A DNA stretch of 40,025 nt from Clostridia bacterium (GTDB lineage: Bacteria; Bacillota; Clostridia; Oscillospirales; CAG-272), in the NCBI GenBank assembly GCA_017532025.1, contig JAFXJX010000075.1, positions 1-40,025 on the forward strand. Reading direction: 5' to 3'. Below, piece by piece: positions 1-40,025 of the stretch (position 1 is its first letter; each line of letters starts with the position of its first letter). The notes under the pieces were generated by a model. That model searched no databases, was not told where the DNA came from, and saw nothing but the letters and a program-made list of their open reading frames with translations. The translations under genes and the position numbers were made by a program.

Positions 1-339
1 ATTCTCATATTCGGTAGCCGTCGGTTCGTAGCCAAACCAACTTGCCTTACCGTTGTCATCCCATATATGGGGCTTTCGATCTCTTGCCGCACCCTTGAGT
101 CCGATGATCTCGTGGAACATAAAGGTCTGCGAGTCGATAAGCCCTTCATTTTTATTTATGATGGAGAGCTTCAGACCTTCGTATTGTCCTGAAACTCTTG
201 CCGTCACAAATTCTACCTTGGCGCGAAGGTCATCGCTGATCTTGCTGACCATCGCTTTGCCTGCAAATACTGTATCTGCCGAGAGAACCTCGGATTCTCC
301 GAACATTCTCTTGAGCTGTCTTTCATAAAAGTTCGTCAT
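1..339 (-). CDS. Integrative-element accessory protein, partial (C-terminus outside window)
   Basis: I translated this leftward frame by hand: it starts MTNFYERQLKRMFGES and stays open for 113 codons to the window edge, so the C-terminus is missing. The ATG at 339-337 lies two bases after the TAA of the preceding gene, behind a G-rich stretch that can serve as ribosome site, which implies coupled translation. The visible part has no membrane segment or signal peptide. It contains the pieces FVTARVSGQYEGLKLSI and DNGKASWFGYEPT. I recall similar small proteins from accessory regions of clostridial conjugative elements, but I cannot assign a function. The setting (three coupled small genes beside a possible attachment remnant) supports mobile-element cargo. 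Confidence 0.6.
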   Translation of the reverse strand, partial: MTNFYERQLKRMFGESEVLSADTVFAGKAMVSKISDDLRAKVEFVTARVSGQYEGLKLSIINKNEGLIDSQTFMFHEIIGLKGAARDRKPHIWDDNGKASWFGYEPTATEYEN

Positions 340-341
340 GC

Positions 342-1193
342 TTAACCCCCGAATCTCATCCCAGGGAGTTCTGACAGGTATTCGTCGAACTCATCCTCGG
401 TGTGAAGGAAGTAATCGTCGCCGCTATGCCAAAATGAAACATAGAGGTCGCCCTCGTCGATAGGGATTTCACGCTGCTCAAAGCCTTCGCCGAGACCGTC
501 GCTGTTTTGACCGCTGATTGCATCACGGAGGCGTTCGGTTTCATCGGGAGTGAGGGATTCTGTGAGGTAGCAATCGATCTTGCCATAAAGAGTGCCACGT
601 TGTTCCTCAACACCCCATTCTGCGAACACGAGCTTATCCTTGATGCCTGCGTGATCTCCGACATACTCAGCCATATTGATTTCGGTCGCTTGCTCCTTGG
701 CAATGGCTTCCTCGATGGCATCTGCATTGTTGTTGATCATATAGGCATCGGTTTCATAGTAGTCGCCGTCGTGGTCGGAGAGGTTACCGGTCAACGGGCA
801 GAAGAAGGACATCTTCGTGCCTGCAAGCGATTTCATCATCTCCTTGATGTCTGCGTACAGTTCCTCTGTGGTATCATACTGCTCATTCACAAGGTTTGCT
901 TCGAGGTCATCGCGCAGTTCCTCACGAACACCCGATACCGATTCGTCGGTAACTCGCACGTCGTAAAGACTATCCGAATCGGGAAGTATTCGGAGCAGAC
1001 CGTTGCCTACATCACTATCTGCGTGAAGGCGGATGGGAGCATCCTCGGCTTTCATTTCCTTGACCTTCAGAGAAAAGATGGAATTGATGAGTCCGTACTC
1101 CTTGGCTCTGTCGAAAAACTGATTGAATTCTGTTACCACATCGTAGGTTTCGGTTTCCTGTGTGGTCGGGTTCTTGATGGATAATTTAAGCAT
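342..1193 (-). CDS. Acidic integrative-element accessory protein, function unknown
   Basis: This is a 283-residue soluble protein starting MLKLSIKNPTTQETETYD. The start at 1193 is preferred over an upstream in-frame ATG because AAAGGAG sits seven bases before it, and because the start overlaps the upstream stop as ATGCTTAA. The protein is rich in Asp and Glu throughout and has no membrane segment. Near residues 225-245 it has GQNSDGLGEGFEQ, a motif I recall from hypothetical proteins of Firmicutes conjugative elements and phages. The charge pattern recalls DNA-mimic antirestriction proteins such as ArdA, but I see no clear ArdA signature, so that is only a hypothesis. Neighbours on both sides are in the same coupled operon. 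Confidence 0.7.
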   Translation of the reverse strand: MLKLSIKNPTTQETETYDVVTEFNQFFDRAKEYGLINSIFSLKVKEMKAEDAPIRLHADSDVGNGLLRILPDSDSLYDVRVTDESVSGVREELRDDLEANLVNEQYDTTEELYADIKEMMKSLAGTKMSFFCPLTGNLSDHDGDYYETDAYMINNNADAIEEAIAKEQATEINMAEYVGDHAGIKDKLVFAEWGVEEQRGTLYGKIDCYLTESLTPDETERLRDAISGQNSDGLGEGFEQREIPIDEGDLYVSFWHSGDDYFLHTEDEFDEYLSELPGMRFGG

Positions 1194-1569
1194 CTGCGTT
1201 CTCCTTTTCCTCATTATTTTTATTGCCGTTGAGACCGTATCTGCGGATTGTGATCGCCGTGGTGATCGTTCCGAGCATCTGCGGAGAGATGAGTTCGGTG
1301 TCAGCGAGATCGTGGAGTGAGAGATAGTGCGTTCCGTCGCAGAGATCCTTTGCTACACACAACAAGGTATAGGACTTGAGGTTGCCTTTCTTCACGCTGA
1401 TGTTGTCAAGGTCAATGTAGCCCTTCCTGATGTGAGGCTTGGCTGCATTCCACAAACGGACATCTGCCGTGAGAAGGTAAAGCACCGACATTTTTACATT
1501 GTCGTTTCGATTGAGCTTCTGCGACTCGCAGCTGAAGATTGCCTGATGGTTTTTGTTCTTGAATTTCAT
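1186..1569 (-). CDS. DUF6075-like small protein of an integrative element
   Basis: This is a 127-residue protein starting MKFKNKNHQAIFSCESQKL. The ATG at 1569 has AAAAGGAG seven bases upstream; the longer open frame begins inside a terminator hairpin and is unlikely to be used. The run MSVLYLLTADVRLW, then KDLCDGTHYLSLHDLADTEL, then TTAITIRRYGL resembles the family I know as DUF6075, which is common in clostridial conjugative elements and has no established function. The last eight bases overlap the start of the next gene, giving translational coupling. It is the first gene after two leftward terminator-like hairpins, so its transcription may be attenuated. Confidence 0.7.
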   Translation of the reverse strand: MKFKNKNHQAIFSCESQKLNRNDNVKMSVLYLLTADVRLWNAAKPHIRKGYIDLDNISVKKGNLKSYTLLCVAKDLCDGTHYLSLHDLADTELISPQMLGTITTAITIRRYGLNGNKNNEEKENADA

Positions 1570-1603
1570 TTTGTTTCTCCTTTTCAGTTGGTTTTTAGGA
1601 AAT

Positions 1604-1650
1604 AAAAAAAGCCAACCGTTTTTGAGAATCATCTCTTAAACGATTGGCTT
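1604..1650 (-). terminator. Leader hairpin A, terminator-like, upstream of element operon
   Basis: Reading leftward, AAGCCAA and CGTTT pair with AAACG and TTGGCTT around an inner GAGA/TCTC helix, followed directly by seven T. This is a strong intrinsic-terminator shape, placed only about 35 bases before the first element gene. No promoter fits between the hairpin and that gene, so it may act as an attenuator. Confidence 0.7.
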
Positions 1651-1661
1651 AATTTCGGGTG

Positions 1662-1694
1662 TAAAAAAAGCACGCAAGGGATTTTCTGCGTGCT
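1662..1694 (-). terminator. Leader hairpin B, terminator-like, tandem with A
   Basis: Reading leftward, AGCACGCA pairs perfectly with TGCGTGCT over a ten-base loop and is followed by a run of T. It lies just upstream of hairpin A on the same strand. Together they insulate or attenuate the element operon against transcription entering from the tRNA side. Confidence 0.7.
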
Positions 1695-1716
1695 ACCATT
1701 TTTATTAAATTGCGTG

Positions 1717-1745
1717 TACGAGGGTTCAAATCCCCCGAAAGTAGG
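1717..1745 (+). other. T-arm-like sequence: possible attachment-site remnant
   Basis: The bases CGAGGGTTCAAATCCCCCG form a tRNA-like T-arm (GGG, loop TTCAAAT, CCC, extended by CG/CG with one A-C mismatch), but no D-arm or anticodon arm precedes it, so this is not a whole tRNA. A 3' tRNA remnant at the far junction is the expected footprint of an element integrated in a tRNA gene lying left of the window. The acceptor part (GAAAGTA) is not followed by CCA, which weakens the call. Confidence 0.4.
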
Positions 1746-1801
1746 GAAATACCTATTTTATATCCTTGATTTTTGACATTAAATATTCGGGCTATAAAAA
1801 T

Positions 1802-1830
1802 CAAAAAACCCTTGAAAAATCAAGGGTTTC
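1802..1830 (-). terminator. Terminator of the tRNA operon
   Basis: Leftward, AAACCCTTGA and TCAAGGGTTT form a ten-base-pair hairpin followed by TTTTTTGATTTTT, about 30 bases downstream of tRNA-fMet. A second small hairpin (GGCTATA/TATAGCC) lies between, at 1837-1857. Confidence 0.8.
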
Positions 1831-1861
1831 TTGTGGCTATATCTTTTTTATAGCCTTGTTA

Positions 1862-1938
<77 letters not shown>

Positions 1939-1947
1939 ATATGAAAT

Positions 1948-2035
1948 TGGTGCCGGTGACCGGGGTCGAACCGGTACGGGATATTCTCCCACGGGATTTT
2001 AAGTCCCGGGCGTCTGCCTATTCCGCCACACCGGC
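1948..2035 (-). tRNA. tRNA-Leu (anticodon TAA)
   Basis: An 88-nucleotide class II tRNA with a long variable arm (TGGGAGAATATCCCGT), acceptor GCCGGTG/CACCGGC, anticodon loop CTTAAAA (anticodon TAA, reading UUA and probably UUG) and encoded CCA. The T-arm is CCGGT TCGACCCCGG-like with the canonical TTCGA loop. It is the first gene after the promoter at 2077-2105. Confidence 0.96.
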
Positions 2036-2076
2036 ATTTCGGCATTTCCAAGGCGGTTTTCCTTGAACGCCTAAAC

Positions 2077-2105
2077 AGTATAACACAGGAAAAATGATTT
2101 GTCAA
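2077..2105 (-). promoter_or_regulatory. Sigma-A promoter of the tRNA operon
   Basis: TTGACA, 17-base spacer, TATACT with TG one base before the -10, giving an extended -10. It is close to consensus, as expected for stable RNA genes. Confidence 0.9.
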
Positions 2106-2193
2106 TACCCTTTTGCAATATTTTTTCATCTTTTTTGATTTTTCATCATCAAAACAAGACAAAAGTCATCATTTTTTCCGCGCATTCTGCCTA

Positions 2194-2769
2194 TTATCCA
2201 AAAAAATGTTTGATCAGCATCCAACAGCCGATGCCAATCAGAATCACGCCGCCGAGGATATTGGCTCGACCGGCAAGGCAGGTGCCGAACGTTTTGCCAA
2301 GGAAAACACCCACAAGACAAATGATAAAGGTCACCACGGCAATCAGCATGACCGCCCAAAGCGCTTCCATAAAATTGTAATCCGAAATGGTAAAACCGAC
2401 AGACAGCGCGTCAATCGATGTGGCAACGCCTTGCAGAAGCAGCATACCGATGCTGATCTTGCAAAGCTGTGCTTCTCCATCACAAGGCTTCAAGCCCTCA
2501 ATCAGCATTTTGCCGCCGATAAAAGCGAGCAAACCAAACGCAATCCAAGGAATAAAGGGAGCAACCGCATGAAAACACGAAACCAATGAATGCACGCATA
2601 TCCAGCCAATCATCGGCATCATGGCCTGAAATGCCGCGAACACAGCCGCAATACCGCACATTCTGCCCACTTTCATCTTCGGCTCGGAAAGACCGCTGAC
2701 AAGCGACACCGAAAAAGCATCCATAGCAAGTCCCACGCCGAGAAGCAGGCTCTTGATCACAAACTCCAT
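2194..2769 (-). CDS. mntP: Manganese efflux pump MntP
   Basis: A 191-residue integral membrane protein of about six helices, full length for the MntP (YebN) family, which exports Mn2+ and protects against manganese excess. The two internal repeats are visible: GVGLAMDAFSVSLVSGL near the N-terminus and GVATSIDALSVGFTI in the second half. Each carries the intramembrane Asp of the DAF/DAL motif that the family needs for transport. AAGGAG lies seven bases before the ATG. The gene stands alone behind a sigma-A promoter. Many mntP genes are controlled by a yybP-ykoY manganese riboswitch, but the short leader here (about 25 bases after the -10) has no room for one, so another control, or none, must apply. 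Confidence 0.93.
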   Translation of the reverse strand: MEFVIKSLLLGVGLAMDAFSVSLVSGLSEPKMKVGRMCGIAAVFAAFQAMMPMIGWICVHSLVSCFHAVAPFIPWIAFGLLAFIGGKMLIEGLKPCDGEAQLCKISIGMLLLQGVATSIDALSVGFTISDYNFMEALWAVMLIAVVTFIICLVGVFLGKTFGTCLAGRANILGGVILIGIGCWMLIKHFFG

Positions 2770-2799
2770 ACCGCAACTCCTTTTTCACTCTTGGGATTT

Positions 2800-2828
2800 A
2801 TTGTATCATATCCTCCCGTTTCTGTCAA
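2800..2828 (-). promoter_or_regulatory. Sigma-A promoter of mntP
   Basis: TTGACA, 17-base spacer, TACAAT preceded by TGA (extended -10), 31 bases before the mntP start. Confidence 0.88.
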
Positions 2829-2915
2829 TCCCGGTTTCAAAACTGATTTAGGATAAAAAAACAACAAAAAAACTTTTATTTTTTTATAAAAATCGAAAAA
2901 ATACAACAAATTCGA

Positions 2916-2943
2916 TTGACTTTTTGTCAAAAAATGTTATAAT
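2916..2943 (+). promoter_or_regulatory. Sigma-A promoter of the NhaC-type antiporter
   Basis: TTGACT, 16-base spacer, TATAAT. A TTG at 2924 that would extend the reading frame lies inside this promoter, so it cannot be the translation start. The spacer includes the palindrome TTTTTGTCAAAAA. Confidence 0.8.
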
Positions 2944-2989
2944 CTATGGTAACCATTCTACCATTAAAAAAATGAAGGGAAAAAGAATC

Positions 2990-4798
2990 ATGACAAAAAC
3001 AACAAAAATTCTTCTTGCCGTTGTGGCTGTTGTTATCGTGGCTCTCCTTGCGTTTTTGTTGGTGACAAATGCCGCCGACAAACAGCAGGAATGCACATTC
3101 TGCCACGGCGAGCTTGAAAAAGCTGCCGCTTGCGGTGACTGTCTTACCGACAAAGACGGCAACGCAACCGGTAAAGTGGAAGCCACTGTTGACGGAGAAA
3201 CCGTCTTTGTGGACTGCACCACCTGCGAGGGCAGCGGACACTACTGTGACAACTGCGGCAACGCAGGCGAAGTCACAGGCAGCTTCTGGGCGCTTCTGCC
3301 TCCGCTCATCGCCATCGGCCTTGCGCTCATCACCAAAGAGGTTTATTCCTCCCTCTTTATCGGTATCCTCTCGGGTGCCATCATTTACGCAGGCACCGCC
3401 ATCAGCGGCGCGTACGACACCACCACAGGCGTGCTTGACACGCTCAATGGCAGCGGCATCATCACCGCCGTTGCAGGCACGGCAGGCATCTTCGTCTTCT
3501 TAGTACTGCTCGGTGTGATCGTAGCACTCATCAACAAAACAGGCGGCTCGTATGCCTTTGGTAGATGGGCTTCCACCCACATCAAATCCAAAGTGGGCGC
3601 AGCACTTGCCACCTTTGTTCTCGGCGTTCTGATCTTCATCGACGACTATTTCAACTGCTTAACCGTTGGCTCTGTGATGCGTCCTGTCACCGACAGACAC
3701 AACATTTCTCGCTCGAAGCTTGCATACCTCATCGATGCCACCGCCGCCCCCATCTGCATGATCGCACCGATCTCCAGCTGGGCTGCCGCCGTTTCGCAGT
3801 ATGCCGAAGATGGCAAGGGCTTAAAGCTCTTTATTTCCGCTATTCCTTATAACTTCTATTCACTGCTCACCATCGTATTCATCATCGCTATCATCGCCAT
3901 GGGCTATGACTACGGCTCGATGAGAATCCACGAATACAACGCACAGCACAAGGGCGACCTCTTCACTTCGGGCGAACGCGTAAAATCCGAAGAAGTGGTT
4001 GCCAACGAGAGAGGCAGAGTCATCGACCTTGTTCTTCCGATTATCATTCTTGTTGTTTCCTGCGTATTCGGTCTTCTTCATATCGGCGGAATCGGACAAG
4101 GCGAATCCCTTATTGATGCCTTTGCCAACACCGATGCCACAGTCGGTCTGCCGTGGGGCGCATTCATCGCGCTTGTTCTGATCCTTGCCTATGTGCTCCT
4201 TCGCAAGCTGACCACCTTCAAAGAAGCCATGAAGTGCGTTCCCTCCGGCTTCATTGCCATGGTACCTGCAATCCTCATTCTCACCCTTGCCACAGCGCTC
4301 AAAGAAGTCACCTCCATGCTGGGTGCCAAATACTTCATTGCCGCTTTGATGGACGGTGCTACCGCAGGTCTTTCGAATATGCTTCCCGCTATCATCTTTG
4401 TGGTGGCTTGCGTGCTTTCCTTTGCAACAGGCACGTCTTGGGGTACCTTCGGCATCCTCATTCCGATCGTTACCGCGATCTTCTCCGCAGACTCTGCGCT
4501 TATGATCATCGGTATGTCGGCTTGCCTTGCAGGCGCCGTTTGCGGTGACCACTGCTCGCCCATCTCCGATACCACCATCATGGCGTCGGCAGGTGCTGAA
4601 TGCGACCACTTGAACCACGTTTCCACGCAGTTCCCCTACGCCATCACAGTTGCCATCATTTCCTTTGTGATGTTCGTCATCGCGGGCTTTGTGCAGAACG
4701 CTTGGATCTGCCTTGCCATCGGCGTGGCACTCACAGTCGGTACACTCTTTGTGATGAAAGTCCTCACCAAAAAGCGCCATCCCGAAAGCGCAAAATAA
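2990..4798 (+). CDS. NhaC-family Na+/H+ antiporter with N-terminal four-CxxC domain
   Basis: This 602-residue protein has an N-terminal membrane anchor (about 5-28), then a Cys-rich stretch (35-89) with four CxxC pairs at 35/38, 48/51, 76/79 and 86/89. Around ten antiporter helices follow. The C-terminal part is NhaC-family: FIDDYFNCLTVGSVMRP, then GTSWGTFGILIPI, then GDHCSPISDTTIMAS. The family exchanges Na+ for H+, some members with an organic acid; the substrate here is unknown. CTTCEGSG matches the CxxCxGxG pattern of DnaJ-type zinc fingers, so the front domain probably binds metal, or is redox-active if it faces outside. The start at 2990 (AGGGA upstream) is preferred; 2972 is a possible alternative. 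The gene is monocistronic. Confidence 0.85.
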   Translation: MTKTTKILLAVVAVVIVALLAFLLVTNAADKQQECTFCHGELEKAAACGDCLTDKDGNATGKVEATVDGETVFVDCTTCEGSGHYCDNCGNAGEVTGSFWALLPPLIAIGLALITKEVYSSLFIGILSGAIIYAGTAISGAYDTTTGVLDTLNGSGIITAVAGTAGIFVFLVLLGVIVALINKTGGSYAFGRWASTHIKSKVGAALATFVLGVLIFIDDYFNCLTVGSVMRPVTDRHNISRSKLAYLIDATAAPICMIAPISSWAAAVSQYAEDGKGLKLFISAIPYNFYSLLTIVFIIAIIAMGYDYGSMRIHEYNAQHKGDLFTSGERVKSEEVVANERGRVIDLVLPIIILVVSCVFGLLHIGGIGQGESLIDAFANTDATVGLPWGAFIALVLILAYVLLRKLTTFKEAMKCVPSGFIAMVPAILILTLATALKEVTSMLGAKYFIAALMDGATAGLSNMLPAIIFVVACVLSFATGTSWGTFGILIPIVTAIFSADSALMIIGMSACLAGAVCGDHCSPISDTTIMASAGAECDHLNHVSTQFPYAITVAIISFVMFVIAGFVQNAWICLAIGVALTVGTLFVMKVLTKKRHPESAK

Positions 4799-4802
4799 TA
4801 AC

Positions 4803-4837
4803 AAAAGCTGTGTTGAAAAAACACAGCTTTTTTATTT
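4803..4837 (+). terminator. Bidirectional terminator between antiporter and PocR-AraC genes
   Basis: AAAGCTGTGTT and AACACAGCTTT form a hairpin with T-runs in both directions. It serves the antiporter gene rightward, and its downstream edge overlaps the end of the convergent regulator gene. Confidence 0.85.
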
Positions 4838-5662
4838 TCTTTCCTGCTTTATCTGTCGGTAAGCGGTGGGCGAGTATCCTGTTTTTGCCACAAAAACTTT
4901 TGAAAAATACCCCTGATCGGGAAAACCGCATCGGCGCGCCACCACGCCGATCGGCTCATCGCGATGCCGCAAAAGCCCTTTTGCCATTTCCACACGTCGC
5001 TCGGTCAGATACTCACCGAGTGTCATACCCGCATTCTTTCTGAAATGGTTCATCAAGGTGGATTTAGAACAGTGAAACACCGCACACAGATGCGAAATCG
5101 TCAGTTTTTTTTCAATGTTCTTGTCAATATACTCTTTGATCGAATCGGCAAGGTCCTCTGAGGGTACATGAATGGAGCTGAGATAGGCAACGTGCTCGGC
5201 ACAGATCGTCATAATGTGAGAAAAAGCCGTTATTGTTTCTTCAGATAGCGCCGGCAGCTCGGCAAGGCAGGTTTTCACCTCCTCTTGCTCATCGGTGTAG
5301 CGAAATGCCGCGCTCAAAATCTGCTGTTCGGACGCGCAGGTACAATCCTTGCCCTGCCCCATCATCAAATACCCCACAAGAATGCCGTTACGGTAGAGCG
5401 GACAGGCCGCTTCCCAAAGCCCAAACCGACATTTGTACAGATACATCTTGCCTGTATCACATACCTTTTCCATTGCTTCTCTGTCGGCGGCAAGACAGCG
5501 CGCTTTGGCTTTGGGATTTTTTTGCACGAGCGCACAAAAACGGGAGAGATTTTCAGGGCAAGAAACAAGCTGATGAAAATCAGTATCGTGGATTGAAATA
5601 TGAAGTCCCGACGTTTTATGTAAATCTTGCAGAAGCTCCGCAATCGCAGGCAAAGTAAACAT
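4832..5662 (-). CDS. PocR-domain AraC-family transcriptional regulator
   Basis: A 276-residue regulator. Residues 5-160 form a PocR-type sensory domain: KTSGLHISIHDTD, Cys residues at 43, 56, 68 and 78, ACPLYRNGILVGYLMMGQ, then a helical part. Residues 170-272 are a double helix-turn-helix AraC domain (KKLTISHLCAVFHCSKSTLM and the closing GFPDQGYFSKVFVAKTGYSP). PocR domains sense small metabolites. The ATG at 5662 is chosen because AAAGGAG lies eight bases upstream; a GTG two codons earlier is too close to it. The gene is divergent from nagB, with overlapping promoters, so control of amino-sugar catabolism is the natural inference, though not proven. Confidence 0.88.
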   Translation of the reverse strand: MFTLPAIAELLQDLHKTSGLHISIHDTDFHQLVSCPENLSRFCALVQKNPKAKARCLAADREAMEKVCDTGKMYLYKCRFGLWEAACPLYRNGILVGYLMMGQGKDCTCASEQQILSAAFRYTDEQEEVKTCLAELPALSEETITAFSHIMTICAEHVAYLSSIHVPSEDLADSIKEYIDKNIEKKLTISHLCAVFHCSKSTLMNHFRKNAGMTLGEYLTERRVEMAKGLLRHRDEPIGVVARRCGFPDQGYFSKVFVAKTGYSPTAYRQIKQERK

Positions 5663-5712
5663 AGCCACGTCTCCTTTTGGAAATTCGAATAATTTGTTCT
5701 ATTTTCCCAATT

Positions 5713-5741
5713 ATTATACCATTTTCCATTGCGAAAAGCAA
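5713..5741 (-). promoter_or_regulatory. Promoter of the PocR-AraC regulator gene
   Basis: TTGCTT, 17-base spacer, TATAAT, leftward. Its -35 overlaps the -35/spacer of the opposite nagB promoter, so the two polymerases should exclude each other. Confidence 0.75.
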
Positions 5742-5758
5742 GCATAACATGATAAAAT
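5729..5758 (+). promoter_or_regulatory. Weak promoter of nagB-nagA
   Basis: TTGCGA, 18-base spacer, TAAAAT. It is poorer than other promoters in this window (non-consensus -35, long spacer), as expected for an activator-dependent promoter. The divergent AraC-type protein is the obvious candidate activator. Confidence 0.6.
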
Positions 5759-5805
5759 AAAGTAAAGCATCTTTTGTTTGATATCATAGAAAGGATTTTT
5801 AAGCC

Positions 5806-6567
5806 ATGAAAATTTACATTTGCCAAAATTACGAAGAAATGAGCGCACACGCCGCTGACCTCATTGCGGGACAAATCAAAGAAAAGCCTGATTCTGTCCT
5901 TGGTCTTGCCACAGGCTCTTCCCCCATCGGACTTTACAAGGAGCTTGTAGCTCGCAACCAAAAAGGCGAAATTTCCTTTAAGAACATCAAAACCGTCAAT
6001 CTCGACGAATACTGCGGTCTCACCGCCGACAATGACCAAAGCTACGCTTACTTCATGAACCAAAATCTGTTCAACCACGTGGATATTGATAAAGCCAACA
6101 CCAATCTGCCCGATGGCACAAATCCCGATGCAGCGGCAGAATGCGCCCGTTACGATGCGCTGATTGAATCGCTCGGCGGCATTGACATTCAGCTTCTCGG
6201 CATTGGTCTGAACGGTCACATCGGCTTTAACGAGCCTTCCGACACCATCTCGCTCGGCACCAACCACGTTGCCCTCACCCAAAGCACCTTTGAAGCCAAC
6301 GCCCGTTTCTTTGCTTCGATCGACGATGTACCGCGCTACGCTTACTCGATGGGTTGCGGCTCGATTCTGAACGCCAAAAAGATCCTGCTCGTTGCCAACG
6401 GCAAGGGTAAGGCTGAAATTCTGGAAAAATCCTTCTTCGGTCCTGTTACTTCGCAGGTCCCTGCTTCGCTTCTCAGACTCGTTTCGGATAAGGTTTACAT
6501 CTTTGCCGACAAGGAAGCAGGCGCACTCCTTCTTGAAAATCACCCCGAGGAGGTAATTGTACTGTGA
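5806..6567 (+). CDS. nagB: Glucosamine-6-phosphate deaminase NagB
   Basis: A 253-residue cytosolic enzyme of normal length, converting glucosamine 6-phosphate to fructose 6-phosphate and ammonia. Visible family signatures are LGLATGSSPIGLYKEL (31-46, phosphate-binding loop), NLDEYCGL (65-72, with catalytic Asp67) and GIGLNGHIGFNEPS (132-145, with His138 and Glu143 of the catalytic relay). AAAGGA precedes the ATG. The last bases overlap the nagA start as GTGA, and a GGAGG for nagA lies inside the nagB end, so the two are translationally coupled. With nagA it would feed N-acetylglucosamine, from cell-wall or host glycans, into glycolysis. Confidence 0.95.
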   Translation: MKIYICQNYEEMSAHAADLIAGQIKEKPDSVLGLATGSSPIGLYKELVARNQKGEISFKNIKTVNLDEYCGLTADNDQSYAYFMNQNLFNHVDIDKANTNLPDGTNPDAAAECARYDALIESLGGIDIQLLGIGLNGHIGFNEPSDTISLGTNHVALTQSTFEANARFFASIDDVPRYAYSMGCGSILNAKKILLVANGKGKAEILEKSFFGPVTSQVPASLLRLVSDKVYIFADKEAGALLLENHPEEVIVL

Positions 6568-7650
6568 AACTTCAAAACGTAAACCTGTATGACAGTACTC
6601 TGAAAAAGTTCGTGCAAGGCACGCTTTCGGTTGAAAACGGAAAAATCCAAGAGATCACCTATCAAAACGACGTAGCAGACGGCGACCTCATCATCCCCGG
6701 TCTTGTGGACGTACACACCCACGGCAGAGGCGGCTTTGACTACAACACCGCCACTCTGGAGCAAATGAAGACCATGAAGCGTCTGTATGCCGAACAAGGC
6801 GTGACCACCGTTGTGCCCACCTTGGCATCCGATACGCTTGACAATCTCATCTCCTCGATTGAAAAAATCCGCGAAGCAGGCTATACAGCCGTTCACATGG
6901 AAGGCAGATACTTAAACGAAAAGCGCCGTGGCGCACACGCCGCGCATCTCATTGCACCTCTCACAGCTTCCGAGGTTGCGCTTTTAAGAGAAGCGGCAGG
7001 CGATATGCACCTGCATATTTCCGCATCGTATGAGCTTGATCAGAGCGGAGAATTCCTCAAGGCAGCAAAAGAAAACGGCGCCACCGCCGGTCTTGCGCAC
7101 ACCGATGCCACTTACGATCAAGCTATGACCGCTGTTCAGAACGGTGTGATCTCCTTTACGCACCTCTTCAACGCCATGCCCCCTGTCCACCACCGCGCAG
7201 GGTGCTGTGATGGCAGGTCTGATCTCGGATGCTTACACCGAAATCATCTGCGACGGCTTCCATCTCGCTCCCGAAACGGTAAGACTTGTGAAAACCGCCA
7301 AAGACCCCTCGCGCGTGGTGCTGATTACCGACTCAATGGAAGGCACAGGTTGCCCCGACGGCGAATACAGCATCGCAGGCAATCCCGTCTATCTCAAAGG
7401 CGGCAAAGCCTACACGATCGAAGGTGCAATTGCCGGCAGCACCTTAGAGCTTCTTGACGGCGTGAAGAATTATGCAAACTTCTCTGCCATTTCCTTTGAA
7501 GAAGCACTCCCCGCGGCAACCATCAACCCCGCCACCATGCTCTCACTCGAAGGTGTGGGCGCACTCAAAGAAGGCAACCTTGCTAACTTTGTTCGCCTTG
7601 CCCCCGACTTCACGATCAAAGAAGTTTACGTCGGCGGAGAGAAAATTTAA
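6564..7650 (+). pseudogene. nagA: N-acetylglucosamine-6-phosphate deacetylase NagA, frameshifted
   Basis: Two overlapping frames together give a complete NagA of about 362 residues (family about 380). The first frame has the metal site VDVHTHGRGGFDY, HMEGRYLNEKRRGAH and THLFNAMPPVHHRA. It then shifts at 7200, and the second frame resumes GAVMAGLISDAYTE, through VLITDSMEGTG with the catalytic Asp, to the normal end. Family members read HHR-x-PG at this point. The bases GCA-G-GGT fit GCACCGGGT with two C missing, so a two-base deletion (or one-base insertion) is likely. Read as is, the product is 297 residues ending in unrelated sequence and lacking the catalytic Asp. The rest is undamaged, so the event is recent or a sequence error. 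The start is GTG at 6564. Confidence 0.9.
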
Positions 7651-7659
7651 TCATATACC

Positions 7660-7754
7660 GTAGGGACTTTCCGTCCTCGACTGTCCGTGAACAATCAATT
7701 TCTATTCAATAAGATTTGATTGCTTGCGGACAGTCGAGGACGGAAAGTCCCTAC
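7660..7754. repeat. Perfect 28-bp inverted repeat, palindromic element
   Basis: Arms 7660-7687 and 7727-7754 are perfect reverse complements, starting GTAGGGACTTTCCGTCC. After a small mismatch the pairing continues with CAATCAA on both sides, leaving a short loop. It carries no coding frame and lies just after nagA. It looks like a small interspersed palindromic (MITE- or REP-like) element. Confidence 0.85.
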
Positions 7755-7795
7755 AAAATCAAATCCAATCCATCAATATTTAACCTCCCAAACCC

Positions 7796-7815
7796 GGTAG
7801 GAGTCGACCCCTACC
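7796..7815. repeat. Short palindrome with GTAGG/CCTAC ends
   Basis: GGTAGGAGTCGACCCCTACC is a near-perfect 20-base palindrome. Its ends resemble those of the repeats at 7660-7754 and 19179-19213, suggesting a decayed member of one family. Confidence 0.55.
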
Positions 7816-7832
7816 GCAAATCCAACCGCCTC

Positions 7833-7861
7833 TTGCATTCTTCATAAATCTGTGCTACAAT
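7833..7861 (+). promoter_or_regulatory. Sigma-A promoter of small membrane protein gene
   Basis: TTGCAT, 17-base spacer, TACAAT with TG one base before the -10, 24 bases before the start codon. Confidence 0.8.
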
Positions 7862-7885
7862 AAACCCAAGAAGGGTGGTGACGAT

Positions 7886-8428
7886 ATGGTAAAAAAATTC
7901 AAACCGAATATGCTGACCACGTTTATGTTTATGCTGCTTCAAATTCTTGCCCCATTCTCAATTGGAGTCCCTATTATGCTGCTTTTAATGGGAAAGGATA
8001 CCGCAAGCGAGATTTTAAACCTCATTCCGATATGGTTGGCTGTACTTGTTTTTGTTGTTGTATTCTGCTGTATACTAAATCTCGTTACGCTTCCTTTCAC
8101 AAAGCACACCGTATTTCTTTATGATCATCATTTTTCCCGCGGAAATACCGAGGTCAAATACCGCGATGTCACCCGAATCGAACTTGACACCGGATTGATA
8201 GGACGCGGTGGCGTTAACGAACCCTGCTGTCTTGACTGTTACGCAGGAAAGGAGCTTTTGATCTCCATAGAGCATCCGTCTCTGCTGATGACTTTTCTCG
8301 TAATAAGGCGTTGCAAAACTGCCAAGTTACGGTACAAACGGGTGAAAATGCTCGTGTTTATGTGGGTTCTCGAATTGCTTATGTCTATTGTACTCGGCAT
8401 ATGCGGCGCATACGGTGTTGAATTTTAA
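7886..8428 (+). CDS. Hypothetical three-helix membrane protein
   Basis: A 180-residue protein I do not recognise. There are two N-terminal transmembrane helices (about 10-33 and 46-68) and a third near the C-terminus (about 154-176). Between them is a soluble stretch (about 72-150) of alternating beta-like segments (TVFLYDHHFSRGNTEVKYRDVTR), which recalls the PH-like domain of small bacterial membrane proteins. That comparison is by pattern only. A loop Cys pair (EPCCLDCY) is notable. The gene has its own promoter and terminator and lies between repeat elements, so it is monocistronic. AGGGTGGTGACG before the ATG is a weak ribosome site. Confidence 0.75.
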   Translation: MVKKFKPNMLTTFMFMLLQILAPFSIGVPIMLLLMGKDTASEILNLIPIWLAVLVFVVVFCCILNLVTLPFTKHTVFLYDHHFSRGNTEVKYRDVTRIELDTGLIGRGGVNEPCCLDCYAGKELLISIEHPSLLMTFLVIRRCKTAKLRYKRVKMLVFMWVLELLMSIVLGICGAYGVEF

Positions 8429-8435
8429 AGTTCTC

Positions 8436-8466
8436 AACGGCACCCATCGGGTGCCGTTTCATTTTT
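8436..8466 (+). terminator. Terminator of the small membrane protein gene
   Basis: AACGGCACC and GGGTGCCGTT pair over a CATC loop, followed by TCATTTTT. Confidence 0.85.
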
Positions 8467-8494
8467 AACCGCACGTAGAATTCTACACTATCTT

Positions 8495-8690
8495 TTGTAG
8501 ATCCCTCGCTCCGCGCGCCCTCCTTTGGTCGGGTTCGATGGGAGCTTCAGCTCCAGCGCTCAAGGATGACACACAAATCTGCCCGTGTCATCTTGAGTGG
8601 AGCGTGCACTCGCTGTGCGAGTGCGGCGGAATCGAAACCCGTAGGGCTGCCGCGGCAGGATCTCGGGCGCATAACCCCACATACAACCAA
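8495..8690. repeat. Complex interspersed repeat element
   Basis: This non-coding stretch is dense in short palindromes: GGAGCTTCAGCTCC, GGATGACAC facing GTGTCATC, and GCACTCGC facing GCGAGTGC. Its edges read AGATCCCTCGCTCCGC and AGGATCTCGGGCG. Sequences of the type 'ATCCCTCGCTCCGC...TGTCATC...GGATCTCG' recur between genes in gut Clostridia (from memory). It separates the two convergent genes. Confidence 0.65.
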
Positions 8691-8722
8691 AACACCCTGT
8701 GCCAAAAAGCACAGGGCGTTGT
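8690..8722 (-). terminator. Terminator of the mutS-mutL-tgt run
   Basis: Leftward, GCCCTGTGC and GCACAGGGT pair over a TTTTTG loop, followed by GTTTTGG, directly after the tgt stop. Confidence 0.8.
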
Positions 8723-8723
8723 T

Positions 8724-9860
8724 TTAGTCTTCGCGTCTTGCGTCAACGACGTCAACGTACTTGTTGTAAAATTCTTGGAACTTGCCTTCGTCAATCGCGT
8801 CGCGGATGCCTTGCATGAATTCATTGTAAAAATAAAGGTTATGCAGCACGGCAAGGCGCATACCAAGCTCTTCGTGCGCCTTAAAGAGATGGCGCAGATA
8901 GGCGCGCGAATAGCTCTTGCAGCAAGGGCAGGAGCATTCGGGAGCCACGGGGCGGTCATCATCCGAATACTTTTCGTTAATGATGTTGATCTTGCCTTCC
9001 CATGTAAAGAGGTTGCCGTGGCGCGCGTTACGCGAGGGCATCACGCAGTCAAAGAAGTCGATACCGCGCGATACGGCTTCGAGAATGTTCTGCGGTGTGC
9101 CAACGCCCATGAGATAACGAGGCTTGTCGGCAGGCATATGCGGCTCAACCGCGTCAATGATGCGGTACATATCCTCCGCCGCCTCACCCACGGCAAGACC
9201 GCCGATGGCGTAGCCGTCAAGGTCAAGGGTAGCAATCTGCTTCATGTGCTCAATGCGAAGGTCCTCATAGGTCGAGCCCTGGTTGATGCCGAACAGCATC
9301 TGATGGGGGTTAACCGTATCGGGCAGCGCGTTCAGACGTGCCATTTCATCCTTGCAACGCACAAGCCAGCGGTAGGTGCGCTCGCAAGACTTCTTAGTGT
9401 ATTCGTATTCGGCGGGGTTTTCAATGCACTCGTCAAACGCCATGGCAATGGTAGAGCCGAGGTTCGACTGAATCTGCATACTTTCCTCAGGACCCATGAA
9501 GATCTTTTTGCCGTCAATATGCGAAGCAAAGGTCACGCCCTCTTCCTTGATCTTGCGCAGCTTGGCGAGTGAAAAGACCTGGAATCCGCCACTGTCGGTG
9601 AGTACAGGCTTATCCCAATTCATGAACTTGTGAATACCGCCCAGCTTGCGGATCAGCTTATCTCCCGGGCGCACATGGAGATGATAGGTGTTGGAAAGCT
9701 CGATTTGACAGCCGATCTCACGAAGATCATCGGTCGAAACACCGCCCTTGATGGCGGCGCAAGTGCCAACATCCATAAACACAGGCGTTTCCGCGCTGCC
9801 GTGAACGCTTTCAAAATGGCCTCTTCTTGCTTTTCCGTCTGTTTTCAATACCTTAAACAC
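8724..9860 (-). CDS. tgt: Queuine/preQ1 tRNA-guanine transglycosylase
   Basis: A 378-residue enzyme of normal length that exchanges guanine 34 of GUN-anticodon tRNAs (Tyr, His, Asn, Asp) for preQ1 or queuine. Signatures: LTDSGGFQVFSL with active-site Asp89, AFDECIE, and GIDFFDCVMPSRNARHG with nucleophile Asp271. The structural zinc site is Cys309, Cys311, Cys314 and His340 (CxCxxC plus His 26 residues on, the family spacing). The only start that fits is GTG at 9860, 20 bases after mutL; the ribosome site is weak (GGAAAGG, about 14 bases upstream), so expression may rely on read-through from mutL. No queA or queuosine-synthesis gene is in this window. Confidence 0.95.
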   Translation of the reverse strand: MFKVLKTDGKARRGHFESVHGSAETPVFMDVGTCAAIKGGVSTDDLREIGCQIELSNTYHLHVRPGDKLIRKLGGIHKFMNWDKPVLTDSGGFQVFSLAKLRKIKEEGVTFASHIDGKKIFMGPEESMQIQSNLGSTIAMAFDECIENPAEYEYTKKSCERTYRWLVRCKDEMARLNALPDTVNPHQMLFGINQGSTYEDLRIEHMKQIATLDLDGYAIGGLAVGEAAEDMYRIIDAVEPHMPADKPRYLMGVGTPQNILEAVSRGIDFFDCVMPSRNARHGNLFTWEGKINIINEKYSDDDRPVAPECSCPCCKSYSRAYLRHLFKAHEELGMRLAVLHNLYFYNEFMQGIRDAIDEGKFQEFYNKYVDVVDARRED

Positions 9861-9880
9861 TGTATATTTCCAACCTTTCC

Positions 9881-11815
9881 TCAGGTTCTCTTGAAGAATT
9901 TTTCCATATCACGGCGCGAAAGCTCAAAGGCAATCGGTCTGCCGTGCGGGCAATAGCGGATATCGGGATTTTCAAGCACCGTTTCCACCAACCATTTGAT
10001 GTTTTCGGGGGTGTCGATCAGCCCCGCCTTCATTGCCGCCTTACAGGAGGCTTGATAGAGCGCTTTTTCATAAACCACACCTGTTGTGACAGCCACATTG
10101 CCGGTGCCTTCGGCAAGCTGTTCACAAAGCTTGGTAAGCATATCGAGCGCTTCGGATTCCGAAAGCCCCGCAGGGATGCCTGAAACAAGCGCCCCTTCGG
10201 CACTTGCTTCAAACACAAAGCCTGTTTTCAGAATATCCTCTTCAAATTCGATAAGTGCGGCACGCTCTTCCGGTGTCAAGGACAGCGTAAGCGGCACGAG
10301 AAGCATTTGTGTGGCAAGCGATTCGCGGCTTTTTTCGCGGTTCTTTTTCATTTTTTCAAAGAGGATTCGCTCATGCGCCGCGTGCTTATCGAGAATCAGC
10401 GTGGTGTCTCCCACCTCTACCATGATGTAGGCGTGGAACGCTTCGCCAATGATGCGGTAGAGAGGCAATTCTTTCTTTTCTTCTTTGATTTCTTCCTGTA
10501 TTGGTTCTTTAACTTCCTCTTTCTTTTGGGGAAGATCAAAGCTTACCGCATCTGCCGTAATGTCAGAAAGCGTTGAGAAAAAGTCCTTTTTCTCAGGCGC
10601 TTTTTCAATGACTTTCGGTTCTTCTTTTCTTTCTGAAGTGATCGGTGCTTTGGGAGGCTCCGGTGGCAAAAGATCGGCAATTGACGGCTCGTCAAACACC
10701 TTTTGAGGCGGAATCTCCTTGGTCGGTGTGTCGGCAAGTCGGTCTTCAATCGGCACAAACGCGTTGTAAAGACCGCGCTCGGAGGGCGTCACACGGCGAG
10801 GCTCCAAAATCGGCTCGCCGGTCTCCCTGCTGTCTGACAAAGTGTTTCGCACCGCGCAGTACACAGCATCAAACACCGCGCGCTCGTTGGAAAATTTCAC
10901 TTCAAGCTTGGTGGGATGCACATTGACATCCACAAAGGTGGGATGCACGCTGATGAACAGAACACAAAACGGAAATTTTCCAATTTCACAGTAAGAATCA
11001 AATGCCTGTTCAAGCGCCGCTGTTGCGGTTTTGGAGCGCACATAGCGCCCATTGATGAAGAAATTCTGCCCGCCGCGATTCGAGCGCACCGATTCGGGGC
11101 GCGAGATATAGCCCACCACCTCAATGCCGTCGGTGATGTTTCTCACCTTCACAAGCCGCTCGGCAAATTCCTTGCCAAGGGCGGCATACACCGCCGAAAT
11201 CAGCCGCTTGTCACCCGGTGTGGCAATCTTCACCGTACCGTCCACAATCAGCTTAAAGGCAATATCGGGGCGCGAGATGGCAAGCTTTTCCACAATGGAG
11301 GAAACGGCAAGCGCCTCGGATGCGTCGCGTTTTAAGAATTTTCTTCTGGCAGGCTGATTGGCAAACAAATTTTCCACAATCACCGTTGTGCCGTTTTTGC
11401 ATCCAACCTCGGCAACCTCAGAAAGCTTGCCGTACTCCGAAACAAGAAGCGAGCCGTATCGGTCGCCCTCGCGCTTGGTCATAATGCGGAGCAGCGAAAC
11501 CGAAGCGATGGCGGCAAGCGCCTCACCGCGAAAGCCAAGTGTCATAATGCCGTCAAGGTCGGCGGCAACGCGGATCTTACTCGTGGCGTGACGCTTGATG
11601 GCAACAGGCAAATCCTCACGAGCAATACCGCATCCGTTGTCTGAAACACGAAGAAACGAAACCCCGCCGCGCTTGATCTCCACTGTAATCTCGGTTGCCT
11701 CCGCGTCAAGTGCGTTTTCTAAAAGCTCTTTTACGCAAGAAGCAGGGCGCTCCACCACTTCCCCTGCGGCAATCAAGTTCGCCACATGAAAGTCGAGCAC
11801 TTCGATCTTTGCCAT
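9881..11815 (-). CDS. mutL: DNA mismatch repair protein MutL
   Basis: A 644-residue MutL with an N-terminal GHKL ATPase (KELLENALDA with Glu30/Asn34; DNGCGI; TLGFRGEALAAI), a transducer domain to about 330, a charged Pro/Glu/Lys linker (about 340-445) and a C-terminal dimerisation/endonuclease domain. The metal-binding endonuclease motif is present as DKHAAHERILFE (476-487), with Lys in place of the usual Gln or Met, and CPHGRP lies near the end. MutL of this type nicks DNA to start mismatch repair without MutH. It lies 25 bases after mutS and 20 before tgt, in one operon. The start is MAKIEVLDFHVANLIAAGEVV. Confidence 0.97.
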   Translation of the reverse strand: MAKIEVLDFHVANLIAAGEVVERPASCVKELLENALDAEATEITVEIKRGGVSFLRVSDNGCGIAREDLPVAIKRHATSKIRVAADLDGIMTLGFRGEALAAIASVSLLRIMTKREGDRYGSLLVSEYGKLSEVAEVGCKNGTTVIVENLFANQPARRKFLKRDASEALAVSSIVEKLAISRPDIAFKLIVDGTVKIATPGDKRLISAVYAALGKEFAERLVKVRNITDGIEVVGYISRPESVRSNRGGQNFFINGRYVRSKTATAALEQAFDSYCEIGKFPFCVLFISVHPTFVDVNVHPTKLEVKFSNERAVFDAVYCAVRNTLSDSRETGEPILEPRRVTPSERGLYNAFVPIEDRLADTPTKEIPPQKVFDEPSIADLLPPEPPKAPITSERKEEPKVIEKAPEKKDFFSTLSDITADAVSFDLPQKKEEVKEPIQEEIKEEKKELPLYRIIGEAFHAYIMVEVGDTTLILDKHAAHERILFEKMKKNREKSRESLATQMLLVPLTLSLTPEERAALIEFEEDILKTGFVFEASAEGALVSGIPAGLSESEALDMLTKLCEQLAEGTGNVAVTTGVVYEKALYQASCKAAMKAGLIDTPENIKWLVETVLENPDIRYCPHGRPIAFELSRRDMEKFFKRT

Positions 11816-11840
11816 TTGTCACACCACCCTTCGTTTTGTG

Positions 11841-14411
11841 TTATCCGAGCATTTTTTTCAGCTCAGAGAGAAATATCAAAGCTTCAAGCGGCGTTAAGGA
11901 TTCCACATCCGCCATTTTCAGCTTGTTGATCACATCACTGTGGATGTAATCGTCAATTGTCATATTATCGGGTTCAGTTGTCTGTTTTTGGGGTGCTTTG
12001 CGAGGATTCTCTCCCTTTTCAAGCTCAGAGAGCACTTCCCTTGCCCGCTTCACCACAGCACTCGGCACACCGGCAAGCTGTGCCACCTCAATGCCGTAGC
12101 TGTCGTCGGCAGCACCCCTCACAATTTTGCGAAGGAACACAACGCCCTTGTCTTTTTTCTTGGCAATCACCGAATAGTTCACAATACCCGTGCCGCGATC
12201 ACCAAGCTCGCAGAGTTCATGGTAATGTGTGGCAAACAGGCATCTTGCGCCAATCTTTTTGCTTGCGGTGTATTCAGCCACCGCTTTGGCAATGCTCATG
12301 CCGTCAAAGGTCGACGTACCGCGACCGATCTCGTCGTAAATGATCAAGCTGCGCGGCGTTGCGTTTTTAAGGATGTAAGCCACCTCGGTCATTTCGAGCA
12401 TAAAGGTCGATTGACCGCTGGCAAGGTCATCAGACGCGCCCACACGGGTGAACAGCTTGTCCACAATGCCGATTCTTGCCTCTGTGGCAGGCACAAACGA
12501 GCCTGCCTGTGCCATAATGGCAATCAGTGCAATCTGGCGCATATAAGTCGATTTACCCGCCATATTCGGTCCTGTCAAGATCACAAGACGGTTCTGGTCG
12601 GTATCGAGATACGCATCGTTCGGCACAAAGCCGCTCTCAGCGCAAAATTCTTCCACCACGGGGTGACGACCCTCTTTGATGGTAATCACATCGCCAATAT
12701 CCACCTCGGGGCGTGTGTAGCCGTTTTTCGCCGCCACCTCGGCAAGAGAGCGGTAAACATCCACCGTGGCAATGGCATCTGCCGCCGCCTGAACACGGCG
12801 CACGTTTTCGGAAATCAATGTGGTCACGCGCTTGAAGATCTCGTATTCGATCGCATAGGACTTATCCGATGCGCCGAGAATGGTGGATTCCAATTCCTTG
12901 AGCTCAGGCGTGATATAACGCTCGCCGCCTGTCAAGGTCTGTTTTCTGATGTACGTATTCGGCACGTCGCCGAGATTCGATTTCGAAACTTCAATGTAAT
13001 AACCGAAGACGCGGTTGTAACCGATCTTCATGTTTTTGATGCCGGTGGCTTCCTTTTCGCGGCGCTCGATCTCGTCAAGATACCCTTTCGAGTCTTTCAT
13101 GATCGCGCGCAAGCGGTCAAGCTCAGCATTCACGCCATCACGGATAAAGCCGCCCTCTCTCACCGAAAAGGGTGGATCGTCCACGATAGTCTTCATAATT
13201 ACGTCGTTAATATCTTCAAGTGTATCAAGCTCGCTTGCCAAAACAGCAAGCTCTTTTGCCTTGGACCCTGCAAGCAGGGATTTTAACTTGGGAAGCACCG
13301 AAATGGTGTTCGAAAACGCGCGCAGCTCTTTGCCGCCCGCCGAGCCGTACAAAATACGGGTCATAATACGCTCAATGTCAAGAACACTGCGGAACAATTC
13401 CGAAATTTCCTCGCGAAGCATAAAGTCATCCACAAATTCTGCCACGGCATCCTGACGGCGTATAATACGGTTGGGATTCTTCAGGGGCATTTCGAGCCAC
13501 TTGCGCAAAAGTCTTGCACCAAGCGCGGTCTTGGTCTTATCCAGCACCCAAAGAAGCGTACCGCGCTTTTCGCGCTGACGCATCGTCTCCGTGATTTCAA
13601 GATTTCTTCGCGAGCTGTAATCAATCTCCATAAACTCGCCAATCTCGTAAATGATCGGCTTTTTGAGGTAGGAAATGTCAGTCTTCTGCGTGTCAGCAAT
13701 ATAGGAAACAAGCACCGAAACCGCCGCCGCAGTCACGGGGCTTTCATACATTTCCGCCGCCTGTGTCAGGTATTTGGCAAGACATTTCGAAACTGCCGCT
13801 TCCTCGTATAGCTCTGAGGACATCACGCTTGTCACCGCGCGAAGACGGGTTTTCAAAAATTCGGAAAGCGCACCCTCAGCAGGTGCATTTAAAAGAATTT
13901 CACGCGGGGTGTAGATCGAAAGCTCGTTGACGAGCGTTCCCTCGCTGTCTTTTAAGAAGGTCGCGCGCATCTCGCCCGTTGAAACATCGGCAAGCGAGAG
14001 TCCCGCGCCGTCTTTGGAAAATACGATTGAGGCAATATAGTTGTTCTTGCCCTCGGGAAGCTGTTTGTTATCGGTAATCGTACCGGGGGTGACAATACGC
14101 ACAACGTCTCTTGCCACAAGACCTTTTGCCGTGGCAGGGTCTTCAGTCTGCTCGCAAATGACCACCTTGTAGCCTTTTTCCACAAGTTTTCCGATATAGA
14201 CGTCGGCAGAATGGTAGGGCACGCCGCACATCGGCGCTTTTTCCTCTTCACCGCATTGCTTGCCGGTCAAAACGAGTTCCAGCTCGCGCGAGACAATTTT
14301 CGCGTCATCATAAAACATCTCGTAAAAGTCGCCAAGACGGAAAAACAAGATCGCGTCTTCATGGCGGCTTTTCACTTCAAGATATTGCTTCATCATCGGG
14401 GACAGAGCCAT
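11841..14411 (-). CDS. mutS: DNA mismatch repair protein MutS
   Basis: An 856-residue MutS1, normal length. The mismatch-reading motif DFYEMF (Phe29, Glu31) is intact, and the connector, core, clamp and ATPase domains follow. Walker A is GPNMAGKST (614-622), followed by DEIGRGTSTFDGMSIAKA and the ATPase-domain FATHYHEL. The C-terminal tail (about 800-856) includes the short segment used for tetramer and clamp contacts in other MutS. The ATG at 14411 has AAGGAGGGTGATGC before it. Upstream lies a 187-base gap largely filled by a palindromic repeat; I saw no clear promoter there, so mutS probably depends on the upstream transcript, at least in part. Confidence 0.97.
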   Translation of the reverse strand: MALSPMMKQYLEVKSRHEDAILFFRLGDFYEMFYDDAKIVSRELELVLTGKQCGEEEKAPMCGVPYHSADVYIGKLVEKGYKVVICEQTEDPATAKGLVARDVVRIVTPGTITDNKQLPEGKNNYIASIVFSKDGAGLSLADVSTGEMRATFLKDSEGTLVNELSIYTPREILLNAPAEGALSEFLKTRLRAVTSVMSSELYEEAAVSKCLAKYLTQAAEMYESPVTAAAVSVLVSYIADTQKTDISYLKKPIIYEIGEFMEIDYSSRRNLEITETMRQREKRGTLLWVLDKTKTALGARLLRKWLEMPLKNPNRIIRRQDAVAEFVDDFMLREEISELFRSVLDIERIMTRILYGSAGGKELRAFSNTISVLPKLKSLLAGSKAKELAVLASELDTLEDINDVIMKTIVDDPPFSVREGGFIRDGVNAELDRLRAIMKDSKGYLDEIERREKEATGIKNMKIGYNRVFGYYIEVSKSNLGDVPNTYIRKQTLTGGERYITPELKELESTILGASDKSYAIEYEIFKRVTTLISENVRRVQAAADAIATVDVYRSLAEVAAKNGYTRPEVDIGDVITIKEGRHPVVEEFCAESGFVPNDAYLDTDQNRLVILTGPNMAGKSTYMRQIALIAIMAQAGSFVPATEARIGIVDKLFTRVGASDDLASGQSTFMLEMTEVAYILKNATPRSLIIYDEIGRGTSTFDGMSIAKAVAEYTASKKIGARCLFATHYHELCELGDRGTGIVNYSVIAKKKDKGVVFLRKIVRGAADDSYGIEVAQLAGVPSAVVKRAREVLSELEKGENPRKAPQKQTTEPDNMTIDDYIHSDVINKLKMADVESLTPLEALIFLSELKKMLG

Positions 14412-14451
14412 GCATCACCCTCCTTTTTTATATCCTGTTGATTGCTCGTAT

Positions 14452-14575
14452 AAGCCTCCCTTGTGCAAAGGGAGGTTCTGAGCGTATGCGAAGCGGAGGG
14501 ATTGTATTCAAAAACGCCGTTTCAAACAATCCCTCAGTCAGCTTCGCTGACAGCTCCCTTTACACAAGGGAGCCT
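14452..14575. repeat. Interspersed palindromic repeat with CCTCCCTTGTG ends
   Basis: The left end reads AAGCCTCCCTTGTGCAAAGG and the right end is its near reverse complement (CCTTTACACAAGGGAGCC). Inside, GGAGGGATTGT faces ACAATCCCTC, so the whole can fold into one long cruciform-like hairpin. I recall this CTCCCTTGTGTAAAGGGAG family as a common non-coding interspersed element in Oscillospiraceae and relatives. It sits inside the leftward operon between the YlbF-family gene and mutS. Confidence 0.85.
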
Positions 14576-14598
14576 GTTTCTAAACCCTTCATTCCCCT

Positions 14599-14988
14599 TT
14601 AGTGGCAGCCGCCGCAGGTCGAGCAGTCGTGTGTGCAACCGCCCTGAGGGCCATCGCCCGTAATCTGCTCGGTGATCTTATCCATCACCTTTTTGAGTTC
14701 ATCGTTAAGCGCTTTCTGTGCCGCTTCGATTTCCTCATAAACGGGGTGATGGGTGATAAAATCAAACAGCTCGTCCACGCGGGTGTCAATTCTCTTTACA
14801 AGCTCGTTGTCAATTTCTTCCTTGTTGGCTTCCTGCTCAAGAAGCATTCTCTGTACGTTGTATTCCGAAAAAGCGGTGCGAAGATCCACGTTTTTGTTGA
14901 ATTCCTCGCGTGCCTTGAGAAAACGCTCAGCCGCACCTTCCTGTTTCATTCTCTGACCAAGCATAATTGCCATTTCCATAATTTCCAT
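14599..14988 (-). CDS. YlbF/YmcA-family protein with C-terminal Cys cluster
   Basis: A 129-residue, mainly alpha-helical protein of the Com_YlbF family (MEIMEMAIMLGQRMKQEG, then KAREEFNKNVDLRTAF). In Bacillus, YlbF, YmcA and YaaT form a complex that carries Fe-S clusters and directs RNase Y-dependent mRNA processing, competence and sporulation. Here the C-terminal tail GCTHDCSTCGGCH has Cys at 118, 122, 125 and 128, a plausible cluster or metal ligand set. GAGGAT lies before the ATG. The gene follows miaB by 39 bases, a neighbourhood I recall for this family in Clostridia. The exact role here is inferred from the family. Confidence 0.85.
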   Translation of the reverse strand: MEIMEMAIMLGQRMKQEGAAERFLKAREEFNKNVDLRTAFSEYNVQRMLLEQEANKEEIDNELVKRIDTRVDELFDFITHHPVYEEIEAAQKALNDELKKVMDKITEQITGDGPQGGCTHDCSTCGGCH

Positions 14989-15027
14989 GATTATATCCTC
15001 TTTTCTGTTAATCGTTTTATATCAAAA

Positions 15028-16437
15028 TCAGTTTTTCACAAGCTCGCCGTAGAGGGCGTGCAAGTCGCCGCGCAGAATTTTTACCTTCACAAGCGAGCCG
15101 ATCAAATTCTCGTCACCCTCAAAATGCACAAGGCGGTTGCGCTCGCTTCTGCCTGTCAGGCGGCTTTTGTCAGTCTTGCTGTAGCCTTCCACAAGCACAG
15201 TTTCCACTCTGCCCTCGTATCTTTGGTTTTTGTCAAGATTGATGGCATTCTGCAAAGCAAGAAGCCGTTCAAAGCGTGCGCCTTTCACAGCATCGTCGAT
15301 CTGATCTTCCATCACAGCGGCTTTTGTGCCCTTGCGCTTGGAGTAAATGAACGAATAAATGTTATCGTATCGCACCTCAGAGAGCATCGAAAGTGTATCT
15401 TCAAAATCCGCTTCCGTCTCCCCGGGAAAGCCCACGATAATATCGGTGGAAAGCGCAATATCCGGCATCTTTTCGCGCATATAGCGCACAAGCGTCAGAT
15501 ATCGCTCACGCGTATAGTGACGGTTCATCACCGAAAGCACGCGATCACTGCCCGATTGCAGGGGGAGATGAAAGGCTTTGGCAATCTTGTCATTCGCCGC
15601 CATCACATCGATCAGCTTAAAGGACGCATCCTTCGGGTGGCTTGTCATAAAGCGGATCAAAAATTCGCCCTCGATCTTGCAAAGATCAGACAAAAGATCG
15701 GCAAAATCGTAATCATCGTAAAGGTCCTTGCCGTAGGAGTTCACGTTCTGACCAAGCAGCGTGATCTCGCGGTAGCCTTCGGCGGCAAGTTCTCTCACTT
15801 CTTTGAGAATTTCCTCTTTGTGACGGCTTCTTTCTCTGCCGCGTACAAACGGCACCACGCAGTAGGTGCAAAAATTGTTGCAGCCGTACATGATCGAGAC
15901 CCACGCCTTGAATGAGGATTCACGGTAAACCGGAAGACCCTCGGGGATATTGCCTTCATCGCCTGCGTCAAGATAGAAGGACCGCTTGCGTGTTAAAAGA
16001 CAGTTGAACAAAATCTCGGGAAAGGTGTAAAGTCTTGTTGTGCCAAACACAAAATCCACGTAAGGATAGCTGTTTTTGATGTTATCGCGGCGATGCTCTT
16101 GCGATACCATGCAACCGCACATCGCAATCACAAGCGAACGCTTTTTTTCTTTCAAATGCTTAAACTGCCCCGTGATCGAAAGCGCCTTCAGCTCGGCGTG
16201 CTCTCGCACCGCGCAGGTGTTGATGACAATGAGGTCAGCTTCCGCCACCGTTTCGGTGAGCGTGTAGCCCATCTCTTTTGCCATGCCGGCAATTCGTTCG
16301 CTGTCTGCTTCGTTTTGCTGGCAGCCAAAGGTGAGAATGTGCGCTTTGAGTCCTTCAGGATTCCATTCCTTCACACGCCGCATATAGTCATACTGCCGAT
16401 CAATTGCCTCTTTCGGCAGCGTTCTGTCAAGTTTCAT
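15028..16437 (-). CDS. miaB: tRNA-2-methylthio-N6-dimethylallyladenosine synthase MiaB
   Basis: A 469-residue radical-SAM methylthiotransferase that converts i6A37 to ms2i6A37 in tRNAs reading UNN codons. The N-terminal UPF0004 domain carries the auxiliary Fe-S cysteines at 39 (TFGCQQNEADSE), 75 (NTCAVREHA) and 109 (CGCM). The radical-SAM triad is Cys186, Cys190 and Cys193 in YGCNNFCTYCVVP, and the C-terminal part is a TRAM domain. The CNNFCTYC pattern separates MiaB from MtaB and RimO. The ATG at 16437 is chosen (GGAG seven bases upstream) over one six codons earlier, which lies inside the apbE end. No miaA is in this window. Confidence 0.95.
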   Translation of the reverse strand: MKLDRTLPKEAIDRQYDYMRRVKEWNPEGLKAHILTFGCQQNEADSERIAGMAKEMGYTLTETVAEADLIVINTCAVREHAELKALSITGQFKHLKEKKRSLVIAMCGCMVSQEHRRDNIKNSYPYVDFVFGTTRLYTFPEILFNCLLTRKRSFYLDAGDEGNIPEGLPVYRESSFKAWVSIMYGCNNFCTYCVVPFVRGRERSRHKEEILKEVRELAAEGYREITLLGQNVNSYGKDLYDDYDFADLLSDLCKIEGEFLIRFMTSHPKDASFKLIDVMAANDKIAKAFHLPLQSGSDRVLSVMNRHYTRERYLTLVRYMREKMPDIALSTDIIVGFPGETEADFEDTLSMLSEVRYDNIYSFIYSKRKGTKAAVMEDQIDDAVKGARFERLLALQNAINLDKNQRYEGRVETVLVEGYSKTDKSRLTGRSERNRLVHFEGDENLIGSLVKVKILRGDLHALYGELVKN

Positions 16438-16451
16438 TGTGTCACTCCGTA

Positions 16452-17441
16452 TCATCCCCTACCGGGGGTAAAAATATTTTCACTATCGTCAACAAGGCTT
16501 TTACCATCCGCCATCGTCATGACATAGGCAAATTCATAGCCCGATTGGCTCTTAAACTCTTTTGCTTTGTCTTTGCCCATCACAAAAAGCGCGGTGGAAA
16601 GCATATCCGCTTCGGTAGCCGAGGCGGCATACACCGCAACGCTACACATATTACGGCTCGGGTAGCCGTCAAAGGGTGAGAGAATGTGGTGATATCGCAC
16701 ACCGTCCTCTTCAAAATAGCGCTCGTAATCGCCCGAAACCGCCACAACACCCGAAGCTACGGTAAATTTACCAATCGTCTTTTCAGCATCAAAGGGCGAG
16801 CGCACCGAAACGCGCCACTTGTCCTGCTCTGCGCGGTTTCCCACAACGGCAACGTTACCGCCAAAATTCACAATCGCTATGCAGTTTTTTTCGGTAAGAT
16901 AGTCAACAATCTTGTCGATCGCAAAGCCCTTTGCCACCGAGCCAAGGTCAATGGCAACTTTGGAATTTGTCTTTGTTAAGGTACAGTCTGTTAAGGTAAG
17001 ATTTTGGTAAGATACCAAAGACAGAGCCGCCGAAAGCGCATCCTCACTCGGCACAGGTCCACCCTCTTTGATGTTCCAAAGATCCACAAGCGGCGCTACG
17101 GTAATATCGTAAGCACCCTCAGTTGCCTCACACATGGCAAGCGCCTGTTTCAGCATATTTGCCATATCGGGCGAAAAGGTATATGACTCTTTTGCACGGT
17201 TAAAGGCGGAAACCTCGCTTGTTTCAAGCGTTCTTGACGCTTTTGCTTCGATCGCACGCGCGATTTCGTTTACTGTTTGAAAGATTTCGTTTTCATCCTG
17301 TCTTGCATCATACAGCGTGACTGTCAAAAAGGTATCCATCACAAAAAAGGTTTGCGACTTTTGCTGTGTATCGTTTTTTTGGCAAGCAGCAAGCGAGAAC
17401 ACAAGGAGAAAAACAAGCAAAAGCGAAAACAAACGTTTCAC
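16452..17441 (-). CDS. apbE: FAD:protein FMN transferase ApbE, lipoprotein
   Basis: A 329-residue extracytoplasmic flavinyltransferase. The signal peptide ends in LAAC, with Cys20 the predicted lipidation site. The ApbE core is clear: VMDTFLTVTLYD, DLGSVAKGFAIDK (Asp165 onward), NFGGNVAVVG, and SATEADMLSTALFVMG with the Mg2+-binding Asp279 and Thr283. ApbE splits FAD and attaches FMN to Thr/Ser of target proteins such as Rnf or Nqr subunits and FMN-binding-domain proteins. Its ATG overlaps the Gx-transporter stop by four bases, and it follows a NusG_II gene, an arrangement known from flavin-based extracytoplasmic electron-transfer loci. No flavinylation target is in this window. Confidence 0.95.
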   Translation of the reverse strand: MKRLFSLLLVFLLVFSLAACQKNDTQQKSQTFFVMDTFLTVTLYDARQDENEIFQTVNEIARAIEAKASRTLETSEVSAFNRAKESYTFSPDMANMLKQALAMCEATEGAYDITVAPLVDLWNIKEGGPVPSEDALSAALSLVSYQNLTLTDCTLTKTNSKVAIDLGSVAKGFAIDKIVDYLTEKNCIAIVNFGGNVAVVGNRAEQDKWRVSVRSPFDAEKTIGKFTVASGVVAVSGDYERYFEEDGVRYHHILSPFDGYPSRNMCSVAVYAASATEADMLSTALFVMGKDKAKEFKSQSGYEFAYVMTMADGKSLVDDSENIFTPGRG

Positions 17442-17965
17442 AAGGTTCCCCCCTTTACGCCTTTTTCCAGGCGATCAAACATCAAATTCAGCAACAAGCC
17501 AACCACACCGCCAAAAACTGCCGAGGCCACAAGAAGCAGCGAAAGATAAGAAAACACCGAAAGACTCGCGTACAAAAGCGAGGCGGCAAGAATCTGCCCG
17601 AAGTTAAACGCGGCGGCAGACAGCACCGAAACACCCACAAAGGAAAGCTTTTGAGACAAAAGCGTTTTGGCACACACAATCGCCAAAAAGGCAAAGAAAG
17701 CGCCAAACAGCGAAAAAAGAAAGCCGGTCAGGTTGCCAAACAAAAGCGCAGTCGTCAGCACACGCACAAGCGAAAGAAGTGCCGCATCCCAAAGCGAAAG
17801 GCGATAGGCGCAAAAGAGCACCACAATGTTGCAAAGTCCAAGCTTAAAGCCGGGGAGCATCAGCGGAAGCGGTACAAGACTTTCAAGGTAGGAAAGAATG
17901 AGCGCAAGCGCCGTCAAAAGACCGAGAGAAGCTAAGCGCCTAACCCGCCACGATGTCGTTTTCAT
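17438..17965 (-). CDS. Gx transporter family protein (Hpre_diP_synt_I family)
   Basis: A 175-residue membrane protein with about five helices, Gly-, Ala- and Leu-rich. Features are LTALALILSYLESLVP, LPGFKLGLCNIVVLF and FNFGQILAASLLY. It belongs to the family annotated 'heptaprenyl diphosphate synthase component I' or 'Gx transporter'. It looks like an ECF-type substrate-binding (S) component rather than an enzyme. In flavin-based electron-transfer loci such genes sit with ApbE and NusG_II and have been proposed to move flavin or quinone precursors; that is context inference. It overlaps the NusG_II gene by 26 bases and apbE by four, so all three are coupled. Confidence 0.85.
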   Translation of the reverse strand: MKTTSWRVRRLASLGLLTALALILSYLESLVPLPLMLPGFKLGLCNIVVLFCAYRLSLWDAALLSLVRVLTTALLFGNLTGFLFSLFGAFFAFLAIVCAKTLLSQKLSFVGVSVLSAAAFNFGQILAASLLYASLSVFSYLSLLLVASAVFGGVVGLLLNLMFDRLEKGVKGGTL

Positions 17966-18314
17966 GGCTATCCTCCCCCAGAATTCTCAGCACCACGCCC
18001 GACGGCACGCAAATCACCGTCTCGCCCGCCGAAGAAATTTTCCCTTGGTGCAGGCAAGTCTTGTCAGGGCAATCGGATGACGATACGTAGGCTTGTTGGT
18101 TTTCGATGACAATACAGAGAGTGTATCCGCCCGACGTCAGCGTAACTGTGCGATTCTCGGCAAGCGAGTAACTCGTCTTGCCCGCATCGGACGAAACCGA
18201 AAGATACGCGCCTGCTTCTTTTGGCAAAAAAGAAAAGGCAAACAGCAGCCCTGCCGTGAGCAAAACGGCAAGGATGACCACAGTATCTCCAAGACGAATC
18301 CGACGCATAGGCAT
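17940..18314 (-). CDS. NusG domain II-containing membrane-anchored protein
   Basis: A 124-residue protein with one N-terminal membrane helix (about 9-29) and an exported NusG_II domain (PF07009-type), showing the family Cys pair SDCPDKTCLHQGKIS (Cys82, Cys87). It is not a transcription factor: it lacks the NusG N-terminal domain. The family is of unknown biochemical role but is regularly found with ApbE and Gx transporters. The start is ambiguous: ATG at 18314 lies only four bases after GGAGG, and ATG at 18308 lies ten after it. It is the first gene of the long leftward run, with a good promoter just upstream. Confidence 0.87.
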   Translation of the reverse strand: MPMRRIRLGDTVVILAVLLTAGLLFAFSFLPKEAGAYLSVSSDAGKTSYSLAENRTVTLTSGGYTLCIVIENQQAYVSSSDCPDKTCLHQGKISSAGETVICVPSGVVLRILGEDSHENDIVAG

Positions 18315-18336
18315 ACAACCTCCATAGTATCATAGT

Positions 18337-18365
18337 ATTGTATCATATTTTGCGCTTTTTTTCAA
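18337..18365 (-). promoter_or_regulatory. Promoter of the NusG_II-to-tgt gene run
   Basis: TTGAAA, 17-base spacer, TACAAT preceded by TGA (extended -10). It is the only clear promoter I see for the eight leftward genes down to tgt. Confidence 0.83.
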
Positions 18366-18398
18366 GAGCAGCGGGCAATATTTTCACTTTTGTTTTTC

Positions 18399-18427
18399 TT
18401 GCAATTTTCCCCTAATTGGTGTACAAT
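18399..18427 (+). promoter_or_regulatory. Promoter of the isochorismatase-family gene
   Basis: TTGCAA, 17-base spacer, TACAAT. Transcription would produce a leader of about 150 bases before the gene. Confidence 0.78.
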
Positions 18428-18583
18428 ATAGCTATCAAGCATCAAAAGGAGGCATGTTTGAAAAATAAATCTTTCAAACGCGTTTTGTGGCTCTCACCAC
18501 CGAACCGGCGGCGATTTTGCTTCGCAAAACCAACCCCAATTCAGCAAGAAAGGAAGCTTCGCAAGGCGAAAGCTTAGGTTAAC
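18428..18583 (+). promoter_or_regulatory. Structured leader with a mini-ORF
   Basis: The leader has AGGAGG followed by ATG at 18454 and a stop four codons later (M-F-E-K). That mini-ORF overlaps the hairpin GTTTGAAA/TTTCAAAC. Further hairpins follow: GTGG/CCAC, TTTTGC/GCAAAA, and AAGCTTCGC facing GCGAAAGCTT just before the gene's weak ribosome site. I cannot match it to a riboswitch I know; it may be regulatory or the remains of a decayed repeat. Confidence 0.4.
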
Positions 18584-19108
18584 ATGATGCAAAAGATACT
18601 CATTGTTGTGGATATGCAAAACGATTTTATAGACGGCGCGCTCGGCACACCCGAGGCGGTTGCGATTTTGCCGAAGGTCAAAAACAAAATCGAAACCTTT
18701 GACGGCAAAGTCATCTTCACGCGCGACACACACACAGACGATTATATGAACACCGCCGAGGGCAAAAATCTCCCCGTGCCGCACTGCATCAAAGACACGC
18801 ACGGCTGGCAGATTGCCGATGCCCTTTTGCCCTACACCAAAGACGCAATCATCATCGACAAACCCACCTTCGGCTCAATTGCCCTTGCCGAGCTTCTTCA
18901 AAAGGAAGACCAAAACGAAGCAATTGACGAAGTCACCCTCATCGGTCTTTGTACCGACATCTGCGTCATTTCAAACGCCATGCTGGCAAAAGCCGCCCTG
19001 CCCGAAATTACCGTTTCGGTGGATGCTTCCTGCTGTGCCGGCGTCACCCCCGAAAGCCACGATCGCGCCCTTGCCGCCATGCAGGTTTGTCAGATCAAAA
19101 TTTTATAA
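18584..19108 (+). CDS. Isochorismatase/nicotinamidase-family cysteine hydrolase
   Basis: A 174-residue enzyme of the isochorismatase fold. The catalytic triad is visible: Asp in VVDMQNDF, Lys in IIIDKPTFGS, and nucleophilic Cys in LIGLCTDICVIS. VDMQNDFIDG and the metal-binding-like RDTH (in TRDTHTDDY) recall nicotinamidases (PncA), which make nicotinate from nicotinamide for NAD salvage. The PncA metal site is not fully convincing, so a general amidohydrolase remains possible. MMQK gives two adjacent ATG codons; the ribosome site (TTAGG) is weak. A terminator follows directly, so it is monocistronic behind a structured leader. Confidence 0.87.
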   Translation: MMQKILIVVDMQNDFIDGALGTPEAVAILPKVKNKIETFDGKVIFTRDTHTDDYMNTAEGKNLPVPHCIKDTHGWQIADALLPYTKDAIIIDKPTFGSIALAELLQKEDQNEAIDEVTLIGLCTDICVISNAMLAKAALPEITVSVDASCCAGVTPESHDRALAAMQVCQIKIL

Positions 19109-19118
19109 ACTATTTTTA

Positions 19119-19146
19119 AGGGAGGCGTTTCGCCTCCCACTTTTTT
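19119..19146 (+). terminator. Terminator of the isochorismatase-family gene
   Basis: GGGAGGCG and CGCCTCCC pair over a TT-containing tetraloop, followed by ACTTTTTTG. Confidence 0.88.
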
Positions 19147-19178
19147 GCCGCAAACAAACGCACCTTTTTCCATTTGAT

Positions 19179-19213
19179 TGTGTAGGGGCGCACCTGCGTG
19201 TGCGCCCCTACAC
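19179..19213. repeat. Palindromic element with GTAGGGGCG ends
   Basis: TGTGTAGGGGCGCAC and its exact complement GTGCGCCCCTACACA flank a short loop. The same GTAGGG...CCCTAC ends occur at 7660-7754 and, decayed, at 7796-7815. It is non-coding and lies between two terminators. Confidence 0.8.
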
Positions 19214-19246
19214 AGCATCTATTCTTTCACCAACCCAATACCGCAC

Positions 19247-19279
19247 AAAAACCCTCGCTCTTTACCGAGCGAGGGTTTG
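19247..19279 (-). terminator. Terminator of hisS
   Basis: Leftward, AACCCTCGCTC pairs with GAGCGAGGGTT over a six-base loop and is followed by TTTTGTG. Confidence 0.88.
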
Positions 19280-19283
19280 ATTG

Positions 19284-20543
19284 TTATCCAATATATTCGG
19301 CAAGATATTCATCCAGCGCATCAAGGGCAATCTCGGTCTGGGAGCTGTCAGCCATGTTCTTGATATTCGCCATGCCTCTTTCAATTTCGTTGTCTCCAAG
19401 CATCAGGGTAAACTTTGCCGAAATCTTATCGGCATACTTCATCTGTGCTTTCAGGCTTCTTTCCACAATGTCGCACTCGGCGGCAATGCCTTTTTTGCGA
19501 AGAGCGGTCACGATCGAAAGCGCTTTGGCTCTTGCTGCATCGCCAAGGGGTGCGATGTAAAGGAGCGGGCCTTCGCTCTTGGGAACCACAACTCCCGATG
19601 CTTCCATCGCAAGAATCAGACGGGTGATACCCATGGCAAAGCCGCAAGCGGGAAGCTTCGGTCCGCCAAGCTCGGAGACAAGACCGTCGTATCTGCCGCC
19701 GCCGCAAACGGTGGACTGTGCGCCAATGCCATCGGCAATGAATTCAAACACAGTGCGGGTGTAATAGTCAAGACCGCGCACGATCGAAGGATTCACGGTG
19801 TAAGGAATGCCCTCAGCGTCAAGATAACGCTTCAAAGCATCAAAATGGTTCTGACAGTCTGGGCAAAGATGCTCTACTGTTTTGGGCGCATCCTTAGCAA
19901 TTCCCGAGCAGATCGGGCTCTTGCAGTCGAGAATACGCATGGGGTTGGTGTCAAGACGCGACTTGCAAGTATCGCAGAGCTCGTCCTTGCAACCTGCAAA
20001 ATAACTCTTCAAGGCGTCGCGATAAGCAGGACGGCAATTGGGGCAACCGATGCTGTTGATGTGAAGCGAGGTATTCTTGATACCAAGCTCTGAAAGCAAT
20101 GTGTGACCAAGTGAGATCAAGGTAGCATCGGTCAAGGGAGATGCCGAGCCGAACACTTCTGTGCCAAACTGAAAGAATTCGCGCGATCTGCCTGCCTGGG
20201 GTTTTTCGTAACGGAAGCAGTTGATGAGATAATACAGCTTGATCGGCATGGTGTCGGAGCATTTGCCGTTTTCGATCAAGGATCTCACCACGCAAGCCAT
20301 GCCCTCGGGGCGGAGGGTAAAGGAGCGATTTTCGCGGTCGGTGAAGGTGTACATTTCCTTCTGTACCACGTCAGTCGTGCCGCCCACACCGCGCTGAAAC
20401 AGCTCGGTCGATTCAAAGGTGGGAAAACGGATTTCGTGAAAGCCGAATGTCTTTGCCACACGTCTTGCGGTATTTTCAATATATTGCCATGTTGCCACAT
20501 CCTCGGGGAGAATGTCCATGGTGCCTCTCGGTTTCTGTATCAT
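19284..20543 (-). CDS. hisS: Histidine-tRNA ligase
   Basis: A 419-residue class II synthetase, normal length. Motif 2 is FTLRPEGMACVVRS (75-88). The histidine-specific segments FRYEKPQAGRSREFFQFG (110-127) and RGLDYYTRTVFEF (256-268) are intact, and motif 3 is GFAMGITRL (301-309). GGGRYDGL and a C-terminal anticodon-binding domain complete it. The middle insert carries many Cys (CPNC at 167-170, then 185, 190, 193, 207, 212, and CPDC at 227-230), plausibly a zinc-stabilised insertion as in some clostridial HisRS. It is monocistronic, without aspS beside it. The leader is only about 40 bases, too short for a T-box. Confidence 0.96.
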   Translation of the reverse strand: MIQKPRGTMDILPEDVATWQYIENTARRVAKTFGFHEIRFPTFESTELFQRGVGGTTDVVQKEMYTFTDRENRSFTLRPEGMACVVRSLIENGKCSDTMPIKLYYLINCFRYEKPQAGRSREFFQFGTEVFGSASPLTDATLISLGHTLLSELGIKNTSLHINSIGCPNCRPAYRDALKSYFAGCKDELCDTCKSRLDTNPMRILDCKSPICSGIAKDAPKTVEHLCPDCQNHFDALKRYLDAEGIPYTVNPSIVRGLDYYTRTVFEFIADGIGAQSTVCGGGRYDGLVSELGGPKLPACGFAMGITRLILAMEASGVVVPKSEGPLLYIAPLGDAARAKALSIVTALRKKGIAAECDIVERSLKAQMKYADKISAKFTLMLGDNEIERGMANIKNMADSSQTEIALDALDEYLAEYIG

Positions 20544-20583
20544 AAAAATAACCTTTCTACTATAAAAACGCTGAATATATCAC

Positions 20584-20612
20584 AGTATAACACAGTTTTC
20601 TCCCCTTTTCAA
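20584..20612 (-). promoter_or_regulatory. Promoter of hisS
   Basis: TTGAAA, 17-base spacer, TATACT with TG one base before the -10. It closely resembles the tRNA promoter at 2077-2105. Confidence 0.85.
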
Positions 20613-20647
20613 GTGGATTTTGGAATTTTGTTCACCCCAAATCCGCC

Positions 20648-20676
20648 TTGACAATTCCCCTTTTGTGTTCTATAAT
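20648..20676 (+). promoter_or_regulatory. Promoter of the multi-pass membrane protein gene
   Basis: TTGACA, 17-base spacer, TATAAT, a full consensus promoter about 40 bases before the start codon. Confidence 0.92.
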
Positions 20677-20716
20677 GGTTACAGACAAATATTTTCGAAA
20701 AAGAGAGGTTTTTACC

Positions 20717-22177
20717 ATGGAAGACAATATGATTTACGGTCAAAACTGTCAAGACGCCAATCCTGCACCTGTATCGCATGAAATCAAAAAACCGCTCCGA
20801 CCGATCATTGTCGGTATTCTTCTTGTGTTTTTGAGTCTTGCTCTGTTGATTCTGTCCTTCTGCCCGATCGTCACCCAATACATTATGATCGAGGATGAAA
20901 AACAAACGCTTGATATCGGTGATTCTGCACTTGAACATATCATTTTGATGTTCGACTCCTTCAAGAGCCGCGAAGATATCGATCCTGCCCTCAAGCAAGA
21001 GATGAACGACTGCCTTGAAGAACTTTATGAGTTGTATGAAAACAAAGGCGACGAAGATCCTGAAGATTTCGCCGATGAATACAGCGATCTAACCGTAGAG
21101 CTTTACAAGCTTACACAGCGCATGAAGTACCAAAGCAAAGAATACGCTACCACCTTTTCAGATGTTTTTGCAGGCATTAGCGGTATATTGTATCTGCTGT
21201 TGACCTTGGCTCTATTGGTGTTCTCTTCCCTGCATCTTGTTTTTATCCTCATCCAAAAGAAACCTCGCTTTTTCCGCACTGCACTCATTTTGCTTTGCTG
21301 TCTTCCCGCGGTGCTTTTGATGCTTTATTATTTTGCCAGATTCCGCTATCACGGCACGCTGACGAATTACACCATGTCGCCTACCGTAATTCTTTCCTTG
21401 GTTCTTTCACTTGTGGCAATTGCGGGATTTACGGTTCTGCGTGCGGTGAAAGCCTTCCATCTGAAAAGCACCGTTTTTGCCTCTGTCGGCGTGATCTCTT
21501 CCGCCATTGTGATCGTGATGCTCTTCCTGCCGGTCTTCTCATCAACTTATGAGGGCTATTTCTCCCAAGAAAGCCAAGAGCAAACCGTCTCGCTTTCGCT
21601 GGATGCCACCCTTTACGAGCAAGCCATGCAGTCCGAATTCATGGACGACATGAAAGCACTTGCCCAAGCGGACAAAATTGAGCGTCATGACAAGCTGAAC
21701 AATATGCTCAATAGCTTCTTCAATTACCGCATCAAAGACATCAAACAAGGCGCTTTGGACGATGACAACTACGAGTTTGCCGCCACACTCCTTTCGAGCG
21801 ACGGCAAAACTTCCCTATCCTTCGCCGTTGTCTTTTACTTCTTGCTTTTCTTAACAGCAGGCGCTGTCTGCAGCTTCAATCTCATTTGGCTTTCCATCGG
21901 TCTTTTCCCCAAAAAGACGGTTTTGATCGCCAAAATCCTTTGCGCCCTCTTCGCCCTTGGCATTCTGATCATGGCAATCGTCACGGCAGTGTTGATCCAA
22001 GGCACGATCGATCAGCACACCTTCACGCGGTATAGCTTTACCGTCGGCATCGGCACGATTTTCACCTTTCTCTTTGCGCTTCTTGTCCCCTTTGTTCCTA
22101 ATAAACGAGAAGGTATCCTTGCCGAAAAAAATCCCCCCGAAGAAGCGCCCGAAACAGAACCAACAGTCACCCAATAA
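20717..22177 (+). CDS. Hypothetical multi-pass membrane protein
   Basis: A 486-residue protein I do not recognise. After a short cytoplasmic N-terminus there is a helix (about 28-51), a long acidic loop (about 55-150) rich in Asp and Glu (KGDEDPEDFADEYSD), and four helices (about 155-285). A second polar loop follows (about 290-385), then three more helices and a Pro/Glu-rich tail ending in TEPTVTQ. The loops, probably outside the cell, have no catalytic motif I can name. GAGAGG precedes the ATG; an upstream in-frame TTG is inside the promoter and is rejected. It has a consensus promoter and its own terminator, so it should be well expressed. Confidence 0.8.
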   Translation: MEDNMIYGQNCQDANPAPVSHEIKKPLRPIIVGILLVFLSLALLILSFCPIVTQYIMIEDEKQTLDIGDSALEHIILMFDSFKSREDIDPALKQEMNDCLEELYELYENKGDEDPEDFADEYSDLTVELYKLTQRMKYQSKEYATTFSDVFAGISGILYLLLTLALLVFSSLHLVFILIQKKPRFFRTALILLCCLPAVLLMLYYFARFRYHGTLTNYTMSPTVILSLVLSLVAIAGFTVLRAVKAFHLKSTVFASVGVISSAIVIVMLFLPVFSSTYEGYFSQESQEQTVSLSLDATLYEQAMQSEFMDDMKALAQADKIERHDKLNNMLNSFFNYRIKDIKQGALDDDNYEFAATLLSSDGKTSLSFAVVFYFLLFLTAGAVCSFNLIWLSIGLFPKKTVLIAKILCALFALGILIMAIVTAVLIQGTIDQHTFTRYSFTVGIGTIFTFLFALLVPFVPNKREGILAEKNPPEEAPETEPTVTQ

Positions 22178-22181
22178 ACGC

Positions 22182-22218
22182 AAACAAAGCCACCGAGAAG
22201 GTGGCTTTGTTTTATTAT
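22182..22218 (+). terminator. Bidirectional terminator between membrane protein and GH92 genes
   Basis: CAAAGCCACC and GGTGGCTTTG form a strong hairpin with TTTTATTATTT rightward. Leftward it follows the GH92 stop directly, with a shorter T-run. Nearly the same hairpin is reused at 26449-26487. Confidence 0.85.
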
Positions 22219-25200
22219 TTACTTTTTCTTTTTGGAAAAGACACTGAACATCACGCCGCCACCAAGAGCAACAAGTGCCATCACGCCAGTGCCAATGATC
22301 AAAGCAAGCGAAGAATCACCGCCGTCACCGCCTGTGGTAACAGGTGTTTCGGGCGTTTCGGTTTTATCGGTAGTTTCGGGTGTGAGGGGTTGCTCATTTT
22401 TTTCGGTTGTATCAGGTGTCATCGGAGGTTTGACCGGTGTGTTTGTTCCGTCATCGGCAGGCGTCTTCGGCTTTGCCGAAAGCGCGCCGGCTTCTCCATC
22501 CTTGGCGAGGGTCAAGAGTTCCACCTCAGCCACCTGCATGGTGTCGTTGCCAAAGAAAGTCAGGCGGTAGTACTTGTAGTTACCGAATGTTTCATCGGGA
22601 ACTTCAAACGCATAGGTGTATTTTGTCCACTCGAATTGGAGATTTTCTCTTTCGTCAAGCGTCACCCAAGCTTCGCCGTCGGCGGAAGCTTCAAGCTTCA
22701 GACCTTTTGGCGCTTGGTTTTTGTTATTCGATGTCACAGTGTACATCCAAAGACGGGAAGGATTGCTTGAAGTCACCACAATGCTTGTGCCGTTTTTCAC
22801 AGTGGTATAAGTATTGCTGTTGTTATCGAACAGCTTTTTGCCGTCCGCAATGCCGTTAAGATATACCGTATTGGTCGTAAAGCCTTCGCCAAAGGCGTCT
22901 TCGCTCATTTTGTAGCGCGAAGTCACAATGTCCTCAGCAGGGTCAGCCTTTTTCGTGCCGCTTGTCAGCGAGGTAGGAGATGTACCCTTGCCCCAATCGG
23001 AGGGGGTGTCACCCATCTCAAACACAAGCGTTGCGCCGTTTGCGATCACGTCATGGTCAATGAACGCGTCGTTATGCGCCTTGCCGTTTACCGTCAGCGA
23101 TTGTACATACACGTTCTTGTCGGAATTGTTGTTGGCAATGATGACAAGATCCTTGCCGTTATCCATGTGGACGGTCATTTTCTTGAACAAAGGCGAGCCG
23201 ATCACGTATTCACCGCTTGCCATGGTCTGCGGATACAGACCCATTGCGGACAGCACGTACCATGCCGACATTTCGCCGTTGTCCTCGTCCCCAAGGTAAC
23301 CTTGACCGATCTCTGAGCCAACATACAGGCGTTGCATCACCTCGCGCACAATTTCCTGCGTGCGATAAGGCGCACCCGCATATGCAAAGAGATACGGAAT
23401 TGCGTGCGCAGGCTGATTCGAGTGCGAATAAATACCCATGCGCACTTCCCTTGCCTCTGCCATTTCGTGAATCGAACCACCCTCTACCTTGACCGATGCT
23501 TCATAGCTGTCATCAAAATAGGTATTGAGTCTCTGAAGCAGCGCCGCCTTGCCGCCAAAGAGATTGGCAAGTCCGTTGCCGTCATACACGGGCGCAAACA
23601 GCATGGTCCAACCGTTGGTTTCGGAATAATCACCCCACCAACCGTAAGGGTTGTAGCCCGAGCCGGATGACCAGCCGCCCGAGGAATTCTTGCCCATGAA
23701 GAATTTCAGCTGCGGATTGTACAGATTCACATAATAAGCTGCGCGATTGTAGAAATAGCTTGCCATTTCGTCATAGCCGAGCTTTGCCGCCATTGCCGCA
23801 ATGCAGTAATCCGAAATATAATCCTCCATCGTCCAAGAGAACGCATACTGCACGTTTTTGTCATTCGGCACGTAGCCTGTAAAGATTGCGGTGTTGTTCT
23901 CTGCTCTGCCGCCGTTTGTTACGTTGGGTGAAACAGTCGCCGCGTTTTTCAGCATCGATTCAAAGGCAGTTTCATAGTCAAAGTCAATACCCTTGATATA
24001 CGCGTCGGCAAAAATGATATCCGAGCTTGTGCCAAGCATCGAATCGGTACCGCCGGGCGCCACCCAACGCGGAATCCAGCTGTTATCGCGGTAGTGTTGC
24101 AGAATACCGTCAAGAAGCTCGCCGTCAAATTCAGGCGTTAAGAGCGCATACGCCGCCCATGCGGTGCGGTAAGTATCCCAAAAGCCGTTGTTGACGTACA
24201 GTTTGCCATCGGTCACTCTGCCCGATTTGTAAGGGCTCGCATAGACCCACTCGGGATTCTCGTTCGTGCCGCGGTTTTCGCTGTACAGCGTGGGGTAGGA
24301 ATACATACGGTAAAGATTGGAATAAAGCGTCACAAGCTGTGTGTAGCTCGCGCCTTCCACTTCAACAAGTGAGCAAACATCATCCCACGCCTTTTGTGCC
24401 TTGTTCAAAATGTTTGTCTCCGAAAGCTCAAGCTCCATGTTGTGCAAAGCCTGCTCGGTACTGATAAAAGAGGTAGCAAGCTTCATGAAAACCTGTGTTG
24501 TGCCTTTGGGGAATACGGCAATACCCTGCTTGCCGCTTACCTTGTAGGTGCTGGGTTTTGTGCTGAAAGAACCCGCAACGTACAAGTTACCCGAGCCGCG
24601 CTCGGTATGCTCGCTTTTTGCGGTAAATGTGCCGTCTTTGGCAAAGGAGAGCGCACCGTTTGCGCGCACACAGTCAAACACAATATTCACGTTATCCGAA
24701 TCCTCCGGGAACGTGAACAGTACGTAAACACCGTGTACGGTGGGTGTCATTTCCACCTTTACGCCGTCGGCGCGGCTACCCTCGTCAAAGGTCACGCCGT
24801 AATAATGCGCTCTGGCAATTTCGTTTCTGTGTGAGAAGGTTGCACCGAGATTTTCCGTCTTCATGCTATCCGCAGTCACCTTGGAAAGATTGGATGAATC
24901 AATCGACGTGTTTGCCATAAACTGCCAAGTACCGTAGTCACCTGTCCAGGTAGAGGCAATATGCGTGATACTAAAATGCTTGATCTCCTTTTCAAAGTAG
25001 CTGTAATGCGTGTTTGAGCCCGGATTGGTCACAGGCGTCACCATGTTAAAACCGTTCGGCATATTGATAAAGGGCGTTGTCAAGCCGCGCGAAAAGCTTG
25101 TGGTATTGTTCGTGCCGCGCAACGTGTTGATATAGTCGGAAGGATGCTCAAAACTCGGGGCACTCTTGTTTTCAATCACAAGCGAGTCGAAGAAAGCTTG

Positions 25201-26367
25201 GAACTTTTTCGCCGTCTTGTTTTCATTCTTGTGGTAATAGACATACACGCTGTCGATCGTTTTGCCCTTTGCCACATCGGCAAGTGCCGTTTCCACATAG
25301 TTCCACTGATCGGAATATAAGCTGTCACCCTCGCCCTTGGCAATCGGCGTCATGCCATAGCCATTTTGGTCGTATGCGCCAAGAGAAGAAAGATACGTGC
25401 CGTCGGTAAACTTCAGATCAATCATCATGTAAGCCGCCGAATATTCGTAGTCATACCCATCAGCAGTCGAAAGATAATGCACATAATGAAGCTTTGTGGT
25501 ATCGGTGACTTTGATGTTCAGCCCCGAATAGAGGAGGTTTCTCGCATAGCTCTCACCCTTATCGGTTTGCTTGGCAAATACCGACAAAGCGCGTCTGCCC
25601 TCAAAAGCGCCGCTTGCCACCCAGGATGAAGCAGGACCCTTGGAAGTGATTGTTTGCAGAGGGGAATCTCCCTTTTCTTCGTCGCTTCCCGCCACACCTG
25701 TGCCGAGATACAAATCGGCAAACTGCGTCATATTGGAAGAGCCGTTGTTTTGGGTAATTTCAAGCTTGTAATACTGATATGCCGCGGTATTGTCAAGCGA
25801 GTAGTGCTTTGTCATGTGTCGCGCCGAAAACGCTTCATTCGTGCGCGTGTCAAGCAGTGTAAAATCAAGACCGTTGTTCGAGCCGTACAGCTTCCAGCTT
25901 TTGGGGTCGCGCCCCGGCTCGTCATTGCCCGAGGTGATGGCATAAACACCAACCGTCTGCGCTTCGGTGAGAGCAAAACTCACCCACACGGGAGAGGTTG
26001 CCGACGGCTTGGTTTCGGTTAAGAATTTGCTGCCTTTTGAAGAGTCAAACAGCTTGACCTTGCTCTCCTCGCTCTTAAAGTCTTTTGAACCCTGCACCGT
26101 AGCAAGATCCACAAGCTCGGTAAAATCGCCCGGAATGACAGAGACAATTTCATACCGTTCAAGCCCCTTATAGTAGCCTTCGTCTGACTTCGATTCGTGG
26201 ATTGCATCGTCACTCGTTTCAAACGAGGAAGAAAACAAGACCTCATTCTTTACAGGATCCACGGTATCCGCCGCGCTCGATGGAAACGAAAGCGGCATGA
26301 TCGGCAAAGCACCAAGCAATATCACAATTGCCATAAAAACCGCCATGATTCTGCCAAACTGTTTCAT
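22219..26367 (-). CDS. Secreted GH92-family alpha-mannosidase with discoidin-like modules and C-terminal anchor
   Basis: A 1382-residue surface enzyme. Signal peptide 1-33 (ends PSSAAD). A discoidin-like (F5/8 type C) module spans about 75-222. A second beta-rich region (about 235-400) precedes the GH92 core (about 420-1125): RGLTTPFINMPNGFNMVTP, DTYRTAW, MLGTSSDIIFADAYIKG, and GDEDNGEMSAWYVLSAMG (1026-1043), in which Glu1032 matches the family general acid. A further discoidin-like module (about 1150-1290), a Pro/Thr linker and a membrane helix with KKKK tail follow. No LPxTG is visible. GH92 enzymes are Ca2+-dependent inverting exo-mannosidases acting on N-glycans and yeast mannan; the linkage here is not predictable. 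GGGGGG precedes the ATG. Confidence 0.92.
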   Translation of the reverse strand: MKQFGRIMAVFMAIVILLGALPIMPLSFPSSAADTVDPVKNEVLFSSSFETSDDAIHESKSDEGYYKGLERYEIVSVIPGDFTELVDLATVQGSKDFKSEESKVKLFDSSKGSKFLTETKPSATSPVWVSFALTEAQTVGVYAITSGNDEPGRDPKSWKLYGSNNGLDFTLLDTRTNEAFSARHMTKHYSLDNTAAYQYYKLEITQNNGSSNMTQFADLYLGTGVAGSDEEKGDSPLQTITSKGPASSWVASGAFEGRRALSVFAKQTDKGESYARNLLYSGLNIKVTDTTKLHYVHYLSTADGYDYEYSAAYMMIDLKFTDGTYLSSLGAYDQNGYGMTPIAKGEGDSLYSDQWNYVETALADVAKGKTIDSVYVYYHKNENKTAKKFQAFFDSLVIENKSAPSFEHPSDYINTLRGTNNTTSFSRGLTTPFINMPNGFNMVTPVTNPGSNTHYSYFEKEIKHFSITHIASTWTGDYGTWQFMANTSIDSSNLSKVTADSMKTENLGATFSHRNEIARAHYYGVTFDEGSRADGVKVEMTPTVHGVYVLFTFPEDSDNVNIVFDCVRANGALSFAKDGTFTAKSEHTERGSGNLYVAGSFSTKPSTYKVSGKQGIAVFPKGTTQVFMKLATSFISTEQALHNMELELSETNILNKAQKAWDDVCSLVEVEGASYTQLVTLYSNLYRMYSYPTLYSENRGTNENPEWVYASPYKSGRVTDGKLYVNNGFWDTYRTAWAAYALLTPEFDGELLDGILQHYRDNSWIPRWVAPGGTDSMLGTSSDIIFADAYIKGIDFDYETAFESMLKNAATVSPNVTNGGRAENNTAIFTGYVPNDKNVQYAFSWTMEDYISDYCIAAMAAKLGYDEMASYFYNRAAYYVNLYNPQLKFFMGKNSSGGWSSGSGYNPYGWWGDYSETNGWTMLFAPVYDGNGLANLFGGKAALLQRLNTYFDDSYEASVKVEGGSIHEMAEAREVRMGIYSHSNQPAHAIPYLFAYAGAPYRTQEIVREVMQRLYVGSEIGQGYLGDEDNGEMSAWYVLSAMGLYPQTMASGEYVIGSPLFKKMTVHMDNGKDLVIIANNNSDKNVYVQSLTVNGKAHNDAFIDHDVIANGATLVFEMGDTPSDWGKGTSPTSLTSGTKKADPAEDIVTSRYKMSEDAFGEGFTTNTVYLNGIADGKKLFDNNSNTYTTVKNGTSIVVTSSNPSRLWMYTVTSNNKNQAPKGLKLEASADGEAWVTLDERENLQFEWTKYTYAFEVPDETFGNYKYYRLTFFGNDTMQVAEVELLTLAKDGEAGALSAKPKTPADDGTNTPVKPPMTPDTTEKNEQPLTPETTDKTETPETPVTTGGDGGDSSLALIIGTGVMALVALGGGVMFSVFSKKKK

Positions 26368-26401
26368 AAGAACCCCCCAAAAATATTTTCGTTACGGTTA
26401 C

Positions 26402-26430
26402 ATTGTATCACATGTTTCCAATTATTTCAA
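26402..26430 (-). promoter_or_regulatory. Promoter of the GH92 gene
   Basis: TTGAAA, 17-base spacer, TACAAT preceded by TGA. No cre-like site was evident near it. Confidence 0.83.
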
Positions 26431-26448
26431 CAAAGAAAATCATTTTCC

Positions 26449-26487
26449 CAAAAAAGTTAAACAAAGCCACCTTTCGGTGGCTTTGTT
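26449..26487 (-). terminator. Terminator of lipoprotein 1 gene
   Basis: Leftward, ACAAAGCCACC pairs with GGTGGCTTTGT over a GAAA-type loop, followed by TTAACTTTTTT. Confidence 0.82.
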
Positions 26488-26502
26488 TTGACATATGTAA
26501 AC

Positions 26503-27732
26503 TTAGGGTTCCTGGTAGAAGAGAAGCTCGGAAGCCTGCCAGAGTTCGCCGTTTTCAGCAACGAACTTGAAGTACTGATAGGTTGCTACGTTGTCAAGAG
26601 CGTAGTATCTTTCCAAGTAGTTTGCGCTGATAGGAGCCTTGTCGATGGCATTGCCTTCGGCATCAAGACCGTCAGCTGCATAGATCTCGGTCCATGTGCC
26701 TTCTTCGCCGGTTGCAGAGCCGTAAAGCTTAAAGGCAACGATGGTTCTGCCGTTGGAGTTTGCGTTATCGTTCGCGTTAACGATCGAGAAGCCAACAACA
26801 TTCAGAACTTCAGAATACTTAACCGTAGTAGCCTTGTCTTCGCCGTTGTCACCGGTGCAGATCTTGGTTTCAACCTTGCCGTCAAAGAACTTTTTGTAGT
26901 CTTCGCCGTTGCCCGAGTCGGGACCTGCAAGAGGTGTTGCCGTTGCCTGGTCAACAACAATAAGGTTGGTAGGACGGTTTTTGTCAGCGATCATAACCTT
27001 TTCTTCGGGCTTGGTGTGAGTATAGGGGCCCCAAAGATCATCGCTGGTGAGGTCTGCAAAATAAACCACGTTCTTTTTGGAATCGTAGATATCGATTCTT
27101 ACCTGCTCGTAGGTGTACTGGTTGTTTTCATCGTATTCAAAGAGGCTCCACTTAAAGTCAGGGCCAAGGTCGATACGCACCCAACCGGAGGTGTTGTTGT
27201 TAAAGAGCGAGAATCTCTCAATTTCCCATTCTTTGCCTTCAATGGTAACAACCCAAGTATAATCCGAGCTGGGTTCCCAGTTGGTGTTGGTGTTTTCGTT
27301 TTCGGTATCAACGATAAAGAGGTCGTTATAAACGCCGCCCTGATCGTTCATGCTGATAACGAGCGCCACGTTGTTGTCGAGCGATGCATGGAAGTCTTCA
27401 AACGCAAAGAATGCGGAGTCCATGTTACTGATTGCCATGTAGCCTTCTTCCCACAGAAGGTCGATGCCTTCCTGTGCGGGAGGTGTTACAGGATCGGTGT
27501 CGGGAGTGGTGGTGGTATCGGGAGTGGTGGTGTCGTCACCGGGCTTTGCAGCAGTGGTGTCGTCACCGGGAGTGGTGGTGTCTACGCCGGGCTTTGCTGC
27601 GGTGGTGTCTACGCCGGGCTTTGCAGCAGTGGTATCAACGCCGCCCTTGGTCGTGGTAGGAGCATCGCCGCCGCAAGCAACAAGTGCCAGCGCAAGAAGA
27701 GCAACTACCGCAACAATAAGAAGCTTTTTCAT
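26503..27732 (-). CDS. Lipoprotein 1 with Thr/Pro-rich repeats and discoidin-like domain
   Basis: A 409-residue lipoprotein: signal MKKLLIVAVVALLALALVAC with lipobox LVAC and Cys20. A low-complexity linker (about 26-85) of repeats such as GVDTTAAKP and GDDTTTP follows. Next comes a beta-rich domain (about 88-250; FEDFHASLDNNVALVISM, GWVRIDLGPDF), and last a discoidin-like domain (about 275-409; KFFDGKVETKIC, AFKLYGSATGEEGTWTEI, NVATYQYFKFVAENG). It is a paralogue of lipoprotein 2, and its last domain resembles modules of the GH92 enzyme. A binding protein tethered outside the membrane is likely; the ligand is unknown. The ATG at 27732 has AAGGA seven bases upstream. Confidence 0.88.
   Translation of the reverse strand: MKKLLIVAVVALLALALVACGGDAPTTTKGGVDTTAAKPGVDTTAAKPGVDTTTPGDDTTAAKPGDDTTTPDTTTTPDTDPVTPPAQEGIDLLWEEGYMAISNMDSAFFAFEDFHASLDNNVALVISMNDQGGVYNDLFIVDTENENTNTNWEPSSDYTWVVTIEGKEWEIERFSLFNNNTSGWVRIDLGPDFKWSLFEYDENNQYTYEQVRIDIYDSKKNVVYFADLTSDDLWGPYTHTKPEEKVMIADKNRPTNLIVVDQATATPLAGPDSGNGEDYKKFFDGKVETKICTGDNGEDKATTVKYSEVLNVVGFSIVNANDNANSNGRTIVAFKLYGSATGEEGTWTEIYAADGLDAEGNAIDKAPISANYLERYYALDNVATYQYFKFVAENGELWQASELLFYQEP
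27500..27660. repeat. Tandem repeats encoding the lipoprotein 1 linker
   Basis: Degenerate units of about 27 bases (GTGGTGTCTACGCCGGGCTTTG-like, each 20 or fewer bases conserved) encode GVDTTAAKP and variants. Neighbouring copies are close enough for slippage or recombination to change the linker length in frame. Confidence 0.8.
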
Positions 27733-27798
27733 AGTAAATTCCTTCCTTTCCATAAATGGATCTGGTTAATCCGGTAATATTTTCCTTACCGTACTGTT

Positions 27799-27827
27799 AT
27801 TATAGCACAAAAAATCAGGGAATGCAA
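27799..27827 (-). promoter_or_regulatory. Promoter of lipoprotein 1 gene
   Basis: TTGCAT, 17-base spacer, TATAAT with TG one base before the -10. The leader holds a small hairpin, GGTAA/TTACC (27772-27789). Confidence 0.87.
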
Positions 27828-27907
27828 CTGATTTTTTTGAAGAATTCTTGACCAAGCTTGTACTATTTCCTTTTTTTGAAAAAATTTCCGCCATACTCTC
27901 CCTATCA

Positions 27908-27944
27908 ACAAAAAAACGCCCGCACTTTTGAAGTGCGGACGTTC
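27908..27944 (-). terminator. Terminator of lipoprotein 2 gene
   Basis: Leftward, AACGTCCGCACTT and AAGTGCGGGCGTT pair with one mismatch, followed by TTTTTTGTTG. Confidence 0.87.
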
Positions 27945-27979
27945 AGGTTCAAAATATCAAAGGATAACCAGATAATCGA

Positions 27980-29224
27980 TTATTCCTTGGTCCAAAGCAT
28001 GATGCCGGACATCTGGTATGTGCTGGTAACGTCGAGCTCGAGCTTGAAGTAGCTGTATTCAACACCCTTAGCGAGCTTGAAGTTTCTTTCGGCGTAGTTG
28101 GAACCTTCGGTAGCAGCTTCACCGTTCTTTTCATCGATGAGAGTCCAGTTATTACCGTCGTTGGAGCCGTAGAACTTGAATACGGTAGGAATACGGCTGG
28201 GATAGGTCTGGTCATCGCCTGCGCCTACGAGAGAGTAGGAGGTAACGTACTTAGCTTCATCATACTTCCAAACGATGGGAGTAGGAACTTCGCCGGAATC
28301 GCAAAGCTTGGTCTGAACGTTGATCTGATCGTCGTCGGTGCGGTCGAAGAGGTTGGTGTAGTGCTCGCCGGTGTAGCCTTCAGGACCGGAAATAGCAGTA
28401 GCGCCGGTAATTTCAACTTCTGCAGGGTCACGGTTGGGGTCAGGATCAAGTTCGGTGGGCTTCGGAGGCACAAACTCATGAACGCCGTTCCATTCGGGGT
28501 CGGTCATGTAAGCATAGAAAACAACGGGTTCATTATCTTTGGTAACGTCAACGATGCGAAGTTTGATTTCGGCGTATCTAACCTTGCCATCTTCATCCTT
28601 TGCCTTGAGCTCGAAGTCGGGACCAAGGTCGAGACGAACATAACCGTAGGTGGTAACGTGGTAAACCGAGAATCTTTCGATAACGTGATCTTCGCCTTCA
28701 AGGGTAAGAATCCACTTATAGTCTTCGTTCATCACCCAAGTGTCTTCGCCGCCTTCCTCATCGGAGGGAACCGTCATAACAAGTTCAGTGTACCATGCGT
28801 TTTCGCATTCCTGGAAGAGGATAACGTATGCCCAGTTCATGTCAAGAGAAGCGTGGTGGTTTTCAAAAGCACCTACATTCATGTCTCCGGTCAATCCCGC
28901 GGGATTGATGGCGCGGTCTTCTTCAGTACCGTTCAGAATGTCGATACCTTCAACACCGGGAAGGACGGGGGTGGTGTCGTCACCGGGCTTTGCAGTGGTG
29001 TCGTCACCGGGCTTTGCAGTGGTGTTGTCGCCGGGTTTTGCGGTGGTGATAACGCCGGGCTTTGCAGCGGTGGTGTCGTCACCGGGCTTTGCAGCGGTGG
29101 TGTCAACGCCGGGCTTTGCAGCGGTGGTGTCAACGCCCTTGGTGGTGGTAGGAGCATCGCCGCCGCAAGCAACGAGTGCAAGCGCAAGAAGAGCAACTAC
29201 CATAACAATAATCAGCTTTTTCAT
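27980..29224 (-). CDS. Lipoprotein 2 with Thr/Pro-rich repeats and discoidin-like domain
   Basis: A 414-residue paralogue of lipoprotein 1 in the same order: lipobox LVAC (Cys20); linker about 26-90 of GVDTTAAKP, GDDTTAKP and GDNTTAKP units; a beta-rich domain (about 92-255; FENHHASLDMNWAYVIL, GYVRLDLGPDF); and a discoidin-like domain (about 275-414; VFKFYGSNDGNNWTLID, GVEYSYFKLELD). The two proteins share motifs throughout but clearly differ in the mature domains, while their signal-peptide DNA is almost the same. AAAGGA lies ten bases before the ATG. It has its own promoter and terminator, so the pair can be expressed separately. A surface binding role is inferred. Confidence 0.88.
   Translation of the reverse strand: MKKLIIVMVVALLALALVACGGDAPTTTKGVDTTAAKPGVDTTAAKPGDDTTAAKPGVITTAKPGDNTTAKPGDDTTAKPGDDTTPVLPGVEGIDILNGTEEDRAINPAGLTGDMNVGAFENHHASLDMNWAYVILFQECENAWYTELVMTVPSDEEGGEDTWVMNEDYKWILTLEGEDHVIERFSVYHVTTYGYVRLDLGPDFELKAKDEDGKVRYAEIKLRIVDVTKDNEPVVFYAYMTDPEWNGVHEFVPPKPTELDPDPNRDPAEVEITGATAISGPEGYTGEHYTNLFDRTDDDQINVQTKLCDSGEVPTPIVWKYDEAKYVTSYSLVGAGDDQTYPSRIPTVFKFYGSNDGNNWTLIDEKNGEAATEGSNYAERNFKLAKGVEYSYFKLELDVTSTYQMSGIMLWTKE
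28965..29150. repeat. Tandem repeats encoding the lipoprotein 2 linker
   Basis: Seven or so units of 24-27 bases (GTGGTGTCGTCACCGGGCTT-like) encode DDTTAKPG and VDTTAAKPG. Units of both 24 and 27 bases occur, which shows past unit loss or gain in multiples of three. Confidence 0.82.
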
Positions 29225-29271
29225 AAGTAAAAAATCCTTTCTTTCCTAATGAGGAAATTTCGTTCGAAGCT

Positions 29272-29300
29272 ATTATAGCATACAAAAGTAAAAAAAGCAA
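29272..29300 (-). promoter_or_regulatory. Promoter of lipoprotein 2 gene
   Basis: TTGCTT, 17-base spacer, TATAAT with TG one base before the -10. The leader has a small hairpin, TTTCCT/AGGAAA (29242-29257). Confidence 0.86.
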
Positions 29301-29386
29301 GTCCTTTTTGAAATTTTATATTTTCGTCATATCCGAATGCTTTTTTTCGTACACTTCGCACAAAAAGCAATTCTGCATTCTGCGTT

Positions 29387-30049
29387 TCAAAGCAGCTTTG
29401 CCGCAACATCCACAGAGAGATAGTCCGGCACGTAAAGGTCGGCAAGGTTTTTGATTTTATCTTGATAATTCTTCATCGAATCATCATAAATGGCAACCAC
29501 AAAATAACCGTCGCGCTTGGCGGTGCGGATGGCGTACAACGCGTCTTCAAATACCGCAATATTCTCTTTGGGAATGCCAAGCGCCTCGGTGGCAAGACGG
29601 TAAATGGTGGGTTTGCTCTTCCCTTCTCCTACCTCGGTGCAGGTCAGCATCCCTTCCAGATAATCATAAATTCCGCAGCGCTTGAGACAAGGCTCAATCA
29701 AATGGCGGTCAGTTGCCGTGGCGGCAAACATTTTCACGCCAGCAGCTTTGAAGCGCTCGAGCATTTCCATCACACCCTCTTTGGGAAACAGCACTTCATG
29801 GTACTGATAGACGAGTTCATCGTTAATGGCGCGCGTAATTTCCTCGGGCGTGACCGAAAGCCCGTAACGGCTGTGAAAATGCGCCGCCGATTCCTCTACC
29901 GTACTGACCTTGATGATGTCATCGGTATCGGGGTCAGGCTCAATGCCAAGCGAGCGCAGGTATGTAGAGCCGATGGTGTCCCAAACGTGCATCGAAAGCA
30001 GAAGCGTGCCGTCAAGATCAAAAATAATGCCTTTGATTGTTTTCTTCAT
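29387..30049 (-). CDS. HAD-superfamily hydrolase, beta-phosphoglucomutase/phosphatase-like
   Basis: A 220-residue HAD enzyme with a helical cap. Motif I is FDLDGTLL (Asp11 nucleophile, Asp13 acid), motif II is the ATATD segment, motif III is a Lys in GKSKPTIYRLA, and motif IV is VFEDALYAI. The cap type and length fit phosphoglycolate phosphatase or beta-phosphoglucomutase-like members. The EDALYAI segment where most have EDSxxGI is slightly unusual. Substrate cannot be told. The ATG at 30049 has AAGGA nine bases upstream and follows the RluA-TPK stop by 12 bases, as last gene of the secA run. I see no convincing terminator after it. Confidence 0.87.
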   Translation of the reverse strand: MKKTIKGIIFDLDGTLLLSMHVWDTIGSTYLRSLGIEPDPDTDDIIKVSTVEESAAHFHSRYGLSVTPEEITRAINDELVYQYHEVLFPKEGVMEMLERFKAAGVKMFAATATDRHLIEPCLKRCGIYDYLEGMLTCTEVGEGKSKPTIYRLATEALGIPKENIAVFEDALYAIRTAKRDGYFVVAIYDDSMKNYQDKIKNLADLYVPDYLSVDVAAKLL

Positions 30050-30061
30050 ATCCAAACGTCC

Positions 30062-31396
30062 TTATCGTTTCAACAAACTCTTATGCGGAAAGGGGTTTTT
30101 CAGGTTATCCCAAAAAAGGAACAAATATCCCTCTTCTGCCGAAACCGTAGCTTCTTGACCCACAAAATGATTGCTCACGCCAAGTGCCTTGTCCTGAAGT
30201 AGCGTACCGTTGCACAAAGGGTACAAAAGCCCTTCGATCGAAACGCCCTCGCAAACTTCACTTGCCGCAAAAACTGACAAAATACCCTCGCAGGTCTGAG
30301 AAAATTCAAAGCACTCACCACCGCAAAGTACCGTCACAACACCCTCTTTGCCCACAAGATAGGCAGAAATACCACGTTTGGCAAGCGACAAAACAAGCGC
30401 CATATTGGCAAGCGTGTGGTCAAGCCGACCGCCCGTACCGCCAAACAGGAAAAAGCTGTCGCATCCGCGGGCAAGCCCTTCTTTTACGGCAAGCGCCATA
30501 TCGGTATCATCCTTCATCACAGGGAAACGAAGCGTTTCCACCCCCTCGGGAACAGTTCCAAGCGAATCAAAATCACCCACGGCAAGGTTGGGCTTGATGC
30601 CGTAGGCTTCGGTATGCAGCAACCCGCCGTCGGCGGCAATCACAAAGGCATCGCGCGCAAGATCACGCAATTCTCCGTGATAGTCTCCCGCGCCAAATAT
30701 ACAGCACCTCGCGCATCCTCCAAAAGAATCCCACACACCGCCTTCGGGTAGCGGCAAAGAAAAGGTCATATATTCACCGCTTGTCGGATGGTGAAAGCCG
30801 ATGCAAGCCGAAAAAAGTGCTACGTTTTGCCCGCCAATCGTCGATCCATAGCGTTTATCCCCCACAAGCGGATGGCGGCGCGAAGCAAACTGCACGCGAA
30901 TCTGATGCGTGCGCCCCGTGCCAAGCTTCACGCGACAAAGTGAAAGCGCACCCTTTTCGGTTTCAAGTGCCGAAAGCACGCAAAACGTCAGCCGCGCGTC
31001 CTTTACCCCCGCTCTCTTGCGGTCGGTGACGTAGCTTTTGTTTTTCTTCGCATCGCGAAAGAGGTAGTCAAACATCTCCCCCGCTTTGCCAAGGTCAGCT
31101 TCAACATTGCCCTCGCAAACGGCAAAATATTCTTTTTGCATCCCACCGCGCGCAATTTCCTCAGAAAGTGCCGCCGCGCTCTTTTTGTTTTTGACAAATA
31201 CCATCACGCCGCCCACTGCGGCGTCAAGTCGGTGGAGTACGTACGGCGTTGCTTTTTCGCCTGTTTGGGCAAAGTGCTCCGAAAGCAACGTCAGCATATC
31301 GCTTCCCTTGCCCTCGGCATCGGCTTGCGACAACACCCCAACAGGCTTTTCACATACGACGATGGCGCGGTCTTCATATAAAATATTGAGTTTCAT
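30062..31396 (-). CDS. RluA-family pseudouridine synthase fused to thiamine pyrophosphokinase
   Basis: A 444-residue two-enzyme fusion in one uninterrupted frame. Residues 1-215 form an RluA-type pseudouridine synthase without S4 domain: KPVGVLSQ, HRLDAAVGG with catalytic Asp58, and GRTHQIRVQF (161-170). Residues about 230-432 form thiamine pyrophosphokinase: AADGGLLH (254-261), GDFDSLG (274-280), DDTDMALAV (296-304) and GGTGGRLDHTLAN (319-331), the Mg-ATP and thiamine site. One half would modify RNA uridines; the other makes thiamine diphosphate. Both sets of key residues look intact. The ATG at 31396 has GGAG five bases upstream. Separate genes are the norm, so this fusion is unusual. Confidence 0.92.
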   Translation of the reverse strand: MKLNILYEDRAIVVCEKPVGVLSQADAEGKGSDMLTLLSEHFAQTGEKATPYVLHRLDAAVGGVMVFVKNKKSAAALSEEIARGGMQKEYFAVCEGNVEADLGKAGEMFDYLFRDAKKNKSYVTDRKRAGVKDARLTFCVLSALETEKGALSLCRVKLGTGRTHQIRVQFASRRHPLVGDKRYGSTIGGQNVALFSACIGFHHPTSGEYMTFSLPLPEGGVWDSFGGCARCCIFGAGDYHGELRDLARDAFVIAADGGLLHTEAYGIKPNLAVGDFDSLGTVPEGVETLRFPVMKDDTDMALAVKEGLARGCDSFFLFGGTGGRLDHTLANMALVLSLAKRGISAYLVGKEGVVTVLCGGECFEFSQTCEGILSVFAASEVCEGVSIEGLLYPLCNGTLLQDKALGVSNHFVGQEATVSAEEGYLFLFWDNLKNPFPHKSLLKR

Positions 31397-31456
31397 GGTC
31401 ACTCCGAAATCATGTTCTTTACGTTCTTGTGTTGCGGACAACCTAAACTTCCAATA

Positions 31457-32845
31457 TCATTCAAAATCAAGTCCGCCCTTAACCTTAATGCCTTGGCGAA
31501 GCTTGGCAACTGCCGATGCGGCAACTGCCACAAACACAACGCGGATCACAAGGTCAATGGTAAAGAATGTGGGAAAATAGACCTGAAGCAAGGGGAACAC
31601 CGCGCAGGAAAGCGAGGTGAGAATCGAAACGACAAACAAAGCAACAAGCGGCTTGCGAAGCGCATTTTTGGCATCGCGGTCGGCTTTTTCCTCGTGATGG
31701 CGCAGGGCATCGGTTTTGTCTTTGTCGTCCACCATGCTCTCCGGAACTCCCGCCTGCTCGTCAATCAGCTTCTTCATGATACGAAGAATGGTGAGCATCA
31801 TCACAAAAAAGACGATTTGTGAAAGCGCTACGATCAGGTTGATGCCCAAATATTCGTCAAAGATCTCAAACACGCCTTCAATATCCACAATAATCGTTTC
31901 GGAAAAGCCGAAGCCTGCGTCTTCGAGGTAATATTTGTCGGCAAAAAGGTAGAGCAACACATACGAAATACCCGATGTAACAAAATACAAAGCCGATGAA
32001 ATCACACCAACAAGCGCTTCCTTTTTGAAAAAGCGGCGCATCAGAACAAAGAATATAAGGAACAAAACCGCCGAAATCATGGGAGGCAGAATGCTGTAGC
32101 CTTCGATCTTGAGTTCCAAACACAGCAAAAACGCGTAGAGCAAAAAGCTGAGCGACAAAATGCTGTGACGATAGATGAAGGATTCGGTTTCGCTGTAATA
32201 CGCCGCCGCGCGGGTATTGATGACATCCAGCATTGCCTTTTCCCTCTTCACAACACGGAAGAAGGAAACCGTCATGGCAAGCCATACAATGCCCACCACC
32301 AGAATCAGTACAAAAGCAAACACCGTGAACACACCGCGGTAGTTTTGCCAAGAGGCAATACCCGTGCCTGTTACCTCGCCATAGCGTGCATCGTCAAGCA
32401 AAGTGAGGTCGGGCAGGAAGGCAAACACCGACTTGGCGGCAAGGAAAATCAGCGTGAAAACGCGGATCATTTTGATCTTTTCAAACATTTTGGGCTGTTC
32501 TTCCGCACTGCCGAAATCTTCCAGGCCTATGAAAAGGTTTGAAAAAGCCTGCCACGAGAAAAAGATTTCAAACGCCGCAAACACCATGGCAATGAGAAGG
32601 AGCATCAGCTGTTCGGTACCGGTGAAAAAGCTGTAAAAATACAGCGAGCCGAGCTTAATCAGCTCTATGATCGTCAGCATCCGAAGCGCTCTTGCCGCAT
32701 CCGCCATGCGCGATTGAATATGTGAAAAAGGCGTGATGCCGTAAAGAATCAATCCCACGCCGACAGCATCCGGCAAAATATCGATCAAATTGACGTTCGG
32801 GTTGAACAAAAAGAACAAACCTGCGATGATAGCACTGAGTTTCAT
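31457..32845 (-). CDS. Hypothetical polytopic membrane protein (PD-motif family)
   Basis: A 462-residue membrane protein with about ten predicted helices and a charged cytoplasmic segment near 375-405 (DDKDKTDALRHHEEKADRDAK). I do not recognise the family. Near the N-terminus it reads NLIDILPDAVGVGLILYG, which resembles SVDVFPDLAGYLFML of the upstream neighbour, so the two may be related halves of one system. The ATG at 32845 follows the neighbour's stop by 22 bases and carries GGTGAG upstream. Location in the secA run suggests constitutive expression; function unknown. Confidence 0.78.
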   Translation of the reverse strand: MKLSAIIAGLFFLFNPNVNLIDILPDAVGVGLILYGITPFSHIQSRMADAARALRMLTIIELIKLGSLYFYSFFTGTEQLMLLLIAMVFAAFEIFFSWQAFSNLFIGLEDFGSAEEQPKMFEKIKMIRVFTLIFLAAKSVFAFLPDLTLLDDARYGEVTGTGIASWQNYRGVFTVFAFVLILVVGIVWLAMTVSFFRVVKREKAMLDVINTRAAAYYSETESFIYRHSILSLSFLLYAFLLCLELKIEGYSILPPMISAVLFLIFFVLMRRFFKKEALVGVISSALYFVTSGISYVLLYLFADKYYLEDAGFGFSETIIVDIEGVFEIFDEYLGINLIVALSQIVFFVMMLTILRIMKKLIDEQAGVPESMVDDKDKTDALRHHEEKADRDAKNALRKPLVALFVVSILTSLSCAVFPLLQVYFPTFFTIDLVIRVVFVAVAASAVAKLRQGIKVKGGLDFE

Positions 32846-32867
32846 TGTCACTCACCAAGCGTCCTAA

Positions 32868-33532
32868 TTATCGGCCGCCCTTTCCTTTCTTGTTTTTATT
32901 AAAGAATTTGGCAAACGGATTTGCCGCATCCTCGGGGGTAATTCGCTCCTCCCCCTCGTAACAGATATACATATAGCACTGAAAGAGCATCCACTCTGCC
33001 ATAATCACGAATATAAGCCATACGATCATCAAACCGTAACGCAAAAAGCCAACAAAGCTGCCGAATACAGGGAGCGAAAGATCGTCTGCCAGCATAAACA
33101 AAAACTGTGCCGCATAATACGCCGTTCCGATCACGGCAAGAAGCTTGGCGCGCGAGGCAATGGCAGGAAGCTCCACTTCCGTCGCCAGCGCTTAATACCG
33201 CCAAACAGGCAGAAAAAGGCAATCGGCTGCAGGATGATGGTGGCATACTGTAACCCGTGCAAAACCTTTTCAAGCACAGCGGGATAAATATCAAACAGCG
33301 AAAGCATACTCGCACCGTAGATCATAGCACCTACCGCCACAAGCGGCAAAAGACACTTTTTGAATCGTGCAAAGCCCTTGGCGTAATCCTCAAGACGCCA
33401 GGCGGCGGTCAGCATGAAAAGGTATCCTGCAAGATCAGGGAAAACGTCCACGCTGAGAGCGTAGTCCGCCGAGGTGGCAATGCTAAGCTCAATCATCATG
33501 AGAAAGCCGTAAAACAAAAAGCCAAATCCCAT
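32868..33532 (-). pseudogene. Membrane protein gene with single-base frameshift
   Basis: Two overlapping leftward frames join into one protein of about 221 residues. The first frame (start MGFGFLFYGFLMMIELS, AAAGGA upstream) runs through SVDVFPDLAGYLFML to FCLFGGIK and then becomes a basic tail that stops. The second frame continues, as LATEVELPAIASRAKLLAVI, through two more helices to a Lys-rich end. Adding one G after the AAG at 33191 restores one frame (GGIKALATEVELPA). The break is therefore a one-base deletion between about 33189 and 33191, either genuine or a sequence error. About six helices are expected in the intact protein. It lies 21 bases after secA. Confidence 0.72.
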
Positions 33533-33553
33533 TTTTTTATCCTTTACTTTCTA

Positions 33554-36310
33554 TCAGTCTCTTGCGCCGCAGCATTTTTTGTACTTCTTTCCGCTGCCGC
33601 AGGGGCAGGGATCATTGGCGCCAACTTTGGGTTCTTTGCGAACCGTGGGCGCTTTTTTTACAGGCGCTTTGTTACCGTCTCCCGCAAAACCTGCCGTTGT
33701 GGGCTTTGCCACCTCGGTGCGGCGAATCGGTTCTTCGCGCTTCACAAGCGAAAGGAGTGTTCTCACCGTGCGCTCGCGAATCGTTTCTACCATTTCGTCA
33801 AACATATCCGCACCCTGAAGGCGGTATTCGTCAACAGGGTTTCTCTGCGCATAAGCGTTCAGAGTAATGCCACTCTTCAAGTCTTCCATCGCGTCGATGT
33901 GATCCATCCAAAGCGTATCAACGTGGCGCAGTAAGAAAATGCGTTCGATCTCGCGCATATTTTCTTCGCCAAACATAGCTTCCTTCTCTTTGTAAATGGC
34001 AAACGCCTTTTCCACAATCGCCTCGCTGAAAGACTCCTTGGTCAGGGACATCAGCACATTTTCGTCAAATTCCACATCTTCATCCTTTAGAAGATAGCCG
34101 TAGAAATGCGTTTTGAGTGCGGCAAGATTCCATTCAGCAGGGTTATCGGAAGAACAGAAGGTGTAAACCGCACCCTCCACGGTCTGACGGATCATGGTCT
34201 GAATTTTTTCGTGCAAATCCTTGCCGTCAAGCACCTCGTTACGCTGTGCGTAAATGATGCTTCTCTGCTGATTCATCACGTCGTCGTAAGACAAAACGTT
34301 CTTTCTGCGTCGGAAGTTCATTTCCTCAAGATTCTTCTGCGCGCGCTCAATCGAGCCGGACAAAAGACTTGCGGCAATCGGCTGATCTTCGCCAAGTCCC
34401 ACGCGATCCACCATGCCGGCAACGCGCTGTGCACCGAACAGACGCATGAGATCATCCTCCAGCGAGAGATAGAAGCAGCTCTCGCCGGGGTCGCCCTGAC
34501 GGCCTGAACGGCCGCGAAGCTGGTTATCGATACGGCGGCTCTCATGGCGTTCTGTACCAATGATGAAAAGACCGCCTGCCGCGCGAACCTCTTCGGCTTC
34601 GGGGGCTATTTCTTCTTTATACTGTTCAAAGAGCTGCTTATACACTTCGCGTGCGGCAAGCACTTCGTCAGAGACCGAAAGCGACGAGCCAACCGCAAGA
34701 CCGATCACGTCTTCTTCATAGCAAAGCTTGCGCATTTGCTGTTTTGCCATAAATTCGGCGTTACCGCCCAGCATAATATCGGTACCGCGTCCTGCCATGT
34801 TGGTGGAAATCGTCACTCTTCCCTTTTTGCCCGCCATCGCCACAATCTCAGCTTCTCTTTCGTGGTGCTTGGCGTTCAGAACAGTATGCTTGATGCCGCG
34901 CTGTTTGAGGCGTTTGGAAAGCTCTTCCGATTTTTCAATCGAAACCGTACCCACAAGCACAGGCTGTCCCTTTTCGTGGCACTCGATCACGCGGTTGATG
35001 ATGGCATTGTACTTGCCTTCAATCGATTTATACACCTGGTCCTCGTGATCTTTACGGATCATCGGCATATTGGTGGGGATCTCCACCACGTCAAGACGGT
35101 AGATCTCACGGAATTCTTCATCCTCAGTCAAAGCCGTACCGGTCATACCCGAGAGCTTTTTGTACATACGGAAATAGTTCTGGAAGGTGATGGTGGCAAG
35201 CGTGCGGTTTTCCTTTTTCACTTCCACCTTTTCTTTGGCTTCAATTGCCTGGTGCAAGCCGTCAGAGAAACGGCGTCCGGGCATGATACGGCCTGTGAAC
35301 GAGTCAACGATCAACACCTCGTCATCCTTCACCACATAGTCCACGTCACGCTTCATCGTGCCGTAAGCGCGCATTGCCTGATTCACATGATGGGCAATGG
35401 TGGCGTTTTCGGGGTCGGAATAGTTTTCAATGCCGAAAAATTCTTCCACGCGGGCAATACCCTTGGCGGTCAGCACCACCGAATGTGCCTTTTCTTCCAC
35501 AATGTAATCGGCATCGGGATCGGATTCGAGTTTGTCCGTGGTCTGCTTGGCATCCACCTCTTTGATGCGGAATTGACGCATACGCGACACCAAACGGTCG
35601 GCTCTTTGATACATATCGGTCGATTTTTCGCCCTCGCCCGAAATGATCAGAGGGGTTCTTGCTTCGTCAATGAGGATCGAGTCCACTTCGTCAACGATCG
35701 CAAAGATATGACCTCTCTGAGAGAGCGATTCCTTATGAACCACCATATTGTCACGCAGATAGTCAAAGCCAAACTCGTTGTTCGTGCCGTAGGTAATGTC
35801 GGCATTGTACGCTTCTTGCTTTTCCGCCTTGCTCTGTCCGTGTACCACAAGACCTGTGGTAAGACCCAAAAAGCCGTACACTCTGCCCATTTCCTCCGCA
35901 CCGAGGCGGGCAAGATATTCGTTCACGGTGACAATATGCACGCCGTTTCCGGTGAGTGCGTTAAGGTAGGCGGGGAGCGTTGCCACAAGGGTTTTACCTT
36001 CACCGGTCTTCATTTCGGCAATGCGTCCCTGATGGAGCACGATACCGCCCATCAGCTGCACGCGGAAGGGGCGTTTACCCAGCACACGGTCAGCTGCTTC
36101 GCGCACTGTCGCAAAGGCATCGGGCAAAATATCGTCAAGTGTTTCCCCCGCGGCAAGACGGGCTTTGAGCTTTGCCGTCATACCGCGAAGCTCGCTATCG
36201 CTGTACTCTTTGTAAGTATCGGCAAGCGATTCGATCTGATTGACGATCGGTACGATCTTTTTGATCTGCTTTTCGCTGTAAGTGCCGAAAATCTTAGTGA
36301 TAAGTCCCAT
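33554..36310 (-). CDS. secA: Protein translocase subunit SecA
   Basis: A 918-residue SecA, normal length. It begins [19 protein letters not shown]. Nucleotide-binding domain 1 has Walker A MKTGEGKT (100-107) and Walker [22 protein letters not shown] (helicase motif V) and [10 protein letters not shown] (motif VI) follow. Preprotein-binding and scaffold domains come next, and the C-terminal zinc-binding tail is [13 protein letters not shown] (903-915). It drives Sec-dependent export by ATP hydrolysis, needed here for the surface lipoproteins and the GH92 enzyme. AGAGGA precedes the ATG. It is the first of five leftward genes with gaps of 12 to 60 bases. Confidence 0.97.
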
Positions 36311-36381
36311 AGATGTTTCCTCTTTCGTAACCTTTTATGTTGTTGCGGCATTTGCCGTCCTAAAAAACAGTTTTTCATTAT

Positions 36382-36410
36382 ATTATACACCAAATTAAAA
36401 ACAATTGCAA
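36382..36410 (-). promoter_or_regulatory. Promoter of the secA run
   Basis: TTGCAA, 17-base spacer, TATAAT, leftward, with a leader of about 70 bases. I did not identify a SecM- or VemP-like arrest peptide in it. Confidence 0.85.
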
Positions 36411-36446
36411 TGCCCAATTTTTAAAAACCCACTTTTCCCTCCCTAT

Positions 36447-36475
36447 TTGACAAATACTTTCTTCTGTGCTACAAT
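36447..36475 (+). promoter_or_regulatory. Promoter of trmL
   Basis: TTGACA, 17-base spacer, TACAAT with TG one base before the -10, about 30 bases before the TTG start. Confidence 0.88.
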
Positions 36476-36505
36476 AGCATCATCACACGAAAGAGAGATT
36501 CTATT

Positions 36506-36997
36506 TTGAAAAACGTTAACATTGTACTCGTTGAGCCTGAGATCCCCCAAAACACAGGCAACATCGCGCGCACCTGCGCCGCCACAGGCGCGGCACTTCA
36601 TCTTGTGAAGCCGATGGGCTTCACCCCCACCGAATCGAAGCTCAAGCGCGCAGGACTTGATTATTGGGATAAGCTCGATATTACCTATTATGAAAACCTC
36701 GCCGATTTTATGGAACAGCACAAAAACGATGCCCTTTATTTTTTCTCCTCCAAAGCGGCAAAAAATCACACCGAGGTGGAATATCCCCAAACCGTTTATC
36801 TCGTTTTCGGCAAAGAGACAGCAGGTCTTCCCGAAGAGCTTTTGAAGGACCATTATAACGATTCTGTCCGTATCCCCATGCTCCCCGGGCTTCGCTGTCT
36901 GAATCTTTCCAACGCCGCGGCAATTGCCGTGTACGAGGTCTTCCGTCAGCGCAGCTTTGAGACCCTCACCGCCGAGGGACATCTCACCAAGTTTTGA
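36506..36997 (+). CDS. trmL: tRNA (cytidine(34)/uridine(34)-2'-O)-methyltransferase TrmL
   Basis: A 163-residue SPOUT-class methyltransferase of normal length, methylating the 2'-OH of the wobble base in tRNA-Leu(CAA) and tRNA-Leu(UAA), using SAM. The first strand is NIVLVEPEIPQNTGNIART. The knotted cofactor pocket is LVFGKETAGLP and RIPMLPGLRCLNLSNAAAI. Cys replaces the more usual Ser in the RSLNLSN motif. The start is TTG at 36506; no ATG or GTG fits upstream and the ribosome site is modest (AGAGAG). A possible substrate tRNA-Leu(UAA) gene is at 1948-2035, though one genomic copy proves nothing. It is monocistronic. Confidence 0.93.
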   Translation: MKNVNIVLVEPEIPQNTGNIARTCAATGAALHLVKPMGFTPTESKLKRAGLDYWDKLDITYYENLADFMEQHKNDALYFFSSKAAKNHTEVEYPQTVYLVFGKETAGLPEELLKDHYNDSVRIPMLPGLRCLNLSNAAAIAVYEVFRQRSFETLTAEGHLTKF

Positions 36998-37032
36998 AAA
37001 ACAGCGGACTGCCAAAGCAGTCCGCTGTTTCA
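36998..37032 (+). terminator. Terminator of trmL
   Basis: AACAGCGGACTGC pairs perfectly with GCAGTCCGCTGTT over CAAA, followed by TCATTGT. The T-run is weak but the stem very strong. Confidence 0.75.
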
Positions 37033-37033
37033 T

Positions 37034-37078
37034 TGTATCTCGAAAACCACTCGAGAGTCGCGTGGATTTCGAGATACA
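37034..37078. repeat. Inverted repeat with TCTCGAAA/TTTCGAGA arms
   Basis: TGTATCTCGAAA (37034-37045) and TTTCGAGATACA (37067-37078) are exact reverse complements. One mismatch and CCAC/GTGG extend the stem. No T-run follows, so it is not an ordinary terminator; it may be a small palindromic element between two convergent terminators. Confidence 0.7.
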
Positions 37079-37113
37079 AAAAGCGCTGTTTCAAGCGCTT
37101 GAAACAGCTCTTT
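37078..37113 (-). terminator. Terminator of the VanY-like gene
   Basis: Leftward, AGCTGTTTCAAGCGC and GCTTGAAACAGC form a strong hairpin, followed by GCTTTTTGT. Confidence 0.8.
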
Positions 37114-37124
37114 GGGAATTCAAA

Positions 37125-38153
37125 TTATTTTGCAGCCTTGTAAGCCACGATCACACCGCCAATGTTGTCGCCCGAAACGGTGTAGGTTGCACCCTTGCCA
37201 ACTTCGATTTCGAGGTCTGCAGTTACATCCTTGTACGTAAGAGTCCAAGCTTCGCCACCAACCGTAACAGAAGTGAGTGTGCCTGCCTTGATAGCAGCTA
37301 CGTAGTTCTTGAGAGAACCTGCGGTCTTGATGCCTTCTGCGTGAACAGTGCCAACGTAGCGGAGCTGACCGGCCTTGCTGTTTTCACCGCCAACGAGGCC
37401 TTCGTAAACAAAGCCGTACTTCGCAGCGTTTGCGGAGATCCACTGGTCGTAGGTTACCGAAATGTCGTCAACCGTTACCTTGAACGAAGAATAGTTCAAA
37501 CCGTAGGTGCTGCCGTTAACATAGGTACGAATCAAGAAAGCGTAACCTGTTACAAAAGCATTACCGAGATCATTGCCGGCGTCGGCAGTGTAGCCTTCAA
37601 CACGGAAGGGCTTGTCAGTACCTGCAGCAGCATCAAAGGACTGAATCATAGCTTCAAGAGCTTCAATCGCTTCGGTGCGGAGGAAATGCTTGTTGTCGAT
37701 GGTTCTGAACTTGGAAGAAATGCGGGTGAAGCCTGCATTCTTGGCATCAAGAAGAGAGGTGTTGTGGTCACCGGTAAAGAGACCGTTGACACCGGTATCG
37801 TACTTGTTAACATCGCTGATATCAAGAAGAAGACCCTTCTTCACATCAGCGGCAGTTACCTTGATCTTACCGGAATCATCTGCGGTCGATGTGGTGGGGC
37901 CAACCGGCTCTGCGGGCTTAACGGTAACAGCCGGACCGGAGATACCGGGTGTGCCTGTGCTGTCGGGTGTGTCGGTACCGGTGGGATCGCCTGTGCCGGT
38001 CGCGGGAGTAGAAGAAGCTGCGGGGTTCTGGGTGGTGGTTTCGCTGCTGCCCGAGCTTGCTATGATAACGACGACAAGAATCACCGCCACAAGAACAAGC
38101 GCAAGGATCATGATCAGCATACCGACTGACTTTTTGTTTCTGGAATCACTCAT
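37125..38153 (-). CDS. Membrane-anchored VanY-like protein, apparently catalytically inactive
   Basis: A 342-residue protein with one N-terminal membrane helix (about 9-32), a Thr/Pro/Gly-rich linker (about 35-95) and an exported domain. The middle resembles M15B D,D-carboxypeptidases (VanY): LRTEAIEALEAMIQSFDAA, FRVEGYTADAG, VTGYAFLI, QWISANAAKYGFV (237-249) and GQLRYVGTVHAEGI (262-275). In active VanY enzymes the zinc ligands lie in SGYRS...HxxGxAxD and in EPWHxRYVG. Here those His and Asp positions are replaced (TGYAFLI, GQLRYVG), so catalysis is unlikely; peptidoglycan or peptide binding is an inference. The start at 38153 has AGGA nine bases upstream. Confidence 0.72.
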   Translation of the reverse strand: MSDSRNKKSVGMLIMILALVLVAVILVVVIIASSGSSETTTQNPAASSTPATGTGDPTGTDTPDSTGTPGISGPAVTVKPAEPVGPTTSTADDSGKIKVTAADVKKGLLLDISDVNKYDTGVNGLFTGDHNTSLLDAKNAGFTRISSKFRTIDNKHFLRTEAIEALEAMIQSFDAAAGTDKPFRVEGYTADAGNDLGNAFVTGYAFLIRTYVNGSTYGLNYSSFKVTVDDISVTYDQWISANAAKYGFVYEGLVGGENSKAGQLRYVGTVHAEGIKTAGSLKNYVAAIKAGTLTSVTVGGEAWTLTYKDVTADLEIEVGKGATYTVSGDNIGGVIVAYKAAK

Positions 38154-38295
38154 TTGTTTGTATCCTGCCTTTCTTTCAACAAAGACCCCCGTCAAACACC
38201 GACGTAGGGCATTTTTGCTTCAGCGGGAACGAGGGAAAAACAAAACCGATGCTTCCAGCTGAATGTCACGATTTCCGCACTCTGCGGTTTACTAT

Positions 38296-38324
38296 ATTAT
38301 ACAACACATTTATACAACATTCAA
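38296..38324 (-). promoter_or_regulatory. Promoter of the VanY-like gene
   Basis: TTGAAT, 17-base spacer, TATAAT. It gives an untranslated leader of about 140 bases, which holds the small hairpin CCGCACTCTGCGG but nothing I recognise. Confidence 0.82.
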
Positions 38325-38363
38325 TATTTTATTTTGTTAATTCTTTGTGAACTAAATATTAAC

Positions 38364-38600
38364 TCATTGTGTCCGACGCGTTTTTTTCATGTACCAATCC
38401 AAGCCCAGCCCCAAAAGAGCCGTCAGAAACAGTCCCCTCATGGCGCACGCAGCAACAAGCGCTGCCGCGCGGTGGGAATGCTCAAAGAAAATATCACCCC
38501 CGTTTGCCAACTCCAAAGCAAGTGCAAGATAAACAAGAATCATGGCAATCGAAAGAAAAATTGCCCCAAACGACATCTTTTCAAACGTAATAGCGCGCAC
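38364..38600 (-). CDS. Small two-helix membrane protein, unknown
   Basis: A 78-residue protein starting at a GTG, read as MRAITFEKMSFGAIFLS. AAGGAG lies nine bases before the GTG, which is the main support for a real gene. Two hydrophobic helices (about 10-31 and 45-67) are joined by a short polar loop with Glu, His and Arg, and the tail is basic (YMKKTRRTQ). I do not recognise it. No terminator separates it from the VanY-like gene 210 bases downstream, so read-through is possible. A shorter version from Met9 would also fit. Confidence 0.6.
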   Translation of the reverse strand: MRAITFEKMSFGAIFLSIAMILVYLALALELANGGDIFFEHSHRAAALVAACAMRGLFLTALLGLGLDWYMKKTRRTQ

Positions 38601-38629
38601 AAAGAATCTCTCCTTCTCTTTTTTTCTTC

Positions 38630-38640
38630 ATTATAGCAAG
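38630..38640 (-). promoter_or_regulatory. Probable extended -10 promoter of the small membrane protein gene
   Basis: Leftward, TTGCTATAAT gives an extended -10 (TG, one base, TATAAT). No good -35 is seen at 17 bases. It lies about 30 bases before the GTG start. Confidence 0.5.
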
Positions 38641-38701
38641 CCTTGCGAAGAAATTCCATGATATATTTTTGTCAATCTTTCCAAAAAATTTCAAAAAACA
38701 G

Positions 38702-38730
38702 TTGATTTTTTCGAGCGCTTCTTGTATAAT
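38702..38730 (+). promoter_or_regulatory. Promoter of the IscU-like/GGGtGRT operon
   Basis: TTGATT, 17-base spacer, TATAAT, with a leader of about 65 bases before the first start codon. Confidence 0.83.
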
Positions 38731-38802
38731 GAAAGCGTAAAATGTGAAGATATGGCTATTTTCACACCAAAACAGCAAATAAATTGTAAGGAGATAAAGA
38801 TT

Positions 38803-39519
38803 ATGAGCAATGAATGCATCTGCGAATACGCAATGAGCCATGAAGTTCAGGCCATGTGCAAAGTCGCAAAGGGTCCCGACCACGGCCCCGCACCCATTCC
38901 CGAAGAAGGCAAATGGGTTCAGTCCAAGCAAATCACCGACATTTCCGGCTATACCCACGGTATCGGCTGGTGCGCACCTCAGCAGGGCGCTTGCAAGCTC
39001 TCCCTCAACGTCAAGAACGGCATCATCGAGGAAGCACTTGTTGAAACCATCGGCTGCTCGGGTATGACACACTCCGCCGCTATGGCAGCTGAAATTCTCC
39101 CCGGCAAAACCCTTCTCGAAGCGCTCAACACAGACCTTGTGTGCGATGCGATCAACACCGCTATGCGTGAGCTTTTCCTGCAGATCGTGTACGGTAGAAC
39201 CCAGTCCGCATTCTCCGAAGGCGGCCTTGTTATCGGCGCAGGTATGGAAGACCTCGGTAAGGGCGCCCGTTCCATGGTTGGTACCATGTACGGCACCAAG
39301 GCTAAGGGCGTTCGTTACCTCGAAATGACCGAAGGCTACTGCACCAGAATGGCGCTCGATGCCGACGATCAGGTGATCGGTTACGAATTTGTCTCTCTCG
39401 GCAAGATGACTGACTTCATCAAGAAGGGCATGGAACCCATCGTAGCATACGCTAAGGCGATTGGCACCTACGGCATATTTGCTGACGCGGTTAAGTACAT
39501 CGACCCTCGCAAGGAATAA
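38803..39519 (+). CDS. IscU/NifU-like Fe-S cluster scaffold family protein
   Basis: A 238-residue cytosolic protein. The ATG at 38803 has AAGGAG nine bases upstream; earlier in-frame starts lie in the leader. The IscU/NifU N-terminal fold is visible: GACKLSLNVKNGIIEEALVE followed by TIGCSGMTHSAAMAAEILPG and KTLLEAL. Cys64 and Cys85 occupy the first two ligand positions of IscU, and Cys114 may be the third. The Asp of the usual Cys-Gly-Asp is missing (Cys-Lys-Leu). The C-terminal 80 residues exceed standard IscU. NCBI-type annotation for such proteins is 'iron-sulfur cluster assembly scaffold', and they usually precede a GGGtGRT gene, as here. No cysteine desulfurase is in the window. Confidence 0.85.
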   Translation: MSNECICEYAMSHEVQAMCKVAKGPDHGPAPIPEEGKWVQSKQITDISGYTHGIGWCAPQQGACKLSLNVKNGIIEEALVETIGCSGMTHSAAMAAEILPGKTLLEALNTDLVCDAINTAMRELFLQIVYGRTQSAFSEGGLVIGAGMEDLGKGARSMVGTMYGTKAKGVRYLEMTEGYCTRMALDADDQVIGYEFVSLGKMTDFIKKGMEPIVAYAKAIGTYGIFADAVKYIDPRKE

Positions 39520-39538
39520 TTGAAGGAGGAAGAACGTA

Positions 39539-40025
39539 ATGGCACATTTTGAAGGTTACGAAAGACGCGAGGCAAAGATCCTCGGCGTTCTGAAAGAATA
39601 TGGCATTTCCTCGATCGATGAATGTAAGGAAATCTGCGACGCCAAGGGCATCGATCCCTATAAGATCGCAGAAGAAACCCAACCCATCTGCTTTGAAAAT
39701 GCAAAGTGGGCATACACCGTAGGCGCTGCTATCGCCATCAAGAAGGGCTGCACCAAGGCTGCTGACGCCGCTGCCGCTATCGGTATCGGTCTGCAGGCAT
39801 TCTGCATCCCCGGCTCTGTTGCTGAAAACCGCAAGGTTGGTCTTGGCCACGGTAACCTCGGCTCGATGCTCCTTTCCGAAGAAACAGACTGCTTCTGCTT
39901 CCTCGCAGGTCACGAATCCTTCGCAGCAGCTGAAGGCGCTATCAAGATCGCCCTCAACGCGAACAAGGTACGTGTAAAACCCCTCCGCGTTATCCTCAAC
40001 GGTCTTGGCAAGGATGCCGCTATGA
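39539..40025 (+). CDS. GGGtGRT family protein, partial (C-terminus outside window)
   Basis: Starts MAHFEGYERREAKILGVLKE with AAGGAGG nine bases before the ATG, 19 bases after the scaffold gene. At least 162 residues are visible: ISSIDECKEICDAKG, an Ala/Gly-rich helical part (AKWAYTVGAAIAIKKG, AAAAIGIGLQAFCIPGS), and LGHGNLGSMLLSEETDCFC. These match the family known in databases as 'GGGtGRT protein', of unknown function; its name-giving motif should lie downstream of the window. Conserved Cys (CFC, AFC) and constant pairing with an IscU-like protein suggest a joint Fe-S or metal-related role, which is inference. Confidence 0.85.
   Translation, partial: MAHFEGYERREAKILGVLKEYGISSIDECKEICDAKGIDPYKIAEETQPICFENAKWAYTVGAAIAIKKGCTKAADAAAAIGIGLQAFCIPGSVAENRKVGLGHGNLGSMLLSEETDCFCFLAGHESFAAAEGAIKIALNANKVRVKPLRVILNGLGKDAAM

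Follow-up and report, generated by a model that had tools for sequence, protein, structure and literature searches.

What can a predicted surface mannosidase and two neighbouring lipoproteins do together when no sugar transporter accompanies them? The three genes lie on the DNA analysed here, a stretch of 40,025 nucleotides from an uncultured gut Clostridia bacterium; we call this stretch the window. The first-pass annotation had described them as leftward genes with separate promoters, and both points are confirmed. The three open reading frames (ORFs) are on the minus strand, each is preceded by one sigma-A-type promoter-like site with an upstream TG, and terminator-like hairpins lie between the genes (Table 1). 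Since each gene has its own housekeeping-type promoter, no co-induction of the three is visible. Control by an ECF-type sigma factor was also considered, and no sign of it was seen at any of the three genes. The same annotation had stated that no transporter or sugar kinase is present. For sugars this holds among the 33 ORFs of the window searched with Pfam, in which the transport-type proteins are one Na+/H+ antiporter and one manganese-efflux-type protein. No transcriptional regulator was found beside the three genes within the window, and the only candidate, an AraC/PocR-type ORF at 4832-5473, lies ~17 kb away amid unrelated genes.

Table 1 Features of the GH92 and lipoprotein genes, in window coordinates. 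Triad, the Glu/Asp/Arg contact residues discussed in the text.
Feature	Position	Strand	Details
GH92 gene	22219..26367	-	predicted exo-alpha-mannosidase, 1382 aa
GH92 N-terminal CBM32	25705..26112	-	residues 86-221; triad present
GH92 N-terminal and catalytic domains	23008..25134	-	residues 412-1120
GH92 C-terminal F5/8C module	22516..22839	-	residues 1177-1284; triad absent
GH92 C-terminal hydrophobic segment	22252..22308	-	residues 1354-1372; presumed membrane anchor
GH92 promoter-like site	26402..26430	-	TTGAAA-N17-TACAAT
Terminator-like hairpin after GH92	22182..22212	both	
lipo1 gene	26503..27753	-	416-aa lipoprotein; probable start, ATG at 27732
lipo1 CBM32/discoidin module	26506..26982	-	triad present
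lipo1 domain A	26983..27468	-	orphan Ig-like beta-sandwich; AlphaFold pLDDT 87.8, pTM 0.83
lipo1 promoter-like site	27799..27827	-	TTGCAT-N17-TATAAT
Terminator-like hairpin after lipo1	26459..26488	-	
lipo2 gene	27980..29224	-	414-aa lipoprotein
lipo2 CBM32/discoidin module	27983..28438	-	triad present; top structural match, 7nsn N-terminal CBM32
lipo2 domain A	28439..28948	-	
lipo2 promoter-like site	29272..29300	-	TTGCTT-N17-TATAAT
Terminator-like hairpin with T run after lipo2	27914..27944	-	

The GH92 protein contains a signal peptide, an N-terminal CBM32, the GH92 N-terminal and catalytic domains, a C-terminal F5/8C module, a linker, and a hydrophobic anchor with KKKK. Its Pfam matches are PF07971 (E=6.2e-133), PF17678 (E=1.2e-27) and PF00754, the last in two stretches, and it passes the family models of Pfam (444.6 bits, cut-off 24.6) and TIGR01180 (451.4 bits, cut-off 249.55). 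The catalytic motifs align residue for residue with those of 2wvx/2wvy (SETNGW with TEGNSW, and GDEDNGEMSAW with GDEDNGQTSAW), and they include what we take to be the catalytic acids of GH92, the Glu in S/T-E-x-N-x-W and the Asp pair in GDEDNG. The IHE motif aligns with IHE of 2wvx, and the Trp is kept in STW/SPW; a His-Glu motif and a Trp of the +1 site are presumably the marks of the alpha-1,2 subgroup. The closest comparison is with NnGH92 (PDB 7nsn), a multi-domain GH92 enzyme of Neobacillus novalis with alpha-1,2-mannosidase activity. The window protein matches it from residue 8 to residue 1285 (E=5.8e-272), and the alignment covers the N-terminal CBM32, the CBM-like split domain, the catalytic domain and the C-terminal CBM32 of NnGH92. 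The two proteins differ at the C-terminal end, where NnGH92 has a four-helix bundle and the window protein has the linker and anchor. These observations suggest that the window protein is probably a membrane-anchored exo-alpha-mannosidase of the NnGH92 type with alpha-1,2 specificity, which agrees with the earlier proposal that the enzyme trims mannose.

The two lipoproteins are paralogous over their whole length and not in the module alone (41% over 433 columns, E=5e-69). They belong to a family of 18 distinct members, found in all 7 species of one genus, with identities to lipo2 of 28-64%. Each member is built of a lipobox (Cys20 in lipo2), a T/P-rich stalk, an Ig-like domain that we term domain A, and a CBM32. 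A 242-aa relative that ends before the CBM32 (G001:C25, L085 331-1059) and larger surface proteins bearing domain A are not counted among the 18. The lipoproteins had been described as binder-like, with long stalks and no catalytic motif, and our analysis likewise finds two tethered, apparently non-catalytic proteins.

With PF00754 the two lipoproteins score 24.0 and 22.4 bits, short of the Pfam gathering threshold of 28.2. A profile built from the modules of all 18 lipoproteins, with that of GH92 left out, finds the GH92 module with E=3.4e-16; in pairwise BLAST the GH92 module matches that of lipo2 with E=6e-14. When the AlphaFold model of the lipo2 module was compared with the PDB, a CBM32 fold was found, with residues 84-223 of 7nsn as the best match (Z 16.9, rmsd 2.1, 135 aligned, 27% identity); a comparison with 4lks gave Z 16.2 and rmsd 2.8 over 141 aligned residues. 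Because profile, BLAST and fold comparison agree, the likeness of the GH92 and lipoprotein modules is not due to chance. The similar discoidin-like module claimed for all three proteins is therefore a CBM32 in each, and the six strings quoted for it are in the translations; it had been missed that the second lipoprotein domain, domain A, is an orphan that also occurs on sigma-linked receptors.

The lipoprotein profile also matches both CBM32 modules of NnGH92 (N-terminal E=1.1e-20, C-terminal E=2.9e-11, together 1.3e-35). According to the NnGH92 report, Glu105, Asp148 and Arg152 of its N-terminal CBM32 contact mannoimidazole, and the authors were unable to demonstrate binding by the CBM32 in solution (PMC10167667). 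Equivalents of these residues are present in 18/18 distinct lipoproteins and in 7/7 GH92 N-terminal modules. The full triad is found in 0/6 detected GH92 C-terminal modules, including that of the window protein, a further point in which this protein differs from NnGH92. Judged by the alignments, the hexose-contact residues of the lipoprotein CBM32 are intact, and the lipoproteins are probably sugar binders. We note that the triad does not single out mannose among possible ligands, because it is also common among other discoidin modules of the genus.

Domain A is confidently folded in AlphaFold models, clearly bounded and Ig-like, and its core positions are conserved. It is a previously unnamed, genus-specific orphan domain, present in 7/7 genomes of the genus; no match was found in the 110 other genomes of a set of 117 (E<=1e-5), or in the 392 other genomes of a set of 394 from the order (E<=0.001), the two sets overlapping. 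Known folds were searched for as well. The best PDB profile match had only E=0.095, Foldseek gave nothing at E<=0.001 against the PDB or viral models, its antibody-like rows were set aside as generic Ig-like matches, and the best VIA-align result (6nav, Z 5.4, rmsd 3.4, 95 aligned) is within the stated background of that tool. No close structural relative of the modelled domain was thus found, which is no proof of a new fold. Domain A is common to the lipoproteins, to large surface proteins and to sigma-linked single-pass proteins. Even if the lipoproteins are not binders, it is a bounded, confidently folded orphan domain in every genome of the genus and in three kinds of protein, which makes a concrete experiment feasible on how uncultured hindgut Clostridia recognize mannose glycans of host or fungal origin. 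The family of 18 lipoproteins, the triad pattern across modules, and domain A with its use on sigma-linked proteins are new here.

The GH92 gene is directly downstream of a lipoprotein gene in 4/7 species. The upstream flank is a HAD hydrolase (named from sequence) in G000 and G001 and a protein that we take to be ABC-F-like in G002 and G005, and the adjacency in these two clades may have been inherited from few events. The GH92 genes of G003, G004 and G006 have no lipoprotein neighbour, and G006 carries a lipoprotein pair without GH92. Fifteen of the 18 lipoprotein genes have a visible downstream gene, which is GH92 in four cases, a family member in four, another secreted protein in three and something else in four; G001:C134, G002:C242 and G002:C164 are cases at contig edges. 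A 700-aa CBM32 lipoprotein with a HEMTH motif directly follows a lipoprotein at G000:C11, G001:C287 and G005:C111, so that a same-strand secreted CBM32-bearing protein follows the last lipoprotein of a group at 7 loci (4 GH92, 3 HEMTH protein). The profile and neighbourhood search suggested in the first-pass annotation thus yields a family that mostly lacks GH92 neighbours, the outcome it had held to speak against its proposal, yet four species keep the pair. The pairing of GH92 with a lipoprotein is genuine, but it is confined to a few species.

The locus had further been likened to a minimal Gram-positive polysaccharide utilization locus. By the published definition, a gpPUL has a transport system and a regulator besides a polysaccharide-degrading enzyme (PMC5320581). 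Like the gpPULs of Roseburia/E. rectale, the locus has a glycan-degrading surface enzyme beside other glycan-related genes, but it differs in having no adjoining transporter or regulator and one promoter-like site per gene. Membership is therefore ruled out. A surface mannosidase with tethered CBM32 proteins stands from that comparison, and in 3/7 species the GH92 gene has no lipoprotein gene beside it.

From the architecture, the family, the conserved triad, the gene order and the promoter-like sites, we infer a model in which three separately transcribed surface genes encode lipid-tethered CBM32 glycan binders and a GH92 enzyme that co-operate on mannose-ended glycans. We consider this model evenly poised between right and wrong. 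The flexible T/P stalk would lift domain A and the CBM32 off the membrane, the CBM32 would hold glycans with mannose ends, either yeast mannan or host N-glycans, near GH92, and GH92 would trim them at the cell surface. The mannose released would then enter through transporters encoded elsewhere. Ligand binding, the ligand's identity, co-operation with GH92 and the uptake route are the proposed parts of the model. The lipoproteins form a single paralogous family across the genus, and its members tend to sit directly upstream of secreted CBM32-bearing proteins. Bacteroides SusD/SGBP proteins are surface glycan-binding lipoproteins, lipid-tethered, non-catalytic and encoded near glycosidases. The window lipoproteins share the tether, the apparent lack of catalysis and a nearby glycosidase, but have other domains, no SusC/D-type transporter and a Gram-positive-type surface. 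If they are binders, Gram-positive gut bacteria without SusD-type proteins would possess lipid-tethered glycan binders of their own, with genes paired individually to those of secreted CBM32-bearing proteins.

The lipoproteins may instead be general surface adhesins, whose CBM32 and domain A fasten the cell to mucus, to fibre or to cells nearby, GH92 lying next to them incidentally. The presence of the family in all species, mostly away from GH92, fits this idea, as do the generic triad and the large GLUG-like or BspA-type repeat proteins of the cell surface that end in domain A plus CBM32. The seven loci with a secreted CBM32-bearing protein downstream argue against it, and we consider it doubtful, though it is the strongest of the alternatives. 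Paralogue expansion, fast divergence and the T/P-rich stalks would also suit a varied surface coat, such as phage or immune decoys, with domain A as a mere spacer and no role in feeding. However, the invariant triad and the conserved core of domain A indicate selection on a function, and we regard a coat as highly improbable.

In addition to the tethered-binder model and these alternatives, the lipoproteins may act as sensory co-receptors that catch glycan and engage domain-A single-pass proteins holding ECF sigma factors, so that capture is reported to transcription. Genes for such single-pass proteins, with domain A at the outer end, come right after ECF-type sigma genes in G000:C14 (two copies), G000:C20 and G001:C266. 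The partner sigma factors match sigma70-ECF TIGR02937 (67.9 and 92.7 bits, cut-off 42.9, among the best 25 families listed). This arrangement resembles SigI/RsgI biomass sensing in Clostridium thermocellum, where the gene after the sigma gene likewise encodes a single-pass protein, with an outer module common to surface proteins. The parts would be unrelated, however: the sigma factors are ECF-type, and the receptors (L079:6045-7931 and L080:3357-4757) lie outside the window and match no Pfam family at E<=0.01 and so have no RsgI N-terminal domain, for which we assume a Pfam model exists. Literature searches for an anti-sigma receptor with CBM32 and, more broadly, for an ECF-linked sugar-binding receptor found none, judged by titles. 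Co-receptors seem unlikely, since the three window genes have sigma-A-type sites and no sigma-specific promoter was seen there, the receptor ectodomain was found in 2/7 species only, and the anti-sigma role of the receptors is deduced solely from gene order and topology. Similarly improbable is the wider proposal that domain A serves this genus alone as a recognition module linking glycan capture to transcription, in an RsgI-like glycan-sensing system whose sigma, receptor and binding parts would be unrelated ones and in which lipoproteins would be the co-receptors. On the favourable side, domain A of lipo1 shares 47% identity with the second domain A of the G000:C14 receptor. A CBM32 was found on a sigma-linked protein at L104 only, where another single-pass protein ends in a related module with the triad. 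At G001:C266 the sigma/receptor pair is followed by a lipoprotein in which the receptor ectodomain and domain A recur.

The three leftward open reading frames described in the first-pass annotation are present at their assigned positions. The GH92 protein has 1382 residues and contains, in order, a signal peptide, an N-terminal F5/8C (CBM32) module, the GH92 N-terminal and catalytic domains (PF17678 and PF07971), a C-terminal F5/8C module, a Thr/Pro-rich linker, a hydrophobic C-terminal segment and KKKK. Its nearest solved relative by sequence is NnGH92 (PDB 7nsn), and the alignment spans residues 8-1285. Its own discoidin modules are therefore part of an architecture already known for multi-domain GH92 enzymes (PMC10167667). 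The protein is a new example of a known enzyme type. The two lipoproteins, lipo1 and lipo2, had been called paralogous and are full-length paralogues with 41% identity. Both consist of a lipobox, a stalk, a beta-rich domain of about 140-160 residues with no Pfam match (domain A), and a CBM32 module.

Positions of the features discussed
Feature	Location	Coordinates (strand)
GH92 protein	window	22219-26367 (-)
lipo1	window	26503-27753 (-)
lipo2	window	27980-29224 (-)
Hairpin, two copies	window	22183-22211; 26460-26487
SpoU-type methylase gene	window	36506
RluA-type synthase/thiamine diphosphokinase, fused	window	30062-31441 (-)
Same two functions, separate genes	G001, L082	6372-7070; 7067-7714
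Split amidohydrolase	window	6564-7650 (+)
Glucosamine-6-phosphate isomerase-type gene	window	5806-6567
AraC/PocR-type regulator	window	4832-5473
700-aa CBM32 lipoprotein with HEMTH motif	L078	8520-10622 (-)
700-aa CBM32 lipoprotein with HEMTH motif	L083	2649-4736
700-aa CBM32 lipoprotein with HEMTH motif	L095	8618-10735
Domain-A receptor after ECF-type sigma	G000:C14 (domain A twice)	
Domain-A receptor after ECF-type sigma	G000:C20	
Sigma factor, domain-A receptor, lipoprotein	G001:C266, L135	3820-7161 (-)
Sigma factor, BspA/CBM32 protein	L104	1284-3906
Second GH92 behind transporter	G004:C27, L142	4078-15444
GH38 alpha-mannosidase	L140	3922-6477

The earlier suggestion of one promoter per gene also held, as each gene has a sigma-A-type promoter-like site with TG ahead of the -10, these sites being consensus matches, not mapped transcripts. 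Similar sites precede the orthologues in G001. Terminator-like hairpins separate the genes, which are therefore neighbours with no evident operon. A nearly identical perfect hairpin (AACAAAGCCACC...GGTGGCTTTGTT) lies on both flanks of GH92, and the genome assembly has no other exact copy of it.

A genome-level search with lipo2 gave matches in 10 of 59 genomes. Full-length relatives were found in all seven genomes of genus g1 (one per species, G000-G006) and in none of the remaining 52; the other three matching genomes contain the discoidin part only. Our working set has 18 full-length members, 3 to 4 per species in five species and 1 each in G003 and G004, from MAGs of 56-98% completeness; a truncated relative (G001:C25) was excluded. 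Named relatives, among which the window itself and very near records may be missing, are Clostridia MAGs, several labelled as goat, sheep or roe deer hindgut. Domain A was found in 7 of 117 relatives' genomes and, within the order, in 2 of 394 (overlapping sets), every time in genus g1. As far as literature searches go, the lipoprotein family, its orphan domain A and the reuse of this domain on sigma-linked receptors are undescribed; the lipoproteins are comparable to known CBM-bearing surface binders, and the receptors to known CBM-bearing sigma-linked receptors.

The first-pass annotation grouped GH92 and the lipoproteins into one system. Long-type GH92 is present in 7/7 genomes of the genus. 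In G000, G001, G002 and G005 it is the gene immediately downstream of a lipoprotein gene; its place is elsewhere in G003, G004 (where the upstream gene encodes a GH2 protein) and G006. Excluding three lipoproteins at contig edges, the next gene (n=15) is GH92 in 4 cases, a family member in 4, a 700-aa CBM32 lipoprotein in 3 and something else in 4. The linkage is therefore real but lineage-specific. In the GH92 tree, G000 pairs with G001 and G002 with G005 (support 100/100 each), and the upstream flanks differ between the pairs. Their regions may share an origin, since a SpoU-type methylase gene also lies within the window, 7 kb from lipo2. The 700-aa protein, with its HEMTH motif, is conserved and follows a family lipoprotein in three species; a family search gave nothing informative beyond F5/8C, and no PDB relative was found. 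In a sister species, an ABC sugar-type transporter is followed by a second GH92, and the genome of the window also encodes a GH38 alpha-mannosidase.

The N-terminal CBM32 of NnGH92 holds mannoimidazole through contacts with Glu105, Asp148 and Arg152, with Phe122 stacking; the authors of that work were unable to demonstrate binding in solution (PMC10167667). By profile-to-sequence alignment, the three contact residues map to invariant columns of the lipoprotein module. The Glu/Asp/Arg triad occurs in 18/18 distinct lipoproteins (all modules found in the collected loci, with L101 a repeat of L090), a property of the lipoprotein alignment because the profile was built from it. The GH92 rows are independent of this profile: the triad is found in 7/7 N-terminal modules and is complete in 0/6 detected C-terminal ones.

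The anchored GH92, the tethered CBM32 proteins with an intact triad, the paralogue family and the partial gene linkage are the basis for our proposal, to which we give an even chance: the lipoproteins would hold mannose-ended glycans at the cell surface while GH92 trims them, and the products would be taken up by transporters encoded at other loci. The main rival is that the lipoproteins serve general adhesion; in this genus, many further discoidin modules keep the triad as well.

The AlphaFold model of lipo1 domain A (11 sequences; pLDDT 87.8, pTM 0.83) is all beta with short helices. Foldseek searches against PDB and viral models gave nothing at E<=0.001, and the top VIA-align Z was 5.4 (rmsd 3.4, 95 aligned). 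Domain A also terminates single-pass proteins with one hydrophobic segment near the N-terminus, whose genes directly follow ECF-type sigma genes, mostly overlapping them. This gene order and topology suggest that these receptors may have an anti-sigma function. The logic is like that of RsgI (PMC4711584); the receptors were not assigned as RsgI because they have no Pfam match. A bold reading is that domain A relays glycan capture to transcription. At L135, the receptor is followed by a lipoprotein composed of the receptor outer region and domain A. This outer region was found in only 2/7 species, which speaks against a genus-essential role. The syntenic locus in G000 (L079) instead encodes a receptor with domain A in duplicate, as if a fusion had occurred. 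At L104, the gene after an ECF-type sigma factor encodes a single-pass protein that combines BspA-type repeats with a CBM32 containing the triad.

Elsewhere in the window, a single 459-aa open reading frame fuses an RluA-type pseudouridine synthase to thiamine diphosphokinase; the G001 counterparts are two genes with a 4-base overlap. An amidohydrolase is split across two open reading frames in different frames (PF01979 profile positions 2-185 and 187-343), adjoined by the isomerase-type and regulator genes; either a frameshift in a nagA-like gene or an error in sequencing would account for the split.

Follow-up and report, generated by a model that had tools for sequence, protein, structure and literature searches.

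A probable lineage-specific fusion of neighbouring rluA and tpk genes in a Clostridia bacterium

The 40,025-nucleotide stretch of DNA analysed here (the window), which comes from an uncultured gut-type member of the Clostridia, raises the question of whether the presence of an RluA-type pseudouridine synthase and a thiamine pyrophosphokinase (TPK) in a single reading frame reflects a relationship between the two activities, or is simply the outcome of the joining of two adjacent genes. The preliminary description of the locus, which was made from the sequence alone, allowed for both. The reading favoured by the evidence set out below, to which we assign a probability of about 0.83, is that the gene is a lineage-specific, recent and tolerated fusion of two neighbouring housekeeping genes into one that encodes a bifunctional protein. 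The process is ordinary (frame transitions between adjacent genes, gene fusion and gene fission are well known in prokaryotes; PMC3711429), and it is the domain pair that is new. The value of the case is that it offers a clear snapshot of the passage from two overlapping genes to one protein, in which a sister species without the fusion, an indel at the junction and a start codon that has decayed are all visible.

The fused gene and its predicted product

The minus strand from 31396 to 30062 carries one uninterrupted open frame in which a complete RluA-type pseudouridine synthase (about residues 1-222) is followed, with almost no linker, by a complete TPK (about residues 229-444). The features of the region are as follows.

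30062..31396, minus strand: fused rluA-tpk gene, 444 amino acids, one open frame from an ATG at 31396 to a stop at 30062, with a GGAG Shine-Dalgarno sequence and an AlphaFold mean pLDDT of 93
30731..31396, minus strand: RluA-type pseudouridine synthase part, residues 1-222, with HRLD (Asp58), GRTHQIR and PF00849, 81.5% identical to the free-standing RluA of the sister species (locus L082), Foldseek match 2i82
30707..30730, minus strand: fusion junction, residues 223-230 (DSFGGCAR), placed by DNA alignment with L082 and the codon table
30065..30706, minus strand: TPK part, residues 231-444, with ADGG, GDFDS, DDTD, GGTGGRLDHT and GVSN, PF04263 and PF04265, TIGR01378, Foldseek match 3lm8; the only TPK found in the assembly
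31402..31405, minus strand: Shine-Dalgarno-like GGAG, 5 nt ahead of the ATG (GGAG to ATG spans 31405-31394)
29387..30055, minus strand: downstream HAD-family phosphatase (PF00702/PF13419), in the same order in L082, L083, L085, L036 and L030
31457..32851, minus strand: upstream membrane protein of no named family and without a Pfam match, kept across the genus, with a homologue of 89% identity in L082

A longer open reading frame beginning at TTG 31441 was considered, and this start is less likely than the ATG with its GGAG 5 nt upstream.

All of the Pfam matches of the protein exceed their gathering scores: PF00849 at residues 12-172 (E 3e-25; 89.6 bits against a cut-off of 26.8), PF04263 at residues 249-346 (E 3e-20) and PF04265 at residues 372-425 (E 7e-10). 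The thiamine diphosphokinase model TIGR01378 is passed with 135.3 bits against an equivalog cut-off of 76.4, while the first half of the protein falls below the cut-offs of the RluA, RluC, RluD and TruC equivalogs, so that the name of the TPK is secure, whereas the RluA domain can be assigned only to its family. That family-level assignment draws together the PF00849 match, the catalytic Asp58 in HRLD, and GRTHQIR; the TPK assignment draws on the catalytic and B1-binding domains, TIGR01378 and the TPK fold. The claim in the preliminary description that both complete domains share one uninterrupted frame is therefore confirmed.

In the AlphaFold prediction, for which the input alignment consisted of separate RluA and TPK relatives, confidence dips at residues 221-230 and the pTM is 0.74, which is the pattern expected of a model with two rigid domains on a short loop. 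The best Foldseek match of the first half is E. coli RluA (2i82; TM 0.85 by target), and the second half matches B. subtilis TPK (3lm8; TM 0.85 by target); none of the matches listed spans both halves. The first half has the HRLD catalytic aspartate, GRTHQIR and the predicted fold in common with E. coli RluA, RluC and RluD, but it differs from them in having no S4 domain, in scoring below every one of the equivalog cut-offs, and in carrying a TPK at its C-terminal end. The second half shares both domains, the motifs and the fold with B. subtilis TPK and TIGR01378, but unlike other bacterial TPKs it begins inside a longer protein and has lost its own start codon.

Comparison of the window with L082 gives a dN/dS of 0.157 in the first (RluA) half and 0.153 in the second (TPK) half, close to the 0.095-0.106 of three unfused neighbours; these values span the whole time since the split from the sister species, and much of that time may precede the fusion. 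The catalytic motifs are kept in both halves, and the sequences indicate that both have been under purifying selection and have been kept functional since the divergence from the sister; both activities are presumably retained in the fusion.

The assembly (1.99 Mb, metagenome-assembled, in 108 contigs and 80% complete) was checked for another TPK gene, as the preliminary description had proposed, and none was found. A second route to TPP through ThiL was rejected, the match being below the cut-off and the gene reading as PurM by sequence. A TPP riboswitch is present on contig C67, ahead of a membrane protein that resembles ThiT in sequence; none lies within the window. Because the fused TPK is the only one found, ThiL is absent and the riboswitch precedes a ThiT-type importer, the route to TPP in this organism is probably import of thiamine followed by its pyrophosphorylation by the fused protein. 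The RluA-type domain probably converts uridines of rRNA or tRNA to pseudouridine, and this activity may be partly redundant, since there are five other PF00849 matches in the genome. The product would be a single polypeptide containing two independently folding enzymes, which most likely work independently and without influence on one another. The chief consequence would then be the production of RluA and TPK at a fixed 1:1 ratio, and if the TPK dimerises like its relatives there would be one RluA domain per subunit.

Gene arrangement in the genus and the probable origin of the junction

The fusion is known from one genome of one species. It is present in none of the six congeners examined (0/6), in all of which (6/6) rluA ends with its own stop. 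The nearest species searched is the sister (genome G147, a goat colon metagenome-assembled genome; contig JAFQNZ010000166.1, locus L082; about 82% identical), in which rluA (6372-7070) and tpk (7067-7714) overlap at GTGA. The two genes overlap at ATGA in G061 (L009/L085), are separated by 4 nt in G149 and by 250 bp in G150 (L083), and lie on two contigs in G148, with other genes after rluA and before tpk; in G151 the stop of rluA falls at the contig end and tpk is a partial match on another contig. Each congener that has any tpk catalytic domain has exactly one, and none was found in G151. The gene order shared in the genus runs from the membrane protein, in some cases by way of a PdxK-like kinase or MFS transporter, to rluA, tpk and the HAD phosphatase, and adjacency of rluA and tpk among the loci fetched is confined to this genus.

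Further observations were made at these loci. Both L082 (5022-5987) and L083 have a PdxK-like kinase gene between the membrane protein and rluA; the window lacks it (31442-31456), and its genome has only a kinase-like match of 25% identity on contig C19. The RluA of G061 (L009:524-1504; 326 residues) has an extra loop of about 100 residues inside the catalytic domain region. The window also contains two adjacent related lipoprotein-like proteins (26503-27753 and 27980-29224, minus strand), each with a signal-like stretch followed by low-complexity, Thr/Pro/Asp-rich repeats (DTTAAKPG) in the N-terminal part, and in L082, too, a relative follows the HAD gene.

The search for the same two-domain order elsewhere, which had been suggested in the preliminary description, was extended well beyond the genus. 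Among the matches listed for the whole protein against 147 genomes of the order, 196 of the family and 291 of the class, only the one in its own genome is full-length; among those listed for the TPK against 398 genomes of the phylum, no frame has at least 400 residues; and among plasmid records none reaches 80% coverage of the fused-protein query. The case for restriction of the fusion to one genome is strong, short of exhaustive, and neither the congeners nor the matches listed for order, family, class and phylum provide the second species that a conserved RluA-TPK fusion family would require. Several candidates were rejected: the long RluA frames of genera g117 and g147 turned out to be fusions with CYTH and GNAT domains; a 1355-residue frame in G851 reads as RluA, then a stop, then IleRS; the TPK frames of 330-394 residues in L015, L096 and L098 look like normal TPKs extended upstream; and the TPK frame of L097 has only 235 residues. 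The preliminary description had taken separate genes at this locus in relatives as evidence against a fusion; such relatives exist, and what they refute is a conserved fusion, while the fused gene of this one genome is unaffected.

The window pairs with the unfused L082 in the RluA tree (100/99), and an ancestral fusion was rejected, since every congener is unfused and the window falls within the group that they form. With rluA and tpk separate in the closest relatives, the gene appears to be the product of an accidental and recent joining of neighbours, and of the two explanations originally offered it is the simple fusion of neighbours that the adjacent, separate genes of the congeners support.

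The junction itself, originally placed near residue 220, lies more exactly at about residues 223-230. In the DNA alignment the distance from TTT (residue 225) to the old tpk start is 20 nt in L082 and 9 nt in the window, which has thus lost a net 11 nt, and this puts rluA into the frame of tpk. The former tpk start codon, which is ATG or GTG in relatives, is GCG in the window (Ala229; 30710-30712), so that the window reads ARCCIF where relatives read MRCCIF or MKCCIF. The RluA part has been shortened at its C-terminus by about seven residues, which read AKVRDEE in L082 and lie outside the PF00849 match. The ancestral state would have been rluA and tpk side by side before the HAD phosphatase gene, with a 4-nt overlap in some species, and the two were probably translationally coupled neighbours before the fusion. 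Loss of a net 11 nt immediately ahead of the overlap would have carried the rluA frame into that of tpk and bypassed the rluA stop, after which the tpk start codon, being needed no more, may have decayed to GCG; we infer this order of events, with the indel first and the decay afterwards.

Possible internal initiation or assembly error

The alternative that survives best, and still an unlikely one, is that translation also begins inside the gene, at the GTG of codon 221 or at a rarer start further in, so that the cell makes free TPK as well as the fusion. The preliminary description had reported no new ribosome site at the join, which is nearly right, since the only common in-frame start nearby is GTG 221, with weak Shine-Dalgarno complementarity upstream; strong Shine-Dalgarno-like sequences, GGAGG and CGAGG, do lie at codons 226-230. 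Against internal initiation, no in-frame ATG, GTG or TTG stands at the usual distance past GGAGG, and the old tpk start codon is gone.

It is very unlikely that rluA and tpk are in reality two overlapping genes, as in the sister, and that an indel error in the consensus of the metagenome-assembled genome mimics a fusion. The fragmented and incomplete state of the assembly and the occurrence of the fusion in a single genome speak for such an error, singletons among frame transitions being possible errors or recent indels (PMC3711429), and at an overlap of -4 such as that of the sister one small frame error would resemble a fusion. However, the join involves a net 11 nt and, besides this, the change of the tpk start from GTG or ATG to GCG, so that a single sequencing slip, in a homopolymer or otherwise, cannot explain it, and the sequence on both flanks is good coding sequence with dN/dS values like those of the neighbours.

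The question of functional coupling, and other RluA fusions

We regard it as highly improbable that the fusion was selected for a functional coupling between RNA pseudouridylation and the status of thiamine or TPP, with shared regulation and direct sensing as possible means. Overlap or near-overlap of rluA and tpk is seen in several congeners; genes with short overlaps are often translated by termination-reinitiation, and the arrangement is enriched for complex-forming pairs (PMC10666635), which is a weak argument for a prior interaction between RluA and TPK. Yeast Rib2 also combines a pseudouridine synthase domain with a vitamin enzyme, that of riboflavin (PMC8256712). However, the fusion occurs in one species, the adjacency is unseen beyond the genus in the loci fetched, the genes lie apart in G150 and G148, no TPP riboswitch is found in the window, and related RluA genes have joined CYTH and GNAT domains instead. 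The idea raised in the preliminary description that RNA quality might be linked with cofactor state is thus unsupported, given the single species, the genus-limited adjacency and the fusion of the same RluA branch to unrelated domains. Least probable of all is that the fusion of RluA to the only TPK is adaptive and forms a new moonlighting link between RNA pseudouridylation and the supply of TPP, whether through a tether of TPK to ribosome assembly, the sensing of thiamine or some similar mechanism. A single fusion is a poor ground for inferring links between pathways, and this one would gain in importance only with a demonstrated influence of either activity on the other.

The nearest analogue is yeast Rib2/Pus8 (PMC8256712, citing Behm-Ansmant 2004), in which a pseudouridine synthase domain is likewise N-terminal to a vitamin-pathway enzyme, but in which the partner is a riboflavin-pathway deaminase, the combination being usual in yeasts and of separate origin. 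The preliminary description knew of no characterised example of an RluA-TPK protein, and a literature search for such a protein or fusion similarly returned nothing relevant. A TPK is also part of a fused protein in Tnr3 of S. pombe, a eukaryote, but there its partner is a Nudix domain, which is tied to thiamine chemistry.

In this bacterial family the same short-RluA branch occurs in two other two-domain frames, with the following members.

L077:1474-2643, L090:701-1885 (minus strand), L091:578-1765 and L092:419-1675: four species of genus g117, with a CYTH-like domain at the C-terminus of RluA
L093:1116-2252 (minus strand), L094:16-1212 and L095:5-1150: GNAT acetyltransferase domain (PF00583) ahead of RluA, in three species of genus g147

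Pfam makes no call for the C-terminal tail in g117, and the profile of this tail matches PDB entries 3typ and 2fbl (E 1e-8), which we take to be CYTH proteins and whose records name both only as uncharacterised proteins. These fusions differ from that of the window in their partners and in that each occurs in several species and forms its own clade in the RluA tree (100/99 for CYTH and 100/100 for GNAT), apart from the window and L082. That the partners are so different suggests that the RluA domain tolerates fusion. The RluA-CYTH fusion, being conserved, is of more interest than RluA-TPK. The GNAT-RluA genes of g147 are followed by a beta-glucosidase-like gene.
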